This document shows, piece by piece, positions 1-64,000 of a stretch of 64,000 nt of DNA. A program made the translations under genes and the position numbers. This DNA comes from Clostridia bacterium (GTDB taxonomy: Bacteria; Bacillota; Clostridia; UMGS1883): positions 1 to 64,000 of the forward strand of contig JAFUOO010000017.1 in the NCBI GenBank assembly GCA_017472685.1, read 5' to 3'. The notes beneath the pieces are model-generated. The model was not told where the DNA came from, did no database searches, and saw nothing but the letters and a program-made list of their open reading frames with translations. Every line of letters begins with the position of its first letter. Within the stretch, counting starts at the first letter, position 1.

Positions 1-50
<50 letters not shown>

Positions 51-87
51 ATATAAGTGCCATGTTAAATGACACTGAATAAAAAAA

Positions 88-164
88 TGGCGTGCCTGCG
101 GGGACTCGAACCCAGGACCTACTGCTTAGAAGGCAGTTGCTCTATCCAGCTGAGCTACAGGCAC
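88..164 (-). tRNA. tRNA-Arg (TCT)
   Basis: A complete cloverleaf on the minus strand: acceptor GTGCCTG/CAGGCAC, D-arm TAGCTCAGCTGG, anticodon loop TTCTAAG (anticodon TCT, reads AGA), T-loop GGTTCGAGTCC. The CCA end is encoded (positions 88-90). Middle gene of the Gly-Arg-His tRNA operon. Confidence 0.96.
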
Positions 165-170
165 GTGTTA

Positions 171-244
171 TGGAGCGGGTGATGGGAGTCGAACCCACCT
201 AACCAGCTTGGAAGGCTGGAATTCTACCGATGAACTACACCCGC
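171..244 (-). tRNA. tRNA-Gly (TCC)
   Basis: A complete cloverleaf on the minus strand: acceptor GCGGGTG/CACCCGC, anticodon loop CTTCCAA (TCC, reads GGA), T-arm GGTGGGTTCGACTCCCATC, with an encoded CCA at 171-173. First gene of the tRNA operon, about 30 nt downstream of its promoter. Confidence 0.96.
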
Positions 245-272
245 ATATCACCCTTTTTCAAGGACCTTTGTT

Positions 273-301
273 ATTATAGCAAAAGGACAGGGCTTTGTCA
301 A
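273..301 (-). promoter_or_regulatory. Promoter of the Gly-Arg-His tRNA operon
   Basis: On the minus strand TTGACA (296-301) and TATAAT (273-278) are separated by exactly 17 bp. Both boxes are perfect sigma-70/sigma-A consensus, as expected for a stable-RNA promoter. The same consensus pair precedes both tRNA-Leu genes in this window. Confidence 0.9.
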
Positions 302-437
302 GATGTTTTTTCAACTTTTTCCTATTATATTGGAACATGCACGCAAAATGTGTGCATGTTTGCTTATAAAATGAAAGTGCACCGTTTCATCCCCCAAGAT
401 TGGGGGACCGAGGGGGTTGAGATATTAAAACACTTTC

Positions 438-518
438 CTATTTTTCATTAGCTGTCAAAAGCCCCATAATTACGGCACCAATAAAGGCTCCTGCGGATAA
501 AGTTAAAAAGTATGACAC
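438..518 (-). CDS. Possible 26-residue single-span membrane protein
   Basis: A short minus-strand frame encodes about 26 residues: one hydrophobic segment rich in A, G, I and L followed by a short polar tail ending NEK. A GAGGTG Shine-Dalgarno lies 6 nt upstream of the GTG start used here; a GTG three codons further upstream overlaps that site. The composition resembles the very small single-span proteins found in many Firmicutes genomes. It is too short for any family assignment. The rest of 245-597 holds only the tRNA promoter and a CCCCCAAGATTGGGGG hairpin near 391-406. Confidence 0.35.
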   Translation of the reverse strand: MSYFLTLSAGAFIGAVIMGLLTANEK

Positions 519-597
519 ACATTTCACCTCGGTATATTTTATTCCATTTTGATTTAATTGTTTCTCATTTTTTTATATTTATTCATGGTGCATTGCG

Positions 598-626
598 TTG
601 ACAGAGCTAAATGACAATGATAAAAT
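598..626 (+). promoter_or_regulatory. Promoter of the kinase/PHP gene pair
   Basis: TTGACA (598-603), a 17-bp spacer and TAAAAT (621-626) on the plus strand, about 30 nt upstream of the first start codon. Confidence 0.75.
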
Positions 627-655
627 ATCCGTATTAAGAGGGATGTGTAAAACCT

Positions 656-1162
656 ATGCAAAAAATACTTGTTATCGGCTCGCCCGGGAGCGGGAAGAGC
701 ACGTTCAGTAAAATTCTTAGTGAAAAACTTAATATCCCATTGGTGCATCTTGACCGCCTTTGGTGGAAGGACGGTTGGGTTGAACGCAGTCGGGAGGAGT
801 TCGACATGCTTCTTAAAAAAGAGCTTGAAAATGAATGTTGGATTATTGACGGGAATTATCAACGCACTTTAGAGTTAAGGTTAAAGTATGCCGACACTGT
901 AATATTCTTTGATTATAACCGTTTTTTGTGCCTGTGGCGTGTTTTAAAGCGCGTTGCAGTAAATCATGGGAAAGTGCGTGCCGACATGCCTTTGGGCTGT
1001 CCTGAGCGGTTTGATTGGGATTTTATGAAGTATGTATATCACTTTAATGACAAACAAAGAGCGGATATTTACAAAAAGCTGTCGACAAATCCCCGAGTAA
1101 GGGTTATAATTATAAAAAACAGGAAGAATTTCAAAAAACTTGAAAAGGATCTGATACTATGA
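656..1162 (+). CDS. P-loop NTPase, FlaR/adenylate kinase-like
   Basis: A 168-residue protein with a perfect Walker A GSPGSGKST (residues 8-16) straight after a first beta strand, then the LDRLWWKDGW segment and an IIDGNY motif (around 63-68) typical of the 'DNA topology modulation protein FlaR-like' subset of small nucleotide-kinase-fold proteins. Members resemble adenylate/shikimate kinases but their substrates are mostly unknown, so the assignment is to fold and family only. The ATG follows a weak GAGGGA site. Its stop overlaps the start of the PHP gene by 4 bp (ATGA), so the two are translationally coupled. The conserved pairing suggests related metabolic roles, but the sequence does not say which. 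Confidence 0.8.
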   Translation: MQKILVIGSPGSGKSTFSKILSEKLNIPLVHLDRLWWKDGWVERSREEFDMLLKKELENECWIIDGNYQRTLELRLKYADTVIFFDYNRFLCLWRVLKRVAVNHGKVRADMPLGCPERFDWDFMKYVYHFNDKQRADIYKKLSTNPRVRVIIIKNRKNFKKLEKDLIL

Positions 1163-1848
1163 AATACCGTTACGAAACACATTGTCACACAAAGCCCGTA
1201 AGCGCATGCGGTCATGCTTCCGTCAGGGAAACCTTGGAGTTTTACAAAAGCATGGACTATGACGGGGTTTTTATAACCAACCACTTTCTGGACGGAAATA
1301 TCGGCATAGACTGGAATACACCCGTTACAGAAAAGCTCGATTTTTATTTTTCCGACTACGAGGAAGGTGTAAAAATAGCCGATGAAATTGGCATAAAGGT
1401 TTTTTTAGGCATTGAAATGAGCTACGGCGGCACCGATTTCCTTGTTTTTGGACTTGATAAAAAGTGGTGGTATGAGCATATCGACATTCTGCAGGAAAGA
1501 AAAAGCAGGCAGCTGCCCTATTTCATGCAGGAGGGCGCACTTGTAGTGCAGGCACATCCCTTCCGTGAAGCGGGCTACATCGACCACATACGTCTTTTCC
1601 CCCGTGGTGTTGAGGGTGTTGAGGTTATGAATGCCGACAGAACACCTTTTGAAAACCGCATGGCAAACCTTTACGCAGATGAGTACGGCTTTTTAAAAAC
1701 TGCAGGCAGTGATAATCACTGGGGAAGCGCTGTAAAACGCCTTGCCGGCTTAGAGTGCGACGAGGCTTTGGAAAGCGTTGAAGATTTTATCGAGAAGCTC
1801 AGAGACGGAAAAATGAGCATATTTACAATAACAAACTCGCAGGAATAA
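1159..1848 (+). CDS. PHP-domain metal-dependent phosphoesterase
   Basis: A 229-residue PHP-superfamily hydrolase. The metal-binding set is recognisable: HCH at residues 8-10, H42 in TNHF, E86 in GIEM, H133 in QAHPF and D185/H187 in GSDNHW. PHP proteins of this length include histidinol-phosphate phosphatase-like and nucleoside-phosphate phosphatases; the substrate here cannot be read from sequence. It overlaps the upstream kinase gene by 4 bp. The stop codon sits in the loop of a 12-bp hairpin (1832-1860), so termination of translation and the following RNA structure are physically linked. Confidence 0.85.
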   Translation: MKYRYETHCHTKPVSACGHASVRETLEFYKSMDYDGVFITNHFLDGNIGIDWNTPVTEKLDFYFSDYEEGVKIADEIGIKVFLGIEMSYGGTDFLVFGLDKKWWYEHIDILQERKSRQLPYFMQEGALVVQAHPFREAGYIDHIRLFPRGVEGVEVMNADRTPFENRMANLYADEYGFLKTAGSDNHWGSAVKRLAGLECDEALESVEDFIEKLRDGKMSIFTITNSQE

Positions 1849-1860
1849 CCTGCGAGTTTG
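1832..1860 (+). terminator. Stem-loop at the end of the PHP gene
   Basis: CAAACTCGCAGG and CCTGCGAGTTTG form a perfect 12-bp stem around AATAA, which contains the stop codon of the PHP gene. There is no clear T-run after it, so it may stabilise the mRNA 3' end rather than terminate. It is the first of the series of small hairpins that continues to 1950. Confidence 0.55.
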
Positions 1861-1950
1861 TTGCGATATGTTGGCTGTGCCAACGCGATATATTTGCCAT
1901 GGCAAATACGATATATCCTTCGGATGCGATATGTTTTGCAACGAAAAACG
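1861..1950. repeat. Mini-hairpin array 1 (CGATAT spacers)
   Basis: Successive short palindromes are separated by an almost constant spacer: TTGGC-TGT-GCCAA (1871-1883), TTTGCC-AT-GGCAAA (1893-1906), TCC-TTC-GGA (1916-1924) and a weak TTTTGCAACGAAAA (1934-1947). Between them lie GCGATATG, CGCGATATA, ACGATATA and GCGATATG. The stems differ in sequence while the spacer is kept. The same design recurs at 62589-62792. Confidence 0.7.
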
Positions 1951-1952
1951 AT

Positions 1953-2010
1953 GTATTAAAAAACACAGGTCTTGCACTTGACGGTGCAAAACCTGTGTTT
2001 TTTAATACAA
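1953..2010 (-). terminator. Long terminator of the mazEF operon, possibly bidirectional
   Basis: A 19-bp perfect stem (TGTATTAAAAAACACAGGT with its complement) enclosing a smaller TGCAC/GTGCA stem. A/T-runs on both flanks allow function in both directions: for the minus-strand operon ending at 2002 and for the plus-strand PHP gene. It overlaps the stop codon of the secreted protein gene. Confidence 0.8.
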
Positions 2011-2421
2011 TGTATAAGTACCTTTTACCATGAGAATTATGTCAGTAACAGCCTTAACCCCTCTGCCGTCGGAAACGGGCACAATAAGGTTATGGTTTGA
2101 AGGAACAGGCGAGCCGTCGGGCCAGTCTCCTCCTATTGTTATGTCGCAAAGGCCGCCTTTCTCTGTTGCTATAACAGTGGCGGTGCCCATGCGGAGTATA
2201 ACCTCACAGCCGGCACTGCCGATAAGCATCTGGTCTGCCTTTAAATTAACAACCGAAAAGGAAGACACCTGATTCACATAGGGAATAATGTTAGAGTCAA
2301 CATAGCTTTTGGAAATGAGCGGGTCTTCGGACGAACCGGGTTCAGCAGCAGAAACTGCAATTGCAACTAAAAAGGTGAGAGCCAGTATACCTGCAAGGGT
2401 ACGGTTTGTAAATTTTTTCAT
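2002..2421 (-). CDS. Secreted conserved hypothetical protein in mazEF operon
   Basis: A 139-residue protein with an N-terminal signal sequence (residues 1-26: basic start, hydrophobic core, AVSAAE cleavage region) and a mature beta-rich domain. The pattern DPLISKSYVDS, then LIGSAGCEVILRMG, then LIVPVSDGRG is one I recognise from short exported proteins of unknown function in Clostridia. The ATG follows AAAGGAG. It begins 17 nt downstream of the mazF stop with no terminator between, so it is probably co-transcribed with the toxin-antitoxin pair. No function is assigned. Confidence 0.75.
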   Translation of the reverse strand: MKKFTNRTLAGILALTFLVAIAVSAAEPGSSEDPLISKSYVDSNIIPYVNQVSSFSVVNLKADQMLIGSAGCEVILRMGTATVIATEKGGLCDITIGGDWPDGSPVPSNHNLIVPVSDGRGVKAVTDIILMVKGTYTLY

Positions 2422-2438
2422 TGTTTTTCTCCTTTGTG

Positions 2439-2783
2439 TTAAATGAGTCCGAAGCTGATTGATAAAGCATCGTTTACCTTTATCATCTGGACCTCATCAA
2501 GTTTACCTATTTTTTCGCGAAGTCGTTTTTTGTCAATGGTGCGGACCTGCTCAAGGAGTATTACACTGTCCTTGTTAAGTCCGTACCGTGCCGCATCAAT
2601 CTCAATATGTGTGGGGAGCTTAGCCTTGTTTATGCGGCTGGTAATTGCCGCTGCTATTACAGTGGGGCTGTATTTGTTCCCGACATCGTTCTGGACAACA
2701 AGCACTGGGCGCGTTCCGCCTTGTTCACTGCCCACAACGGGACTGAGATCGGCATAGAAAATATCTCCTCGCTTTACGATCAA
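2439..2783 (-). CDS. ndoA: mRNA interferase toxin, MazF/EndoA (NdoA) type
   Basis: A 114-residue PemK/MazF-fold endoribonuclease closely matching the Firmicutes EndoA/NdoA subgroup: the start [20 protein letters not shown], then [19 protein letters not shown] and [13 protein letters not shown] are all characteristic. In Bacillus subtilis the orthologue cleaves mRNA at UACAU and is inhibited by the ribbon-helix-helix antitoxin encoded upstream. Here the toxin uses a TTG start 2 nt after the antitoxin stop, without a strong ribosome site. That implies translation coupled to, and weaker than, the antitoxin. Unlike in B. subtilis, no alanine racemase gene lies upstream. Confidence 0.95.
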
Positions 2784-2785
2784 AA

Positions 2786-3058
2786 CTATTCACATCCCAT
2801 TAAAAACTGCTCGTAGGCATCTTGTGTAGCTTGATCGGAATTGAAACATTCTGTGGCTATTGAAAGGTTTATTTGTGCCATTTCAAGGTAGCCCTTTTTC
2901 AATTCAGCTTTGGTTTCAATTCTCCTTTTTTCCGCCAGATAAGATTTAACAATAGATTCAACCAGACTGTTTGCAGATATATGTAAATCCGCAGACAGCA
3001 TATCAATGTCATTTGCTATATCTTCGGGAAGTGTTATGGAGATTTTTTTGTGTTCCAT
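2786..3058 (-). CDS. Ribbon-helix-helix antitoxin partner of EndoA
   Basis: A 90-residue protein with an N-terminal RHH DNA-binding motif ([20 protein letters not shown], residues 5-24) followed by helices and an acidic C-terminal tail that would occupy the toxin RNA-binding groove. It is longer at the N-terminus than many MazE proteins but matches the EndoAI arrangement (RHH then toxin-binding tail). The ATG is preceded by GGGAGGG. The operon promoter at 3095-3123 carries two direct repeats spaced by 10 bp, suited to autorepression by an RHH dimer pair. Confidence 0.88.
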
Positions 3059-3078
3059 GTGTTACCCTCCCTTTGGAA

Positions 3079-3123
3079 ATATAGATACATATAGATTATA
3101 TACCCAAAGAGAAGACAAGTCAA
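3079..3123 (-). promoter_or_regulatory. mazEF promoter with direct-repeat operator
   Basis: On the minus strand TTGACT (3118-3123), a 17-bp spacer and TATAAT (3095-3100). Overlapping and following the -10 box is ATCTATATGTATCTATAT (3079-3096), in which ATCTATAT recurs after 10 bp. One helical turn between half-sites is what tandem RHH dimers recognise, so this is the likely autoregulatory operator. Confidence 0.65.
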
Positions 3124-3243
3124 ATGTAACTTATCCCATAAGTGGCAATCAAATGAAGTGCCACGGGTTAACTCAAGTGCCTACAATGTAAGTTTTAACA
3201 GAAGCAGGTTAAATAATACACCTGAGCAAAAAATATCTCACTA

Positions 3244-3717
3244 TTATATTATACTACGTTTGACCTTACTCGGTGCAAGGAGGAATAACTCGCGGACAAA
3301 GGCATCGTCGGGCGAAAAAATAATCGCAGCCTGCTTGCCCTCCTCGTTAAAAACAGCACAGTAAGGCTCTGCACCCTCGGAATAGTCGAGCTTTATTCCG
3401 CCCAAGGGCTGACCTGTAAATTTTTCGCAGACTACAAGGTGGGCGACATCGCAGGAAAAAAGCTCCTTGCGTGATGCTTTGTTACGTATCAACGCAATGG
3501 AAAAAACCTCGCCCTCGAGGTTGTATTCATATTCGGTAAAAATAAACGATGGTGCCATTAATGCACCTGCTATTGCGGCAACACCGAGAACAAGCAATGA
3601 GGCAAGTGTTGAAGCTTTGAACAAAAGAAGCGTGCCGACAAAACCAATGCCAAGCACAAGAAGAGAAGGGAAGAGTGCTTTTGGGGTGAATTTTCGTTTA
3701 ACAATGCAGGTTTTCAT
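3244..3717 (-). CDS. Two-span membrane protein of unknown function
   Basis: A 157-residue protein with a short basic N-terminus, two adjacent hydrophobic segments (about residues 15-35 and 36-58) and a soluble C-terminal half with beta-strand-like alternation that resembles the small PH-like domains attached to membrane hairpins. I do not recognise a named family. It ends in a basic tail. It is transcribed in the same direction as the upstream penicillin-binding protein gene but separated from it by a strong terminator (3743-3775), so it probably has its own promoter. Between it and the mazEF promoter, 3124-3243 holds only a GTGGCA/TGCCAC hairpin (3142-3164). Confidence 0.6.
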   Translation of the reverse strand: MKTCIVKRKFTPKALFPSLLVLGIGFVGTLLLFKASTLASLLVLGVAAIAGALMAPSFIFTEYEYNLEGEVFSIALIRNKASRKELFSCDVAHLVVCEKFTGQPLGGIKLDYSEGAEPYCAVFNEEGKQAAIIFSPDDAFVRELFLLAPSKVKRSII

Positions 3718-3742
3718 AATATCAATACCTTTCCTTTAGCAT

Positions 3743-3775
3743 AAAGAGGCTGTCGCTTAACGCAACAGCCTCTTT
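3743..3775 (-). terminator. Terminator of the penicillin-binding protein gene
   Basis: AAAGAGGCTGT and ACAGCCTCTTT form the stem. A nearly identical 33-bp hairpin (two base changes) sits at 6922-6954, so this terminator belongs to a dispersed repeat family. Confidence 0.8.
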
Positions 3776-3787
3776 TATAGGTTTTTA

Positions 3788-6151
3788 TCATACTCCCGGA
3801 GGAAGTGCGTAGGGGTCAACAACAGGTGTGCTCACCGAAGGTGTGTCTGCAACGGGAGGTGTGCTTACTATTGGTGTATCGACTGTAGGCGGTACGGTAG
3901 GAATATACGTGTTATCTGTGATACCCGTATCACCGCCCGGCATTTCTGTTATGATGTCGCCTGCTACGTCAGTGCTTGCTTCTTCGGGATCTATATACTC
4001 AACCTGAAGCGGACTGCCGCCATACTCTGTCTCAAGGTGGATGTCGCAACGCGTTCTGGGAGCCTGTTCCTTTGTGTAATCGCCAAAGGCGAAGCTTTCG
4101 CAGGAGGAATTTATGAGAAGACCGCTGTCTGCACACACGAGATAATGGCGTGTGGTGTCGAGCTTATTGAAGTCTCTGTATTCAAGGTCTGCGTGCACCT
4201 TTTCCATAACACCCTTCCATACTCTTGCGGAGGGGTTGCCGGAAATGCCTCTGAGCGAAGCGGGAATATCGTAGCCGTACCATACTGCGCCCACATAGTA
4301 GGGAGTGTAGCCTACAAACCAACGGTCGTGGTTGTTGCTGGTTGTACCTGTTTTACCTGCAGATGGCATCCTGGAAAGGCGTGCCGAAGTACCAGTACCA
4401 CCTGTAACAACGCCGCGGAGCATCTGTGTCATTGTAACGGCTGTTGTTTCACTTATGGCGGGCTGAGGGTCAGGTGTACGGTCTAAAATTATGTTGCCCT
4501 CAGAGTCAAGCACCTTTGTATAGAAGGAGGGACGGTAGTAGTAGCCCTTGGATGCAAAGGGAACATAGGCTGCAGCCATTTCAAGAACGCTTACGCCGTC
4601 TGTAAGACCGCCGAGACCAATTGCCGCAAAGCCCTTATCGGTAAATGTTTTTCCGCTTTCTGTTTCTCTTTGGTCAACAAGAGACGAAATATGATAGTTC
4701 TTTGTAAGGAAGTTGAAGGAACGGGTAATACCCAGATTTTGCAGAATTCTTACTGCGGGAACGTTTCTTGAGCCTGCAAGAGCCGCCGCAACAGTAATAT
4801 CACCACGGAAATCGCGGTCGTCGTTTCTGGGGGTCCAGCTACCAATCGTAAGCGGTGCATCCGTTACGATTGTGTTGGAAACAACATTGCCGTATTCAAC
4901 AGAGGGGGAGTAAATTGCTATAGGTTTAATGGACGAGCCGGGCTGACGGAGAGTCTGTGTTGCGCGGTTGAGAGTTCTGGAGGAATCCTTCGTGCCTCTA
5001 CCGCCTACTACACCCGAAACATAGCCTGTTGTGGGGTCAATGATTACCATTGCCGACTGCACCTGAACTTCGCCTGAAGTCTTGGGGAAGTTAGAGTCGT
5101 CGAGATAGTATTCATCCATTATTGCCTGAATTTCCATGTCCATAGCGGCATAAATCTTAAGACCGCCGGAGTAGAGCATCTTTTCAGCAACGGCTTTTGT
5201 CACGCCTTTTTCCAGAACAAGGTCGCTGATGAGCTGTTCAATGAGTGCATCGGAATAATATGTTGTTGTGGAAATGTAAGCATCTGTTTCGCTGGCATTA
5301 ACTGTTACAACCGACTCGCTCTTTGCCGCATCGCGTTCCGCTTCTGTGATATAGCCAAGCTCACACATTTTGTTAAGAATGACATTGCGTCTTTCCTTGT
5401 TGTTTTCGGGATTACGCTTGGGGTCATACTTTGTGGGGAACTGTGTAATTGCCGCAATTGTTGCACACTCAGCAAGGGAAAGCTCGTTAAGGTTTTTATT
5501 GAAGTATACCTTAGCGGCGCTCTTAACACCGTTACACTGCTGTGACAGATAAATTGTGTTAAGGTAGAGCTCTAAAATTTCATCCTTTGTGAGGTCCTGC
5601 TCAAGAACATAGGCACGGTAGATTTCCTGAATCTTTCTGTCGATTGAATAATCATCGTCACCGGTTATATTCTTAATAAGCTGCTGGGTAATTGTACTGC
5701 CGCCGTAGGCAGATTCACCGCTTCCGGTTACTTTCTTCTGGAGGTAGGAAATCGCAGCACCGAATGTACGCTTAATATCAAAGCCGCTGTGCTTTTCAAA
5801 ACGTTCATCTTCGATGGAAATAAATGCATGCTGAAGATGCTCTGGAATTTCTTCAAGGTCAGCCCACACACGGTTTTCTTCGTCATAAAGCACTTCAAGC
5901 TGATGGGCGTTACCTTCTTCGTCAACGGCATAAATGAAGCTTGTGAGGTTGAGGCTCAAGGTTTCTCTTATGTTTTCAACGGCAGAAAGGTCGGTGTTGC
6001 CTATAACGCCCGCGAGGGCACCGACAACCACACCTCCTGCAACTGCTATCACAAAAAGAATGAGAGCAAACAGTGAAACAAAAGAGATTTTAAAAGCCTT
6101 AACAAATGTATTAGGTTTCTTTGAACCTGTTTCAGCTTTATTTTTGCTCAA
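3788..6151 (-). CDS. Class A penicillin-binding protein (PBP1A family)
   Basis: A 787-residue bifunctional peptidoglycan synthase. Residues 20-50 form a single N-terminal membrane anchor. The GT51 glycosyltransferase domain follows, with catalytic E114 in EDERF, then GGSTITQQ (150-157) and ELYLNTIYL. The transpeptidase domain has S406-S-I-K409 (nucleophile motif), S461-R-N463 and K600-T-G-T603. The C-terminal ~70 residues are rich in P, T, V and D, a low-complexity tail common in clostridial PBPs. It polymerises and crosslinks glycan strands on the outer face of the membrane. The start is TTG after AAGGA. It is expressed alone, with a terminator just downstream. Confidence 0.95.
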   Translation of the reverse strand: MSKNKAETGSKKPNTFVKAFKISFVSLFALILFVIAVAGGVVVGALAGVIGNTDLSAVENIRETLSLNLTSFIYAVDEEGNAHQLEVLYDEENRVWADLEEIPEHLQHAFISIEDERFEKHSGFDIKRTFGAAISYLQKKVTGSGESAYGGSTITQQLIKNITGDDDYSIDRKIQEIYRAYVLEQDLTKDEILELYLNTIYLSQQCNGVKSAAKVYFNKNLNELSLAECATIAAITQFPTKYDPKRNPENNKERRNVILNKMCELGYITEAERDAAKSESVVTVNASETDAYISTTTYYSDALIEQLISDLVLEKGVTKAVAEKMLYSGGLKIYAAMDMEIQAIMDEYYLDDSNFPKTSGEVQVQSAMVIIDPTTGYVSGVVGGRGTKDSSRTLNRATQTLRQPGSSIKPIAIYSPSVEYGNVVSNTIVTDAPLTIGSWTPRNDDRDFRGDITVAAALAGSRNVPAVRILQNLGITRSFNFLTKNYHISSLVDQRETESGKTFTDKGFAAIGLGGLTDGVSVLEMAAAYVPFASKGYYYRPSFYTKVLDSEGNIILDRTPDPQPAISETTAVTMTQMLRGVVTGGTGTSARLSRMPSAGKTGTTSNNHDRWFVGYTPYYVGAVWYGYDIPASLRGISGNPSARVWKGVMEKVHADLEYRDFNKLDTTRHYLVCADSGLLINSSCESFAFGDYTKEQAPRTRCDIHLETEYGGSPLQVEYIDPEEASTDVAGDIITEMPGGDTGITDNTYIPTVPPTVDTPIVSTPPVADTPSVSTPVVDPYALPPGV

Positions 6152-6311
6152 AGTTTATCAGTCCTTTCAAGAACATAGTCTGCCAATTGTATAACTATGA
6201 TTATTATACCTGAAAAGAATTAAAAAAGTATTACAAACTGCAAAAAATATGAATATTTTAATAAGAAAAGGGAAAGATAGCACCAAAAAGAGTGAAAGAG
6301 GCCTGTGTTTT

Positions 6312-6698
6312 ATGAAAAGCATCCGATGGGTTTTAAGATTTCTGGGAATATGCATAGTGGCTTTTGCTGCAGGGATTGTAACGGGGTTTATAAAAAACGA
6401 AATCAAGAGTAACAGCGAAAGCGTTACGGAAAACCACTATGAAAATGTGCAGGCTGTCATTGTGGAGGAAGCAACGCTGGAGTATAGAACGAAAGAACTC
6501 GTGGATTATTTTGTGCATTGTGACAGCGAGGTTATTATGCTCTCAAAGGTTTTTGACGACGGAAGCAAGGAAATGGTGGAAAGCTTTGCAATTAACACAA
6601 GCGTTCTGCCAAAAGAGGATGTGGCGCTTCTTAAGAAAGGTATGAGCTTTGAAGAAAAGGAAGAAGCTCTTATGATGATTGAAAATTTTGTAAGCTAA
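6312..6698 (+). CDS. Membrane-anchored protein with BofC-like C-terminus
   Basis: A 128-residue protein from the ATG at 6312; an upstream in-frame ATG at 6249 would add a polar extension without a ribosome site. One membrane span (residues 4-27) is followed by an extracytoplasmic segment ending in about 60 residues that resemble the BofC C-terminal domain: a strand pair, then SVLPKEDVALLKKGMSF and a short acidic helix. BofC-like modules occur in sporulation signalling proteins. The similarity is by eye and modest. It is transcribed divergently from the PBP gene, and a GTAAATT hairpin with T-run (6737-6760) lies downstream. Confidence 0.55.
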   Translation: MKSIRWVLRFLGICIVAFAAGIVTGFIKNEIKSNSESVTENHYENVQAVIVEEATLEYRTKELVDYFVHCDSEVIMLSKVFDDGSKEMVESFAINTSVLPKEDVALLKKGMSFEEKEEALMMIENFVS

Positions 6699-6925
6699 AA
6701 GGGGCTGTTGCCTTTAGCGCAGAGCGTTCAAAGCAGGTAAATTCCCCAAATTTACGTTTTTTAATTGTTAATCGAATGTTTTATTTGTAGAGAAACGCAC
6801 CACATTGCGTTTCTCTTTCAATTTTATGCTTTGAACTACGAACAAACCTCACCTCTCGACGTACCTTTGTACGCCTTCGGGTTCTGTTTGTCCGTTCTGC
6901 ATCTAAACTCAATCAGCCCCAAAAG
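6697..6925. repeat. Nested inverted-repeat segment
   Basis: Three inverted-repeat pairs sit one inside another: GGGGCTGTTG (6701-6710) with CAATCAGCCCC (6910-6920, imperfect); GTTCAAAGCA (6726-6735) with TGCTTTGAAC (6827-6836, perfect); GAGAAACGCA (6790-6799) with TGCGTTTCTC (6806-6815, perfect). A GTAAATT/AATTTAC hairpin plus T-run (6737-6760) can terminate the upstream plus-strand gene. No coding capacity is evident. Confidence 0.6.
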
Positions 6926-6954
6926 AGGCTGTTGCTTAACACAACAGCCTCTTT
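6922..6954 (-). terminator. Terminator of the amino-acid transporter operon
   Basis: AAAGAGGCTGTTG and CAACAGCCTCTTT form a perfect 13-bp stem just beyond the stop of the yerC-like gene. It is a near-identical copy of the hairpin at 3743-3775. Confidence 0.8.
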
Positions 6955-6969
6955 AAAATTGTATTGATT

Positions 6970-7251
6970 TTATAATACTTTTTTGTAGCCTCCGCTACCA
7001 TTGGAAAGGCAGCGGCTTACACGGGAAATGGTGGCTGTGGATGCTCCTGTTTCCTCGGAAATGCTGTTGAAGGATTTGCCCATGTTAAGCATTGTGGCAA
7101 CCTGCAGCCTTTGTGCCATCGAATGCAATTCCTTTACAGAGCAGATATCTTCAAAAAAAGCTCTGCAATCCTCAGGGGAGGAAAGACGGGAAATTGCCTC
7201 ATAAAGTATGCCCATTTCGTCGGTATAAGTTTTTGATGTATCTGTTTTCAT
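6970..7251 (-). CDS. TrpR-like regulator, YerC/YecD family
   Basis: A 93-residue protein from the ATG at 7251. It shows the Trp-repressor-superfamily helix-turn-helix: AQRLQVATMLNMGKSFNSIS, then EETGASTATISRVSR. YerC/YecD proteins are small Firmicutes members of this family, and their effectors are poorly defined. It starts 10 nt after the ABC ATPase gene, as the last gene of the amino-acid transporter operon. The operon promoter carries an 18-bp palindrome between its -35 and -10 boxes, so autogenous repression by this protein is a reasonable inference. The longer frame open upstream is in the ATPase gene and is not used. Confidence 0.85.
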   Translation of the reverse strand: MKTDTSKTYTDEMGILYEAISRLSSPEDCRAFFEDICSVKELHSMAQRLQVATMLNMGKSFNSISEETGASTATISRVSRCLSNGSGGYKKVL

Positions 7252-7261
7252 TTTACACCTC

Positions 7262-8050
7262 TTAAGAGAGCTTTTGTAAAAATGCCTGTGTTCTGGGGTT
7301 TTTGGGGTGTTTAAGCACCTCGTCGGGAGTGCCCTCCTCAGCGATAACGCCCTTATCCATGAAAATGACCTTATCTGAAACTGAATAAGCAAAGTCAATT
7401 TCGTGGGTTACAATAATCATGGTAATATGTTCTGCCGCAAGCTGACGGATAACCTTTAAGATTTCACCTGTCAATTCGGGGTCAAGAGCACTTGTGGGCT
7501 CGTCGAAGAAAAGCACACGGGGCTTTAATGCCAACGCGCGTGCAATGGAAACACGCTGCTTCTGTCCGCCCGAGAGCTGGCAAGGGTAGTTTGAAAGCTT
7601 TTCACTGAGCCCCACGCTATTGAGAATTGACTTTGCATTCTCTTCAATTTCTGCAAGGATTTCCTTTTTGTTTTCCTTGTAATCGGGGCGCTCTTTTGCC
7701 AACAGCTTCGGTGCTAAGGTTACGTTATCAAGAACGTTGTACTGAGGGAAGAGGTTAAAGTCCTGAAAAACAAGTCCTAAGGAAAGCTGCTTTTCGCGAA
7801 GCTCCTTCTGGGTATATTTCACCTTGGAGTCAGCATCAATAAAGAGGTTGCCGTCAAGATAAATTTTACCGCCGTTGGCTGTTTCCAAAAGATTTATGCA
7901 GCGCAGGAGTGTTGTTTTGCCGCTGCCGGAGGAGCCGATTACAGAAACAACCTGACCTTCCTCCATGGAAAAATTGATATCACGGAGGACCTGTGTTCTG
8001 CCAAAGTGCTTGGAAAGATTTGCAACTTCCAGTATTTTATTGTTACTCAT
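7262..8050 (-). CDS. Polar amino-acid ABC transporter, ATP-binding subunit
   Basis: A 262-residue ABC ATPase of the GlnQ/HisP (PAAT) class. Walker A is GSSGSGKTT (39-47), the Q-loop lies in [18 protein letters not shown], the signature is [15 protein letters not shown], Walker B is [13 protein letters not shown], and the switch histidine is in IIVTHE. It energises uptake through the permease encoded immediately upstream (13-nt gap). The ATG at 8050 follows GGAGGG. The usual order binding protein, permease, ATPase is kept, followed by the TrpR-like gene. Confidence 0.95.
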
Positions 8051-8063
8051 ACAAAATCCCTCC

Positions 8064-8720
8064 TTAGCTGAAATAGTTAAGCTTCTTTTCAATTTGTCCG
8101 AAAAGAACTGTAAGCACACCGCAGAATACGAGATAGAAAATTGCAGTGTAGAAAAGCGGCCATAAAAGACCCTTGCTTACAAATTTCTGTCCTGCCCAGA
8201 TAACCTCGTAGAGCATAATTGTTCTTGCAAGTGAGGTGTCCTTTACAAGTGTAATGATTTCATTGCTCATGGGAGGAACGATATGCTTTACAACCTGCAA
8301 AAGCACAATGCGGAAAAAGGTCTGGCTCTTTTTTAAGCCGAGCACCTGTCCTGCCTCGTATTGTCCCTTTGGTATTGATTCGATACCGCCACGGTAAATT
8401 TCGGAAAAATAGCAGGCATAGTTAATAACGAACGTAATTATAACAGCAGGAAAATTTGAAAGTCCCTTTACACCAAAAAGAATGGACGGTCCGTAGTAAA
8501 CAACCAACAGCTGAAGCATAAGGGGAGTACCGCGGATTATCCATATGAAAAACTTAATCGGATATTTGATTATCCATATTTTGCTCATGGACCCGAAGCT
8601 TATAATGAGCCCTAAGGGGAGCGCAAACAAAAGGGTGAGAGCAAAAATCTGCAGTGTAACGCCAAAGCCCTCTGCAAGCTTGCTCGTTACAACAGCCAAA
8701 TCGTTTAATGTAATAGCCAT
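8064..8720 (-). CDS. Polar amino-acid ABC transporter, permease
   Basis: A 218-residue integral membrane protein of the His/Glu/Gln/Arg/opine permease family (HisM/GlnP type). Several hydrophobic spans are visible, with the EAA loop around YEAGQVLGLKKSQTFFRIVL that docks on the ATPase. The ATG at 8720 follows GAGGT; the longer open frame upstream lacks a ribosome site. It is separated from the binding-protein gene by a 13-bp hairpin (8744-8774), which probably lowers permease and ATPase expression relative to the binding protein. Confidence 0.93.
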   Translation of the reverse strand: MAITLNDLAVVTSKLAEGFGVTLQIFALTLLFALPLGLIISFGSMSKIWIIKYPIKFFIWIIRGTPLMLQLLVVYYGPSILFGVKGLSNFPAVIITFVINYACYFSEIYRGGIESIPKGQYEAGQVLGLKKSQTFFRIVLLQVVKHIVPPMSNEIITLVKDTSLARTIMLYEVIWAGQKFVSKGLLWPLFYTAIFYLVFCGVLTVLFGQIEKKLNYFS

Positions 8721-8743
8721 TTGAATACCTCGTATAACAGAAC

Positions 8744-8774
8744 AAATTGAGGCTGCATTGAGCAGCCTCAATTT
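8744..8774 (-). terminator. Intercistronic hairpin between binding protein and permease
   Basis: AAATTGAGGCTGC and GCAGCCTCAATTT form a perfect 13-bp stem with a 5-nt loop and only a short T-stretch after it. Its position after the binding-protein stop suggests a 3' stabiliser or partial terminator. Confidence 0.7.
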
Positions 8775-8790
8775 ATGTAAAAGTTGTTAA

Positions 8791-9582
8791 TTATTTTACA
8801 AGTGTAAGTGTGTACTTTTCAGCCAACTCATCAAGTGTGCCGTCAGCCATAAGCTCTGCCATAACTGTGTTGAATTCGTCAACAAGGGGAGAGCCCTTCT
8901 TGAATGCTACACCGTATTCTTCGCTTGTGAGCTCCATTGCGATTGCAAGAGAATCAAAGTCTGTGCCTTCCTTAAGCATGGACTGTGCCATTGTAATGTC
9001 GATTACACAAGCATCAGCCTTGCCTGCAACAACCTGAAGGAGTGCTGTTGTCTGTACGTCAACTTCAACAAGGTTGCAGTCAACGCCAGAATCTGTAACT
9101 GCGGAAGCACCTGCAGAGCCCATTTCAGCAGCAACTGTAAGGCCTGTAAGAGCGTCAGCAGAAGTGATTTCAGCTGCCTTGTCCTTGTTTACAACAACAA
9201 CCTGTGCGTTCTTTACATAGGGATTGGAAACAGAAGCATTAAGCTTAGCTTCTTCTGTGATTGTCATACCGTTCCATACGCAGTCAAATTCGCCTGCTTC
9301 AAGAGCGATGAACTTTGTGCCCCAGTCGATTTCAACGAATTCAACATCGTCAAAGCCTGCCTTTGCAGCAAACGCCTTAGCAAATTCTGTGTCGAAGCCT
9401 GTAAGAACGCCGTTTTCATCTTCATAGTTCATGGGCTCATAAATTGTCATACCAACAACCAATGTGCCGCGGGATTCTTCTGTTGCATCTGTGGGAGCAA
9501 CAACGTCTTCTGTATTACCGCCGCAAGCTGCAAGCGCAAATACAAGGCATAAAGCCAATACAAGTGATAAAAGTTTCTTCAT
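8791..9582 (-). CDS. Amino-acid ABC transporter, substrate-binding lipoprotein
   Basis: A 263-residue family-3 solute-binding protein. The lipobox LAAC (cysteine near residue 20) follows a short signal peptide. The mature part starts with a T/E-rich linker and then TLVVGMTIYEPMNYEDENGV and LTGFDTEFAKAFA, the family-3 hallmarks; the segment WNGMTITEEAK is the conserved ligand-site strand. The ligand is probably a polar amino acid, and the exact one is not readable. The ATG follows GGAGGT. It is the first gene of the transporter operon, under the palindrome-containing promoter at 9639-9667. Confidence 0.93.
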   Translation of the reverse strand: MKKLLSLVLALCLVFALAACGGNTEDVVAPTDATEESRGTLVVGMTIYEPMNYEDENGVLTGFDTEFAKAFAAKAGFDDVEFVEIDWGTKFIALEAGEFDCVWNGMTITEEAKLNASVSNPYVKNAQVVVVNKDKAAEITSADALTGLTVAAEMGSAGASAVTDSGVDCNLVEVDVQTTALLQVVAGKADACVIDITMAQSMLKEGTDFDSLAIAMELTSEEYGVAFKKGSPLVDEFNTVMAELMADGTLDELAEKYTLTLVK

Positions 9583-9638
9583 GGTAAAATACCTCCAAAA
9601 ATAATGTTTTTTAGCCTTTTTCAAAAAACTATGTTGCT

Positions 9639-9667
9639 ATTGTAGCACTTTAGCGCGCTAAAGTCAA
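9639..9667 (-). promoter_or_regulatory. Transporter promoter with 18-bp operator palindrome
   Basis: On the minus strand TTGACT (9662-9667), a 17-bp spacer and TACAAT (9639-9644). The perfect palindrome ACTTTAGCGCGCTAAAGT (9647-9664) fills the spacer and overlaps the -35 box. A repressor bound there would occlude RNA polymerase. The operon encodes its own TrpR-family candidate. Confidence 0.8.
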
Positions 9668-9707
9668 GCCCTTTTTTCAAAAATTTGTAAGAATATTTTA
9701 AAACACT

Positions 9708-9736
9708 GAAAAACGCCCGAAAATCGGGCGTTTTTT
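9708..9736 (-). terminator. Terminator of the TIM-barrel gene
   Basis: AAAACGCCCGA/TCGGGCGTTTT with T-runs on either strand, just past the stop of the minus-strand gene ending at 9747. Confidence 0.85.
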
Positions 9737-9746
9737 GGGGTTGAAA

Positions 9747-10544
9747 TCAGTATTGCTCAAGATTTTTAAATGCTTTTACAGCATCGTTTTCATTAATTTC
9801 CTCGCATATGAGCGGAATGTCCAAGCCATATTCTTTCATTCTGGCAAATATCAGCTCATAGTTGAGAAGCCCTTCGCCGGGAATTGTTGATTTTATTGCG
9901 CCGTTTTCAACAATAAAATCCTTAACGTGGATAATTGCAATTTTTTTGCCCAGCAAATTGAACATGGTATTTATCATTTCGTCCTGCTTGGTGTAGTTCT
10001 TTATGGTAATGTAATTGCAAGGGTCAAATATAACCTTAACATTGTCGCTATCAACATCGTTAACAAGGCGCGCAAGCTTACAAGGAGTGTTTATAACATG
10101 GAAATGCACACCCTCTATACCAATTGTGACACCGTATTTTTCTGCCTCACAAGCAAGCTCCTTTATGCTCTTAAGAAGCTGCAAATACGCTTCCTCAGAG
10201 CCGTTTTCACCATCCTTGTAGCTGCAGGTTTCTGTGCCTACAAGGATGGGGTTAAGAATGGTTGCATAGCGTATTTTTTCCTTAAACCTTGCTAAATCGT
10301 AGCTCAACGCATCATTATCGGCATTGGAAGGGTTAATGTAACTGCCGAGCACGGCTATTTTTGTATCGCCAAGCTGTGCTTTGATTTCGTTGGCATATTC
10401 TTCCGAAAATTTGCCGAATTCAAAGCCCTCAACGCTTCGCTCGCATACAAGCTGAACGTAGTCCAATCCAACTTCCTTGCATCTTTCGCTGATTGCAGCT
10501 AAGCCCTTTCTTTCAACATCATGTCCTCTTATACCTTTTTTCAT
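9747..10544 (-). CDS. Sugar phosphate isomerase/epimerase-like TIM barrel
   Basis: A 265-residue AP-endonuclease-family-2/xylose-isomerase-like TIM barrel. Alternating strand-helix pattern is clear, and acidic and histidine metal ligands typical of the fold are present: IGIEGVHFH (around 140-150), VIFDPCNY (around 168), IIHVKDF (around 207) and CEEIN near the end. Such enzymes isomerise or epimerise sugars and inositols, or act as related lyases; the substrate is unknown. The ATG follows GAGGTG. It is a single-gene unit with its own terminator, lying between the transporter operon and the Rhs region. Confidence 0.8.
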   Translation of the reverse strand: MKKGIRGHDVERKGLAAISERCKEVGLDYVQLVCERSVEGFEFGKFSEEYANEIKAQLGDTKIAVLGSYINPSNADNDALSYDLARFKEKIRYATILNPILVGTETCSYKDGENGSEEAYLQLLKSIKELACEAEKYGVTIGIEGVHFHVINTPCKLARLVNDVDSDNVKVIFDPCNYITIKNYTKQDEMINTMFNLLGKKIAIIHVKDFIVENGAIKSTIPGEGLLNYELIFARMKEYGLDIPLICEEINENDAVKAFKNLEQY

Positions 10545-10602
10545 AATAAATCACCTCAGTAAGCAAAGTGTATCATATGATGAGGGGGAGTGCAAGGGGA
10601 AT

Positions 10603-10632
10603 GTGCAAAAACAGGCACGTCCCCAATTGCAC
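10603..10632. repeat. REP-like repeat, type A (single copy)
   Basis: GTGCAAAAACAGGCACGTCC followed by CCAATTGCAC. The ends GTGCAA/TTGCAC are inverted. The same 30-bp unit occurs twice at 13289-13345, so the segment 10659-13236 between them is flanked by direct copies. Confidence 0.8.
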
Positions 10633-10658
10633 ATTTGTCCTTTTGTCCCCATCCTGCC

Positions 10659-11303
10659 TCAGTGAGCAATATACAGATAATATCCGTTTGAATCCGGTGC
10701 TTCGCAAATTAATCCCCAAACAGGATATGTAACGATTTCTAATCCTTCCATGAAACCAAAGTACGCGAATTGTGCATCCTTAGGAGATGTTATATCCCAC
10801 CAATCAAAGTATTTCGACATATTGATAAGTTCAATCTCTTCATCGTCCATGTCCTCCTCGGTCAAAATGTGGCAAATTCCATCTAATTTCTTTTTCATGG
10901 ATTCTAAGTCGCTTTCCTCAAAAAATATTTTTGCATGCATGCTCACATCACGACCATAGCGACCATATGCATAGTTAATTATCTCAGCTGTTTGAGGTAA
11001 ACTAAAACCAAACGCAGAATAAAAGACATCTTCCAACTCAATGTCTGATTCAGTTATTATAATCTCCCGTGCGTCTCCGTCCCAATGTACATCCATACCA
11101 ATTTGCTCGGACCAATCTCTTAAAGGAACATATGTTTGTCCGTTGACAAGAAGCACAGGAGAATCATATTCCATATGGTTTCCTGTCCAAAAAATATCAA
11201 AATCATAAGGAATGACATTGAATACTGTATCTTCCTGCGCAAATACAAATGTCGAACAAATTAAACATATTGCTAATACTGCTGCAAAAATTCTTTTTTT
11301 CAT
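10659..11303 (-). CDS. Secreted protein with copper-amine-oxidase-N-like domain
   Basis: A 214-residue protein from the ATG at 11303 (ribosome site AAAGGAG). It has a signal peptide (residues 1-22), then a stretch matching the 'copper amine oxidase N-terminal'/stalk domain of clostridial exported proteins: VLLVNGQTYVPLRDWSEQIG followed by DVHWDGDAREIIIT (about 48-83). The C-terminal half is acidic, helical and unrecognised. It begins 17 nt downstream of the truncated Rhs gene with the caspase-like tip, in the position where immunity genes usually sit. An immunity or accessory role is therefore possible, but only on positional grounds. Confidence 0.65.
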   Translation of the reverse strand: MKKRIFAAVLAICLICSTFVFAQEDTVFNVIPYDFDIFWTGNHMEYDSPVLLVNGQTYVPLRDWSEQIGMDVHWDGDAREIIITESDIELEDVFYSAFGFSLPQTAEIINYAYGRYGRDVSMHAKIFFEESDLESMKKKLDGICHILTEEDMDDEEIELINMSKYFDWWDITSPKDAQFAYFGFMEGLEIVTYPVWGLICEAPDSNGYYLYIAH

Positions 11304-11320
11304 ATGAATAACTCCTTTTA

Positions 11321-13174
11321 TTAATAATTTAACTGGCACGCACCTGAAATGGTAAGGTTCTTTGATGGATTACCTGTTACTCGTGCCGAAACTGTATTGC
11401 CGCTGTAACGGTAAACAACCCATCCTTGATTATCGCGCATACCATATTTTAGTTGTTTTTCAAATGGATCTATATATCCACCTCGTTTTTTTAGATATTT
11501 GGATTTATAATATCCATTTGGGGTAGGCACCGTAATGCCTTTGTGTGTGAATTTGGTATGTTCATCATTTTTATTGTTAGGAATGTTAACATCAACAGTT
11601 CCATCGCTGGCAATAACAAGAGCACCATTAACCTTTTTTGCGAAATGAGAAGCAACGTTATCGTCTTTATGGTCTAAGTGTCCATTGTTACATCCCAATA
11701 AAACAACATTCCCTTTAACATCTTTTTCCTCAAGGTTGTCAATTTCATTCAGGCTTATAGTCCAATCATCATTAGTGCCAAATTCTTTATAACTGCCGTG
11801 TGTATCAATTATGATATGATCAATGCCATCAGACGTATTGTTTCCATTGGAATCAAGCCCTGTTCCCATGCAATTCCAACCATTTTCAAAATCCTCTTCT
11901 GAACTGAGTGGAACAAATGTAATGTCTTTCGGATTGACACCCATGCTTGCGAGTTCACTTGCAGCAGCATGAGCTCGGTCTTCCCATCCGACCAAGTAAA
12001 AAATATAACTTTCCAACCCACTCGGGTCCACAAACGCAATGGGGTTATTACTACAATACACATACCAGTTTGTGCCGTCCTTGATGGGGTCAACGGAAAT
12101 GAAGCGACCGATTGACGGGTCGTAGTAACGCGCACGGAGATAAATGTCGCCTGTTTCGTTGTCGAGATATTCGCCTGCATAGCGGAACGGGTTAGTATCG
12201 GTTGACCTTTCGCCCTGCCATATTTCACCAAAAGGAGAATAGTAATAATTCTGCACAATGGGATATTTAACACTGGCGGTGTTTAAGTCCATCAAGTCAA
12301 ATTCTCCATCGCAGTTCAAATCCATCTCGGGGAATGGTGCAGCCGAGCCATAAAAGGGACCAAGATACAAATCAATGCTGTCAAGTGCCATGGTGTGAAC
12401 AACGTTGCCTCTGCCGTCGTAGGCGTAAAATTCGTGATAGCCGTTAACGGGGACAACCGTTTCGACATAATCTTCCAGGGTTTCGTCGTAATAAGAGTCA
12501 ATGACCGCATTGTAGGTGTATGCATTGCCCTTTACAGTACGGGAAACGCGGTTTATGCCGTAGAAATAGTCTGTTGACTTGTCGGGTGTTTCCTCGCGGA
12601 TAATGTTGTCGCCAGCCCAGATAAAGGAGGTTGTTACACCGTTTGAGGTTTTGCTTGTTCTTAAGGAAGAAGCATTGTAGGTGTATGTGTACGTTCCGCT
12701 TTGGGTTGTAACGGATGCAACCTCGTTACGTGGTGTGTAGGTATACTGATATGTAACGCTATCGTTAAGCTTGGCAATGGTGTTGCCGTTTGCATCGTAG
12801 CGGTACTCTGTAACGTTACCTGCTGTGTTTTCGCTTGTTAAGCGGTGATTTGTGTAGGTGTAAACAGTTGCTGTGGAAACGTTTTCGGCATCTGTTACGG
12901 TCTGGCTTATGCGGTCACCACGATTGTTGTAGTTGTAGCCCCAGGTGCGGACACGTGCCCCGTTGTTGGTTGTGTTTGCAATTGTAAGGCGGTTGGCAGC
13001 ATCGTAACCATAGATTGTGTCGTACGTTGTGCTGCCGCGTGTGTCGGACACGGTTTTCACATTGCCGTCGGGGTAGTAGGAATACACAAAGGATGAAAAC
13101 TCGCGTATATCGTTGTAGCCTTCTTCGTATGTTGGGTCATTGACAAGGCGACGGTTATGAGTAGTGGATTTCAT
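11321..13174 (-). CDS. 5'-truncated Rhs protein with caspase-like C-terminal domain
   Basis: The frame (617 residues from the first ATG) starts inside YD/RHS repeats without a ribosome site. It remains open upstream, still coding for Rhs-type sequence, until about 13240 where the REP-like cluster begins; there is no signal peptide. Residues ~1-330 are RHS repeats, interrupted near 290 by a calcium-loop motif DLNCDGEFDL resembling a dockerin/EF-hand loop. The RHS core ends with RARYYDP then DGTNWYVYCSNNPIAFVDPS. The variable tip (387-617) contains IIIDTHG (H459) and VVLLGCNNG (C495), the His-Gly and Cys pair of clan CD (caspase/CHAT-like) peptidases. Probably an inactive or donor tip cassette rather than a full gene. 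Confidence 0.75.
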   Translation of the reverse strand: MKSTTHNRRLVNDPTYEEGYNDIREFSSFVYSYYPDGNVKTVSDTRGSTTYDTIYGYDAANRLTIANTTNNGARVRTWGYNYNNRGDRISQTVTDAENVSTATVYTYTNHRLTSENTAGNVTEYRYDANGNTIAKLNDSVTYQYTYTPRNEVASVTTQSGTYTYTYNASSLRTSKTSNGVTTSFIWAGDNIIREETPDKSTDYFYGINRVSRTVKGNAYTYNAVIDSYYDETLEDYVETVVPVNGYHEFYAYDGRGNVVHTMALDSIDLYLGPFYGSAAPFPEMDLNCDGEFDLMDLNTASVKYPIVQNYYYSPFGEIWQGERSTDTNPFRYAGEYLDNETGDIYLRARYYDPSIGRFISVDPIKDGTNWYVYCSNNPIAFVDPSGLESYIFYLVGWEDRAHAAASELASMGVNPKDITFVPLSSEEDFENGWNCMGTGLDSNGNNTSDGIDHIIIDTHGSYKEFGTNDDWTISLNEIDNLEEKDVKGNVVLLGCNNGHLDHKDDNVASHFAKKVNGALVIASDGTVDVNIPNNKNDEHTKFTHKGITVPTPNGYYKSKYLKKRGGYIDPFEKQLKYGMRDNQGWVVYRYSGNTVSARVTGNPSKNLTISGACQLNY

Positions 13175-13235
13175 TAAATTACCGGGAGTGTATTCATACT
13201 CGGTAATTAATCCGTTCTTTTCTTCGGTTGGGGTG

Positions 13236-13495
13236 TAACTGGGGACGTGCCCGAAATTGCACGTTTTAAAGTGTTATTGGAAAAGGAATGTGCAAAAACA
13301 GGCACGTCCCCAATTGCACCAAAAACAGGCACGTCCCCAATTGCACATATCATGAAGAAGGGGACGAAACAAGAAAAGTTGACAAAAAATGTACGTCCCC
13401 ATCTGTCCCCGTGGAAAACTGAGAAAAGTTGACAAAAAATGTACGTCCCCATCTGTCACCGTCCCCATCTGTCACCCGTCCCCATCTGTCACCTA
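13236..13495. repeat. REP-like repeat cluster (types A and B)
   Basis: Type A, GTGCAAAAACAGGCACGTCC plus CCAATTGCAC, occurs twice in tandem (13289-13345), with a degenerate copy at 13236-13262. Type B, AGAAAAGTTGACAAAAAATG plus TACGTCCCCATCTGTC, occurs twice (13371-13407 and 13421-13459), followed by two truncated copies of GTCCCCATCTGTCACC. Such GTCCCC-containing units resemble REP sequences mobilised by RAYT-type transposases; no transposase gene lies in this window. The cluster marks the 5' breakpoint of the truncated Rhs gene. Apart from that gene's 5' end (13175 to about 13235), this stretch (13175-13520) has no recognisable coding function. Confidence 0.75.
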
Positions 13496-13520
13496 GCCGT
13501 TGACTGGGGTTGCAACATGT

Positions 13521-13904
13521 TCAATTGTTGACTACGGATAATCTTGATAAGTATTCGCCGATGGTCTTTCCTTTGCAGAGAAGTAGGAATGCTTCAATAG
13601 GCCATATTATTATTGTAATATCATATAATAATATGCACATCCAACTTGGTTTGAGCCCAGTTTTAGTTACTAAATGAATTTGCACAAATCGCTTTCCTAT
13701 ACTATTTCCTGCACAAATAAAATCTCGTAACGCGAGGTAAATTTCTCCAAAAAATATTAATGGTAAAATTATAAATCTAACATTAAGCGTTTGCACTGGG
13801 GTCAATAATTGCTCAAATAGAACTACTATCAAGGCAATGATGGCGTAAATAGTAGTAACTATAAAGAAATCTATTATGAATGCGACAATTCTTTTCTCCT
13901 TCAT
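13521..13904 (-). CDS. RDD-family membrane protein, candidate Rhs immunity
   Basis: A 127-residue RDD-domain protein: KRIVAFIIDFF at the start, a second long hydrophobic segment, then GNSIGKRFVQIHLVTKTG and a third span near 90-105. RDD proteins are small integral membrane proteins of varied or unknown function. Its ATG lies 1 nt after the stop of the 1765-residue Rhs gene, with GAGGAG inside the Rhs C-terminal codons, so translation is tightly coupled. That is the standard position of an immunity gene. A membrane immunity protein would fit a toxin acting on the membrane. Confidence 0.8.
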   Translation of the reverse strand: MKEKRIVAFIIDFFIVTTIYAIIALIVVLFEQLLTPVQTLNVRFIILPLIFFGEIYLALRDFICAGNSIGKRFVQIHLVTKTGLKPSWMCILLYDITIIIWPIEAFLLLCKGKTIGEYLSRLSVVNN

Positions 13905-13905
13905 A

Positions 13906-16900
13906 TCAATACTCCTCTAGATAGTAATAAACTTGTCTTGAAAGCTCGGAAAGATTAACTTCTATAGAAAAACCTCCGCCTACCCCAAGATATGCTGAAA
14001 ATTCAAATGGAACAATAATATCTGTTTCGGATTGGGCGTATTCTTTCGATACAAGATTAGTTAGGTCAAATACTAAGTGTTCTCCTAATTGAATACCTAC
14101 AAAAGAGGTGGAATCTACTGCCTCGCCCGTTATGGGATTTATTACGCTTGTTTGACTTGCACCTAATGTCACATCTTCATCCAAGGTGACTTCTATCGCG
14201 GCAACTGAAGTTTGTGTAGGATTGTCTGAAAAGGCATCAGTTAAGTCGTAACTTGTTTTTATTCCGACTTCTCCTTCTGCATCTTTGAACGATGCCTTAA
14301 CATATAATCCAACACCGAGATCAATGTCGACTTCTATCCATTTGTACACTTCCCATGGTTCTTTTCTACTTTCCAAAGATTCCCAATTGTCATGACGCCA
14401 TTCTCCGTCTTGGTTATAATAACATTCTCCGCTCGGATCAACAAACGCTATCGGGTTATTACTACAATACACATACCAGTTTGTGCCGTCCTTGATGGGG
14501 TCTTCACTGAAAAATCTACCTATGGCGGGGTCATAGTAACGTGCCCTCAAATAGATAAGACCGGTTTCAACATCGGAATATTCACCGCAGTAGCGCATCG
14601 GGTTATAATATGAATCTGTTGAAACAGTTTCGTTACCGAAAGCATCGAAGTCGTAATCAGCAACAACATTTCTGCTAACGTCACTTATGGCAGAAACATT
14701 GCCGTGTTCGTCCGTGTGGTAGTAGCCGATGGTGCCGTTGTTGTTGATGGCTACAAGTCCGTTGCCGTAAGTGTACTTAACAACGCTGTCGCCGCTGATT
14801 TCGCCCACAACATAAGCACCGTCGTTGATGAAGTTTGTTGTAACACCGTCAACGGTTTTGCTTGTGCGGATGCCATTAGCATCATAAGTGTAGGTTGCGT
14901 ATGTTCCTTCACTCGAATAGCTCTGCATTCTGCCAAAGAGGTCATAGTTGTACATGGCAAGTCCTACGCCCCAATACTTTTCGTTCATGTTACCGTTTGC
15001 ATCGTAGCTGTAGTAGAAAAAGCTCGAGCCTGAATCAGACTGTATGTTTTCTGCTGTAAGACGGTTGTTTTTATCGTAAGTATATGTTGTGGTGCTTGTG
15101 GACTTGGTCATTATGGCACGATTGCCAAAGGCATCGTAGGTATAGCTTGCCTGAACAGTGCCGTCAATACTTTCACTCGATAATCTGCCCACATTGTCGT
15201 ACACATATGATGTAACGGCGTCGTTGTTATCTACTGTTGCAATGTTACCATCAGCATAATAGGTAAGTGAATAATCGTCAATAAGATATGATGCTGAAGC
15301 TGTCGAGTATCTGTAATTTTTCTTTGTATTTAACAAGCCACCATCATAATACGAATATGTTTTGTAAGTGCGAGCATTGCTTACACCTGTTTTATAGGTT
15401 TTTTCTGTCAAAACACGGTTATTAGCATCATAAGTATAACTTGTATAACCATTCTCGTCTGTAACTCTTGTAAGTCGGTTGTTTGAATCATACACATATG
15501 TAAGGCTTTGCTCAAAGCTTCCATCTGAAATAAGGGCACTTGTACGGTTACCGTTAGCATCATATGCATATTCCTTAACAAGTGTGCCGCATGTTTCAGT
15601 AAGAACGTTGCCTAATCTATCATAAGTATATATCGTTGTGCCGTTTTCGTCAACCATTTGTGTAACATTGCCGAGGTAATCGTATGCATAGCTCAGACTT
15701 TGTTCGGTGTTATTAATTCCGGATGCAGTTTTTGACAAAAGCCATGGAGCTCCGTTATATGTATATTCGAAGAGCGTGCCGTTCTTGTCGGTGAATGTGA
15801 GCACAGTGCCACGGGAATTGTGCGTGTAGCTTTCGGTATAGCCTATGGGGTCGGTTACTTTGACAAGGAAGTCGCGGTATGAATATTCGTAATCGGTAAC
15901 AGAATGTGTATCGCGGGAAAGTGTTTCTGTTGCGGTGGGAACACCTGTTGCCATACGTATGATGTTGCCGAGGTTGTTATACTCATAACGGGTGAAATAG
16001 CCGCTGCCGTCGTCAACTGCTACAGGGCGGTTGCGGTTGTCGTAACGGGTTGAGGTTGTTTTTGTTGTGGTGCCGTCGCCTGCAGTTGTTACAGTTTTTG
16101 TCAGGCTGCCGTTGCGGTCGTAGTAATACTCTGTAACATTATCGGTATCATCGTCAATAGGAGTAGTTTCCTTTATGAGCTGACCGAGGTTGTTATACTC
16201 ATATGTTTTTACAACTTTGTTCAAACCGTCTTTCACCTGGTAGAGCTGTGCGCCGTCGTATACATTTGTTGTTGAGCCGTAGGGTTGCGTGTCTTTCAAA
16301 ACTCTGCCTCGATAGTCATAAGTGTAGGTGTGAGCAGTGTTGCCACGTAAATCTGTCACATTGAGAATATTGCCTGCGGCATCTGTTGTGTAAACCTGTT
16401 CTACAACTTCTGCACTATCATCAATAGTGTCTTTAACCTTATAACCATATTGGTTTGTGTATTCGGAAACTGTGATTGTTTCGGTGTCGGTTTTTTTGCG
16501 CTGTACGGAAACCGCGTTAAGGTTATCGTCGGCAATGAAATACGAATAGATATTTTCCATCAGAATGTCACCGTTGATACGGTTGCGAAGACGTTCGGTT
16601 TTGACTGAATTATCGCTGTAATAGGTGTATTTTGTGGTACAGTCGGCAATGCCGTCGCGGTAAGGAGAATAGCCCATCATGTTGCCATAGCTATCGTAGC
16701 TCTTGTAGTAGGTTATTGCCCATGCTGTGCCAGCCTCGTTGAGATAATACAAGCCAAGCTCTCTGCCTAACGCATCGTAACGAAGCATTGTCCATTTGCT
16801 GTTTTCATCTGTGATATAAATGCGGTTGGTTGAGTCATTATAGCTGTATTTTTGTGTTGTGTTATCCGGGTTTTTTATGGTTAAAATTCTGCCGAGGTAG

Positions 16901-19203
16901 TCGTAGGTGTAGGTCGTGGTATTGCCTTCACCGTCAACAAGCTTAACAAGGTTGCCCCATTTGTCATAATATGAAGTTTTTGTCACGTTTGCGGAGGGGA
17001 TATCCACGCCGTTGCGGTCAGTAATGTTGATAGCCTCAGGACAAGTTTCGGTTATGATTATTGAATACTGGGGAGCGGTTTCAGCAGAGTAGTCGCCGTA
17101 TGTATAGCTATACTCAACATACATTCCATCGCCGTCAATTGATGCAATGTTGCCATAGGAGTCGTAGGTGTAGGTCACAGATTCCTTAACGGTGGGAGTG
17201 CTGTCTGATGCCGAGGAGGAGAGTGCATAGTTCTTTTTGGTAATAACACCGCCGGAAACAGTGTTTTTAATTCCGCGGTATTTTTCAGTGTCGTAGATGT
17301 TATATTCATAATTTAACAGGCAATAGTTGCTGCGGCTGTTATAACCTGCACTGTAAATTATGGTGTCGTCTCTGGTTATTTTTGTGGTTTTGTTGTTGTA
17401 TGTGTTGTAAGAATATTCGTTGATGTAAGAAAGTGTTTTGTCTTCAGAATCAGTTTTGGTAACGGTTTCTGTGGATACAAGAAATTCGCCGTTTTTCCTT
17501 ATGTAGTCATATTCCTCAACAATTGTATAGTCAGGCACAGTGCTGACGGTAGTGCGTTTGGTAAGGTTGCCATCCGAGTCGAATTGCTCGGATATTGTGT
17601 AGCCTTCACGTGAGGGATATGAGGTGATAACCTTTGGCTGGCGAAACGGTATTGTGTGTTCGTAGACTGTTTCGTTTTCACGGGAAGCTGTTTCGCTTTG
17701 AAGGTCGTAACGAGTAACACACATATAGTCAGTTTTGGTTCGGTCGTCATAGTATGTGTTACGGATTGTTTTTTCGTACTCATAGCAAGACTGTGCTCCT
17801 GTTGGGAGAACTACATTATCTATCACCATTTTACTGTAAGACATTGTCTGCGAGGGGCTACTGCTGCTTCCTACATAAAAAGTTCTACCGCGCTGTGACA
17901 TGTTATAAATGACACTTTTTTGTGTGCTGTCTGTAATTTTGTATGACACGAGCAACTGAGCAGTGTTGTCGTCGGCATAATAACCGAGAGGGTCTTCTGT
18001 GGCGTTGTTGTAGGTGTAGAAAGAATACGAAACTACAGATGTGCCGTTGACGGTTATTCCGTTTTCCGTAAGAATGATTGTGCGATTTAAAGTGTCGGTA
18101 ATGGTTATGGTGTTGTCAGCATAACCATATGTGATGCTGTTGCCGAAACGGTCCGTAACGGATAAGAGTCGGTCATCTTCGCAATAAAATTCAACACCGT
18201 CGTAGCGCGTAAGGGTGTAATAATATGTGCCGTTTGTAATTTCGGCGGTTATTGTATACTTTTGGTTTGTTTTTGTATCTGTTTCTGAGCTAACATTAGG
18301 ATATTTTATTGTGTAAAAGCATTTGGCGGAATCATATTCTCCATCTTCTGTTGCGATTAAAAATTCTACAGTGTTTTTTGTGTAAGAGTCATACAACATG
18401 CCATACATTCCTTCTGTGTCACTGGAGTCTTCAAAAGCTATGATTGCGGGAATGTCGTAATTCCAACCACCACCTATATTTACGTGTTGTAATTTGTTGT
18501 CGCCGATTGTATAAGGGTTGGTTTTGCTTAAAACAGAGTCTAACAGAGCGTAACCTAAAGCTGGGTTGCGGTACAGTGTAATATCTTCACCGATTATGTC
18601 GGTGTGCATATATACTGTAGCTCGCGGAGAAAAGCCTATTTCATAGGGGTCTTGAGTGGACCAGTTGTAGTATTCCTGAGTATCAACAAGGTCGAATGCT
18701 GAGTCTGTGTAATCGGAAGCTATTTTTATTGAAACGCTGTCTTTTTCAGCATCAAGCATATCCCATAAACTGTCGTATGCTATGTAGATAGTATTACCTG
18801 AAAAATCTTCATTCAGGGAATACGCAAATACATATTTTGTTGCAGAATATTCGCTTGCACTGCCGGCAATATAATCGGTTATTGATACGTATTGGCTATA
18901 GCCGTCAATGTGGTTATTGTTGGAGGAGTTGAATTTTCTGCCAACAACCACATCAAGACCATTTTTACCGGGGAGATTTAATTCTTCGGCATAGAAAGAA
19001 ACGCCTCCCGAGTAGGTGTCAACTCTTTCTATACCTGCATCTGTAATGCTTGTGGGAGCAGCCTGCTCTGCCTTGACTGCCTGATTAATACTGTCAAACT
19101 TGAGATAAATGTCGAGACTATCAAGGGTGCTTGCATGAATAAACAGGGTTGAACAAAAAAGCGAAGTGAACAAAACAAGTAAAGAAAATATTGTTTTTTT
19201 CAT
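13906..19203 (-). CDS. Secreted Rhs/YD-repeat protein with polymorphic C-terminal tip
   Basis: A 1765-residue protein with a signal peptide (1-24), a beta-rich N-terminal region (to ~500) and a long run of YD/RHS repeats (~540-1530). The RHS core ends RARYYDPAIGRFFSEDP then DGTNWYVYCSNNPIAFVDPS (to ~1592). The variable tip is the last 173 residues: alternating hydrophobic/polar strands including FEFSAYLGVGGGFSIEVNL, no recognised nuclease or protease motif. Exported Rhs proteins of this plan (WapA-like) deliver C-terminal toxins to neighbouring cells. It starts with GGAGGTGG-ATG overlapping the previous stop (TAATG). The core nucleotides around the DGTNWYVY motif are almost identical to those in the truncated Rhs copy. 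Confidence 0.9.
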   Translation of the reverse strand: MKKTIFSLLVLFTSLFCSTLFIHASTLDSLDIYLKFDSINQAVKAEQAAPTSITDAGIERVDTYSGGVSFYAEELNLPGKNGLDVVVGRKFNSSNNNHIDGYSQYVSITDYIAGSASEYSATKYVFAYSLNEDFSGNTIYIAYDSLWDMLDAEKDSVSIKIASDYTDSAFDLVDTQEYYNWSTQDPYEIGFSPRATVYMHTDIIGEDITLYRNPALGYALLDSVLSKTNPYTIGDNKLQHVNIGGGWNYDIPAIIAFEDSSDTEGMYGMLYDSYTKNTVEFLIATEDGEYDSAKCFYTIKYPNVSSETDTKTNQKYTITAEITNGTYYYTLTRYDGVEFYCEDDRLLSVTDRFGNSITYGYADNTITITDTLNRTIILTENGITVNGTSVVSYSFYTYNNATEDPLGYYADDNTAQLLVSYKITDSTQKSVIYNMSQRGRTFYVGSSSSPSQTMSYSKMVIDNVVLPTGAQSCYEYEKTIRNTYYDDRTKTDYMCVTRYDLQSETASRENETVYEHTIPFRQPKVITSYPSREGYTISEQFDSDGNLTKRTTVSTVPDYTIVEEYDYIRKNGEFLVSTETVTKTDSEDKTLSYINEYSYNTYNNKTTKITRDDTIIYSAGYNSRSNYCLLNYEYNIYDTEKYRGIKNTVSGGVITKKNYALSSSASDSTPTVKESVTYTYDSYGNIASIDGDGMYVEYSYTYGDYSAETAPQYSIIITETCPEAINITDRNGVDIPSANVTKTSYYDKWGNLVKLVDGEGNTTTYTYDYLGRILTIKNPDNTTQKYSYNDSTNRIYITDENSKWTMLRYDALGRELGLYYLNEAGTAWAITYYKSYDSYGNMMGYSPYRDGIADCTTKYTYYSDNSVKTERLRNRINGDILMENIYSYFIADDNLNAVSVQRKKTDTETITVSEYTNQYGYKVKDTIDDSAEVVEQVYTTDAAGNILNVTDLRGNTAHTYTYDYRGRVLKDTQPYGSTTNVYDGAQLYQVKDGLNKVVKTYEYNNLGQLIKETTPIDDDTDNVTEYYYDRNGSLTKTVTTAGDGTTTKTTSTRYDNRNRPVAVDDGSGYFTRYEYNNLGNIIRMATGVPTATETLSRDTHSVTDYEYSYRDFLVKVTDPIGYTESYTHNSRGTVLTFTDKNGTLFEYTYNGAPWLLSKTASGINNTEQSLSYAYDYLGNVTQMVDENGTTIYTYDRLGNVLTETCGTLVKEYAYDANGNRTSALISDGSFEQSLTYVYDSNNRLTRVTDENGYTSYTYDANNRVLTEKTYKTGVSNARTYKTYSYYDGGLLNTKKNYRYSTASASYLIDDYSLTYYADGNIATVDNNDAVTSYVYDNVGRLSSESIDGTVQASYTYDAFGNRAIMTKSTSTTTYTYDKNNRLTAENIQSDSGSSFFYYSYDANGNMNEKYWGVGLAMYNYDLFGRMQSYSSEGTYATYTYDANGIRTSKTVDGVTTNFINDGAYVVGEISGDSVVKYTYGNGLVAINNNGTIGYYHTDEHGNVSAISDVSRNVVADYDFDAFGNETVSTDSYYNPMRYCGEYSDVETGLIYLRARYYDPAIGRFFSEDPIKDGTNWYVYCSNNPIAFVDPSGECYYNQDGEWRHDNWESLESRKEPWEVYKWIEVDIDLGVGLYVKASFKDAEGEVGIKTSYDLTDAFSDNPTQTSVAAIEVTLDEDVTLGASQTSVINPITGEAVDSTSFVGIQLGEHLVFDLTNLVSKEYAQSETDIIVPFEFSAYLGVGGGFSIEVNLSELSRQVYYYLEEY

Positions 19204-20264
19204 TATTCCACCTCCGGGTCTTCCAAGGGAATATAGTCTTCTTCGAAGATATATTCTTCAGGGGTAATTGTGATAGGTGTGTTATTGAGTACAGAATCAT
19301 CATTTGTGTGCGCGCTTGCCTTTGAGACAGGTGCTTCTGCATCAAATTTTTTCATTAAATCATATTTGAAAGCAAGTGCATCATTTGCTTCAAGAAGAAT
19401 ATCTTCTTTGAGGGAAACAGCGTTGTTTTCGATTGTGATAATGTCGGAAAAATCATTTCGTGTTTTAATCGAATGACTTCTGTAAAGCATGATTTCGGAA
19501 ATGCTCATTTCCGGTGCGTTTGCTATTGTCTGCGGGTTGTCGGATACAAATGTAGAAACAATAGTATTCCAGGAAGCTCCGTTTATGCGTTCATTGAGCA
19601 TTTGCTTGGTTGTTTTTACTCCGGCAAAGCTTAACTCGTATGCACCTGCAATTTCTTCCGGGGTTATTCCTTCTGCAATATAGTTGGCAACCTCTTCTAC
19701 AGAAAGCATGTCGTCCGTGCGGTTGAAAATTTGGTCATAGGCATTATAAATCCAGAACTTTTCATCGCTGTTTTTTTCGCCTGCATGATATATTTCGGGG
19801 ATTATGGAAATATCGGAGTCGGTTTGACGAAGAAACTTGTAAATATCCAATACGAGGCTTATGTCATAGTCTTCAAGGATAAGAGAGTTGACAAAGTCTA
19901 TTTCATCAGAGGTCATGCTATAATCAACTGCTGTATTGATGAACTCGTTTTTAAATTGTTTTTGTAATTCTGTGTCAATCGATAATGTTTCGATATAGTT
20001 GCTCAGTGTGGTTATTGACTCTTCAGTAAAGTCGTTGAAGGATATTTCTTCTTCGACAAGCTCGAAAGCGGGTTGGGTTGGAAATTCTATTTTTTCGCTG
20101 ATATTGAAATCAAAAGAAAAATCCTCTTCGACATTGAAAAACACATCGGTACAATCCGTTGAATCTTCAAATGAAATCAGCGTTATGCCGCTGCTTGCCA
20201 TTGCAACCGTTGCAATGGTAAGTAATGTTGCGGTAGCGATAGCTACAATAAGTTTGTTTTTCAT
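19203..20264 (-). CDS. Secreted helical protein upstream of Rhs
   Basis: A 353-residue protein with a signal peptide (1-23, ending VAMASS), a long acidic segment (~25-75), and then helix-rich sequence with recurring units of the type NYIAEGITPEEIAGAYELSF. I recognise no family. The stop codon overlaps the Rhs start (TAATG), so the two are made together; it may be an export or assembly partner of the Rhs protein. The ATG follows AGGAGG. The 98-bp gap upstream contains a GCTTTCGG/CCGAAAGC hairpin (20303-20343). Confidence 0.6.
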   Translation of the reverse strand: MKNKLIVAIATATLLTIATVAMASSGITLISFEDSTDCTDVFFNVEEDFSFDFNISEKIEFPTQPAFELVEEEISFNDFTEESITTLSNYIETLSIDTELQKQFKNEFINTAVDYSMTSDEIDFVNSLILEDYDISLVLDIYKFLRQTDSDISIIPEIYHAGEKNSDEKFWIYNAYDQIFNRTDDMLSVEEVANYIAEGITPEEIAGAYELSFAGVKTTKQMLNERINGASWNTIVSTFVSDNPQTIANAPEMSISEIMLYRSHSIKTRNDFSDIITIENNAVSLKEDILLEANDALAFKYDLMKKFDAEAPVSKASAHTNDDSVLNNTPITITPEEYIFEEDYIPLEDPEVE

Positions 20265-20302
20265 ATTTTCCTCCTATGTAATAGTTTTTGTGTGAGAATA
20301 TA

Positions 20303-20343
20303 GCTTTCGGAGGCAACAATTATTCAAATGGCTCCCCGAAAGC
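20303..20343. repeat. Stem-loop upstream of the Rhs operon
   Basis: GCTTTCGG (20303-20310) pairs with CCGAAAGC (20336-20343) around a 25-nt loop. It could end transcription from the small secreted-protein gene, but no T-run is present, so its role is open. Confidence 0.5.
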
Positions 20344-20362
20344 CACATTCTGCGTGGTGGAA

Positions 20363-20773
20363 TTATTTGTATTCCACTATGTTGCTTGTGTCGTAAAAGG
20401 CTTCGACCTGGTTTCCGTCGGCATCGTAAGCGATGTAAACGTTCATTAAGCGGTACTCGTAGCCCTTTTCAACCTGGTAGGTTTCATCGAACGCTACAAC
20501 GGCTGAATCTGTACCATTCCAGGACTGTACGGTTTTCCACATGCTGCCTTTTTGCTGCAACTGCATTACCAGTCGTACGGTGTAGCCTGCTCTGACACTT
20601 ACGGAGCCATAGCAGCTTGCTACACCTGTTGAGTTTATGCTGAAACTCAGGTCAGTACTAATGATGGCAATGTTATAGGGCGAAATGTCGGGCTCTTGTG
20701 CATAGATGCATAATGCCGACAACGACAGACAAACGCACAAAACAACTGCGGTAAAAAACTTGATTTTTGACAT
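20363..20773 (-). CDS. Small secreted protein, DUF6147-like
   Basis: A 136-residue protein with a signal peptide (1-25, ending CIYAQE) and a mature beta-sandwich-like domain: YNIAIISTDLSFSINSTGVA then VRLVMQLQQKGSMWKTVQSW and YRLMNVYIAYD. This layout resembles the secreted DUF6147-type proteins of Clostridia; the match is from memory and unproven. The start at 20773 is decided by GGAGGTG. That ribosome site lies inside a 13-bp hairpin (20779-20825) followed by TTTTT directly before the ATG. Confidence 0.65.
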   Translation of the reverse strand: MSKIKFFTAVVLCVCLSLSALCIYAQEPDISPYNIAIISTDLSFSINSTGVASCYGSVSVRAGYTVRLVMQLQQKGSMWKTVQSWNGTDSAVVAFDETYQVEKGYEYRLMNVYIAYDADGNQVEAFYDTSNIVEYK

Positions 20774-20825
20774 AAAAACACCTCCTTTCAAACGTTTCTA
20801 TATAATAAACGATTGAAAGGAGGTG
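20774..20825 (-). promoter_or_regulatory. Terminator-like hairpin sequestering a ribosome site
   Basis: Read on the minus strand, CACCTCCTTTCAA pairs perfectly (13 bp) with TTGAAAGGAGGTG, extended after one mismatch by 5 more pairs, and is followed by TTTTT and then the ATG at 20773. The 3' arm is the Shine-Dalgarno of the secreted-protein gene. The structure can act both as an intrinsic terminator after the anti-sigma gene and as a block on translation initiation. Confidence 0.85.
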
Positions 20826-20841
20826 AAGTGGACAAGAATTT

Positions 20842-21525
20842 TCAATTTTTTTTCAAATTTTTTGAAATTTTTTCAATTTCTTCCTCTGTGAGGTTGCCGG
20901 AAACATGGTAAGATTTCTCGTCATCGTTCCATATTATCTGGTTGAGGTCGTCCTTAAATATGCCGACAGCATCGTAGCCTTGGATGGTGAGCTGCTCAAT
21001 TGAGGCATCCTCTGTGTCGGTATTAAAATTTAAATCTAAATCACGGATGTTTATACTGAGAAATAAATCGCCATTAAGAAAATAGAGAATAAGTCCTTTG
21101 CTTGTAACAACATTCCTTGTAAGTTCAAAGCCTTGGGGAAGGTAGGAGAGGGTCACGTTTTCGTCTGTGTAGCTTCCTGCGGCAGAGTCACTGAAAAAAA
21201 CATCGCTGTTGGGAGCATCTTCTTGGTAAATAAGCTTTATAAACTTTGTGCGCCAGGCTTTTACACTGCATATGGAAACACTTGCCAGAACAAGGGCAAC
21301 CAGGCACACGCACGCCGCGCGCTTGGCGTACATAATGAAGCTGTTTTTTACGCGGGATTTGTTTGCTTTTTTGAAAAGCTGTTGCATTTTTGCTTCGTGC
21401 TCTTCGGAAAAGCTTACTTCAGATGTGCTTGCAAGCAGTTGGCAGTCTTTTTCATTAACAGCGGTGAGGGCTTCGTCAATCATTAAATCAAGAGCATTTT
21501 CAAATGCTTTGTCCTTATTCATCAT
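20842..21525 (-). CDS. Membrane anti-sigma factor candidate (DUF4367-like)
   Basis: A 227-residue protein with an N-terminal cytoplasmic helical region (~1-65), one membrane span (~66-87, AACVCLVALVLASVSICSV) and an extracytoplasmic domain with the DUF4367-like pattern LSYLPQGFEL, then IIWNDDEKSYHVSGNLTEEE near the end. Proteins of this plan encoded next to ECF sigma factors act as their membrane-bound inhibitors and sense envelope signals. The start ATGATGA overlaps the sigma-factor stop, giving translational coupling and balanced amounts. The GGAGGAGG ribosome site is strong. Confidence 0.82.
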   Translation of the reverse strand: MMNKDKAFENALDLMIDEALTAVNEKDCQLLASTSEVSFSEEHEAKMQQLFKKANKSRVKNSFIMYAKRAACVCLVALVLASVSICSVKAWRTKFIKLIYQEDAPNSDVFFSDSAAGSYTDENVTLSYLPQGFELTRNVVTSKGLILYFLNGDLFLSINIRDLDLNFNTDTEDASIEQLTIQGYDAVGIFKDDLNQIIWNDDEKSYHVSGNLTEEEIEKISKNLKKN

Positions 21526-22028
21526 TGTGCCTCCTCCTTTGCAAGTTGTTTTCGTATTTCAGCCTTTGCACGTTGCAGTCGTTTGGTTACTGTTTCCGGG
21601 GATATTTCAAAAATGCTTGCAATGTCGGCTCGGCTCATGTTGTATATCCTGCTCAGAATAAGTGTGTCCTTGTATATGGGATTCATAGTATTGACTATGT
21701 CCATTATTTTGTTGACACTTTCGCTGTCGATTACCAAATCTTCGGGAGTACAGGGGTAGACATAGTCGGATCCAGCCGCGGTTATAATTTCGCGTTTTCT
21801 TTTGTTGTAAATGTCTATTGCAACGTTACGGCAAACAATGGCAAGAAAGTTGCGTGTACGGGAGCTTTCTTTAAGACTTATTCTGTCAAGATTTTTTATA
21901 ATGCGCACAAAAGCCTCGCTCACGGCATCTTCTGCGAGCGATTGGTCATTCAATACGTTATATGCTTCTTCGTACATGGTATTGCGGTACGTATAGTACA
22001 GCTTTTCTACCTTTACTTTTTTTCTCAA
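21522..22028 (-). CDS. ECF-type RNA polymerase sigma factor
   Basis: A 168-residue sigma-70 family protein. Region 2 is seen in YEEAYNVLNDQSLAEDAVSE and ESSRTRNFLAIVCRNVAIDI; region 4 helix-turn-helix in LSRIYNMSRADIASIFEIS followed by PETVTKRLQRAK. No region 1 or 3 is present, as in ECF factors. The start is TTG at 22028, 9 nt after AAGGAG. It heads a probable operon with the anti-sigma gene, and lies directly upstream of the secreted/Rhs genes, which are candidate targets. A TTGACA-18-TAAAAT promoter precedes it. Confidence 0.9.
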   Translation of the reverse strand: MRKKVKVEKLYYTYRNTMYEEAYNVLNDQSLAEDAVSEAFVRIIKNLDRISLKESSRTRNFLAIVCRNVAIDIYNKRKREIITAAGSDYVYPCTPEDLVIDSESVNKIMDIVNTMNPIYKDTLILSRIYNMSRADIASIFEISPETVTKRLQRAKAEIRKQLAKEEAQ

Positions 22029-22073
22029 GGGTATCTTCTCCTTAACGAGTAACAGACTGTAAATTCAGTAGAA

Positions 22074-22103
22074 ATTTTATCATATATAACCAGGGTTTGT
22101 CAA
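22074..22103 (-). promoter_or_regulatory. Promoter of the sigma/anti-sigma operon
   Basis: TTGACA (22098-22103), an 18-bp spacer and TAAAAT (22074-22079) on the minus strand: a housekeeping-type promoter rather than an obvious ECF one. Confidence 0.6.
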
Positions 22104-22130
22104 TAAAGCATAGAGGAGCGTATTATAATA

Positions 22131-22159
22131 AAAAAGGCACTCTTTTGGAGTGCCTTTTT
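22131..22159 (-). terminator. Terminator of the ilvBNC operon
   Basis: AAAAAGGCACTC/GAGTGCCTTTTT, a perfect 12-bp stem with a 5-nt loop immediately after the ilvC stop. Confidence 0.9.
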
Positions 22160-22169
22160 AAAAGTTCAA

Positions 22170-23225
<1,056 letters not shown>

Positions 23226-23231
23226 TCATTT

Positions 23232-23735
23232 TTAGTCTCTGTTTTTGAGACATTCCTTGCCTCTGCCTATGGCGGTGAGGCCTGTTCTTGTGAGCTCTAA
23301 AATTTCATACTGGCTTAAGAAGTCAACAAAAGCACTGATTTTAGAGGGCTCGCCTGTGAGCTGAACTGTGATGGAGTCAACGCCCAGGTCAATAATCTTA
23401 CCGCGGAAAATATCAACACTTGTCATGATATTTGCGATAGAATCCTTAGGCACTGCAATTTTTACCATCATCATTTCACGGAATACGGAATTGCTCTTTT
23501 CCATAACCTGAATTTTTTTAACGTCGTGAAGCTTACTAAACTGCTTCACAATCTGTTCCTTTGTTGCTTCGTCACAGGTGGAGCACACGGTTACGCGGGA
23601 ATAGGAAGGGTCCTCGGTTACACCAACTGTTAATGAGTCAATGTTGAAGCCGCGGCGTGCAAAGAGGGAGGATACACGGGTAAGTACACCTGAATGGTTA
23701 GTTACCAATGCGCTTATTACGAAAGATTCTGTCAT
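23232..23735 (-). CDS. ilvN: Acetolactate synthase small (regulatory) subunit
   Basis: A 167-residue IlvN/IlvH-type protein. The N-terminal ACT domain is clear (FVISALVTNHSGVLTRVSSL then FARRGFNIDSLTVG), which in this family binds valine for feedback control; the C-terminal second domain follows (VKIAVPKDSI onwards). It activates and regulates the catalytic subunit encoded 2 nt upstream. The length is normal for the IlvH class. Confidence 0.96.
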   Translation of the reverse strand: MTESFVISALVTNHSGVLTRVSSLFARRGFNIDSLTVGVTEDPSYSRVTVCSTCDEATKEQIVKQFSKLHDVKKIQVMEKSNSVFREMMMVKIAVPKDSIANIMTSVDIFRGKIIDLGVDSITVQLTGEPSKISAFVDFLSQYEILELTRTGLTAIGRGKECLKNRD

Positions 23736-23737
23736 AA

Positions 23738-25411
23738 TCAGTTTTCCTCCTTCTTCATAATAATATCGGAAATTGAGCCGTTTGCAGGAATCATGGGAAG
23801 AACGAACTCGTCGGAGTCGATGCGGCAGTCAATAAGAGAGAAGCCGTCTGTGTTAAATGCCTTTTCGCAGGCATCTTTGAGCTCTTCGGGGTTGTTGGCA
23901 ACAAAGCCTGCGCCGCCCATTGCTTCTGCAAGAGCCTTGTAGTTTGTTTTTCTGTCAAGTGTTGTCTGCGAATAGTGCTTGTCGTAGAAAACTGTCTGCC
24001 ACTGACGCACCATACCCAATACGTTATTGTTAAGAAGAATAACCTTTATAGGGAGGTTGTAGCGTGCGCAGGTTGCAAGCTCGTTGAAGTTCATGTGGAA
24101 GCTGCCGTCGCCTGTAACCATAACAGTCATTTCCTTATTGTTTGCAATGCAAGCACCGATTGCTGCACCTAAGCCAAAGCCCATTGTGCCCAAGCCGCCG
24201 CTTGTTATGAGCTTTCTGGGCTGCATAAAGTCATAGAACTGTGTAACCCACATCTGGTGCTGACCAACGTCTGTAGCAACGGGAGTGGAGTCCTTTGCGT
24301 GCTTGCGTACTGTTTCAAGAATAACCTTGGGATTCATTTCGTTTGCCTGTACAATTCGTGAATATTCAAGGTCCTTGTATTCCTGCACTTCCTTTGTCCA
24401 TTCGTCATGGTTAAGGGAGCCGATTTTTTCGGTAAGTGCTGTAAGAATGGGGGCAAGTGCACCTACAATGCCAACGTTGCAGGGAATGTTCTTGTTGATT
24501 TCAGCCTCGTCAATGTCAATGTGAATAATATTCGCATTGGGGCAGAACTTAACCTTGTTGCCTGTTGCACGGTCAGAAAAACGTGTGCCTATTGCAACGA
24601 TAAGGTCGGCTGAGTACATAGACTTTGTAGCGGCAAATCTGCCGTGCATACCTACCATCCCCAAAAAGCCCTTGAAATTGCGGGGAACAGCACTAATACC
24701 CATCATGCTTGTGCCTATGGGAGCATCGATTGTTTCAGCAAACTTCAAAAGAAGGTCACTTGTGTCGGACAGTACAACACCGCCACCTGCGAAAATGAAA
24801 GGCCTCTTTGCTTTCTTAATAAGCTCAACAGCCTTGTCAATATCCTCCATGTCATACTCGGGAGCGGGTAAAAGCTCCACGGGGGACTGGGGAGTATATT
24901 CGCATACATCGTTCTGGATATTCTTGGGAATATCGATAAGAACGGGACCGGGACGACCCGATGCTGCTAAGGTAAACGCTTCGCGGATTGTGTCAGCAAG
25001 GTCGTTTACGTTTTTAACAATGTAGTTGTGCTTTGTGATAGGCATTGTTACACCTGTAATGTCGACCTCCTGGAAGCTGTCCTTGCCAAGAAGGCTCATG
25101 CCTACGTTACCTGTGATTGCAACCATGGGAGTTGAATCAAGGAAGGCTGTTGCGATGCCTGTTACAAGGTTTGTAGCGCCGGGACCCGAGGTAGCGATTA
25201 CAACGCCCACCTTACCGGATGCACGTGCGAAGCCGTCTGCCGCATGGGAAGCACCCTGCTCATGGCTTGTTATGTAGTGAGTTATGCGGTCGCTGCGCTT
25301 GTAAAGCGCCTCGTAAATATCGAGTACAGCACCGCCGGGATAACCGAAAACAGTGTCAACACCCTGCTCAATGAGAGTTTCAACTAAGATTTCAGAACCC
25401 TTAAGCTGCAT
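23738..25411 (-). CDS. ilvB: Acetolactate synthase large (catalytic) subunit
   Basis: A 557-residue TPP-dependent enzyme. The catalytic glutamate is E51 in ITSHEQGASH, the FAD/central domain follows, and the TPP motif begins GDGSFHMNFNEL and ends at LLNNN. It condenses two pyruvates, or pyruvate plus 2-ketobutyrate. The start at 25411 is fixed by GGAGGTG; the open frame upstream runs through the attenuator hairpin and is not used. Expression is probably controlled by the leader peptide and terminator at 25432-25584. Confidence 0.97.
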   Translation of the reverse strand: MQLKGSEILVETLIEQGVDTVFGYPGGAVLDIYEALYKRSDRITHYITSHEQGASHAADGFARASGKVGVVIATSGPGATNLVTGIATAFLDSTPMVAITGNVGMSLLGKDSFQEVDITGVTMPITKHNYIVKNVNDLADTIREAFTLAASGRPGPVLIDIPKNIQNDVCEYTPQSPVELLPAPEYDMEDIDKAVELIKKAKRPFIFAGGGVVLSDTSDLLLKFAETIDAPIGTSMMGISAVPRNFKGFLGMVGMHGRFAATKSMYSADLIVAIGTRFSDRATGNKVKFCPNANIIHIDIDEAEINKNIPCNVGIVGALAPILTALTEKIGSLNHDEWTKEVQEYKDLEYSRIVQANEMNPKVILETVRKHAKDSTPVATDVGQHQMWVTQFYDFMQPRKLITSGGLGTMGFGLGAAIGACIANNKEMTVMVTGDGSFHMNFNELATCARYNLPIKVILLNNNVLGMVRQWQTVFYDKHYSQTTLDRKTNYKALAEAMGGAGFVANNPEELKDACEKAFNTDGFSLIDCRIDSDEFVLPMIPANGSISDIIMKKEEN

Positions 25412-25431
25412 AAAAAACACCTCCGTATAGG

Positions 25432-25468
25432 TAAAAAATAAAGCCCTGCAGTACATCCTGCAAGGCTT
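25432..25468 (-). terminator. Attenuator terminator of the ilv leader
   Basis: On the minus strand AAGCCTTGCAG pairs with CTGCAGGGCTT (one mismatch) and is followed by ATTTTTT. It lies between the leader-peptide stop (25477) and the ilvB ribosome site, so readthrough is needed to express ilvBNC. Confidence 0.85.
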
Positions 25469-25476
25469 GATAATCA

Positions 25477-25584
25477 TTATCGGGAAATGATATACGACAA
25501 TCCTGCGAGATGTGCATTAAAAGAAGCGCCGATTGCTAGTGTAAGCACGACGTAGCTTATAATGACAAGAAACGCAGACATCAT
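25477..25584 (-). CDS. ilv leader peptide, branched-chain-rich (attenuation)
   Basis: A 35-codon frame starting ATGATG, preceded by AAAAAGGGG, and encoding MMSAFLVIISYVVLTLAIGA followed by 15 more residues. Thirteen of the 35 residues are Leu, Ile or Val, including LVII, VVL and a late II. It ends 8 nt before an intrinsic terminator and is transcribed from the promoter at 25618-25646. This is the layout of a ribosome-mediated attenuator, as in the enteric ilvB (ivbL) leader, whereas Firmicutes ilv operons usually carry T-box leaders. Being short, it has no homology-based support; the case rests on composition and architecture. Confidence 0.8.
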   Translation of the reverse strand: MMSAFLVIISYVVLTLAIGASFNAHLAGLSYIISR

Positions 25585-25617
25585 TAAAATTTACCCCTTT
25601 TTGATGATTTGTGGATT

Positions 25618-25646
25618 AGTTTAGCACTATTTAAGGAATTTGTCAA
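25618..25646 (-). promoter_or_regulatory. Promoter of the ilv leader and operon
   Basis: TTGACA (25641-25646), a 17-bp spacer and TAAACT (25618-25623) on the minus strand, about 35 nt upstream of the leader-peptide start. Confidence 0.8.
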
Positions 25647-25700
25647 CCGTAAATTCACATTTTATGTGTTTTTTTCGTTGTATGACCGTGAATAAATTTC

Positions 25701-25729
25701 TTGATAATCAGCGGCTTTTATTTTATAAT
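25701..25729 (+). promoter_or_regulatory. Promoter of the acyltransferase gene
   Basis: TTGATA (25701-25706), a 17-bp spacer and TATAAT (25724-25729), divergent from the ilv promoter. Confidence 0.75.
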
Positions 25730-25759
25730 AAGTATAATAATGTCAGATGAGGTAGGCTT

Positions 25760-26818
25760 ATGGAAAAGAAAGTTAATCTTAATTATAAAGCATATGCGGA
25801 CATTGCGCGCATTATGGCTGCTTTTGCAGTTGTGCTTCTGCACGTTTCGGGAGCACGGCTTGTGCGAGTGGATATAGGCAGCATGAAATTTATGTGGGCA
25901 GCAGCCTTTGACTGCGCTATGCGTTGGTCTGTGCCTGTGTTTGTCATGCTCAGCGGCATGCTGTTCTTAAATAAGGAAAAGGCGCTTGATATAAAAAGGC
26001 TCTACTCAAAAAATATACTCAGGCTTGTAACGGCGTTTTTGTTCTGGTCCTTTGTGTACAATTTTTACAACGCATTTCTTTCGGCAAGAAGCGTAGCTTC
26101 CGCACTGCCCATGGCACTTAAAAACATTCACAACGGTGCAATGCATCTGTGGTTTGTTTTTGTTATAATCGGCTTATATATTGCACTGCCTTTTATAAAA
26201 AGAATGTGCGAAAACCTGACCAAAAGGGAAGCGGAGGGCTTTATTCTTCTGAGTATTCTGGTAACACTTTTGCCCAAAACACTTTCTGCATTTGAAATGT
26301 GTAAGCCCCTTGCGGAATACATAAACAAATTTGAAATCACCTATGCCGCAGGCTACGTTGGCATGTTTGTGGCAGGCTGGTATATTGACAGCTTTGAAAG
26401 AAAAAAGTGCGAGCGGGTTATCAGCTATATTCTCGGCACTCTTGGCTTTGTGTTCATGTTCACTGCAACCGTTTACTATTCAATCGAGCGCGGCTCTGTT
26501 GTCGATGAATTTATGAGCTTTAAGAGCATCAGCGCATTTTTAATGGCATTCGCCTTTGTTGACGGCTGCAAGGCACTTTTTAAGGATAAAGAATACAGTA
26601 GGAATACAAAAGCCTATCTCAAGCTTTTCTCAAACTGCACCTTCGGAGTATACCTTGTGCACGAGCTCGTTTTAAACCTGTCCTCGGGTAAGGGCTTGTT
26701 TTTGTTTGAAAGCATGCCCTATATAGGCATTCCTTTGGAAGCAGTGGTCATTTTCCTTATAAGCTTTGCTTTCACAAAGTTTGTTACCTTGTTGCCCTTT
26801 GGCAAATACATTTCCTGA
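25760..26818 (+). CDS. Membrane acyltransferase, acyltransferase-3 family
   Basis: A 352-residue polytopic membrane protein with about ten hydrophobic segments. The acyltransferase-3 signature is visible: an N-terminal DIARIMAAFAVVLLHVSGA with the conserved helix-1 His, then RWSVPVFVMLSGMLF and later HLWFVFVIIGLY. Such enzymes O-acetylate cell-surface carbohydrates, using acetyl-CoA across the membrane. The acceptor is unknown. The ATG follows GAGGTAG. The next gene starts 15 nt later, so it may share a transcript with the PLP decarboxylase. Confidence 0.88.
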   Translation: MEKKVNLNYKAYADIARIMAAFAVVLLHVSGARLVRVDIGSMKFMWAAAFDCAMRWSVPVFVMLSGMLFLNKEKALDIKRLYSKNILRLVTAFLFWSFVYNFYNAFLSARSVASALPMALKNIHNGAMHLWFVFVIIGLYIALPFIKRMCENLTKREAEGFILLSILVTLLPKTLSAFEMCKPLAEYINKFEITYAAGYVGMFVAGWYIDSFERKKCERVISYILGTLGFVFMFTATVYYSIERGSVVDEFMSFKSISAFLMAFAFVDGCKALFKDKEYSRNTKAYLKLFSNCTFGVYLVHELVLNLSSGKGLFLFESMPYIGIPLEAVVIFLISFAFTKFVTLLPFGKYIS

Positions 26819-26832
26819 TTGGGAGAATTTTT

Positions 26833-28167
26833 ATGAGACCCATTTATGATGCATTGAACGATGAAAAATTAAAAAAGCAAACTCAGTTTCACATGCCCGG
26901 GCATCTTCGGGGCAGAGGCTTTGAAAACTTTGAAATTTCGCCCGAAATAGATGTTACCGAGCTTTTTGAAACCGACGATTTACACTCACCGGAAACTGTT
27001 ATAAAACAGTCACTGGACAATGCGGCAAAGGTTTTCGGGGCGGACAAGGCATACTACCTTGTTAACGGCTCCACCGCAGGGGTGCTCAGCATGGTTTTGG
27101 GCTTTGTGTCCGAGGGCGAAAAAATAATTGCCGACCGCTTCTGCCACAAGAGCTTTGTTTCAGCCCTTGCTCTTTCGGGCGCTGTGCCCGTGTGGGTAAA
27201 GCCCCGCCTGGTTGAAAACGGCACCATGTGGAGCGGCTGCACCATAGAGGACATTAAAAAAGCAATGGAGGACAACCCCGACGCAAAGGCCTTGTACATA
27301 ACTGCACCCAACTATTTCGGTCTTATGGAGGACGTTGGTGCCATTGCAGCCTTAGCCCATGAAAAGGGAATGTATCTTCTGGTGGATGGGGCACACGGAG
27401 CACACTACGGCATGAGCGACAAGCTGCCCCCAAGCATTATCAGCATGGGTGCAGATGCAGTTTGTATGAGCCTTCACAAAACGCTTCCAAGCCTTACACA
27501 AACGGCAATTCTTTTAACCCACGGCGTTCACCAAAGGCTTGAGGGTGCATTGAGAGCGGTGCAGACCTCGTCACCCAGCTACATTTTTTCTTCAAGCTGT
27601 GAATACGCTGTGGAGTATTACGAAAAATGCCCCAAGGAAAAGTGGGATGCACTCTATGCTGCTGTGAAAAAGTATTTTCCCGAACAGCTTGAGTGCGAAA
27701 ATGTAAAGTACAAGGACTTTTCCAGACTCAACATAAAAACAAAGGGAAGCGGCTTTAAGCTGCAGGAAATATTAAGAGAAAAATACAACATTGCGGTGGA
27801 ATGTGCCTACGGCGGAGGCGTTGTTGTTATACTTACGCCCTTCCACACCGAGGAGGAGATTAAAGCTCTCAGAGCCGCCGTTGACAAAATACAGCTTGAG
27901 AACGATGAAATCAAAATAATTCCCTTTGAAGCAAGGTGCGTTAAATCCCCGCGTGAAGCCTTTTTTGCAAAAAAGAAATGGGTCAAGCTTCTTGATGCTG
28001 TGGGCAAAATTTCCGCCGAGGGTATTATGGTTTACCCGCCCGGGATTTATCAGCTGCTGCCTGGCGAAGAAATAACAAAGGAAGCGGTTGATGCCATAAA
28101 TATGCTCATAGAAAAGGGTGCCGATGTGCCAAGCGTGAAAAAATCAAATTGCTTGATTTTTGAATGA
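26833..28167 (+). CDS. PLP-dependent Orn/Lys/Arg decarboxylase-like enzyme
   Basis: A 444-residue fold-type I PLP enzyme of the short Orn/Lys/Arg decarboxylase family (YaaO-like). It starts QFHMPGHLRGRGF (substrate-carboxylate region), has LVNGSTAGVLSM, the cofactor aspartate in LLVDGAHGAHYG, and PLP lysine K216 in MSLHKTLPS. Firmicutes members lie upstream of the DNA polymerase delta-prime gene, as here. Likely a basic amino-acid decarboxylase for polyamine synthesis; the exact substrate is uncertain. Confidence 0.87.
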   Translation: MRPIYDALNDEKLKKQTQFHMPGHLRGRGFENFEISPEIDVTELFETDDLHSPETVIKQSLDNAAKVFGADKAYYLVNGSTAGVLSMVLGFVSEGEKIIADRFCHKSFVSALALSGAVPVWVKPRLVENGTMWSGCTIEDIKKAMEDNPDAKALYITAPNYFGLMEDVGAIAALAHEKGMYLLVDGAHGAHYGMSDKLPPSIISMGADAVCMSLHKTLPSLTQTAILLTHGVHQRLEGALRAVQTSSPSYIFSSSCEYAVEYYEKCPKEKWDALYAAVKKYFPEQLECENVKYKDFSRLNIKTKGSGFKLQEILREKYNIAVECAYGGGVVVILTPFHTEEEIKALRAAVDKIQLENDEIKIIPFEARCVKSPREAFFAKKKWVKLLDAVGKISAEGIMVYPPGIYQLLPGEEITKEAVDAINMLIEKGADVPSVKKSNCLIFE

Positions 28168-28214
28168 AGATGTGATACAATAATTTGAACGTATTTTAAG
28201 GAAGGATTTTTGCC

Positions 28215-29219
28215 GTGGCAGAGTTTTTTATCCCCGGGCAGAGGGCGCGTGAAGCGCTTAGGCGCGACATACAAATGAATACTGTCCGTCAGGGGTATAT
28301 TTTTGAAGGCAACGACGGAATAGGCAAAAAGACTGTTGCGCGGGAATTTGCACAGATGATTTTCTGCAGTGATAAAGATAAGCCCTGCGGAAAATGCCAT
28401 GGCTGCAGTATGTTCAAGGCGGGAAGCCATCCCGACTTTTTCACCTTAGAGCAGTCACCCGTTAAAATCGAGGCTGTAAGGGATATGAATGCAGAGCTTT
28501 TTGTGAAGCCCCTTATATCCGAAAGAAAGGTTTTCCTCATTGAGCATGCTGACGAAATGAACCAGGAAAGTCAGAATGCGTTTTTAAAATCCTTTGAGGA
28601 GCCGCCCTACTATGCTGTTATAATTCTTGTAACAAGCAGTGCAAATAAGCTTTTGCCCACAATACTTTCGCGTGGCACAAGGGTTTCGTTCACTCCTTTT
28701 TCACAAAAGGAAATTGAAAAATTTGTGTGCGATAAATACTCTCTTACAGGAGCAAGGGCAAACTTTGTTGCCCGCTACAGCGCAGGGATTGTAGGCAGAG
28801 CCATAGAAATATGCGAGGACGAGGAAATTTTGGAAAAGAGAGATAGCATCATAAATGCTCTTGCAAAGCTGTCGCACGAAAAAATTTCCATTCTTTCTGT
28901 AGCTGAGGCTATGGGCGCAACAGGGAGAGACACTCCAACTGACGCGGACTTTTACTTTGATGTGTTCACCTCGTTTTTCCGCGACATTGCTGCCATGAAG
29001 GCAGGCGGAAACATTATAAATACTGACTATAAAGACGTTATTGAAAGCTTTGCCGCCAATATAAGGGGCTCGTCGGCACGTGGCGTTGTGGATATTGCAT
29101 CCAACACAAAAAGCTCAATGAGCGCCAACATAAAGGCAAAAATGAAATACGACTTATGGATAATAAATATGCTTATAAAGTGCTGGGAGGAAATATATGG
29201 TACAGGTAATAGGAGTTAA
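28215..29219 (+). CDS. holB: DNA polymerase III delta-prime subunit
   Basis: A 334-residue AAA+ clamp-loader subunit. There is a Walker-A-like GNDGIGKKT (32-40) and a zinc module with C51, C58, C61 and C64, typical of delta-prime/gamma/tau N-terminal domains. The segment QNAFLKSFEEPP and the SRG-like ILSRGTRVSF are present. The start is GTG after AAGGAAGG. Its end overlaps the ricT start by 23 nt, matching the B. subtilis holB-ricT (yaaT) order. Confidence 0.92.
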   Translation: MAEFFIPGQRAREALRRDIQMNTVRQGYIFEGNDGIGKKTVAREFAQMIFCSDKDKPCGKCHGCSMFKAGSHPDFFTLEQSPVKIEAVRDMNAELFVKPLISERKVFLIEHADEMNQESQNAFLKSFEEPPYYAVIILVTSSANKLLPTILSRGTRVSFTPFSQKEIEKFVCDKYSLTGARANFVARYSAGIVGRAIEICEDEEILEKRDSIINALAKLSHEKISILSVAEAMGATGRDTPTDADFYFDVFTSFFRDIAAMKAGGNIINTDYKDVIESFAANIRGSSARGVVDIASNTKSSMSANIKAKMKYDLWIINMLIKCWEEIYGTGNRS

Positions 29220-30066
29220 ATTTAAAAGAGTGGGCAAGACCTACTACTTTTCACCTAACGGAACAAATCCCAAGGTAGGCGACGATGTAATTGTTGAAAC
29301 TGCCCGCGGTGTTGAATACGGACGAGTTGCAATGGCAATTAAAGAGGTGGAGGATGATGAAATCGTTGCACCTTTAAAGCCCATCATCCGTGTGGCAACA
29401 GCGGAGGATGCCGTTACACTCGAAGAAAATAAAAAGAAGCAGGCAGATGCTTTCAAGATTTGCGAAGAAAAAATTGCAAAGCATAACCTTGAAATGAAGC
29501 TTGTTGATGTTGAATACACCTTTGACTGCAATAAAATTCTGTTCTATTTCACATCTGACAAAAGAGTTGACTTCCGTGAGCTGGTAAAGGATTTGGCAAG
29601 TGTGTTCAGAACAAGAATTGAATTAAGGCAGATTGGTGTGCGCGACGAGGCTAAGATGCTCGGCGGCTTGGGTGTGTGCGGCAGAAATCTCTGCTGTGTG
29701 CAGTATCTTGACGATTTCCAGCCCGTTAGTATTAAAATGGCGAAGGAGCAGGGCTTAAGCCTTAACCCCACTAAAATTTCGGGTAACTGCGGAAGACTTA
29801 TGTGCTGCTTGAAGTACGAGCAGGACTGCTACGAGGAGCTTTTAAAGGTTACACCCAGGGTTGGTGCAATTGTTTCCACACCCAAGGGCAAGGGTAATGT
29901 TGTTTCCGTTTCGCTCCTTAAGGAGAAGGTGAAGGTGCTTCTCAACGGCGAGGAAACAGATGTTACCGAATTTGATGTAAGCGAAATCAAAATTATCCGT
30001 GACGGCAAAAAGGCACGTGACGAGGAGGACTACTCCGAAAAGGACCTTAAAGCCATAGAGGATTAA
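29197..30066 (+). CDS. ricT: PSP1-domain protein RicT (YaaT)
   Basis: A 289-residue PSP1 C-terminal-domain protein. The hallmark cysteines are LGVCGRNLCCVQYL and GNCGRLMCCLKYEQDCYEEL. In B. subtilis RicT forms a complex with RicA and RicF, carries iron-sulfur clusters, and supports RNase Y maturation of operon mRNAs as well as sporulation and competence. The start overlaps the end of holB. The acidic tail (DEEDYSEKDL) is short. Confidence 0.92.
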   Translation: MVQVIGVKFKRVGKTYYFSPNGTNPKVGDDVIVETARGVEYGRVAMAIKEVEDDEIVAPLKPIIRVATAEDAVTLEENKKKQADAFKICEEKIAKHNLEMKLVDVEYTFDCNKILFYFTSDKRVDFRELVKDLASVFRTRIELRQIGVRDEAKMLGGLGVCGRNLCCVQYLDDFQPVSIKMAKEQGLSLNPTKISGNCGRLMCCLKYEQDCYEELLKVTPRVGAIVSTPKGKGNVVSVSLLKEKVKVLLNGEETDVTEFDVSEIKIIRDGKKARDEEDYSEKDLKAIED

Positions 30067-30078
30067 CGGAGGAATAAC

Positions 30079-31035
30079 GTGAAAATAGCACTGCTTGATG
30101 CAATGACCCTCGGTGATGATATTTCACTCGTGCCGATTACAGGTCAGGGCGAATGTATAATTTACGAAAATATTGACGATAAGGATATTGCCAAAGCTCT
30201 TTCTAACGCCGATGTTTGCGTGACAAACAAAAAGCTTCTTGGTGAGCACAACCTTAAGGACGCTAAAAACCTTAAGCTTATATGCCTTACGGCAACAGGC
30301 TACAACAACGTTGATGTTGAATACTGCAAAAAACGCGGTATAAAGGTGAGAAATGTGCCCGGCTACTGCAAGGAAAGCGTGTGTCAGCACACCTTTGCAC
30401 TTCTTTTGTCGCTCATGGAGTCCATGTCCTATTACGACAATTTTGTAAAGGACGGCAGTTATACAAAGAGTGGTCTTGCAAATCACTTAGCAATGCCCTT
30501 TGACGAAATCTGCTCCAAAACCTGGGGCATTATCGGCATGGGCGGCATAGGCAGAGAGGTTGCTAAGGTTGCTACAGCCTTCGGTGCCCACGTTTTATAT
30601 GCGCCCATTTCGGGCAAGAGCCGCAAGGAGGACTACGAAGAGGTAGCCCTTGATGCTCTTTTTGAACAAAGCGATATTATTTCCATTCATTCACCCCTTA
30701 ACGACAAAACCGAAAATTTGGTGAATATGGATAAAATAAAGCTCATGAAAAAGAATGCGGTAATTATAAATGTGGGCAGAGGCGCAATTGTCAACTCCCG
30801 TGACCTTGCACTGGCGGTTGATTCGGGAATGATAAGAGGCGCAGGCATTGACGTTTACCCCACTGAGCCCCCACGTGAGAATGACCCCTTTATGAATTTG
30901 AAGCACCCCGAAAGGTTTGTTTTCACACCTCATATTGCATGGGCATCCTTAACTGCAAGACAGCGTTGTGTGGATGTTGTGGGCGAAAATATACTTGCAT
31001 TAATTGAAAACAGAGGATGTAATGACGTATGGTAA
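30079..31035 (+). CDS. D-2-hydroxyacid dehydrogenase (NAD-dependent)
   Basis: A 318-residue D-isomer-specific dehydrogenase. NAD-binding GMGGIGREVAK is in mid-protein, with catalytic Arg in NVGRGAIV, Glu in IDVYPTEPP and His in FTPHIAWAS. The closest functional group by eye is glycerate/hydroxypyruvate reductase-like. The start is GTG, 12 nt after ricT, with GGAGG. Its end overlaps the next gene by 7 nt, suggesting a joint role with a phosphoglycolate-type phosphatase. Confidence 0.88.
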   Translation: MKIALLDAMTLGDDISLVPITGQGECIIYENIDDKDIAKALSNADVCVTNKKLLGEHNLKDAKNLKLICLTATGYNNVDVEYCKKRGIKVRNVPGYCKESVCQHTFALLLSLMESMSYYDNFVKDGSYTKSGLANHLAMPFDEICSKTWGIIGMGGIGREVAKVATAFGAHVLYAPISGKSRKEDYEEVALDALFEQSDIISIHSPLNDKTENLVNMDKIKLMKKNAVIINVGRGAIVNSRDLALAVDSGMIRGAGIDVYPTEPPRENDPFMNLKHPERFVFTPHIAWASLTARQRCVDVVGENILALIENRGCNDVW

Positions 31036-31691
31036 AGGGTGTTATTTTTGACCTTGACGGCACACTTATTGATACAATAGAAGGGCTTGCCAATTCCGTA
31101 AATGCGGCTATGGAGCACTATAGCTTCCCAAAGCACAGCATTGAAGAGTACAGAACTTTCGTAGGCAATGGTGTGGGCAAGCTTGTGTACAGGGCTCTTC
31201 CCGAAAATGAAAAGCACCTCAGTGAGGATGCCAGGAAGATTTTTGAAAAGCACTACGCCGAAACAATGCTTGATGTTCTGCCCGTTTATCCCGGGATAGA
31301 AAGGCTTTTGAGCTATCTTATGGAAAATAATATAAAGATAGCGGTAAACACAAACAAAATGGATGTTTTTGCAAAGCCCATGATTAAAAAAGTTTTCGGC
31401 GATATATTCTGTGAAGTTCTTGGCGAGGTTGAGCATTTTTCACGAAAGCCTTCCGCGGACGGAGTAAACTATCTTCTGGAAAAAATGGGCGTTAAGCGTG
31501 ACGAGTGCCTTTATGTGGGCGACAGTCAGGTTGACATAAAAACAGCCCGCAATGCTCAAATGCGCTGTGTGAGTGTTACATGGGGATTTGCAACGCGCGA
31601 TGTACTTATGGCAAACGAGCCAGAAATAATGGTTGACAGTCCCGATGAAATTATAGATTTGATTGAAAGGGAAAACACATATGCAGGATAA
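31029..31691 (+). CDS. HAD hydrolase, phosphoglycolate phosphatase-like
   Basis: A 220-residue HAD superfamily subfamily-I phosphatase: catalytic DLDGT (D8, D10) in [13 protein letters not shown], a helical cap, motif II in AVNTNK, motif III lysine in FSRKPS, and motif [15 protein letters not shown]. The Gph/PGP group is the best fit. Coupled to the upstream dehydrogenase (overlap) and to lepA downstream (overlap of 11 nt). Confidence 0.88.
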
Positions 31692-33483
31692 TATTCGTAA
31701 TTTCAGCATTATTGCGCATATTGACCACGGTAAGAGCACATTGGCTGACCGCCTTTTAGAGCTCACAGGCGTGGTTGAAAAGCGCGATATGGAGGAACAG
31801 CTTCTTGACAATATGGAGCTTGAAAGAGAAAGAGGTATTACAATCAAGGCGAGAGCCGTAAGGCTTAATTACAAAGCCAACGACGGTAAGGACTATGTTC
31901 TTAACCTTATCGACACACCCGGTCATGTTGACTTTAACTACGAGGTTTCGCGCTCACTGGCAGCCTGCGAGGGTGCACTCTTAGTTGTTGATGCAGCCCA
32001 GGGTATTGAGGCGCAGACCCTGGCAAACACATACCTTGCACTTGACCACAACCTCGAAATTCTGCCTGTTATAAATAAAATTGACCTGCCTTCTGCTCGT
32101 CCTGAGCATGTTATAGGCGAAATTGAAGACATTATCGGCATCCCTGCCGAGGAGGCACCCAGAATAAGTGCAAAAACAGGGCTTAATGTAGAAAGCGTGC
32201 TTGAATATGTTGTGCAGAACATTCCTGCACCGAAGGGTGACGAAAATGCTCCTACAAAGGCTCTCATTTTTGACTCCTATTACGACTCCTACAAGGGCGT
32301 TATTGTGTATATAAGAGTTATAGACGGCTACATTGAGCCGGGCATGAAGATTCGCTTTATGGCAACAGGCAAGGAATTTGATGTTGTTGAAACAGGCTAC
32401 CTTATGCCCTCAGGCACAAAGAGCGCACAAAGACTTTCTGCAGGCGAGGTTGGCTACATTGCCGCAAGCATAAAGAACGTGCAGGACACAAGAGTTGGTG
32501 ATACTGTTACAAACGCAGATGCACCTGCTCCCGAAGCACTGCCCGGCTACAGAAAGGTAAACCCCATGGTTTACTGTGGCATTTACCCTGCCGACGGCGC
32601 AAAGTACGGCGATTTAAGAGAAGCCTTGGAAAAGCTGCAGCTTAACGACGCATCCCTTCTTTTCGAGCCCGAAACAAGTGTGGCGCTGGGCTTTGGCTTC
32701 CGTTGCGGCTTTTTGGGGCTACTCCACATGGAAATTATCCAGGAAAGATTAGAGAGAGAATTTAACCTTGACCTTGTTACAACAGCTCCCAGCGTTGTTT
32801 ACATGGTGCACACAACAGCAGGCGAGGTTTTGGACATTTCAAACCCCACAAACCTGCCTCCCGTAACCGAAACAGACTATATCGAAGAGCCCATCGTTGA
32901 TGCTCACATTTTTGTGCCCACAGACTACGTTGGCTCAATCATGACACTTTGTCAGGAGCGCCGCGGCAATTACCTCGGCATGGAATATATTGACGAAACA
33001 AGAGCCGACATTCACTACGAGCTGCCTCTTAACGAAATTATTTACGACTTCTTTGATGCATTAAAGAGCCGAAGCCGCGGATATGCATCCTTTGACTACG
33101 AGTTAAAGGGCTATGTAAAGAGCAGCCTTGTGAAGCTTGACATTCTCTTAAACGGCGACATGGTGGATGCGCTGAGCTTTATTGTGCACGAATCAGGTGC
33201 ATATGCACGCGGCAGAAAGATTGCCGAAAAGCTTAAGGAATCCATACCCCGTCAGCTTTTTGAAATTCCCATCCAGGCGGCAATCGGCGGTAAGATTATC
33301 GCCCGCGAAACCGTTAAAGCTATGCGCAAGGACGTGCTTGCAAAGTGCTACGGCGGTGACATTACCCGTAAGAAGAAGCTTCTTGAAAAGCAGAAGGAAG
33401 GTAAAAAGAGAATGCGCAGAGTTGGTACGGTTGAAGTGCCTCAGGAAGCATTCATGGCTGTGCTTAAGCTTGACGATGAGTAA
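31681..33483 (+). CDS. lepA: Elongation factor 4 (LepA)
   Basis: A 600-residue translational GTPase. The G1 motif AHIDHGKST is at residues 12-20, then DTPGHVDF (G3) and NKIDLP (G4); the C-terminal region includes [15 protein letters not shown] and the LepA-specific end. The start at 31681 follows GAAAGGG and gives the usual ~600-residue length; an in-frame TTG at 31663 would add six residues without benefit. The hemW start overlaps its stop. Confidence 0.97.
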
Positions 33484-34528
33484 GGGGATTTATATTCACA
33501 TACCCTTTTGCGTAAGAAAATGCCTGTATTGCGACTTCTGCTCAACGGCAGACACAGTATTGCGTGATGAGTATGTTGATGTATTGCTCAATGATATAAA
33601 AGCTTGTAAGGGCACCGTTGCCAACACCGTTTTTATCGGCGGAGGTACGCCTACTGTGTTGGGTGACAAGCTCATTGATATAATAAATGCCGTAAAGGAA
33701 AATTTCTGCCTTGAAGAAGGGTATGAATTTACGGTTGAAGCAAACCCCGGCACTGTGGATGCAGAGCTTCTTACAAAAATGAAGGAAGCAGGCGTAAACC
33801 GCTTAAGCTTGGGGGTGCAGTCCTTTAACGATAAGGAGCTTAAGGCATTGGGGCGTATTCATACCGCCAAGGAGGCTGCTCATGCCTTTCGTATGGCACG
33901 CAAAGCAGGCTTTGACAACATCAATATCGACATTATGCTGTCAACACCCTTGCAGACAATGGATAGCGTGAAGCACACTTTTGATATGCTTAAAGAATTA
34001 AATCCCGAGCACGTATCGGCTTATTCTTTAATAATAGAAGAAGGCACACCCTTTTATGATATGGAACTCGACTTGCCCGACGAAGATACAGAACGGGAAA
34101 TTTATCATTATGCGGTTGACTTTTTAAAAGACATTGGCTTTGAGAGGTACGAAGTTTCAAACTTTGCAAAAAAGGGCTTCTGTTGCAGGCACAATATAAA
34201 ATACTGGGTATGTGATGAATATATCGGTTTCGGAGCGGCGGCAGCATCCTATGTAAATAACTGCCGTTATACAAATACAAACGATATTGCTTCCTATATA
34301 TGCGGCGTAAGGGCAGCCGAAAAGGAATTTATTGACGAGGACGAGCAATTAAAGGAAAAGTTTTTGCTTGGGCTCAGAATGAGTAAGGGCGTAAAATATA
34401 ATGGCGAATTTGAAGAAAAAATAGAAAAGCTTATTGCCGAGGGGCTTTTGTGTAAATTGAACGATACTGTTCGCCTTACTGAAAAAGGCTTTGACTTGGG
34501 CAATCTGGTTTTTATGGAGTTCGTGTAA
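33476..34528 (+). CDS. hemW: Heme chaperone / radical SAM protein HemW
   Basis: A 350-residue radical SAM enzyme of the 'oxygen-independent coproporphyrinogen oxidase-like' group. The cluster motif is C12-x3-C16-x2-C19 in [11 protein letters not shown], followed by GGGTPT and the [11 protein letters not shown] strand. HemW proteins bind heme and are thought to deliver it; many were misnamed HemN. The ATG at 33476 overlaps the lepA stop by 8 nt. A longer frame upstream within lepA is spurious. Confidence 0.92.
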
Positions 34529-34529
34529 T

Positions 34530-34973
34530 ATGACAGCAAAGGATTATGCAGTAAAATTGCTTGGATTTTGCGACAGAAGTGAAAAGGAAATACGAGAAAA
34601 AATACTTAAAAAAGGCTATAGTGAAGCAGATTGTGAGGAGGCTATAGCTTTTTGCCGTAGCTATGGGTATCTTGACGATAGTCGCTATGTACAGCATTTT
34701 GTAAACGATGCAGTTAACCTCAAAAAGCACGGCAAAGCACGCATAAAACAGGAATTGAGGCAAAAAGGCATTGACGACAGCCTTATCGAGGAAGCCTTAG
34801 CCTCTATTAACGACGAGCGTGAAATGCTCATTTCAGAAATGGAAAGACGCTTTAAAGGCTGCGATTTTACCGACAAAAAGGTAAAAAACAAGGTTTTTGG
34901 CTTCTTTTTACGGCGTGGCTTTTCAGCCCGCGACATACTTTGCGCAATGAATGCGGAGGAAGACTATGAATAA
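34530..34973 (+). CDS. recX: Regulatory protein RecX
   Basis: A 147-residue protein made of three-helix RecX repeats: KDYAVKLLGFCDRSEKEIRE, then YGYLDDSRYVQHFV and GKARIKQELRQKGIDDSLIE. RecX inhibits RecA filament growth and recombinase activity. The ATG is directly after the hemW stop (taATATG), and its 3' end overlaps the rimO start by 8 nt. It is not next to recA here. Confidence 0.88.
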   Translation: MTAKDYAVKLLGFCDRSEKEIREKILKKGYSEADCEEAIAFCRSYGYLDDSRYVQHFVNDAVNLKKHGKARIKQELRQKGIDDSLIEEALASINDEREMLISEMERRFKGCDFTDKKVKNKVFGFFLRRGFSARDILCAMNAEEDYE

Positions 34974-36285
34974 GATAGGCTTTGTATCATTAGGTTGCAG
35001 TAAAAACCTGGTTGATACTGAAAACATGATAGGTATTATGGCACGGGAAGGGTACACAGTTGTGTCCGACCCTGCTGATGCTGAAATAATTGTTGTAAAC
35101 ACCTGCGGCTTTATTGACTCTGCCAAGGAAGAAGCGATAGCAACGCTTCTTGAAATGGCTGAGTATAAAGAGGGTAACTGCAAGCTTTTAGTGTGCGCAG
35201 GATGTCTTGCACAGCGCTACAGCGAGGATATAAAGCGCGAATTGCCCGAGGTTGATGTTATATTAGGCACAGGCAGCTATAAGGATATTGCCGTCGCCGT
35301 TAAAGAGGCATTGGAAAAAGGCAAGAGCGAATACCTTGACGACATAAACTTTGAAATAGGCGAAGAGGAAAGAGTACGCACAACACCCGACTATATGGCA
35401 TACATAAAAATCGGCGAGGGCTGTGACAATTTCTGCACCTACTGCGCTATACCCTCAATTCGCGGCAAATACAGAAGCCGCAAAATGGAATCAATTGTAG
35501 CCGAGGCAGAACAAATGGCCCAGGAGGGCGTAAAAGAAATTATTCTCGTTGCCCAGGACACAACACGCTACGGAATGGATCTTTACGGCGAAAAGAAGCT
35601 CCCCGAGCTTTTGAAAAAGCTTTGTGCCATTGAAAAAATAAAGTGGGTGAGAGTGCATTACTGCTATCCCGAAGCAATTGACGATGCTTTAATTGAAACC
35701 TTTGCCAATGAAGAAAAGCTTGTAAAATATCTTGACATACCCGTTCAGCATGGCTGTGACAGTGTTTTAAAACGCATGGGCAGAAAAACAACCCGTGCCC
35801 AGATACTTGACCGTGTTAAGCTTTTAAGGGCAAAGGTTCCCGGCATAACACTCCGCACAAGCATCATTGCAGGCTTCCCAGGTGAAACTGAGGAGGAATT
35901 TGAAAGCCTTATTGATTTTGTCAAGGAAGCAAAATTTGACCGCATGGGCGTTTTTGCATATTCAAAGGAAGAGGGCACACCTGCAGCCATTCTTCCTAAT
36001 CAGCTCGACGACGAGGTCAAAGATGCAAGGCGTGACGCTGTTATGGAAATTGCAAAGGAAATTTCCCGTGAGCGAAACGAGGGCATGCTTGGCAAGGTTT
36101 TGGAGGTTGTGGTTGAAGGCTTTGAGGATAACCTCTACTTTGGCAGAAGCGGCGGCGAAAGCTGCGATGTTGACCCCAAAATTTACTTTGGCTCCTTGGA
36201 TGAGCTTAACGAGGGCGACTTTATAAAAATAAAAATAGTTAATTTTGATGAATACGACCTTTACGGCGAACAAGTGGAGGATTAA
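34966..36285 (+). CDS. rimO: Ribosomal protein S12 methylthiotransferase RimO
   Basis: A 439-residue MiaB/RimO-family radical SAM methylthiotransferase. The N-terminal UPF0004 cysteines are in SLGCSKN, NTCGF and CAGCLAQRY; the radical SAM cluster is CDNFCTYCAIP; a C-terminal TRAM domain ends the protein. It adds a methylthio group to an aspartate of ribosomal protein S12. The SLGCSKNLVDTE start favours RimO over MiaB. GGAGG precedes the ATG inside the recX 3' end. Confidence 0.95.
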   Translation: MNKIGFVSLGCSKNLVDTENMIGIMAREGYTVVSDPADAEIIVVNTCGFIDSAKEEAIATLLEMAEYKEGNCKLLVCAGCLAQRYSEDIKRELPEVDVILGTGSYKDIAVAVKEALEKGKSEYLDDINFEIGEEERVRTTPDYMAYIKIGEGCDNFCTYCAIPSIRGKYRSRKMESIVAEAEQMAQEGVKEIILVAQDTTRYGMDLYGEKKLPELLKKLCAIEKIKWVRVHYCYPEAIDDALIETFANEEKLVKYLDIPVQHGCDSVLKRMGRKTTRAQILDRVKLLRAKVPGITLRTSIIAGFPGETEEEFESLIDFVKEAKFDRMGVFAYSKEEGTPAAILPNQLDDEVKDARRDAVMEIAKEISRERNEGMLGKVLEVVVEGFEDNLYFGRSGGESCDVDPKIYFGSLDELNEGDFIKIKIVNFDEYDLYGEQVED

Positions 36286-36287
36286 TT

Positions 36288-36815
36288 ATGAATTTACCTA
36301 ACAAATTAACACTTTTAAGAATAGTTTTAGTGCCCGTATGTATGGCGCTTATGCTCACAGGGCATTTCTACATTGCTCTTGGTGTTTTCATTGTGGCATC
36401 AATTACCGACTTCTTGGACGGATATATTGCACGTAAAAACAACCTTGTTACAAGCTTTGGCAAAATCATGGACCCTTTAGCTGACAAGATACTTGTTTTC
36501 GGTGCTCTTTTGTGCTTCTTGCAGCTGGGCTTCATTAACTCCTGGTGCGTGGCAATCATTCTTGCGAGAGAATTTTTTGTTACAGGCATGAGGGTTGTTG
36601 CAGTTGACAAGGGCAAGGTTATTGCCGCTTCCTGGTGGGGCAAGGTAAAGACAAATGTGCAACTTTTTGCCGTTATGTTCGGCTTCTTAGCTTTTGCAGC
36701 CGAGTCCTCCGCGCTCGTTCTGGCGGGGCAGATTGCAATCTACATTGCAACAGCCTTTACAGCTGCAAGCTGGGTTGCATATATTTTTGAAAACATCGAA
36801 GTATTCAAAGACTGA
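36288..36815 (+). CDS. pgsA: CDP-diacylglycerol-glycerol-3-phosphate 3-phosphatidyltransferase
   Basis: A 175-residue integral membrane enzyme with the full CDP-alcohol phosphotransferase motif: D44-G45-x2-A48-R49-x8-G58-x3-D62-x3-D66. About four to five hydrophobic segments are visible. It makes phosphatidylglycerophosphate, the first committed step to phosphatidylglycerol. It lies 2 nt after rimO, in the order common in Clostridia. Confidence 0.95.
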   Translation: MNLPNKLTLLRIVLVPVCMALMLTGHFYIALGVFIVASITDFLDGYIARKNNLVTSFGKIMDPLADKILVFGALLCFLQLGFINSWCVAIILAREFFVTGMRVVAVDKGKVIAASWWGKVKTNVQLFAVMFGFLAFAAESSALVLAGQIAIYIATAFTAASWVAYIFENIEVFKD

Positions 36816-36826
36816 GGAGTGACGTT

Positions 36827-37537
36827 ATGAACATAGCTCTTATTATTGCGGGCGGTGTGGGTAACCGTATGGGACAGGACATTCCCAAGCAGTTTCTCAA
36901 TGTTAACGACAAGCCCGTTATTGTTTATACAATGGAACGATTTCAGAACTGTGACGAAATTGATGCTATAGCTGTTGTGTGCATTGAAGGCTGGGAAACC
37001 ATGCTGCAGGCATATGCAAATCAGTTCGGCATAGCTAAGCTTAAGCACATCATACCCGGTGGCGAAAACGGACAGGGCAGTATCCGTAACGGTATTGAAG
37101 AATTACAAAAGCATTATCAGGAGGGCGACATTGTGCTTATTCATGATGCAATCCGCCCCATGGTATCGGGCAAAATTATTTCAGATTGTATCGCCGCTGT
37201 AAAGGAATACGGCAGTGCTATTGTTACAATACCCTGCCAGGAGGCTATGCTTGAAACAGTTGACGGAAAAAGCACAAACAAGTCTTATCCCCGCGACAAT
37301 TTAAAGAGAACACAAACCCCTCAGGGCTTTTTCTTAGGCGACATTGCATCAGCTCACAAGGAAGCCTTGGAAAAAGGCATAACAAATTCCGTTGCGTCCT
37401 GTACAATGATGGTGGAATTAGGCAAAACAATTTATTTTTCACCCGGCAGCGAAAAGAACATAAAGCTTACAACCGTTGACGACATTGAAATTTTCAAGGC
37501 ATTATTGGCAGCTGAAAAATCCAACTGGCTTAAGTAA
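36827..37537 (+). CDS. IspD/TarI-family cytidylyltransferase
   Basis: A 236-residue nucleotidyltransferase. The N-terminal pyrophosphorylase motif is GGVGNRMGQDIPKQF, followed by IHDAIRPMVS and KRTQTPQGF. IspD makes CDP-methylerythritol for isoprenoids (dxs of that pathway is at 48.7 kb). The DIPKQF and DKPVIVYTMERFQ wording and the NAD-dependent epimerase immediately downstream also fit a TarI/CDP-sugar or CDP-alditol enzyme for surface polymers. I cannot decide between the two from sequence alone. Confidence 0.82.
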   Translation: MNIALIIAGGVGNRMGQDIPKQFLNVNDKPVIVYTMERFQNCDEIDAIAVVCIEGWETMLQAYANQFGIAKLKHIIPGGENGQGSIRNGIEELQKHYQEGDIVLIHDAIRPMVSGKIISDCIAAVKEYGSAIVTIPCQEAMLETVDGKSTNKSYPRDNLKRTQTPQGFFLGDIASAHKEALEKGITNSVASCTMMVELGKTIYFSPGSEKNIKLTTVDDIEIFKALLAAEKSNWLK

Positions 37538-37576
37538 AACTGAGTAAATTTCTTTCAGTTTTAGAGGTAGATAGTT

Positions 37577-38605
37577 ATGCTTGATAATAACACAAAATAT
37601 TTATCCGCTTTAAAAAGCGTAATAAATCCCAACCTTGACTACAGTGAACTTAATAACAAGTCAATTTTAATTACAGGTGCAACAGGACTTATAGGCAAGG
37701 CGCTTGTGGACTATATCCTTACTTTAAGCGACAGTATAAAGGTTTACGCCGCAAGTAGAAGTCGTGAAAGCTTTGAAAAAAGGTTTGATAAAAAAAACAA
37801 CCTCTTTTACTTTAACTACGACCTTGAAAAAGAGCTTGACACGGATATTCATTTTGACTATATAATCCATGCGGCGAGCAATGCAGACCCCAAAATGTTT
37901 GCCCAAGACCCCGCCGGCACCATGACAAGTAACTTTATCGGCACCTATAACCTTTTAGAGTATGCCCGTAAGAATAAAACCAAGCGGTTTTTGTTTGTTT
38001 CCTCGGGCGAGGTTTACGGTCAGTGGGACGGCAAGTGCGATGCCTTTGACGAAAGCTACTCGGGCTATGTCAATTTCACCGAAGCACGCGGCTGCTACCC
38101 CTCAGGTAAAAGAGCGGCTGAGAACCTTTGCGTTTGCTACAAGGCGCAGTATGGTGTTGACACTGTTATTGTGCGTCCGTCGCATACCTTTGGTCCCACA
38201 CAGCTTAAGCGTGACAGTAGGGCAATGAGTGAGTTTTTCAACTGTGCTTTAGAAGACAGGGACATTGTGTTAAAAAGCCTTGGTTTGCCCATACGAAGCT
38301 ATACCTGCGTGTTTGATTGCGCAAGCGGCATTGTAACTGCTCTTTTAAAGGGCGAGAGTGGACACTCTTACAACATTGCCAATAAGGAAAGCGTTGTTTC
38401 AATAGCAACTCTTGCCCAAAAAATCGCAGCCGTTGCAGGCAAAAAGGTTGTTTTTGACATACCCGAGGGCGGAGTACAGGGAGCCGGCAGTATTGTGCGC
38501 GGCGTGCTTGACGGCAGTAAGCTTGAAAATATCGGCTGGGTGCCCATTTATGACATCGACAAGGGTGTAAAGGTTACCTATGAAATAATGGAGGACATTA
38601 AATGA
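37577..38605 (+). CDS. NAD-dependent epimerase/dehydratase family protein
   Basis: A 342-residue extended short-chain dehydrogenase. NAD-binding GATGLIGKA is at residues 34-42, the catalytic Y-x3-K in CYPSGKRAAE, and VVRPSHTFGP-type sequence (IVRPSHTFGPTQ) follows. It lies 40 nt after the cytidylyltransferase, so the pair may supply a CDP-activated or modified sugar. Its end overlaps the GAF reductase start by 4 nt. Substrate unknown. Confidence 0.87.
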   Translation: MLDNNTKYLSALKSVINPNLDYSELNNKSILITGATGLIGKALVDYILTLSDSIKVYAASRSRESFEKRFDKKNNLFYFNYDLEKELDTDIHFDYIIHAASNADPKMFAQDPAGTMTSNFIGTYNLLEYARKNKTKRFLFVSSGEVYGQWDGKCDAFDESYSGYVNFTEARGCYPSGKRAAENLCVCYKAQYGVDTVIVRPSHTFGPTQLKRDSRAMSEFFNCALEDRDIVLKSLGLPIRSYTCVFDCASGIVTALLKGESGHSYNIANKESVVSIATLAQKIAAVAGKKVVFDIPEGGVQGAGSIVRGVLDGSKLENIGWVPIYDIDKGVKVTYEIMEDIK

Positions 38606-39042
38606 ACGAAATGAATGTTAACCTTAAAGCGCTTTTAGACAAAGAAGACTGGCTCATAACAAGCCTTTCAAATGCATCTGCGCTTTTGAACGAATATCTT
38701 GACAACATAAACTGGGTAGGCTTTTACCTTATGCAGAACGGTGAGCTGGTGTTAGGACCCTTCCAGGGCAAAAGCGCCTGCGTAAGGATAAAGGTGGGCA
38801 GAGGCGTTTGCGGCACTGCTGTAAGCGAGGACAAAACCCAGCTTGTACCCGATGTGCATCAGTTCCCGGGGCATATTGCCTGCGACAGCGCATCAAACAG
38901 CGAAATCGTTGTACCTATCCACCATAACGGAGAGGTTGTAGCCGTGCTGGATATCGACAGCCCGCTCTTTGACCGTTTTACCGAAGAGGATAAGGTCGCC
39001 TTAGAAGAAAGCGTTAAAATTATTGAAGAAATCTGGAAATAG
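38602..39042 (+). CDS. msrC: GAF-domain free methionine-(R)-sulfoxide reductase
   Basis: A 146-residue GAF protein with the fRMsr signature: NINWVGFYLM, then GPFQGKSACVRIKVGRGVCG and VHQFPGHIACDSASNSEIVV. The three conserved cysteines (in SAC, GVCG and IACD) are the redox set that reduces free Met-R-sulfoxide. It overlaps the upstream epimerase gene by 4 nt, and a strong terminator follows. Confidence 0.9.
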   Translation: MNEMNVNLKALLDKEDWLITSLSNASALLNEYLDNINWVGFYLMQNGELVLGPFQGKSACVRIKVGRGVCGTAVSEDKTQLVPDVHQFPGHIACDSASNSEIVVPIHHNGEVVAVLDIDSPLFDRFTEEDKVALEESVKIIEEIWK

Positions 39043-39061
39043 AAAAATCCGAAAATAAGAG

Positions 39062-39087
39062 AATCCGCCTGAGGGCGGATTTTTTTG
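39062..39087 (+). terminator. Terminator after msrC
   Basis: ATCCGCC/GGCGGAT stem with a 4-nt loop followed by seven T. It ends the plus-strand run that starts at the acyltransferase. Confidence 0.88.
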
Positions 39088-39108
39088 TACAAAAGGTAAA
39101 TAGTACTA

Positions 39109-39137
39109 TTGAAATTTTTATCAATCTGTGATATAAT
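39109..39137 (+). promoter_or_regulatory. Promoter of uvrBA
   Basis: TTGAAA (39109-39114), a 17-bp spacer and TATAAT (39132-39137). The predicted transcript begins near 39144, giving a 5' leader of about 195 nt before the uvrB ATG. I saw no GAAC-N4-GTTC LexA box here. Confidence 0.75.
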
Positions 39138-39143
39138 AATCTG

Positions 39144-39338
39144 TACTAAAATTTTCGGTGGTGATAACGTGAAACTTCACGTTATCAGCCTCCGTAAGAT
39201 TTATTGTCCGTGCGAAAATTTCGCCTTTGGCGAAAACGCGCATGGACACAATCACATTATACGCCTCGTCTGCCATCGCAAGTGCGTATAAAAGTATTTT
39301 TAATTTATATTTGTGGCAGAAAGGCTATGTGAATTAAT
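39144..39338 (+). promoter_or_regulatory. Structured 5' leader of uvrB
   Basis: Three consecutive hairpins: TGATAACGTGAA-AC-TTCACGTTATCA (39162-39187, 12 bp perfect); GTCC-x2-GCG with CGC-x2-GGAC enclosing TTTCGCC/GGCGAAA (about 39206-39246); and TATACGC with GCGTATA (about 39258-39290). No start codon with a ribosome site lies within it. It matches no riboswitch class I can recognise. Confidence 0.6.
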
Positions 39339-41285
39339 ATGGACAAGTTTGTTCTTCATTCTGAATACAAGCCCTCGGGCGACCAGCCACAGGCTATAGA
39401 AAAGCTTGCAAACGGCATAAAAAGAGGAGAAAAGGGGCAGATACTTTTAGGCGTTACAGGCTCGGGTAAAACCTTTACCATTGCAAATGTAATTGAAAAG
39501 GTAAATAAGCCCACGTTGGTGCTTGCACACAATAAAACACTTGCGGCTCAGCTTTGCAGCGAGTTTAAGGAATTCTTTCCCGAAAATGCAGTGGAATACT
39601 TTGTTTCGTATTATGACTACTATCAGCCCGAAGCCTATGTTGCCTCCAGCGACACCTATATCGAAAAGGATGCACAGCTTAACGAAGAGATTGACAAGCT
39701 TCGCCACAGTGCCACAATGGCTCTTTTTGAGCGCCGAGATGTTATAGTTGTGGCATCGGTCAGCTGTATTTACGGCCTGGGTGACCCGGAGGACTATTCC
39801 ACCATGGTTATATCACTCCGTCCCGGCATGATAAAGGACCGCGACGAGGTCATAAAAAGGCTTATCGAAATGCAGTACGAGCGAAACGATATTAACTTTG
39901 TGCGCGGTAAGTTCCGTGTCCACGGCGATGTTTTAGAGGTTTTCCCCTCGAACAGTGGCGAAGCGGCTGTGAGGATTGAGTTTTTCGGCGATGAAATTGA
40001 CCGCATAAGCGAAATTGACACCTTAACAGGCGAAATTATCGGCGTGAGAGACCATATAGGCATATATCCCGCATCCCACTATGTAACAACAAAGGAAAAG
40101 CGCGAAACTGCCATTGCCTCCATCCGTGAGGAGCTTGACAGAAGGGTTGAATTTTTCCGTAGCGAGGGCAGGCTTTTAGAGGCTCAGCGCATTTCCGAAA
40201 GAACTGAATACGACATTGAAATGATGCGCGAGATAGGCTATTGCTCAGGCATTGAAAACTATTCAAGGCACATATCAGGCAGAAAGCCGGGCAGCGCACC
40301 CTACACACTTCTTGACTATTTCCCCGACGACTTTTTGCTTGTCATCGACGAAAGCCATGTAACTGTTTCGCAGGTTAAGGCAATGTATGCAGGGGACAGA
40401 AGCCGTAAGGACAGCTTAGTTGAGTATGGCTTCAGGCTTCCTTCTGCTTACGATAACCGCCCCTTAACCTTCAATGAATTTGAAGAAAGAATTAACCAGG
40501 TTGTGTTTGTAAGTGCTACACCTGCACAGTACGAAAAGGAGCATAGCTCCTCCATTGCAGAGCAGCTCATCCGTCCAACAGGGCTTTTGGACCCTGTTGT
40601 TACCGTAAAGGGTGTTGAAGGACAGATTGACGATTTGCTCACCGAAATTTACAAGCGCACGGAAAAGAACGAGCGCGTCCTTGTAACCACCCTTACAAAA
40701 AAAATGGCAGAGGATTTGACGGATTATCTGGCAAGCATGGGTGTAAGGGTAAAGTACATGCACTCCGATGTCGAAACAATGGAGCGTATGGAAATTATCC
40801 GTGACCTTCGTTTGGGCGTGTTTGATGTATTGGTGGGTATCAACCTTTTAAGAGAAGGCTTAGACCTTCCCGAGGTAAGCCTTGTTGCAATACTTGATGC
40901 TGACAAGGAAGGCTTTTTAAGAAGCGAAACAAGCCTTATACAGACCATTGGTCGTGCCGCAAGAAACGAGCACGGTGAGGTTATTATGTACGCGGATCAC
41001 ATTACCGATTCTATGCGCAGTGCCATCGACGAAACAAACAGAAGACGAAGTGTACAGGATGAATACAACAAAGAAAACAACATTACGCCCAAGAGCATTG
41101 TAAAGGCTATTGCCGAAACAATTGCGGCTGTTCACGAGGACAAAACAGAGGATAAACCGAGCGATACAGACGAGATTATTGAAAAGCTCAAGGTTGCAAT
41201 GCTTCAGGCGTCAGAGGAGTTAAGGTTTGAAGATGCAGCAAGAATACGCGACCGTATTCTTAAGCTGAAACGAGATAAGGGGTGA
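39339..41285 (+). CDS. uvrB: Excinuclease ABC subunit B
   Basis: A 648-residue helicase-like damage-verification subunit. Walker A is GVTGSGKT (38-45); the beta-hairpin region [20 protein letters not shown] is intact; helicase motifs include VIDESHV and QTIGRAARN; the C-terminal UVR motif ([20 protein letters not shown]) contacts UvrC. The ribosome site GAAAGG is rather far from the ATG. It is followed after 5 nt by uvrA, an uncommon B-A operon shared by many Firmicutes. Confidence 0.98.
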
Positions 41286-41290
41286 ATTAA

Positions 41291-44125
41291 ATGATAAGTG
41301 ATTATATAAAGGTACGTGGCGCAAGAGCCAACAACTTGAAAAATGTAAGCCTGAAAATACCCAGAAATAAGCTTACTGTTTTTACGGGTGTGTCGGGCTC
41401 GGGCAAAACAAGCCTTGCTTTTGACACCATTTTTGCAGAGGGTCAGCGCAGATACGTTGAGTCCTTGTCGGCTTATGCCCGCCAGTTCTTAGGGCAGATG
41501 GAAAAGCCCGATGTTGACGATATTGAGGGCTTATCGCCTGCAATCTGTATTGACCAGAAAACAACAAGCAAAAACCCCCGTTCAACGGTAGGCACCGTTA
41601 CGGAGATATACGACTATATGAGGCTTTTGTATGCCCGTTGCGGCACACCTCATTGCCCCAAGTGCGGAAAGGTTATCGAAAAACAGTCCATTGACCAGAT
41701 TGTTGACAAGGTTATGTCGCTTCCCGAAAAAAGCCGCATACAGATACTTGCGCCTGTTATAAGAGCAAAAAAGGGCGAACACCAGAAGATTTTTGAAAAT
41801 GCAAAAAAGAGCGGCTATGTGAGAGTAAGGGTTGACGGCATAATGTACGAATTAAGCGAAACCTTTGCCATTAACAAGCAGCAGCGACACAATATTGAAA
41901 TTGTTATTGACCGCTTGATTGTAAAAGAGGAAATCCGAAGCCGCCTTACACAATCCTTGGAATTGGGGCTTCATCTTGCAGGCGGTATGGTTATTGTGCT
42001 TACCGAGGAGGACGAAATCCTCTTCAGCCAGAATTATGCCTGCCCCGATTGCGAAATCAGCATTGACGAATTTTCACCAAGAACATTTTCCTTCAACAGC
42101 CCCTTCGGTGCGTGCCCCGTGTGCTCGGGTCTGGGTGTTCTTAAAAAGATTGACCCACGCCTTGTGCTTGTGTCAAGCGAGCTGTCAATTTTAGAGGGCG
42201 CCTTTGCAGTAAGCGGCTGGAGAGCAGCCGACAAGGACACGTCTGTAGCAAACGCCGTGTATAAGGCACTGGCTAAAACCTACGGATTCAACCTTAATAC
42301 ACCCGTCAAAAATCTGCCCCGCGAGGTTATACAGATTATTCTTTACGGAACAGGTAAGAATACAATCGAGGTTGAATATTTAAGCGAAAACGGCAATGTG
42401 CGCCACAGAAACATTCAGTTCGAAGGACTGGTAAATAATCTCCAGCGCCGTTACGACGAAACAAATTCCGATTGGGTCAAGATGGATATTGAAGGCTTAA
42501 TGCGTGAAATTCCCTGCGATGCCTGCGAGGGCAAAAGGCTCAAGAAGGAAACCCTGGCGGTGACAGTGGGCGGAAAGAACATTCACGAGCTTTGCGACAT
42601 GGCTATAAGCGACGAGGTTGAGTTTGTGAAGAAGCTGCCTGACACATTTTCCGACATGCAGAAAACCATTTCCGAGCAGATTATAAAGGAAATTGTTCTA
42701 AGGCTTGAATTTTTAAGGAATGTAGGGCTTGAATATCTCACACTCACACGCTCCTCGGGAACACTCTCGGGCGGTGAAGCACAGAGAATACGCCTTGCAA
42801 CACAGATTGGCTCGGGGCTTGTGGGCGTTATGTATATCCTTGACGAGCCCAGCATAGGTCTTCACCAGAGAGATAACGGAAAGCTTCTTGCATCACTCAA
42901 AAAGCTTCGTGACTTGGGTAACACCCTGATTGTGGTTGAGCACGACGAGGACACCATGCGCGAAGCTGACCACATTGTTGATGTGGGTCCCCTGGCTGGT
43001 ATTCACGGCGGTGAAATAATTGCCGAGGGCACCTGGGAGGAAATTTCAAGGTGTGAAAAGTCCCTTACCGGTGCATACCTTTCGGGCAGAAAGAAAATAC
43101 CCGTTCCCGAAAAGAGGCGAAAGGGCAACGGCAAAACCCTTATTGTGCGCGGTGCACAGGAAAATAACCTCAAAGAGATTGATGTTACAATACCCTTGGG
43201 CAAATTTGTTTGTGTAACGGGTGTGTCCGGTAGCGGTAAGTCAAGTCTCGTAAACAGCGTTCTTTATAACCGCCTTGCCTATGAGCTTAACCGTGCCCAC
43301 ACTGTAGCAGGCAAGCACAAGGGCATTGAAGGGCTTGAAAACCTTGACAAGGTTATAAACATCGACCAGTCGCCCATTGGCAGAACGCCCAGAAGTAACC
43401 CTGCCACATACACGGGTCTTTTCAGCGACATACGTGAGCTTTTTGCACAAACTCCCGATGCTAAGGCGCGCGGATATCTGGCAGGAAGGTTTTCATTTAA
43501 TGTGCGCGGCGGCAGATGCGAGGCGTGTACGGGCGATGGTATTTTAAAGATTGAAATGCACTTTTTGCCCGATGTTTACGTGCCCTGTGAGGTGTGTAAG
43601 GGCAAGCGCTACAACCGTGAAACACTCGAGGTAAAGTTCAAGGGCAAGAGCATTGCCGATATTCTTGAAATGACAGTTGATGAAGGCGTTGAGTTCTTTG
43701 AAAGCATTCCCAAGATAAAGAGAAAGCTCGAAGTGCTGCAGGATGTAGGCTTGGGCTATATTAAAATAGGTCAACCCTCAACAACCCTTTCAGGCGGTGA
43801 AGCACAGCGTGTAAAGCTTGCAACAGAGCTTGCAAAGCGTCCCACAGGCAAGACCATTTACATTCTCGACGAGCCTACAACGGGGCTTCACACTGCCGAT
43901 GTGCACAGACTTATAACAATGCTCAACAAGCTTGTTGACAGCGGTAACACCATTGTTGTTATTGAGCACAACCTTGATGTTATAAAAAGTGCAGACCATA
44001 TTATTGATATGGGTCCCGAGGGCGGTAATGCAGGCGGACAGGTTGTTGCCACAGGTACACCCGAAGAGGTGAGCTGCTGCGAAAAATCCTACACGGGTCA
44101 ATTCCTTGCAAAGATGCTTGAATAA
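41291..44125 (+). CDS. uvrA: Excinuclease ABC subunit A
   Basis: A 944-residue twin ABC ATPase for DNA damage recognition. The first Walker A is GVSGSGKTS (33-41), the second is in [15 protein letters not shown]; there are two LSGGEAQR signatures; zinc fingers contain CPKC/CPDC/CPVC pairs in the N-terminal half and CEAC/CEVC in the second. The length is standard. The gene ends at a hairpin that also contains the yabP ribosome site. Confidence 0.98.
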
Positions 44126-44127
44126 TT

Positions 44128-44170
44128 AAAGCCTCCTTTGAATATAAATTATTCAAGGGAGGTTTTTGTT
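44128..44170 (+). promoter_or_regulatory. uvrA terminator hairpin containing the yabP ribosome site
   Basis: AAAGCCTCCTTTGAATA (44128-44144) pairs with TATTCAAGGGAGGTTTT (44150-44166) with only two wobble pairs, followed by TGTT and the yabP ATG. The stem plus T-run is a good terminator for uvrBA, while GGGAGG in its 3' arm is the yabP Shine-Dalgarno. Same architecture as at 20774-20825. Confidence 0.85.
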
Positions 44171-44440
44171 ATGGAGGAAAAATTACATAATATTACACTT
44201 GAAAACAGAAAAAAGCTGTCGGCAACAGCGTGCAGTGAGGTTATAAGCTTTGACGAAAATGAGGTTGTGCTTGTGTCCGGCGGAGCACAGATTGTTGTTA
44301 AAGGAAGAATGCTCACCGTTGACGAGGTTTCAAAAACAAGCGGTGATGTGATTGTTTCGGGAGAGAGCATTGACAGCATTGTTTATCAGAAGGGCAGGGA
44401 AAAGAGCAAGGAAGGCATTTTCAGGAGGATTTTGAAGTGA
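44171..44440 (+). CDS. yabP: Sporulation protein YabP
   Basis: An 89-residue YabP-family protein: LENRKKLSATACSEVISFDE, ILVSGGAQIVVKG-like VLVSGGAQIVVKGRMLTVDE, and SGESIDSIVYQK. It is needed for spore coat/cortex assembly in B. subtilis and is a marker of endospore formation. The ATG at 44171 is chosen by GGGAGG. The start of yabQ overlaps its stop. Because the ribosome site can be locked in the uvrA terminator stem, translation may depend on which transcript is made. Confidence 0.93.
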   Translation: MEEKLHNITLENRKKLSATACSEVISFDENEVVLVSGGAQIVVKGRMLTVDEVSKTSGDVIVSGESIDSIVYQKGREKSKEGIFRRILK

Positions 44441-44946
44441 TTGTATCAGATGGCGGTCAGGCTAAGGTTTTTCTGATATACATACTTTTCGGAATTGGCT
44501 GTATGCTGCTGTCGGATTGGTTTTATGTGCTCAGAAAATACCTGGGAAATAAAAAGTGGCAGATTAACCTTCTTGATGCACTTTACTTTGTGGCAGCGTT
44601 CCTTCTGGTGCTTTATGCGGGCGTTAAATTCAATTTGGGGGCGCTTCGTTACTATCAGCTTTTCGGTCTTGCAGGAGGCATGGCAATACATAAGCTGATG
44701 TTTTCCCGCTTATGCAGAAAATGCCTCGATGCTCTTTTTGTAGCCATAGTGAAGCTTGCCGCCTTTTTTGCAAGGCTTTTGTGGAAGGCTGCATACTTTA
44801 TTCTGGGTAGTTTGTTTTCAATGACAGATTTTTTCGAGCTAAAAACCCTGAGGTGGTGCCATAAGGCTAAAAAGCGTGCAAAAAAGGTAAAAATAAAGAA
44901 GCAAAAACAGCAGAAAACTGTAAAAAAAAGGTTGAAAATGATATAA
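44437..44946 (+). CDS. yabQ: Spore cortex biosynthesis protein YabQ
   Basis: A 169-residue membrane protein with hydrophobic segments near 8-28, 45-65, 70-85 and 95-125, then a strongly basic C-terminal tail (KAKKRAKKVKIKKQKQQKTV). This plan and the yabP-yabQ-divIC order match YabQ, which is required for cortex formation. The start is GTG overlapping the yabP TGA. Confidence 0.9.
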   Translation: MIVSDGGQAKVFLIYILFGIGCMLLSDWFYVLRKYLGNKKWQINLLDALYFVAAFLLVLYAGVKFNLGALRYYQLFGLAGGMAIHKLMFSRLCRKCLDALFVAIVKLAAFFARLLWKAAYFILGSLFSMTDFFELKTLRWCHKAKKRAKKVKIKKQKQQKTVKKRLKMI

Positions 44947-44953
44947 AAAACTC

Positions 44954-44981
44954 TTTACAAATGGAAAAATTGGTGTATAAT
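44954..44981 (+). promoter_or_regulatory. Promoter of the divIC-like gene
   Basis: TTTACA (44954-44959), a 16-bp spacer and TATAAT (44976-44981), just after yabQ. This gives the cell-division gene vegetative expression independent of the sporulation pair. Confidence 0.7.
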
Positions 44982-45012
44982 TATGTTGTTATACAGAAGG
45001 TGGGGTATTGTA

Positions 45013-45288
45013 ATGAAAAACACAACAGTGCCGTCAGCCAGGCTGATTGGCAGAATATGCTGGATTGTTGTCATCGTAATAACCGTAATCTGTCTGATAT
45101 CTCAGCAATTTAAAATTAATAAATATGCTGAAGAGGTAGCAAGGCTTGAAGACGAAAAAGCCGAATTGCAGGATCGGAATGACGAGCTTGCAACAATGAC
45201 CGAGCTGTCCGACGAGGATTTTGAGCGTGCAGCACGTGAGCAGGGCTATGTCCGCCCCGACGAGGTCATTATTAAAGAGGCTGAGTAA
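45013..45288 (+). CDS. divIC: Septum formation initiator, FtsL/DivIC type
   Basis: A 91-residue bitopic protein: one membrane span (about 10-30), a coiled coil (YAEEVARLEDEKAELQDRND) and a short domain with the conserved ERAAREQGYVRPDE. DivIC works with DivIB and FtsL in the divisome. Location between yabQ and the S1 protein (yabR) is the classic Bacillus/Clostridium order. Confidence 0.88.
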   Translation: MKNTTVPSARLIGRICWIVVIVITVICLISQQFKINKYAEEVARLEDEKAELQDRNDELATMTELSDEDFERAAREQGYVRPDEVIIKEAE

Positions 45289-45326
45289 GTAAAGAGGCTA
45301 CACACTGAAGGGAGATAAGTTCATAA

Positions 45327-45755
45327 ATGGCTTTGGAAATTGGCGCAATTGTTGAAGGTAAGGTTTCAGGTATTACTAACTTCGGGGCATTTGTTGATTT
45401 GCCCGAAGGCAAGACCGGTCTCGTACATATTTCGGAGGTTGCCCGTAATTATGTTAAGGACATAAAGGAGCATCTCACTGTTGGACAGGTTGTAAAGGTA
45501 AAAGTTCTTACTATGGACCCGGGCGGTAAAATCAGTTTATCTATAAAGAAGGCTGTAGAGCCCCGTGCGAAGGCACCTGCTTTTTCAGGCGCACCCGCCG
45601 AGGTTGATTTTACACGCAAGTCTGACGAGCAGTTTATGGCGCTCTCTTTTGAAGAAAAGATGGCAAAATTCAAATCTACAAGCGATGAAAGAATGCAGGA
45701 TATTAAGCGTAATACCGATTCTAAGCGCGGTAGCTACAGAAGAGGAAATAATTGA
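45327..45755 (+). CDS. yabR: S1 RNA-binding domain protein, YabR-like
   Basis: A 142-residue protein: an N-terminal S1 domain (residues 1-75; GKVSGITNFGAFVDLPEGKT then GLVHISEV and KISLSIKKA) and a charged C-terminal tail ending in basic residues. It probably binds RNA or ribosomes, function not well defined. The ATG follows AAGGGAG. A strong terminator closes the unit. Confidence 0.88.
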   Translation: MALEIGAIVEGKVSGITNFGAFVDLPEGKTGLVHISEVARNYVKDIKEHLTVGQVVKVKVLTMDPGGKISLSIKKAVEPRAKAPAFSGAPAEVDFTRKSDEQFMALSFEEKMAKFKSTSDERMQDIKRNTDSKRGSYRRGNN

Positions 45756-45783
45756 AAAAAGGTCCACTATTGTGGACCTTTTT
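45755..45783 (+). terminator. Terminator after yabR
   Basis: AAAAGGTCCAC/GTGGACCTTTT stem with T-run, immediately after the yabR stop. Confidence 0.9.
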
Positions 45784-45817
45784 CTTAGGTAATAGGGAAT
45801 AGTGAAGATGGAATAAG

Positions 45818-45855
45818 TAATGAAAAAACACAGCGAGAGCTGTGTTTTTTCATTA
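45818..45855 (-). terminator. Terminator facing the minus-strand membrane gene
   Basis: TAATGAAAAAACACAGC pairs over 17 bp with GCTGTGTTTTTTCATTA around GAGA. It can terminate in both directions. Between it and the next gene, 45856-45932 holds an open but start-less frame of 27 codons that may be the tail of a lost gene. Confidence 0.8.
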
Positions 45856-45932
45856 AAAGAAGCGTACCTTTTGTGCAATTGTGTTGCCGTTTACTTTAAT
45901 GTAGCTGTGATAAGCTCCGTCGTAGCCAACTT

Positions 45933-46454
45933 TTACTCAGCAGGGCGAATGGGAGCGGAGTTTTCGCTTTCCGCAGTGGCAGAGGCAGCCTCCGGGTCGG
46001 TTTCTGCAGCAGCTTCTGGAGCTATTGTTTCCTCTGCAGGAAGATGCTTGAGCTTATAGCCAAAGTAAATACCTGCACCCAGATAATAAAGCACCCAGAT
46101 ATGTACCAGAATGTCAATTATATTGGAGCTTTCCGCCATGTCGATTGACACATAGCCGAGATATATGGTGTCGAGAATAAAGAGAATAAGTGCCGGAATA
46201 AACCAACCGTAATGCTTCTTTGAAAAAAACCAGAATATAAGATACAACGCAACAACTACACCTGCCACAATGTAAAGATATGTGAGCTCAAGATAGTAGG
46301 CAAAAGCAACCGCCCAGTAGGGAACAGTTATTGAGAAGAGGAACATTGTACCCGATTGGCTGAACAGCAAAGCTATATTAATTATCGTAAAGACAATTAT
46401 AAGAAGCAGATTGCCGCGGGATTGTTCGTATTTCTTTTGGAGTTCATTTTTCAT
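45933..46454 (-). CDS. Polytopic membrane protein of unknown function
   Basis: A 173-residue protein from the ATG at 46454, with about five hydrophobic segments (20-40, 48-65, 70-88, 92-112, 125-142) and an acidic, Ala/Glu-rich C-terminal tail of some 30 residues. I recognise no family. A TTGTCT-17-TATAAT promoter precedes it. The two or three extra upstream codons from a GTG are too close to the AAAGG ribosome site to be used. Confidence 0.65.
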   Translation of the reverse strand: MKNELQKKYEQSRGNLLLIIVFTIINIALLFSQSGTMFLFSITVPYWAVAFAYYLELTYLYIVAGVVVALYLIFWFFSKKHYGWFIPALILFILDTIYLGYVSIDMAESSNIIDILVHIWVLYYLGAGIYFGYKLKHLPAEETIAPEAAAETDPEAASATAESENSAPIRPAE

Positions 46455-46480
46455 GTTTACCACAACCTTTCTTTGACAAT

Positions 46481-46509
46481 ATTATACATTATAAATCATA
46501 AAAAGACAA
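46481..46509 (-). promoter_or_regulatory. Promoter of the membrane protein gene
   Basis: TTGTCT (46504-46509), a 17-bp spacer and TATAAT (46481-46486) on the minus strand. Confidence 0.65.
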
Positions 46510-46590
46510 GGTGTTTTCATGGTTATATATGCCAGTTTGGGGTGAATTTAATGTTGTGATACTTTTTATGAGAGTGTTTAAATGTTGGCA

Positions 46591-46784
46591 TATATATATT
46601 AAATCAATGTTTTGCGTAGCAAAACTACCGAAATTATTCATTATTCATCAGCACAGCGACTTCACTATTCACTGAAAATCCTGTTAATGAATAGTGAAGA
46701 GTGAATAATGAAGAGGAAATAGTACAAAAGAAAAAATCCTGCCGAAGTATCGACAGGATTTTCTTTTGGTGCGAGAGGCGGGAC
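46591..46784. repeat. Direct repeat, copy 1 (tRNA-Leu 3' flank)
   Basis: About 190 bp nearly identical to 47944-48137, including TTAAATCAATGTTTTGCGTA, the GTGAATAGTGAATAA-type runs and the hairpin ATCCTGCCGA/TCGACAGGAT (46735-46764). The copy ends with the last 17 bases of a tRNA-Leu 3' end (GTGCGAGAGGCGGGAC) and is then interrupted by unrelated sequence before the intact tRNA at 46979. Confidence 0.85.
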
Positions 46785-46940
46785 ACAGTCTTGCTACGCA
46801 AGCCTTGCCTGCTTATCAGCCCTCGGTTTGGCGCCGAGCTGCTGATTGCGCACCACTCGGCTACAAAACAATTCACCGGATTGTTTTGCTTAACGCCTCG
46901 TGCCCTCTTAGGGTTCAAGTCCCTTTCATGCTAAGCAAAA
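46785..46940. other. Insert between repeat copy 1 and tRNA-Leu, tRNA-like debris
   Basis: A 156-bp stretch absent from repeat copy 2. It contains GCTACGCAAGCC-type small palindromes and, on the plus strand, AGGGTTCAAGTCCCT, which is a T-arm motif in inverted orientation relative to the flanking tRNA-Leu genes. On the minus strand it includes TAGCCGAGTGG, like a Leu/Ser D-arm. No complete cloverleaf can be drawn. Probably rearranged tRNA fragments. The rest of the gene-free stretch 46510-46978 is repeat copy 1 and a terminator. Confidence 0.5.
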
Positions 46941-46941
46941 A

Positions 46942-46976
46942 AATAAAACCATACCTTTTGGTATGGTTTATTTTTT
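46942..46976 (-). terminator. Terminator of tRNA-Leu copy 1
   Basis: AAACCATACC/GGTATGGTTT stem followed on the minus strand by TATTTTTTT, directly after the tRNA 3' end. Confidence 0.82.
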
Positions 46977-46978
46977 GT

Positions 46979-47061
46979 TGGTGCGAGAGGCGGGACTTGA
47001 ACCCGCATGGTCTCCCACACGCACCTTAAACGTGCGCGTATGCCAATTCCGCCACTCTCGC
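46979..47061 (-). tRNA. tRNA-Leu (AAG), copy 1
   Basis: An 83-nt class II tRNA including an encoded CCA (46979-46981). Acceptor GCGAGAG/CTCTCGC, D-arm GCGGAATTGGCATACGC, anticodon stem CACGT/GCGTG with loop TTAAGGT (anticodon AAG, reads CUU), a long variable arm and T-arm GCGGGTTCAAGTCCCGC. Sequence identical to the copy at 48120. Leucine CTT is a visibly common codon in this window. Confidence 0.93.
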
Positions 47062-47090
47062 AAATGTATTCGTTTTTCACGACAAGAGTT

Positions 47091-47119
47091 ATTATAGCAG
47101 GGGAAAGGTGGTTTGTCAA
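47091..47119 (-). promoter_or_regulatory. Promoter of tRNA-Leu copy 1
   Basis: Perfect TTGACA (47114-47119), 17 bp, TATAAT (47091-47096). The region is duplicated with the tRNA. Confidence 0.88.
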
Positions 47120-47138
47120 TAACAAATTTTCAATTTTT

Positions 47139-47564
47139 TTAAGTTTTTTTGAGATTTAAAATCATGTTTACTTCGTGAATTCCGTTTTCATTTACGACAT
47201 CTGTTTCGATGAAACCGAGTTTTTCATAAAGGTGTTTTGCAGGAATATTTCCATATTTGTATGTTGTTGTTATCCAATTAGCACGACATTGTAATTTTAA
47301 CATACTAATAAGTTCTTTGAGAATGGCAGTTCCATAGCCTTTGTTTTGATATTCAATATCAACGGCAAAATCCCAAAGGAAATATCCACCATCACAGTTT
47401 CTGAGAAGAGCAAATGCTATAATAGTATCATCGTTATAAATATCAAAAGCAATCACAAGCTTGCATTTAAAAGCATTTGATAAGGTTTCTTCGGATGATA
47501 ATTGCGAGCGTTGAGAAGGAGATAATTCAATTTTTATACTGTTGCTTTGTTTGAATGTAAACAT
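47139..47564 (-). CDS. GNAT-family N-acetyltransferase
   Basis: A 141-residue GNAT protein: a strand pair, then FAVDIEYQNKGYGTAILKEL (acetyl-CoA pyrophosphate loop Q/R-x-x-G-x-G/A type) and KHLYEKLGFIETD near the C-terminus. The substrate is unknown. The AAAGGAAT ribosome site overlaps the end of the four-helix-bundle gene, so the two form an operon. Both lie between the two tRNA-Leu copies. Confidence 0.82.
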   Translation of the reverse strand: MFTFKQSNSIKIELSPSQRSQLSSEETLSNAFKCKLVIAFDIYNDDTIIAFALLRNCDGGYFLWDFAVDIEYQNKGYGTAILKELISMLKLQCRANWITTTYKYGNIPAKHLYEKLGFIETDVVNENGIHEVNMILNLKKT

Positions 47565-47567
47565 ATT

Positions 47568-47915
47568 CTATTCCTTTGCAGTATTGAGTGATGCTATTAA
47601 AATACGTTTGATTTCGGTGCAATCGTCAAGAAGGGAGGCACCTTCTTCGGGTTTTAATATTTCTGATTTTATAAGCACCTTTAACCAATATTCTGTTTCT
47701 GCAGTCTCTTTTAGCGCAATGTGCAATTTGGAAATGAAATCCGCTTTGCTTTGGCCATAATTAGCTTCATGGATATTGGCGCCAATACTTGTTCCGCTTC
47801 TTCCGATTTGTTTAGATATTATAGTTTCCTTTTTAGTTTTAGCAAGATAATTTTGAAGTTTGACAATTCGTGCAGCAAAATCAATGGATTTTGCAGTTAA
47901 AGCATTTTCTTTCAT
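47568..47915 (-). CDS. Four-helix-bundle protein (23S rRNA intervening-sequence family)
   Basis: A 115-residue all-helical protein with the family signature: SIDFAARIVKLQNYL, RSGTSIGANIHEANYGQSKA and DFISKLHIALKETAETEYWL. Relatives are encoded in 23S rRNA intervening sequences or as free-standing genes, often in mobile or variable loci; their biochemical role is not established. It is the first gene after a TTGATT-17-TAACAT promoter that lies at the edge of repeat copy 2. Confidence 0.9.
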   Translation of the reverse strand: MKENALTAKSIDFAARIVKLQNYLAKTKKETIISKQIGRSGTSIGANIHEANYGQSKADFISKLHIALKETAETEYWLKVLIKSEILKPEEGASLLDDCTEIKRILIASLNTAKE

Positions 47916-47931
47916 TTAAATCACCATGTTT

Positions 47932-47960
47932 ATGTTAGCATATAAAATATATTAAATCAA
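47932..47960 (-). promoter_or_regulatory. Promoter of the four-helix-bundle/GNAT pair
   Basis: TTGATT (47955-47960), a 17-bp spacer and TAACAT (47932-47937) on the minus strand. The -35 element lies in the repeat; in copy 1 the matching boxes are only 14 bp apart. Confidence 0.5.
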
Positions 47961-48137
47961 TGTTTTGCGTAGCAAAACTACCGAAATTATTCATTATTCA
48001 TCAGCATGGCGACTTCATTATTCACTGAAAATCCTGTTAATGAATAGTGAAGAGTGAATAATGAAGAGTGAATAGTACAAAAGAAAAAATCCTGCCGAAA
48101 TATCGACAGGATTTTCTTTTGGTGCGAGAGGCGGGAC
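47944..48137. repeat. Direct repeat, copy 2 (tRNA-Leu 3' flank)
   Basis: Near-identical partner of 46591-46784. Here the repeat continues without interruption into an intact tRNA-Leu, its promoter and about 60 bp beyond, so the whole unit is a duplicated tRNA locus. The hairpin at 48087-48114 is the tRNA terminator. Confidence 0.85.
48087..48114 (-). terminator. Terminator of tRNA-Leu copy 2
   Basis: AAATCCTG-x-CGA and TCG-x-CAGGATTT form a stem with one mismatch, followed on the minus strand by a TTTTTTC run. Confidence 0.78.
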
Positions 48138-48202
48138 TTGAACCCGCATGGTCTCCCACACGCACCTTAAACGTGCGCGTATGCCAATTCCGCCACTCTC
48201 GC
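48120..48202 (-). tRNA. tRNA-Leu (AAG), copy 2
   Basis: Identical 83-nt sequence to the copy at 46979, with encoded CCA at 48120-48122 and the same anticodon loop TTAAGGT. Confidence 0.93.
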
Positions 48203-48231
48203 GAATGTATTCGTTTTTCACGACAAGAGTT

Positions 48232-48260
48232 ATTATAGCAGGGAGAAACTTATTTGTCAA
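48232..48260 (-). promoter_or_regulatory. Promoter of tRNA-Leu copy 2
   Basis: TTGACA (48255-48260), 17 bp, TATAAT (48232-48237); the spacer has diverged from copy 1 while both boxes are unchanged. Confidence 0.88.
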
Positions 48261-48277
48261 TAACAAATTTTTAAATT

Positions 48278-48597
48278 TTGCAAAATTTTCAACGCATAAG
48301 GCGAGGAGGGTTGAGCCCAATATGGTTTTAATCGGCAAATTTCCAACCATAATGCACCAAAATGCTCACCTATACACAAAGTATGGGTTCAGCTTTTGGC
48401 ACACTCTGACAGAAAATTTGCACGATTAAAACTCTACGACCCTTTGCGCCGGAAAAATTGATGGATTTTTGGTGCGGAGATTGCAGATAGGCTGACGCCT
48501 TTCAAAATCGACAAGCCGAAAAGACTCAATTTTAACAATCAAAGGGCATATGGGGTTCAATTCCTCTCGCCTTACCCACAAAAGCGCAAAATAATCA
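48278..48597. repeat. ~320-bp element with imperfect terminal inverted repeats
   Basis: The left end, TAAGGCGAGGAGGGTTGAGC with CCAATATGG (48297-48325), matches the reverse complement of the right end, CATATGGGGTTCAATTCC with TCTCGCCTTA (48547-48574). Inner pairs include TTTTAATCGGCAAATTT (48326-48342) with AAATTTGCACGATTAAAA (48414-48431), and outer ATTTTGC with GCAAAAT. The RNA could fold into one long branched structure. It fills the gap between tRNA-Leu and dxs. No protein-coding frame is convincing. Confidence 0.6.
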
Positions 48598-48603
48598 AAT
48601 TAC

Positions 48604-48632
48604 TTTACATTCTCGCCATATTGTGATATAAT
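48604..48632 (+). promoter_or_regulatory. Promoter of dxs
   Basis: TTTACA (48604-48609), a 17-bp spacer and TATAAT (48627-48632). Confidence 0.78.
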
Positions 48633-48685
48633 ATTAAATAGGATATTATGTGAAGTTTACCTTAGAGAAAGAAAGGTGAATGATT

Positions 48686-50557
48686 ATGGAAAAACTGATT
48701 GATAAAGTAACAGGCAGAGAAAGCCTCATGAAATTAAATACAGAGCAGATGTACACTCTTGCACAGGAAATGCGTGAATGCATTATTGATTCTGTTGCAA
48801 AAAATGGCGGGCATCTGGCATCAAGTCTGGGTGCTGTTGAACTGACAATTGCACTTCACCGTGTTTTAAGGCTCCCGAGCGATAAAATTGTGTGGGATGT
48901 AGGGCATCAGAGCTACGCCCATAAAATACTTACAGGCAGAAGAGCCGAGCTTAATTCCTTGCGCAAAATGGGCGGTGAATGTGGCTTCTGCGACCCCGAT
49001 GCCAGCGAATACGACTCTTACACCTCGGGGCACACCTCAACGTCCCTTTCGTTGGCGTTAGGTGCGGCATGTGCACGCGACAGCCTTGGTGAAAAATACA
49101 ATGTGGCGGCTGTTATCGGCGACGGTGCATTAAGCGGCGGGCTTGCCATGGAGGCGCTTAATAATATTGGACAGGAACAGAAAAAAATGCTCATTATCTT
49201 AAACGATAACGAGATGTCTATATCTGAAAATGTGGGTGCCATGAGCAACTATCTCACAAGAGCGAGGACAAGCGCGGGATACGTAAAAAGCAAAAGGGGT
49301 ATCGACTCTGCATTGGAAAAAATTCCGAAGTACGGCAAAGGTATTGCCGATTTTGTGAGAAACGCAAAGGAACACGTAAAATACCTTGTTTCTCCGGGAA
49401 TTCTTTTCGAAGAGCTTGGAGTAACATATCTGGGACCCATTGACGGTCACGACATTAGAGGCATGGAAGAGCTTTTCAGAAGAGCCATAAAGCTTGAAGA
49501 ACCTGTTCTTGTTCACGTTGTAACAAAAAAGGGAAAGGGCTATGCGCCTGCTGAAAAGGAGCCTCAGAAGTATCATGGAGTGTCGCCCTTTGATAAAGAA
49601 GAGGGTGTCAGTGAAAATGCGGCAGAAACATATTCATCCGTTTTTGGCGATGAAATTTCTGCAATAGCAAGAGAAAACAGCAAGGTTGCCGTTATAACAC
49701 CTGCCATGACACTTGGCAGCGGGCTTGTGGGCTTTTCGAAGGAATTTCCGAAAAGGTTCTACGATGTGGGCATTGCTGAGGGTCATGCCGTTACCTTTGC
49801 AGCAGGGCTTGCGGGCTGCTCCATGGTGCCCGTTGTGAGCCTGTATTCAACCTTTGCTCAACGAGCTTACGATTCGATTATACACGATGTTGCACTTTCA
49901 AATTTACATGTGGTGTTTGCAATTGACCGTGCAGGGCTGGTGCCCGGTGACGGCAAAACACATCAGGGCACATTTGACATATCGTTCTTCTCGTCAATGC
50001 CCAATGTGAAAATTTTGTCGCCCTGCTCGTTTGATGAATTGCGAAAAATGCTCCGCTATGCCGTTAACGAATGTGACGGTCCCGTTGTTGTGCGATACCC
50101 ACGTGGTGCCAATCAGTATGTAGGCAACATGGGTGACTTTGTGCTCTCAAAGGCAGCACTTCTTAAGAAGGGGGATGCTGTCACAATCCTGGCAGAGGGC
50201 ACAGGCGTGCCTTCCGCTGTAAAATGCGGGGAACTGCTTTCAGAAAGCGGTATTGAATGTGATATTATAAACGCAAGAACAATTCAGCCTGTTGACATTG
50301 AATGCGTGAAAAAGAGCGTTCAGAAAACAGGAAGGCTGGTTTGCATTGAACAGGCTATGCGCCGCGGAGGTATGGGAGAGAACGTTATAGCTCTTCTTGC
50401 ACAATGTAGCGTTAATACTGAATATATCTCCGTTTCGCTGGATGAATATGTTACCCATGGAGAATATCCTGAAATTGAAAAACGGTATTCTTTTGACAGT
50501 GAAAGCATTGCGGAAAGAATAAAGAAGGAATGGTTTGATGGCGAAGAGAAGACTTGA
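48686..50557 (+). CDS. dxs: 1-deoxy-D-xylulose-5-phosphate synthase
   Basis: A 623-residue TPP-dependent transketolase-like enzyme. GGHLASSLGAVELTIALH, WDVGHQSYAHKILTGR and the TPP/Mg motif GDGALSGGLAMEALNN are all present; the C-terminal Pyr domain has YDVGIAEGHAVTFAAGLA. It starts the MEP isoprenoid pathway from pyruvate and glyceraldehyde 3-phosphate. The ATG at 48686 is 7 nt after GAAAGGTG; the ATG 6 nt earlier is too close to it. tlyA overlaps its end. Confidence 0.96.
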   Translation: MEKLIDKVTGRESLMKLNTEQMYTLAQEMRECIIDSVAKNGGHLASSLGAVELTIALHRVLRLPSDKIVWDVGHQSYAHKILTGRRAELNSLRKMGGECGFCDPDASEYDSYTSGHTSTSLSLALGAACARDSLGEKYNVAAVIGDGALSGGLAMEALNNIGQEQKKMLIILNDNEMSISENVGAMSNYLTRARTSAGYVKSKRGIDSALEKIPKYGKGIADFVRNAKEHVKYLVSPGILFEELGVTYLGPIDGHDIRGMEELFRRAIKLEEPVLVHVVTKKGKGYAPAEKEPQKYHGVSPFDKEEGVSENAAETYSSVFGDEISAIARENSKVAVITPAMTLGSGLVGFSKEFPKRFYDVGIAEGHAVTFAAGLAGCSMVPVVSLYSTFAQRAYDSIIHDVALSNLHVVFAIDRAGLVPGDGKTHQGTFDISFFSSMPNVKILSPCSFDELRKMLRYAVNECDGPVVVRYPRGANQYVGNMGDFVLSKAALLKKGDAVTILAEGTGVPSAVKCGELLSESGIECDIINARTIQPVDIECVKKSVQKTGRLVCIEQAMRRGGMGENVIALLAQCSVNTEYISVSLDEYVTHGEYPEIEKRYSFDSESIAERIKKEWFDGEEKT

Positions 50558-51341
50558 TTTATACCTTGTTGAAGAAGGACTGTGTCCCAGCCGTGAAATG
50601 GCAAAAAGCCTTATTATGGCGGGCAAGGTTTTTGTAAATAATCAGCGAAGCGATAAGGCAGGCGACAGTGTGGGTGAAAAGGACACTGTTGAGGTAAGGG
50701 GCGAAACCCTTAAGTATGTAAGTCGCGGCGGACTTAAGCTTGAAAAGGCAATGGCATCATTTCCCATAAGCCTTGAGGGCAAGGTCTGTATGGACATAGG
50801 CGCCTCCACAGGCGGCTTTACCGATTGCATGCTCCAGAACGGCGCAGGCAAGGTTTTTGCTGTTGATGTAGGCTATGGTCAGCTTGCATGGAAGCTTCGT
50901 TGCGACGAACGTGTAGTGAATATGGAAAGAACAAACATCCGCTATGTGACAGAGGAGCAGATTGGAACAAAGCTTGACTTTGTTTCCATTGATGTTGCTT
51001 TCATCTCGCTTAAGCTGGTGCTTCCTGTTGCCTATAATCTCATGGCTGAGGGTGCTGAAATGGTGGCACTTATAAAGCCCCAGTTTGAAGCAGGACGCGA
51101 AAACGTGGGCAAGAAAGGCGTTGTGCGTGACATTAACGTGCACAAGGATGTTGTAAAAACAGTTGTACAGTTTACTCAGGATATGGGATTTAGCATCAAA
51201 GGGCTGGATTTTTCGCCCATACGTGGTCCCGAAGGAAATATAGAATACCTTATGTATGTTTCTAAGGAAAAGAGCGAAGCGGCTGATTTTTCCGACCAAA
51301 TCGATGCTATGGTGGAAAAAAGCCATATAGAAGCTAAATAA
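50538..51341 (+). CDS. tlyA: TlyA-family rRNA 2'-O-methyltransferase
   Basis: A 267-residue protein: an N-terminal S4 RNA-binding domain (RRLDLYLVEEGLCPSREMAK) then an FtsJ-like SAM-binding domain with VCMDIGASTGGFTDCML and DFVSIDVAFISL. TlyA/YqxC proteins methylate rRNA cytidines. It is coupled to dxs by a 20-nt overlap, the usual arrangement in Clostridia. Confidence 0.92.
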   Translation: MAKRRLDLYLVEEGLCPSREMAKSLIMAGKVFVNNQRSDKAGDSVGEKDTVEVRGETLKYVSRGGLKLEKAMASFPISLEGKVCMDIGASTGGFTDCMLQNGAGKVFAVDVGYGQLAWKLRCDERVVNMERTNIRYVTEEQIGTKLDFVSIDVAFISLKLVLPVAYNLMAEGAEMVALIKPQFEAGRENVGKKGVVRDINVHKDVVKTVVQFTQDMGFSIKGLDFSPIRGPEGNIEYLMYVSKEKSEAADFSDQIDAMVEKSHIEAK

Positions 51342-51361
51342 GATATAAAGGAATTGGTAAA

Positions 51362-52345
51362 ATGCATAAAAGAATTTTTTCGATGCTGCTGGTTATGATA
51401 CTTGCTTTCAGCTCCGTGCAGATTGAAGCTGCAGGGCTTGTTAACGACATGATGACAGACCTCAGCCGTGAAGCACAGCATTTTTATGACACACAGGTTG
51501 CAATGGCAAACATGACCGTGTCGAGACCCGCTGAGGACGCTTATGTTGTAGCATATGTTGACCAGAGCGGCAAAACCTTGACCACTCAGCTTTGCAGAAC
51601 TGATTGGGGAACATGGAACCTGGGTGACATGAAGCTTTATGACGGTTATACAGAAAAAACCGTAATCAGCGGTGCAACAGACTGGGAATATGTTTTCCGC
51701 GTGTATAATCCCATAAGTCAGGCTCTTGAGTTTATGGGCGGAAACCACGGCAGCGAAAGACTTAATTCAATAGTGTTCAAGGAAGGTGTTACAGGGGAAA
51801 CCTTTTCTCTGGAGGTGGGCGAGTCGAGGTATGTTGCAAGGCTTGTTGTTGAAGAAAACACCACAATTCATATCCCAAAGGTAGATTATCTGGACTTTGC
51901 AAATGTGAAGAGAGTGTACACAATTGTGGGTGGTACAGTTAATCTTGACTGCGAAGTGTCTTTCATACGCGATATAAAGATGTCGCTTTCATATACAGCG
52001 ATGGCTCCTGTAAATAAGGATTTCTCACGTTATTGTTTTTTGGGCAATGAAGGATATGTTATAACAGAAGCGAAAGGCGCGGCTTCGAAAAAGTATTTGG
52101 GAAATATGCCTGTAACTTTTTGCCGCTTATCCGGCGACGATCCCTCGGCAAGCGTTGAAGTAGGAATATATAACGAGAAAGATATGACCGACAATTTTTC
52201 AAACAGAGACAAGACCTTCATCTGGGATATGTCGGAAGAATTTAACAAGGTGTACTTTTCAAAATATGATATGTCAAATTTAACAAAGATTACAGCAGGT
52301 ACCGTATGGGATTTCGGAACATACTGGAAGGTTAAAATTCAGTAA
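51362..52345 (+). CDS. Secreted protein of unknown function
   Basis: A 327-residue protein with a signal peptide (1-23, ending IEAAG), then sequence with mixed strands: WGTWNLGDMKLYDGYTEKT, WEYVFRVYNPISQALEFMGG and FSRYCFLGNEGYVITEAK. The region GGNHGSERLNSIVFKE has a histidine-glycine motif that could be functional, but I do not recognise a family. It lies 20 nt after tlyA and before a strong terminator. Confidence 0.6.
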   Translation: MHKRIFSMLLVMILAFSSVQIEAAGLVNDMMTDLSREAQHFYDTQVAMANMTVSRPAEDAYVVAYVDQSGKTLTTQLCRTDWGTWNLGDMKLYDGYTEKTVISGATDWEYVFRVYNPISQALEFMGGNHGSERLNSIVFKEGVTGETFSLEVGESRYVARLVVEENTTIHIPKVDYLDFANVKRVYTIVGGTVNLDCEVSFIRDIKMSLSYTAMAPVNKDFSRYCFLGNEGYVITEAKGAASKKYLGNMPVTFCRLSGDDPSASVEVGIYNEKDMTDNFSNRDKTFIWDMSEEFNKVYFSKYDMSNLTKITAGTVWDFGTYWKVKIQ

Positions 52346-52350
52346 AACAT

Positions 52351-52377
52351 GAGCGGAAAATTTTTCCGCTCTTTTTG
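52351..52377 (+). terminator. Terminator after the secreted protein gene
   Basis: GAGCGGAAAA/TTTTCCGCTC with TTTTTG, ending the dxs-tlyA-secreted protein unit. Confidence 0.88.
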
Positions 52378-52436
52378 AAATAAATGCAACTTTTTTAAAG
52401 TCAGAAAAGTATTATATATAGAGAATGGAGATTGTT

Positions 52437-53828
52437 ATGAGAGCACAAAAGGTTATAGACGAATTTTTAAAGTTTTCGGTTATCCCTCACGGCAGCGGCA
52501 ATGAAAAGGCTGTGGGCGAATATCTTATAGAGTGGGCAAAGGCACACAACTTAAAATGCGAGATGGATGCCTACGGCAATGTTATTATGGAAAAGGCAGC
52601 TTCTGCAGGCTATGAAGGCAAAGAGCGTGTAATCCTCCAGAGCCACATGGATATGGTCTGCGTTGTAGACAGTGACAAGGCGTACAACAGCGTAACTGAC
52701 CCTATTGAAATTTACCGTGACGGTGATTTTCTTAAGGCAAAGGGAACAAGCCTCGGTGCCGACGACGGCGCAGGCGTTGCAATGATGCTGTATATTCTTT
52801 CCGATGACACCTTAAAGCATCCTGCTATCCGTGCCATTTTTACGGTTGAAGAGGAAACAAGCATGAAGGGTGCAGAAAACCTGGATGTTAAATACCTTGA
52901 TGCCAAGTATCTTTTAAATCTTGACTGGGAGGAAAAGGACAGCATTTCCTCCTCCTGCTCAAACACTGTGAGTATTATATTTGACAGTGCGGTTAAAAGG
53001 GTTAAAAATACAAAGCAGGCATATAAGATAATTGTGAAGAATTTATTAGGCGGTCACAGTGGCTGCGACATTAATCTGCCCCGTGCAAGCGCAATCAAGT
53101 CTCTTGCAGAACTATTGCTTGACCTTAACTGCGAGGTTTCCTCATTTAATGCAGGCAGGGTTGTGAACGCAATATGCGCCGAAGCAGAAGCCGTAATCTC
53201 TTGTGACGGCGAGGTTGAAAGCACAGTTAAAGCCTTTGAAGAAGCCCTTAAGGCAGAATACCCCAATGAGAAGGATTTGTTGTTCACTATAGAAAAATGC
53301 GACGCAGAAACCGTGCTCAATAAAGAGGACAGCGACAAGTTTATAAGCTTCCTTGTAAGCGTACATTCCGGCGTATTCTACATGAGCAAGTACACTCCCG
53401 ACTTTGTGGAAACAAGCCAGAATATAGGCATAGTAAGCTTAGGTGACAGCTTGCATATTGAAATACTTGCAAGAAGCAGTTCAAAGTTCCATTCCGAGGA
53501 AAGAAAGCGAGCTGCTAAGGCGCTCAGCATGGTTTACGGATATACACTTTCACTTCCTTCCGAAAACCCCATCTGGGAAGAAAAGGGCGAAAACGAGCTT
53601 ATAAGAATTATGAAAAAGGCATATAGTGAAGTAACAGGTAAAGAGCTTAAGGTAATCGGCGTGCATGCAGGCTTGGAATGTGCGTTTTTCTCATCCGTAA
53701 AGCCTGAAATGCAGATGGTTAGTGTAGGTCCTCAGCTGTATGATGTGCATTCACCTAAGGAAAGATGGGAAATTTCTTCTTTGCCCGAAACAATCGATTT
53801 TGTGGTAAAGGCTCTGGAGATGATGTAA
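52437..53828 (+). CDS. pepD: Aminoacyl-histidine dipeptidase (PepD family)
   Basis: A 463-residue M20-family metallopeptidase. Zinc ligands are visible: H70 and D72 in LQSHMDMV, D109/D110 in GADDGAG, E139/E140 in VEEETSMKG, D163 in LDWEE, and the late histidine in GVHAGLECAF. PepD hydrolyses Xaa-His and other dipeptides in the cytosol. The ATG follows GGAG with correct spacing; the next gene starts 2 nt after its stop. Confidence 0.92.
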   Translation: MRAQKVIDEFLKFSVIPHGSGNEKAVGEYLIEWAKAHNLKCEMDAYGNVIMEKAASAGYEGKERVILQSHMDMVCVVDSDKAYNSVTDPIEIYRDGDFLKAKGTSLGADDGAGVAMMLYILSDDTLKHPAIRAIFTVEEETSMKGAENLDVKYLDAKYLLNLDWEEKDSISSSCSNTVSIIFDSAVKRVKNTKQAYKIIVKNLLGGHSGCDINLPRASAIKSLAELLLDLNCEVSSFNAGRVVNAICAEAEAVISCDGEVESTVKAFEEALKAEYPNEKDLLFTIEKCDAETVLNKEDSDKFISFLVSVHSGVFYMSKYTPDFVETSQNIGIVSLGDSLHIEILARSSSKFHSEERKRAAKALSMVYGYTLSLPSENPIWEEKGENELIRIMKKAYSEVTGKELKVIGVHAGLECAFFSSVKPEMQMVSVGPQLYDVHSPKERWEISSLPETIDFVVKALEMM

Positions 53829-53830
53829 CA

Positions 53831-54469
53831 ATGAACTTTAAAGGTGTTATTTTTGATATGGACGGCACCATACTTGATTCAATGCGTGTGTGGGACAAGA
53901 TAGATGTTGACTATCTCAACGCAAGAGGCATCCGGGTGCCAGAGGATTATGCCCGCACAATAAGCACCATGACAGGTGTTGAATGTGCCCAATATTCGAT
54001 AAAAAGGTTTAACCTTACGGACACTGTTGAGGATTTGATAAAGGAATGGGACGAAAGAGCGCTTTTTGAATATGCCAACAACCTTGAACTTAAGAAGGGT
54101 GCAAAGGCATATATTGAAAAGCTGAAGGAGAAAGGCGTAAAGATTGCACTTGCCACATCGTCCTCAAAAACTCTTTACGAAGCGGCACTAAAGCACACAG
54201 GCGTGTACGATTTGTTCGATACTTTTGTGTCCACCGATGAATCGGGTATCAGTAAACGCGATCCACATGTTTATCTCTATGCTGCGGAAAAGCTCGGGGT
54301 GGATATAACGGACTGTGTTGTGTTTGAAGATGTTCCCACGGCAGTTAAAACTGCAAAAAGCACAGGCGCAAGGGTTGTTTGTGTATGGGACGAAAGATGG
54401 GATGCGTTTAAAGCGGAGATGGAGGATGCCGCTGATAAATATATTTATTCATTTGATGAAATGGAGTGA
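53831..54469 (+). CDS. HAD-family phosphatase, beta-phosphoglucomutase-like
   Basis: A 212-residue HAD subfamily-I protein: D9 and D11 in IFDMDGTILDS, a helical cap, motif II in LATSSSK, motif III lysine in ISKRDPHVY, and motif IV FEDVPTAVKTAKS. The family includes sugar-phosphate phosphatases and beta-phosphoglucomutases; the substrate is unknown. It lies in a run with pepD upstream and an SLH protein 4 nt downstream. Confidence 0.88.
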   Translation: MNFKGVIFDMDGTILDSMRVWDKIDVDYLNARGIRVPEDYARTISTMTGVECAQYSIKRFNLTDTVEDLIKEWDERALFEYANNLELKKGAKAYIEKLKEKGVKIALATSSSKTLYEAALKHTGVYDLFDTFVSTDESGISKRDPHVYLYAAEKLGVDITDCVVFEDVPTAVKTAKSTGARVVCVWDERWDAFKAEMEDAADKYIYSFDEME

Positions 54470-54473
54470 TAAT

Positions 54474-56483
54474 ATGAAAAAGTTTGTATCGGTACTGTTG
54501 GTGCTCATAATGGCGCTTTCTGCTTTTCCCGTGTTGGCAGACACTGCGGTGGAGGATGCGCTCTTGAAGGTAAAGGCAAAGCTCTCCGTGCCCGAGGAGC
54601 TTAGCGAGTTCAGCTATTCTGAAAACAAGTATGATGACGTGCTCCGTTACGACTTTACCTGGCACACGGAGGATTATACCAAGGAATTATACGTGTCAAC
54701 AGACAGCCGAGGCAGGATAGTTACGTATAACTATTACGAGCAGATGGACTATACCGGGGAAAGGACACTGATTGATTATACTTTAGCTGATGCCCGACCT
54801 TTGGCAGAAGAAACCGTTAAGACAATGTTTCCCGAGTATTTTGTTGAGGGTGCTGATAAGCTTGTGTTAAACGAAGCAAAAACTACGTCAAGCTATTCAG
54901 GGCGATATAAATCATTTTTCTTTACTTTTGACAGAGAGTTTGTGGAAACAAAAGTTGAATCAAACCGCGTTAATGTAAGAGTAAGAGCAACAAAGGACAA
55001 AATGTATCTGCAGAGTGTGACGGCATCATTGGATGAAGATGAGGCTTTCATCCCTGTAAATCCTCATGCTTTAAAATTGGCTGACACGCCTGAAGATTAC
55101 GAAGAAAAATTTCCGATTACAATTTATTATGCAACGGATTATTCTGAGGATGAGCCGAAGGTAAAATTGTTTTATTCAATCGATAAGGGGTATGTGCAAA
55201 GCGACACGGGAGAAATTATAACCCAGGAATATTTTGACCGCTACGCAGGCATTACGGAGGATTCTGCCGCTGATATGGAAATGGGCACAGGCGGAACATT
55301 CAGCAAAAATGAAGCAATGCTTTCTCCCAAGGAACAAGGCGAAATTGAAAAAATGGAAAGCCTTGTGAAGCCCGAGGAGGTTGAAAAGATGCTTAGAGGC
55401 TTAGCTCTCCTTAAAATTACTGATGATATGAAATTTACTGAAAGCTATACATATGGAAGGGATGACAATTATTTTGTAAGCTTTAGCTTAGTGGGCGAAA
55501 AGCGATATATGAACGTGACATATAACGGCGAAACAGGTGAAGTTACAAATATATCTTCGCATTTTACAAAATATGATGACTCCGAAAAGAAAATAAGCGA
55601 CAGCAACAGCTCCGCCCCTGAAGATGAGATAAAAACATTTACAAAAACTCTTGCGGGAGATAAGTTTGACGAAACAAAAGCGGAGTTCAATACTCAGAAT
55701 GAGCGTTCAACGCTCACTGCGACACGAATCGTAAACGATGTACCTTTCCCTGAAAACAGCATTAGCGTCACATATGACATGGTAAACAATGTTATAACAC
55801 GTTACTCCCTTTATTGGGATGAAGATACAACTGATTTTCCCAATCCTGATGCTGCAATGGGGCTTGACAGGGCAAGAGAAATCATTTTTGAAAATGATAT
55901 AGACATGGTATGGGTTAAGCAGACCGAGGGATATGTTGGCGCGATAACCATCCCCGAGAGTGTTATAATCAATGCAATAACAGGTGAAAAGCCCTACAGA
56001 TATGATGAAGAAAAAACGGTGTATACAGACATTGAAAATCATTGGGCGAAAGATGCAATAAACGTGCTTTTCGAGCACGACATTTACCTTCCCGGCGACA
56101 CCTTCAAGCCAAACGACGCCATTACACAGGCGGATATGATTTATCTTTTCTCCGCTTGTCGTGAATCGGGCATCATACCCCTTAGCTGGACAAAGGAGCG
56201 CATTGCAGAATACGGCTTTACAAATGGTTATGTTGAGGCAACCGAGCCTGATAAATTAATGACACGCCGTGAGGCTTTCAAGGCAATGGTCGAAATACTT
56301 GGTCATGGCTCCATTGCAGAGTTTGATATTTACAAATCAAGCTATAGCGATATGGAAGAAAACGGCAGTGCAGAAATCTTAAAGGCGATGGGTGTGCTTA
56401 CAGGTGACACTGCCCGCCCCGACGATTTCCTCACACGTGCCGAAGCGGCAGTTATGGTATACCGTTATTTAGCAAAAGAATAA
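54474..56483 (+). CDS. Secreted YcdB/YcdC-repeat protein with SLH domains
   Basis: A 669-residue exported protein. Signal peptide 1-20 (KKFVSVLLVLIMALSAFPVL); residues ~30-510 hold two YcdB/YcdC (PepSY-like) repeats with DVLRYDFTWHTEDYTKELYV and VSFSLVGEKRYMNVTYNGET. The end carries S-layer homology modules (DIENHWAKDAINVLFEHDIY; the last ends EAAVMVYRYLAKE). SLH domains anchor proteins to pyruvylated secondary wall polymers. The ATG at 54474 follows GGAG; earlier in-frame methionines lie inside the HAD gene. Confidence 0.85.
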   Translation: MKKFVSVLLVLIMALSAFPVLADTAVEDALLKVKAKLSVPEELSEFSYSENKYDDVLRYDFTWHTEDYTKELYVSTDSRGRIVTYNYYEQMDYTGERTLIDYTLADARPLAEETVKTMFPEYFVEGADKLVLNEAKTTSSYSGRYKSFFFTFDREFVETKVESNRVNVRVRATKDKMYLQSVTASLDEDEAFIPVNPHALKLADTPEDYEEKFPITIYYATDYSEDEPKVKLFYSIDKGYVQSDTGEIITQEYFDRYAGITEDSAADMEMGTGGTFSKNEAMLSPKEQGEIEKMESLVKPEEVEKMLRGLALLKITDDMKFTESYTYGRDDNYFVSFSLVGEKRYMNVTYNGETGEVTNISSHFTKYDDSEKKISDSNSSAPEDEIKTFTKTLAGDKFDETKAEFNTQNERSTLTATRIVNDVPFPENSISVTYDMVNNVITRYSLYWDEDTTDFPNPDAAMGLDRAREIIFENDIDMVWVKQTEGYVGAITIPESVIINAITGEKPYRYDEEKTVYTDIENHWAKDAINVLFEHDIYLPGDTFKPNDAITQADMIYLFSACRESGIIPLSWTKERIAEYGFTNGYVEATEPDKLMTRREAFKAMVEILGHGSIAEFDIYKSSYSDMEENGSAEILKAMGVLTGDTARPDDFLTRAEAAVMVYRYLAKE

Positions 56484-56486
56484 ATT

Positions 56487-56519
56487 AAAACTCCGAATCA
56501 GTTTTGATTCGGAGTTTTT
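56487..56519 (+). terminator. Terminator after the YcdB/SLH gene
   Basis: AAAACTCCGAATCA/TGATTCGGAGTTTT, 14 bp perfect, with T-run. Confidence 0.9.
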
Positions 56520-56553
56520 GGCACCAATGATGCATTTTTGGCGCAAGCCGCTG

Positions 56554-56582
56554 TTGCAGGTGCATTGAAATTGTGATAAAAT
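56554..56582 (+). promoter_or_regulatory. Promoter of the LRR/SLH protein gene
   Basis: TTGCAG (56554-56559), a 17-bp spacer and TAAAAT (56577-56582), about 80 nt before the ATG. Confidence 0.6.
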
Positions 56583-56661
56583 GCATGTAGGGAAAATTTA
56601 TTTAACAAAAAAACAGCCTTATTCGTTTACATATTATAGAGGCGTTGAAAGGAGAAGAACT

Positions 56662-58155
56662 ATGAAAAAAGTATTTTGTTTATTACTGGTGTTATGTATG
56701 GTGATAAGTGCTGTGCCAACCTTTGCAGAGGAAGCAGAAAAAACAATTCCCGATACCTGGCAGGAATATAAAGGCTTTTGGGTAGAAGAAACAGACGAAG
56801 CTATCCGTATTATGGGTCTGGCAGGTGCAAACAGTGGTGGTAGCCTCCTTGTGCCTGCAGAGCTTGACAGCACAAAACCTGTAAAAGTAGAATATCCCGG
56901 TGGTGCACGATATAGCTATGTGAAATTGCCTGTACAATTGGCAGCAGAAGCATTCAAGGGCGCAGAGGGGATAGAAAAAATCGAGTTCCTGGACGGCACA
57001 GAGGTTATCCCTGCAGGGCTTTGTGAAAATATTAAAAGCCTTAAGACTGTAAAGTTGCCAAAGAGCGTTACTGCTATTGACAATTATGCCTTCAAGAATT
57101 GTGAAGCACTGGAAAATATTGATTTGTCTTTGGTAAAGCACATCGGCAGAAGCTCCTTTGAGGGCTGTAAGAGCCTTAAAAGCATAAAGCTTTCAAGTTA
57201 TATTACTGCAATTGATGACTACGCCTTCAAGAATTGCGCAAGCCTTGAAAAGGTGACAGGCTTACATGATGGCATAAGCCTTGGGCAGGATGCGTTCACA
57301 GGCACAAAGGTAGAATTGAATGAATTCGTTGTTGATGCTGAAAAAGACGAGGAAAGCAAATTCTCGGATGTTGCAACAGATGCTGTCTATGCAGCTGCAA
57401 TAGAAGTGCTGACCCGGCTTGGCATTATGACAGGCTATGATGACAAAACCTTCAGACCTGATACAACCTTGTCAAGAGCCGAAGCGACGGCAATGATTGT
57501 TCGGCTCTTAAATCTTGAAATTAATCCAACAGGGGGAGAAACTCAATTTTCCGACGTGCCCACATCTCATTGGGCATCGGGCTATATAAGCTGGGCGACA
57601 GAAAACGGCATTATCAACGGGCAAGGTGACGGCACCTTTGCGCCGGAGGAATTTGTGACAAAGCATCAACTGATAAAGATGCTTGTTTGCACACTTGGCT
57701 ACGAGCCCATGGCACTTGTAAATGGTGGTTGGAATTACGGCGGTTATATTACTGCTGCAGAAGAAATGGGACTTATTGAAAAAGATAATCTCAACAAAAA
57801 TGTTCATATCAAGAGAGGCGAGGCGGCATTGCTTTGCTACAGGGCCCTTGATATTGATTTCATGGAATGGGTAGAAGCAACGTCAGGCATATATGGTCAG
57901 CTGTACAGAATTTGCGAGAATGAAACCATACTTACAGAGTATTGGGATTATGAGAAGATAGAGTGTGTTATAAAAGAGAGCGGAGGAAATTTATTAATTA
58001 AAGTGATAAGGAATTACGCTGATGAGCCCTATTACAAGGTTGGACAAGTTTTTACACTTGAGGATGAAAATCTTCGCGAGCTTGCAGACAGTATTGTCAA
58101 CGTATATATGAAGAAAACACCTGATGCAAAGAATGAAATATTATTTTTAAAGTAA
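56662..58155 (+). CDS. Secreted leucine-rich-repeat protein with SLH domains
   Basis: A 497-residue exported protein. Signal peptide 1-22 (ending PTFAEE). Residues ~95-215 contain BspA-type LRR_5 repeats: LKTVKLPKSVTAIDNYAFKN, CEALENIDLSLVKHIGRSSF and their like. Three SLH modules follow (~232-430; VYAAAIEVLTRLGIMTGYDD, HWASGYISWATENGIINGQG). A short C-terminal region is unrecognised. Probably an adhesive or structural S-layer-anchored surface protein. The ATG at 56662 follows AAAGGAG. Confidence 0.88.
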   Translation: MKKVFCLLLVLCMVISAVPTFAEEAEKTIPDTWQEYKGFWVEETDEAIRIMGLAGANSGGSLLVPAELDSTKPVKVEYPGGARYSYVKLPVQLAAEAFKGAEGIEKIEFLDGTEVIPAGLCENIKSLKTVKLPKSVTAIDNYAFKNCEALENIDLSLVKHIGRSSFEGCKSLKSIKLSSYITAIDDYAFKNCASLEKVTGLHDGISLGQDAFTGTKVELNEFVVDAEKDEESKFSDVATDAVYAAAIEVLTRLGIMTGYDDKTFRPDTTLSRAEATAMIVRLLNLEINPTGGETQFSDVPTSHWASGYISWATENGIINGQGDGTFAPEEFVTKHQLIKMLVCTLGYEPMALVNGGWNYGGYITAAEEMGLIEKDNLNKNVHIKRGEAALLCYRALDIDFMEWVEATSGIYGQLYRICENETILTEYWDYEKIECVIKESGGNLLIKVIRNYADEPYYKVGQVFTLEDENLRELADSIVNVYMKKTPDAKNEILFLK

Positions 58156-58165
58156 TTGCATTAAG

Positions 58166-58194
58166 AAAGCTCCAACTTCGGTGGGAGCTTTTTG
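58166..58194 (+). terminator. Terminator after the LRR/SLH gene
   Basis: AAAGCTCC and GGAGCTTT stem with a short internal loop, followed by TTTG. Confidence 0.78.
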
Positions 58195-58253
58195 TGTTGA
58201 CTGAAAGAGTAAATAAGTGTAAAATTAATGTATATTATTTAAAGGGTGAGAAA

Positions 58254-59363
58254 ATGAAATTTATACATATATCGGACTTACATATAGGAAAAAGGCTTAA
58301 CGAATACAGCCTTATAAAAGAGCAGGAGCACATACTGGGCGAGATTATCAATATTATCAACAAGGAAGCCCCCGACTGCGTTTTAATTGCAGGCGACGTG
58401 TACGACAAGAGCGTACCAAGTGCTGAGGCTGTGAGTGTGCTTGACAAGTTTCTTGGGCTCCTTGCAGCTACAAATGCGAAAATCTTTATGATAAGTGGCA
58501 ATCATGACAGCGCCGAGCGCATTGCATACGGCACCGAAGCCTTCAAACGGCAGGGGATTTATATTTCGCCTGTTTTTGACGGCACGGTTTCAAAGGTGGA
58601 GCTCCGGGATGAATACGGCAAGGTAAATATTTACCTGTTGCCCTTTATTAAGCCTGCCCATGTTAAAAGGTATACTGACGACGAAATTGAAACCTATACC
58701 GATGCTGTCAGCTTTGTTATAAAAAGCCTTAACGTAAATGAGAGCGAGCGCAATGTTATCCTTGCGCATCAGTTTGTAACAGGTGCAGAAAGAACAGAGT
58801 CGGAAGAGGTTAACGTAGGCGGATTGGACAATGTGGAGGGCTACGTTTTTGCCCCCTTTGACTATGTTGCGTTAGGGCACATACATCGCAGCCAGGCTGT
58901 AGGTCGTGAAACAATGCGCTACAGCGGCACACCCCTTAAGTATTCCGCAAGCGAAGCCAAGGATGAAAAGAGTGTTATTATTGGTAAGTTAAAGGAAAAG
59001 GGCACAGTTGAAATAACCCATGTGCCCCTTGTTCCCATGCGCGACTATGTTGACATTAAAGGCAAGCTTGAAGAGGTTTTAAAAAGCGAAAACAAAACCG
59101 ACTTTGTGCGCATAACCTTAACCGACGAGGAAGCCGTTGTGGATGCCTACGGAAAGCTCAAGGAAAACTATCCCTATATGACAGAGCTTGTATTTGAAAG
59201 AAGACGGGCAGTAGCCTCCATTCGCGAGGGCTTTTCCATTGATAAAAGCCCTATGGAGCAGTTTTCAGATTTTTATACAAAAATTAACGGCAGAAGCCTT
59301 ACCGACGAGCAAAAGGCAACTGTAAACGAAATTTTTGACATGCTTAAGGAGGGACAGGAATGA
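58254..59363 (+). CDS. sbcD: SbcCD nuclease, subunit D
   Basis: A 369-residue Mre11-type metallophosphoesterase: D8 and H10 in ISDLHIGKR, CVLIAGDVYD, MISGNHDSAERI and ALGHIHRSQAVG. It is the nuclease subunit of SbcCD, which cleaves DNA hairpins and processes blocked ends. The ATG follows AAAGGGTG. It overlaps sbcC by 4 nt. Confidence 0.94.
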   Translation: MKFIHISDLHIGKRLNEYSLIKEQEHILGEIINIINKEAPDCVLIAGDVYDKSVPSAEAVSVLDKFLGLLAATNAKIFMISGNHDSAERIAYGTEAFKRQGIYISPVFDGTVSKVELRDEYGKVNIYLLPFIKPAHVKRYTDDEIETYTDAVSFVIKSLNVNESERNVILAHQFVTGAERTESEEVNVGGLDNVEGYVFAPFDYVALGHIHRSQAVGRETMRYSGTPLKYSASEAKDEKSVIIGKLKEKGTVEITHVPLVPMRDYVDIKGKLEEVLKSENKTDFVRITLTDEEAVVDAYGKLKENYPYMTELVFERRRAVASIREGFSIDKSPMEQFSDFYTKINGRSLTDEQKATVNEIFDMLKEGQE

Positions 59364-61987
59364 AACCTTTATATTTAAAAATGCAGGCATTCGGTCCCTA
59401 TGCAAAATGCACCCAGATTGATTTTACTCGCATTAAAGAGGGCGTGTTTCTCATAACGGGCGATACGGGTGCAGGCAAAACCACAATATTTGATGCCATA
59501 AGCTTTGCTCTCTTCGGCACGGTTTCGGGCGGCAAGGAGCGCAAAAGCGCCAAAACCTTGCGCAGTGACTTTGCAAAGGGTGAGGACAAAACCTTTGTTG
59601 AGTTTGAGTTTTTGTACCGCGGTGAAAAATACCGCATTGAACGGGTGCCCGAGTACACCCGCCCCAAGAAAAACGGCAAGGGCGAAACAAAGGAGGTTGC
59701 AGAAGCAACCCTCACAATGCCCGACGGCACACCAATTTCGGGTATTGATAAGGTGAGCGAAAAGGTTATTGAAATAATCGGCGTTGACCAGGCAAGGTTT
59801 TCACAGATTGCCATGATTGCCCAGGGCGATTTCCGAAAAATACTGACCGAAAAAAGCAAGGACCGTTCTGACTTGTTCCGTAAAATTTTCGACACAACCC
59901 TGTATGAGGATTTTCAGCGGGTGTTGGCAGAAAAGCTTTCAAATATTGACAACGAAAGAAAAAACGCACTCGGGCGTATCGGCGAGCTTCTTTCAAGTGT
60001 TGAAGTAGGGGAAGAAAGCGATTATTTTTCCCTTGCAGAGCAGGCAAAGGGGAAACTCCACGACCCTGAGAGCATGATGAAAGTGCTTGAAGCAGTGATT
60101 GCGGAAAACAACCTTAAAATAGCAGCAATTGAAAAAGAAATAGACGAAACAGCCGAAAAGCTTAAAAAGCTGCATATTGAAATCAATAATGCAAACGACA
60201 TAAACACAGCCCTTGCACGGCTTGAAAAGTTAAAAGGTGAGCTTTGTGAGCTTATGCTTAAAAAGGACAGCATGGAAAAAGAAAAGGCACGGCTTGAGAA
60301 AGCCGAATGTGCACGTGATGTGAAGGCTGTGTGCGACAGGCTCGACATGATTGAAAAAAAGCACAGGATAACCTTGGCATCCATAGCCGAAAACGCCAAA
60401 AAAGCCCTTGAAACCGCCGATGCCATCAAAAAGGCAAAGGAGCGCTGCAGCAGGGCAGATGCTAAAAAACAGCGCACAGCCGAGCTTAAGGAAAAGGTTA
60501 CGGTGCTCTCCAGCCTTCTGCCCGACATTGAAACGCTCAAAAGAGCGGGCGAGGTTATTGCCCTTAAGGAAAAGGAATATTTAAATGCAAGAAGTGAAAG
60601 CGAAAAGTCCACCGATGAATATGTAAAGCTCCGTGCCAGCTATTTTGACAACCTGGCAGGCGTGCTGGCAAAGGAATTAAAGAAGGGCGAAAGGTGCCCT
60701 GTTTGCGGAAGCTATGAGCATCCCTCTATTGCGCTTATGAGCAAGCCTGTTTCCCGCGAAGAGGTTGAAAAAGCCGAAAACAAAGCCCAAGAAAAGACAA
60801 AGGCACTTGGTGAGTGTGCAACCGAGCTTGAAAAGCTTAAGGCTGAATACAATACCGTGCTTATGCGTGTAAAGGAAAACGGAAGCATTAACACGGATGA
60901 TTTTTCTCTTGCGTGTGAAGAATGTAAAAAGCTTCTTAATGAGCTTAAAACAGAAATTTCCGCAAACGAAAAAGAGAGCGAGGACGCATTGAAAGCATAT
61001 AACGCTCTTTTGAATGCACTTGCAAGCATTACGGGTGAAAAAACAGCCCTTTTAAATGCCCAAGCTGATGAAAAGCAGCAGCTTGAAAGCCTTTCGGAAG
61101 AGTTTGCCCACACTCTTAAGGAAAAGGGCTTTGAAACCCGTGAGGAATATGAAGACAGCGTGCTTGAAGAAAGTGAAACAAAACGCATTAAGGATGCCGT
61201 TAACCTTTTTGAGCGAAGCCTTGGTGAAAAGAGGGCTGCTGTCAAAGAGGGCGAAATGCAGACAAAAGGCAAAGCACCCATTGACACAAAGGAGCTCCTT
61301 GCCGAGGAAAACCTGCTTGATAAGCTTAATGGCGAAAAGAACGCACTGCGCGACAAACTGAATATTGCGATTGTTTCAGACAAGAGAACATACGATGCCT
61401 TAGCAAAGGAAAAAGAGAATTGCAAAAGCCTGGAGAGCGCATATATTACTATTAAGGAGCTTTCCGACACTGCAAACGGAAAAATTCCGGGTAATAAGAT
61501 TACCTTCGAGGCATATATACAGCAGTACTATTTTGCGTTGATTGTTGAAAAGGCAAACGTAAGGCTTTCCAATATGACAAGCGGCAGATACAGCCTTGAG
61601 ACAAGACAAGAGGGCGGCACCGCCGGCCGTGGCGGGCTTGACCTTGATGTGTTTGACAACAACACAGGCAAAAGAAGAGAGGTTTCCACCCTCTCGGGCG
61701 GAGAAGGGTTTATGGCATCGCTTGCCTTAGCTCTCGGACTTTCTGACATGATACAGGAAAGAAACGGTGGCATCAGGCTTGATGCACTCTTTGTTGACGA
61801 AGGCTTCGGCACCTTGGACACTACACACCTTGAAAAGGCTGTGGGCATTCTTACGGAGCTGTCAGGTAATGAAAGACTTGTGGGCATTATTTCTCATGTT
61901 AACGAACTTAAAGAAAAGATTGACAAAAAGATTGTTGTCAGAAAGCTTTCTGACGGCTCGAGCAGTGCCACTGTGGAGGTCAATTGA
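59360..61987 (+). CDS. sbcC: SbcCD nuclease, subunit C (SMC-like ATPase)
   Basis: An 875-residue Rad50-type ATPase. Walker A is GDTGAGKTT (34-42). Long coiled coils flank a zinc hook C446-P-V-C449. The C-terminal ABC signature is TLSGGEGFMASLALALGLSD, with Walker B DALFVDEGFGTLD. It is shorter than the ~1050-residue Escherichia coli protein, as is usual in Firmicutes. The nuclease cuts long hairpins, which is notable in a segment rich in inverted repeats. Confidence 0.94.
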   Translation: MKPLYLKMQAFGPYAKCTQIDFTRIKEGVFLITGDTGAGKTTIFDAISFALFGTVSGGKERKSAKTLRSDFAKGEDKTFVEFEFLYRGEKYRIERVPEYTRPKKNGKGETKEVAEATLTMPDGTPISGIDKVSEKVIEIIGVDQARFSQIAMIAQGDFRKILTEKSKDRSDLFRKIFDTTLYEDFQRVLAEKLSNIDNERKNALGRIGELLSSVEVGEESDYFSLAEQAKGKLHDPESMMKVLEAVIAENNLKIAAIEKEIDETAEKLKKLHIEINNANDINTALARLEKLKGELCELMLKKDSMEKEKARLEKAECARDVKAVCDRLDMIEKKHRITLASIAENAKKALETADAIKKAKERCSRADAKKQRTAELKEKVTVLSSLLPDIETLKRAGEVIALKEKEYLNARSESEKSTDEYVKLRASYFDNLAGVLAKELKKGERCPVCGSYEHPSIALMSKPVSREEVEKAENKAQEKTKALGECATELEKLKAEYNTVLMRVKENGSINTDDFSLACEECKKLLNELKTEISANEKESEDALKAYNALLNALASITGEKTALLNAQADEKQQLESLSEEFAHTLKEKGFETREEYEDSVLEESETKRIKDAVNLFERSLGEKRAAVKEGEMQTKGKAPIDTKELLAEENLLDKLNGEKNALRDKLNIAIVSDKRTYDALAKEKENCKSLESAYITIKELSDTANGKIPGNKITFEAYIQQYYFALIVEKANVRLSNMTSGRYSLETRQEGGTAGRGGLDLDVFDNNTGKRREVSTLSGGEGFMASLALALGLSDMIQERNGGIRLDALFVDEGFGTLDTTHLEKAVGILTELSGNERLVGIISHVNELKEKIDKKIVVRKLSDGSSSATVEVN

Positions 61988-61999
61988 CAGGAGGTAGTT

Positions 62000-62566
62000 A
62001 TGTTTTATAAAAAAGCATCATTACAAGAGATTGAAGAAATTTATAACACACATATGAAAAAGGATTTTCCCCCGGCAGAACTAAAGCCACTTAATGCCAT
62101 TAAATATTCCATGGAAAAGGGCTGGTATGTAATGTATCTTGCCTATGACGAGGGCGGTGTTAAGGGCTATGCCTGCGTTGCCGACTGTGGTGACAGTATA
62201 GGCTTTCTTGACTATTTCGCGATAGTTAAGGAATACCGCGGCACAGGTGTGGGAACAGAGTTTTTCCGCGAGCTTGACCACTTGAGCGATTTTGGGTGCA
62301 TACTGCTCGAAACAGAAAGCATCGAAAGTGCCCGGAACGAGGAGGAAGACTTCACGCGGCGCAGACGGATAGCCTTCTACAAGCGCTCGGGCTGTGTAGA
62401 CACAGGGTGCATGTATAATGTGTTCGGCGTTGAGTACAATGTTTTCATAAATAAGGATATTGAATTGACAGAGGATTTTTTGGCAAAGCTATTATCAGCC
62501 TACGAATACGCCTATGCGGCAATACTCAGGCGTGACGATAAAGATTATATATACCGTGTAAAATAA
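62000..62566 (+). CDS. GNAT-family acetyltransferase
   Basis: A 188-residue protein with a GNAT fold: IEEIYNTHMKKDFPPAELKP at the start, GYACVADCGDSIGFLDYFAI, then VKEYRGTGVGTEFFREL (acetyl-CoA loop R-G-T-G-V-G) and RIAFYKRSGCVDTGCMYNVF. The N-terminus resembles acetyltransferases acting on amino acids or antibiotics, but the substrate is unknown. A strong AGGAGG site precedes the ATG; it lies 12 nt after sbcC. Confidence 0.82.
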   Translation: MFYKKASLQEIEEIYNTHMKKDFPPAELKPLNAIKYSMEKGWYVMYLAYDEGGVKGYACVADCGDSIGFLDYFAIVKEYRGTGVGTEFFRELDHLSDFGCILLETESIESARNEEEDFTRRRRIAFYKRSGCVDTGCMYNVFGVEYNVFINKDIELTEDFLAKLLSAYEYAYAAILRRDDKDYIYRVK

Positions 62567-62588
62567 GTGCTTTTAAAGTATAATGATA

Positions 62589-62792
62589 TTCCCTGTGGGA
62601 ATGATATGGCTACGCCGTGATATGAAATTAAAATTTCATGATATGCACTTTGTGCATTATGGTAGATTTGCGATGCAAATCCTATTAATGATAAATCAAA
62701 TGAACCAAAGGTTCATATCATGTCGCAAAGCGACATATCATTACAACGTAATATCATGTGCTATGCACATATCATTTTGGAATAAATTCCAA
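62589..62792. repeat. Mini-hairpin array 2 (TGATAT / ATATCA spacers)
   Basis: Ten short palindromes, mostly with 3-nt loops: TTCCC-TGT-GGGAA, GGC-TAC-GCC, GAAATT-AA-AATTTC, GCAC-TTT-GTGC, ATTTGC-GAT-GCAAAT, TGAACC-AAA-GGTTCA, TGTCGC-AAA-GCGACA, ATTAC-AAC-GTAAT, ATGTGC-TAT-GCACAT, TTGGAAT-AA-ATTCCAA. In the left part the spacers read ATGATATG; from 62716 they read ATATCAT, the reverse complement. It fills most of the gap between the GNAT gene and the aspS promoter. Confidence 0.8.
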
Positions 62793-62799
62793 TTTATAG

Positions 62800-62828
62800 T
62801 TGAATTTATTCTTTAACAATGGTATAAT
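62800..62828 (+). promoter_or_regulatory. Promoter of aspS
   Basis: TTGAAT (62800-62805), a 17-bp spacer and TATAAT (62823-62828), directly after the mini-hairpin array. Confidence 0.75.
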
Positions 62829-62859
62829 ATCTAAGATAAAATACCGAGGAGGAATTATT

Positions 62860-64000
62860 GTGGAAAGAACATATATAAAAGACGCGATTGCAAATCCCGG
62901 GAAGGTTAAAATCCAGGGCTTTGTTGACATTATCAGAGACACAAAATACGTTGTGTTCATTATCCTTAAGGATATTACAGGCACAATTCAGGTTACAATC
63001 GAAAAGGAAGGCAACGATGAGCTTCTTAAGAAGATTGAAGGCTTAACTGCTGACAGCGTTATTACAGTAGTTGGTAACGCAGTAGCAAGCGAATATGTTA
63101 AATTAAACGGTGTTGAGGTTATTCCCGAGGATGTAGTGGTTGAATCCTTGGCTGATGCACTTCCCATCAACCGTAAGGAAATCCCCGCAACAAAGAAGAA
63201 GGCTGCTGTTGAACGCTCTTCTATTGACCAGAGAATTGACTATAGATGGATTGACCTTCGTACAGAAGAAAACCAGCTTATGTTCAAGGTGCAGACCGTT
63301 ATGGTTAACGCAATGAGAAAGTTCCTCATTGAAAAGAACTTCATCGAAATCCATTCTCCCAAGCTTATCGGCACAGCAAGTGAGTCAGGCAGTGATGTAT
63401 TCGAGGTTAAGTACTTTGACCGTTTTGCATATTTGGCACAGAGCCCTCAGTTCTATAAGCAGATGGCTATGGCGTCCGGCTTTGAACGCATTTTCGAAGT
63501 AGGTCCCGTTTTCCGTGCTGAAAAGAGCTTTACAAGCAAGCACACAACAGAATTCACAGGCTTTGACCTTGAGTTTTCCTATATCGAATCCTTCCGTGAT
63601 GTTATGAAAATGGAAGAAGAATTACTTGCATACATGCTCAAGGAAGTTAAGGAAGCTTACGGCGACAAGATTAAGGAGCTCTTCGGTATTGACGTTATCG
63701 TGCCCACAACACCTTTCCCCGTAATCAAGCTTGCTGATTTGTATGACGAACTCGAAAAGGAATTCGGATATACAGTTCCCGAAGAAGAAAAGAACGACCT
63801 TACAACAGAAGCTGAAAAATTAAGCTATGACTGGGTAATGAAGAAGTACGGTCACGAATTCCTCTTTGTAATAGATTTTGGCCCCGAAAAGAGAGCCTTC
63901 TATCACATGCGTGATGAAAACGGCATCCCTCAGGGCTATGACCTTATCTGGAGAGGCGTTGAAATCACAACAGGTGCACAGCGTGAGCACCGTTATGATT
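62860..64000 (+). CDS. aspS: Aspartyl-tRNA synthetase, archaeal/non-discriminating type (3' end outside window)
   Basis: The frame is open to the window edge (380 codons). An N-terminal OB-fold anticodon-binding domain (KVKIQGFVDIIRDTKYVVFI) is followed by class II catalytic motifs: GTASESGSDVFEVKYFDRFA, LAQSPQFYKQMAMASGFERI, FEVGPVFRAEKSF (motif 2) and HTTEFTGFDLEFSYIE. The absence of the bacterial insertion and this wording match the archaeal-type AspRS, which often also charges tRNA-Asn for later amidation. The start is GTG at 62860 after GAGGAGG. Confidence 0.93.
   Translation, partial: MERTYIKDAIANPGKVKIQGFVDIIRDTKYVVFIILKDITGTIQVTIEKEGNDELLKKIEGLTADSVITVVGNAVASEYVKLNGVEVIPEDVVVESLADALPINRKEIPATKKKAAVERSSIDQRIDYRWIDLRTEENQLMFKVQTVMVNAMRKFLIEKNFIEIHSPKLIGTASESGSDVFEVKYFDRFAYLAQSPQFYKQMAMASGFERIFEVGPVFRAEKSFTSKHTTEFTGFDLEFSYIESFRDVMKMEEELLAYMLKEVKEAYGDKIKELFGIDVIVPTTPFPVIKLADLYDELEKEFGYTVPEEEKNDLTTEAEKLSYDWVMKKYGHEFLFVIDFGPEKRAFYHMRDENGIPQGYDLIWRGVEITTGAQREHRYD

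Follow-up and report, generated by a model that had tools for sequence, protein, structure and literature searches.

Mini-hairpin arrays with constant spacers form a dispersed insertion family associated with S23-type (PF05635) genes in Clostridia

The window, the whole stretch of 64,000 nucleotides analysed here, comes from a Clostridia bacterium. Near its end, after an ORF (62000-62566) and before a gene that starts at about 62860, lies an ORF-less element of nine hairpins: four in a left arm, one in the centre and four in a right arm. Each left hairpin is preceded by TGATAT, and each right hairpin is followed by ATATCAT. The parts of this element, and two further features of the window, are as follows.

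62583..62775, + strand: the complete element, without an ORF: left arm, centre and right arm
62583..62589, + strand: left spacer 1, ATGATAT
62602-62607, 62618-62623 and 62639-62644, + strand: further left copies of TGATAT
62589..62601, + strand: left hairpin 1, TTCCC-TGT-GGGAA
62608..62616, + strand: left hairpin 2, GGC-TAC-GCC
62624..62637, + strand: left hairpin 3, GAAAT-TAAA-ATTTC
62645..62655, + strand: left hairpin 4, GCAC-TTT-GTGC
62656..62701, + strand: centre, made of GGTA, the hairpin GATTTGC-GAT-GCAAATC (62665-62681) and a linker
62702..62714, + strand: right hairpin 1, GAACC-AAA-GGTTC
62722..62734, + strand: right hairpin 2, GTCGC-AAA-GCGAC
62741..62751, + strand: right hairpin 3, TTAC-AAC-GTAA
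62758..62768, + strand: right hairpin 4, GTGC-TAT-GCAC
62715-62721, 62735-62741, 62751-62757 and 62769-62775, + strand: right spacers ATATCAT, the reverse complement of the left spacer
1865..1933 (in the stretch of about 1861-1950), + strand: second array, of a related family, with CGATAT (GCGATAT) spacers, one arm and no ORF
47568..47915, - strand: PF05635 gene without an array beside it, encoding a protein of a sister clade; a tRNA-Leu(aag) gene stands on either side

Folded as single-stranded DNA, positions 62578-62780 form separate hairpins placed exactly between the spacers, with a minimum free energy of -36 kcal/mol against -20.6 +/- 2.95 for dinucleotide shuffles (z -5.2; none of 200 shuffles as low); the opposite strand gives z -5.5. 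The mini-hairpins and near-constant spacers of the initial annotation are thus there, with some corrections. It counted ten hairpins: nine belong, but the tenth, TTGGAATAAATTCCAA (62777-62792), is outside the last spacer and probably flank. The midway flip of the spacers is real, but its pivot is a composite centre (GGTAGATTTGC..GCAAATC onward) and not one unit; this centre is the slot that holds a gene in a sister copy. The higher-order symmetry that it saw in the array is both real and general. Within the window, runs of spacer-hairpin-spacer triplets occur only at this array and at about 1861-1950, where the second array, said to share the design, is indeed alike but has the spacer GCGATAT, in the left orientation only.

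A simple tandem repeat was dropped as a candidate, as the initial annotation had also held: TRF makes no call at the array. A known RNA family was dropped as well, since an Rfam covariance-model search of the window returned only tRNAs at gathering scores and the array had no match. Among open-access papers, we found no earlier description of such an element, which together with the Rfam result fits the earlier remark that no named element has this plan. Two things are new: the array belongs to a dispersed insertion family, and the family is tied to PF05635 genes.

A DNA search located at least 15 further copies of the element in its own genome, and only the stretches around copies were then taken for comparison. 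Nearly all copies are alike: four TGATAT hairpins, a centre starting with GCATTATGGTAGATTTGC, a GAAAAATC..GATTTTTC hairpin, and right hairpins with ATATCAT. The pattern GATATN8-22GATATN8-22GATAT, with related spacers counted, has 66 matches in the 2.3 Mb genome and none in the reversed control. The copies examined sit between protein-coding or tRNA genes, not inside an rRNA gene. They lie mostly beside gene 3' ends, and many begin only a few bases from a stop codon, according to a gene-distance table that is rough: several arrays were detected in part only, and ORFs were called mechanically.

To test for insertion, we looked up the sequences flanking 16 copies in the three other genomes of this genus (G001, G002 and G003) and compared the corresponding stretches. 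G001 (L169) and G003 (L170) lack the window copy at the orthologous position, and their flanking genes are collinear. Several other copies are missing in at least one relative: the L021 site is empty in G001 and G002, and the L022 site in G001. Arrays with TGAATT spacers occupy the L010 site in G002 and the L022 site in G003 (L174, L193). The reciprocal case exists too: a copy in G001 (G001:C77), 78% similar to the window copy, corresponds to an empty site in this genome. Because presence and absence at orthologous sites go both ways between species, the window copy and its relatives are insertions. No target-site duplication is visible in the empty/filled pairs and exact junctions cannot be placed, the relatives being too diverged for this (75-90% identical, with different intergenic DNA). 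Four G002 sites empty of arrays (L176, L185, L188, L194) hold another AT-rich intergenic repeat family (GCAATTAGCAATTAGTAATGAG).

The copies also allow stems to be compared. In the four hairpin slots that can be aligned, Watson-Crick pairing is 97%, 98.5%, 100% and 88%, and the cells in which both sides of the stem have changed number 6, 4, 4 and 3; column shuffles reach the observed pairing 0, 1, 6 and 0 times in 2000, on rows obtained by a regular-expression parse and with cells that are not independent events. In the slot of left hairpin 4 (62645..62655), A-T is replaced by C-G through paired substitution in other copies. Pairing of 88-100% despite sequence change supports selection on the hairpin structure, as suspected from the window array at the outset. 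The alignment of orthologous loci that had been proposed as a check on compensatory change gives a mixed picture: between L016 and L180, paired changes account for the difference in some stems (GCAC..GTGC versus GCCC..GGGC), but several others have been swapped wholesale, yet remain palindromic.

One copy of the element carries a gene. The centre of the C8 copy (L016) holds an ORF of 113 codons, which starts within the conserved ATTATGGTAGATTTG and encodes a protein of PF05635, a pentameric four-helix-bundle family (23S_rRNA_IVP/S23; 92.9 bits for a cut-off of 33.8). This protein matches PDB entry 2rld with 166 bits, and its PDB matches include the pentameric homologues 2gsc and 2rld. The orthologous copy in G001 (G001:C52, L180) likewise has the gene in the centre slot. 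At the same site, G002 (L181, G002:C77) has a collapsed remnant, a deletion that runs through the last left hairpin, so that only the four left hairpins, fused to the right end, are present. There are five PF05635 genes in this genome: three come with arrays, each array having a different spacer. In the window, the PF05635 gene listed above and an ORF at 47139-47564 are enclosed by two direct repeats within 46594-48289 (191 nt at 97%; 179 nt, with tRNA-Leu(aag), at 92%); the arrangement resembles an insertion with a duplicated tRNA at its sides.

The association extends beyond the genus. We considered 80 Clostridia loci, drawn from genome contigs with a ten-sequence alignment and mostly from uncultured Oscillospiraceae/Clostridia of ruminants: at 64 of the 80, at least two spacer-hairpin-spacer units lie within 500 bp of the gene. 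Units number 10.1/kb within 200 bp upstream of the gene and 3.0/kb at 200-400 bp; on the downstream side the first 200 bp have 1.6/kb, and all other bins 0.0-0.6/kb, for a background of roughly 0.25/kb far from the gene. In a tree of 153 proteins, built on few columns and with many weak forks, the array-bearing genes fall in one clade of 105 rows (support 97; 0 of 500 shuffles), of which 80 have at least two units and 13 have one. An 8-row subclade inside it, including L033, has no detectable arrays. The idea that arrays accompany all PF05635 genes was rejected, since genes tested outside the clade lack them: those of other Bacillota, cyanobacteria, Bacteroidota and Treponema have practically none. 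A type I restriction-modification operon on a Monoglobus plasmid (NZ_OY725736.1; L237 1501-1848) has an unannotated PF05635-like frame between its S and R genes.

Gene-bearing arrays share a common plan. Exactly four left spacers are present in 27 of 33 parsed loci, and in 23 of the 33 the centre contains an inverted copy of the left end (the spacer and the 5' strand of hairpin 1), so that hairpin 1 could swap partner; the control with unit 2 gives 0/33. Most loci are of a type A, with the gene after the right arm, and many of these arrays come immediately after the terminator of a tRNA gene (L078, L088, L091, L096, L102, L129); in type B, the gene is between the arms (L016, L035, L077, L097, L139). 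Two loci, L064 and L068, have a direct copy of the left end of the element (ATGAATTGCAACCTTA; ATGAATTGCCTT) just behind the PF05635 gene, as if direct repeats bounded a gene-bearing unit; a terminal unit behind the gene was dropped as a general feature, being found at these two only. In L097 and L139, on contigs labelled Akkermansia, the hairpins of the left and right arms match within an element and differ between elements, so that the arms may be copied or pair together.

Spacers vary from family to family and include TGATAT, TGAAAT, TGAATT, GCTAAAT, CGATAT and others. Placed on the protein tree, seven spacer classes need 10 changes, the minimum being 6 and the shuffled mean 49 (0 of 200 shuffles as low); the classes were set by a simple rule, and the CGATAT class lumps several GATAT-type spacers. 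Simple linkage inside one element would produce such a fit as well. The dispersed arrays follow the same line: TGATAT triplets number 20 in this genome, 8 in G001, 4 in G002 and 2 in G003, and TGAATT triplets 0, 1 (with no hairpin), 19 and 10, all reversed controls being 0. The gene with a TGATAT array is found in this genome and in G001, and the gene with a TGAATT array in G002 (L042). No PF05635 array gene was found in the G003 assembly, which is 73% complete. The spacer class thus follows the S23-type protein and the stock of dispersed arrays of each species. Arrays with GCGATAT spacers lie at C15, at C26 and at 1861-1950 of the window, several of them apparently one-armed; in this genome, 89% complete, no cognate PF05635 gene was identified for them.

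Which molecule folds into these hairpins may be read from the loops. On the strand that runs outward from the centre, 114 of 188 loops are GNA or GNNA and 2 are TNC or TNNC; by arm, the counts are 61/90 on the left and 53/98 on the right, with 0 and 2 of the complementary pattern. More than 80% of these loops are closed by C-G. The bias is present, and weaker, in the window's own family (26/79, against 1). C(GNA)G and C(GNNA)G loops form unusually stable DNA mini-hairpins, the classic case being d(GCGAAGC), and the loops suggest a signature of single-stranded or extruded DNA hairpins. With the arms in inverted orientation, the preferred loops fall on the top strand of the right arm and on the bottom strand of the left arm, so that no single RNA carries both.

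This bears on the first alternative, in which the array is transcribed, with the transcript serving as a leader or small RNA that the S23-type protein binds, for autoregulation or as CRISPR-like guides. A strand preference and a position directly upstream of the gene would suit such an RNA, as would the first right hairpin, often with strand-specific internal G.A/A.G pairs, tandem G.A pairs being an RNA motif too; moreover, other CRISPR-like arrays with variable units are reported to be transcribed (PMC10910872). Yet that preference is for opposite strands in the two arms, 3-nt loops dominate (109/186), and the 4-nt GNNA loops have no GNRA bias, their third base being a purine in 24 cases and a pyrimidine in 17. 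The variable units are palindromes, Rfam gives no match at gathering score, and promoter-like -35/-10 boxes, seen by eye, lie between array and gene in L085, L096, L102 and L120. The G.T and A.C mismatches, compared as a possible sign of an RNA strand, are too few to weigh either way. We consider a structured RNA unlikely. In L078, L079, L080, L085 and others, the tandem G.A/A.G mismatches of the first right hairpin are kept while the surrounding stems vary.

What can be read directly from the sequences is a set of inverted arms of about four mini-hairpins, a family-specific spacer of 6-7 nt and a centre able to hold a PF05635 gene, along with dispersal and with presence or absence between species at one site. 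It is natural to compare these with known systems. REP/REPIN elements with their RAYT (TnpA-REP) are also inverted short palindromes dispersed in intergenic DNA, with a constant unpaired tag beside each hairpin, strand-specific hairpins, non-autonomous copies and one linked gene with cognate arrays. However, their tag is GTAG/CGTC, in place of a 6-7 nt AT-rich motif that differs by family; here, an arm has up to four hairpins with freely varying stems, and the linked gene is a PF05635 gene with no HUH motif. No GTAG or CGTC tag stands at the hairpin foot, and no PF01797 match, thus no cognate Y1/HUH RAYT gene, was found in this genome (89% complete). REPIN-RAYT seems the nearest working model, and the element is not filed there because the tag and the HUH gene were looked for and not found.

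Other systems share single traits. The 23S rRNA intervening sequences of Leptospira and Coxiella, with their S23p ORF, are small selfish elements with PF05635, an optional ORF and inverted ends, but they are described as lying inside rRNA genes, with ends paired into a single long stem that RNase III cuts (PMC4990558), where we find hairpin arrays between protein or tRNA genes. Insertions in CPR rRNA genes have a PF05635 (23S_rRNA_IVP) ORF and ORF-less versions at the same sites; they target rRNA genes, and the available text of their description does not mention hairpin arrays (PMC11270868). MITEs and foldback elements are non-autonomous and intergenic, with inverted ends; here, in contrast, the ends are arrays of unlike hairpins with a short repeated motif, and neither a target-site duplication nor a parental transposase is defined. 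CRISPR and CRISPR-like arrays alternate a constant short repeat with hypervariable units, and PF05635 genes are reported in cas loci (PMC3936711, PMC10910872), but CRISPR repeats keep one orientation and have non-palindromic spacers, whereas here the repeat flips midway, the variable units are palindromic and there are dozens of dispersed copies. The Avd protein of diversity-generating retroelements, a four-helix protein reported to be related to PF05635 (PMC10053308), belongs to a system that needs a reverse transcriptase. For rRNA intervening sequences, CPR rRNA insertions, cas loci and the Avd relative, the accessible portions of the open-access literature mention no hairpin arrays with PF05635.

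We thus read the window array as probably an ORF-less, non-autonomous copy of a small mobile element served by an S23-type protein, much as REPINs are served by RAYTs. The element family is apparently undescribed and found across gut and rumen Clostridia, and the best reading may be a REPIN-RAYT-like system in which the S23-type protein replaces the HUH transposase: one gene with its cognate array, and many dispersed palindromic copies. The S23-type protein, a homopentamer elsewhere, would be the dedicated binding factor of the element. In each arm, it would recognise the spacer together with the hairpins folded from the outward-running strand; stems could vary because only the helix, the C(GNA)G-type loop and the spacer would be read. 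The protein would then synapse the arms, joining both ends of the element, which would be moved with a further nuclease or with host replication/repair, mostly into sites that closely follow a stop codon or a tRNA terminator, and ORF-less copies would be mobilised in trans. We know of no catalytic motif in PF05635, and searches for PF05635 and PF01797 identified no nuclease partner. PF05635 relatives form homopentamers, as in a structure from Xanthomonas (PMC4990558); that five subunits would face four to five spacers in each arm is no more than suggestive. Since the gene is outside the arms, right after the right arm, in many loci, it may not be inside the mobile unit. A bolder statement, that this is a new class of mobile element, whose arrays of GNA-loop ssDNA hairpins are recognised by their family-specific spacer and made to spread by a pentameric four-helix S23/IVP protein of no known nuclease fold, is tentative: we would stop just short of giving it even chances.

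Against a role of the S23-type protein in mobility, an unrelated transposase (IS200/IS605-like or RAYT HUH, or that of another IS) could move the arrays, with the S23 gene as a passenger. REP/REPIN elements are thought to move in this way (PMC8266576, PMC3116915), and the relatives G001-G003 have Y1_Tnp genes. However, no Y1_Tnp was found in this array-rich genome (89% complete), on which ground a RAYT was rejected as the mover, and the spacer class tracks both the S23 tree and the stock of each species, which is unexpected for a passenger; we hold this possibility to be slightly less likely than a structured RNA. It is quite improbable that the arrays are fixed host elements, such as nucleoid, replication or transcription-end signals, with the S23-type protein as a host factor: their intergenic place, mostly next to gene 3' ends, would fit, but they are present or absent at orthologous sites within one genus, where another spacer family has taken their place at some sites, their positions are not conserved across species, and PF05635 is patchy, in 15 of 40 genomes. 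Chance palindromes or plain tandem-repeat slippage, plausible at first sight as short palindromes are plentiful in AT-rich intergenic DNA, are refuted by the folding z of -5.2, the 66 matches against none in the reversed control and the dispersed homologous copies.

S23/IVP genes have been known for 30 years, since the early 1990s, with no function attached, and the link to the arrays may offer one. The proposal, made in 1993, that the ORF of the intervening sequences serves mobility had no substrate (PMC4990558). For one S23 clade, there is now a nucleic-acid partner that can be recognised, along with dispersed copies and a spacer code to match; the question of function can therefore be tested with a 113-residue protein and short oligonucleotides. 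If true, this would be the first function for the 23S 'intervening sequence protein'. If the reading is right, the elements would represent a class of mobile DNA that reads shape and spacer instead of fixed ends, which would give C(GNA)G DNA mini-hairpins a natural use and would explain a stock of intergenic repeats in uncultured gut Clostridia.
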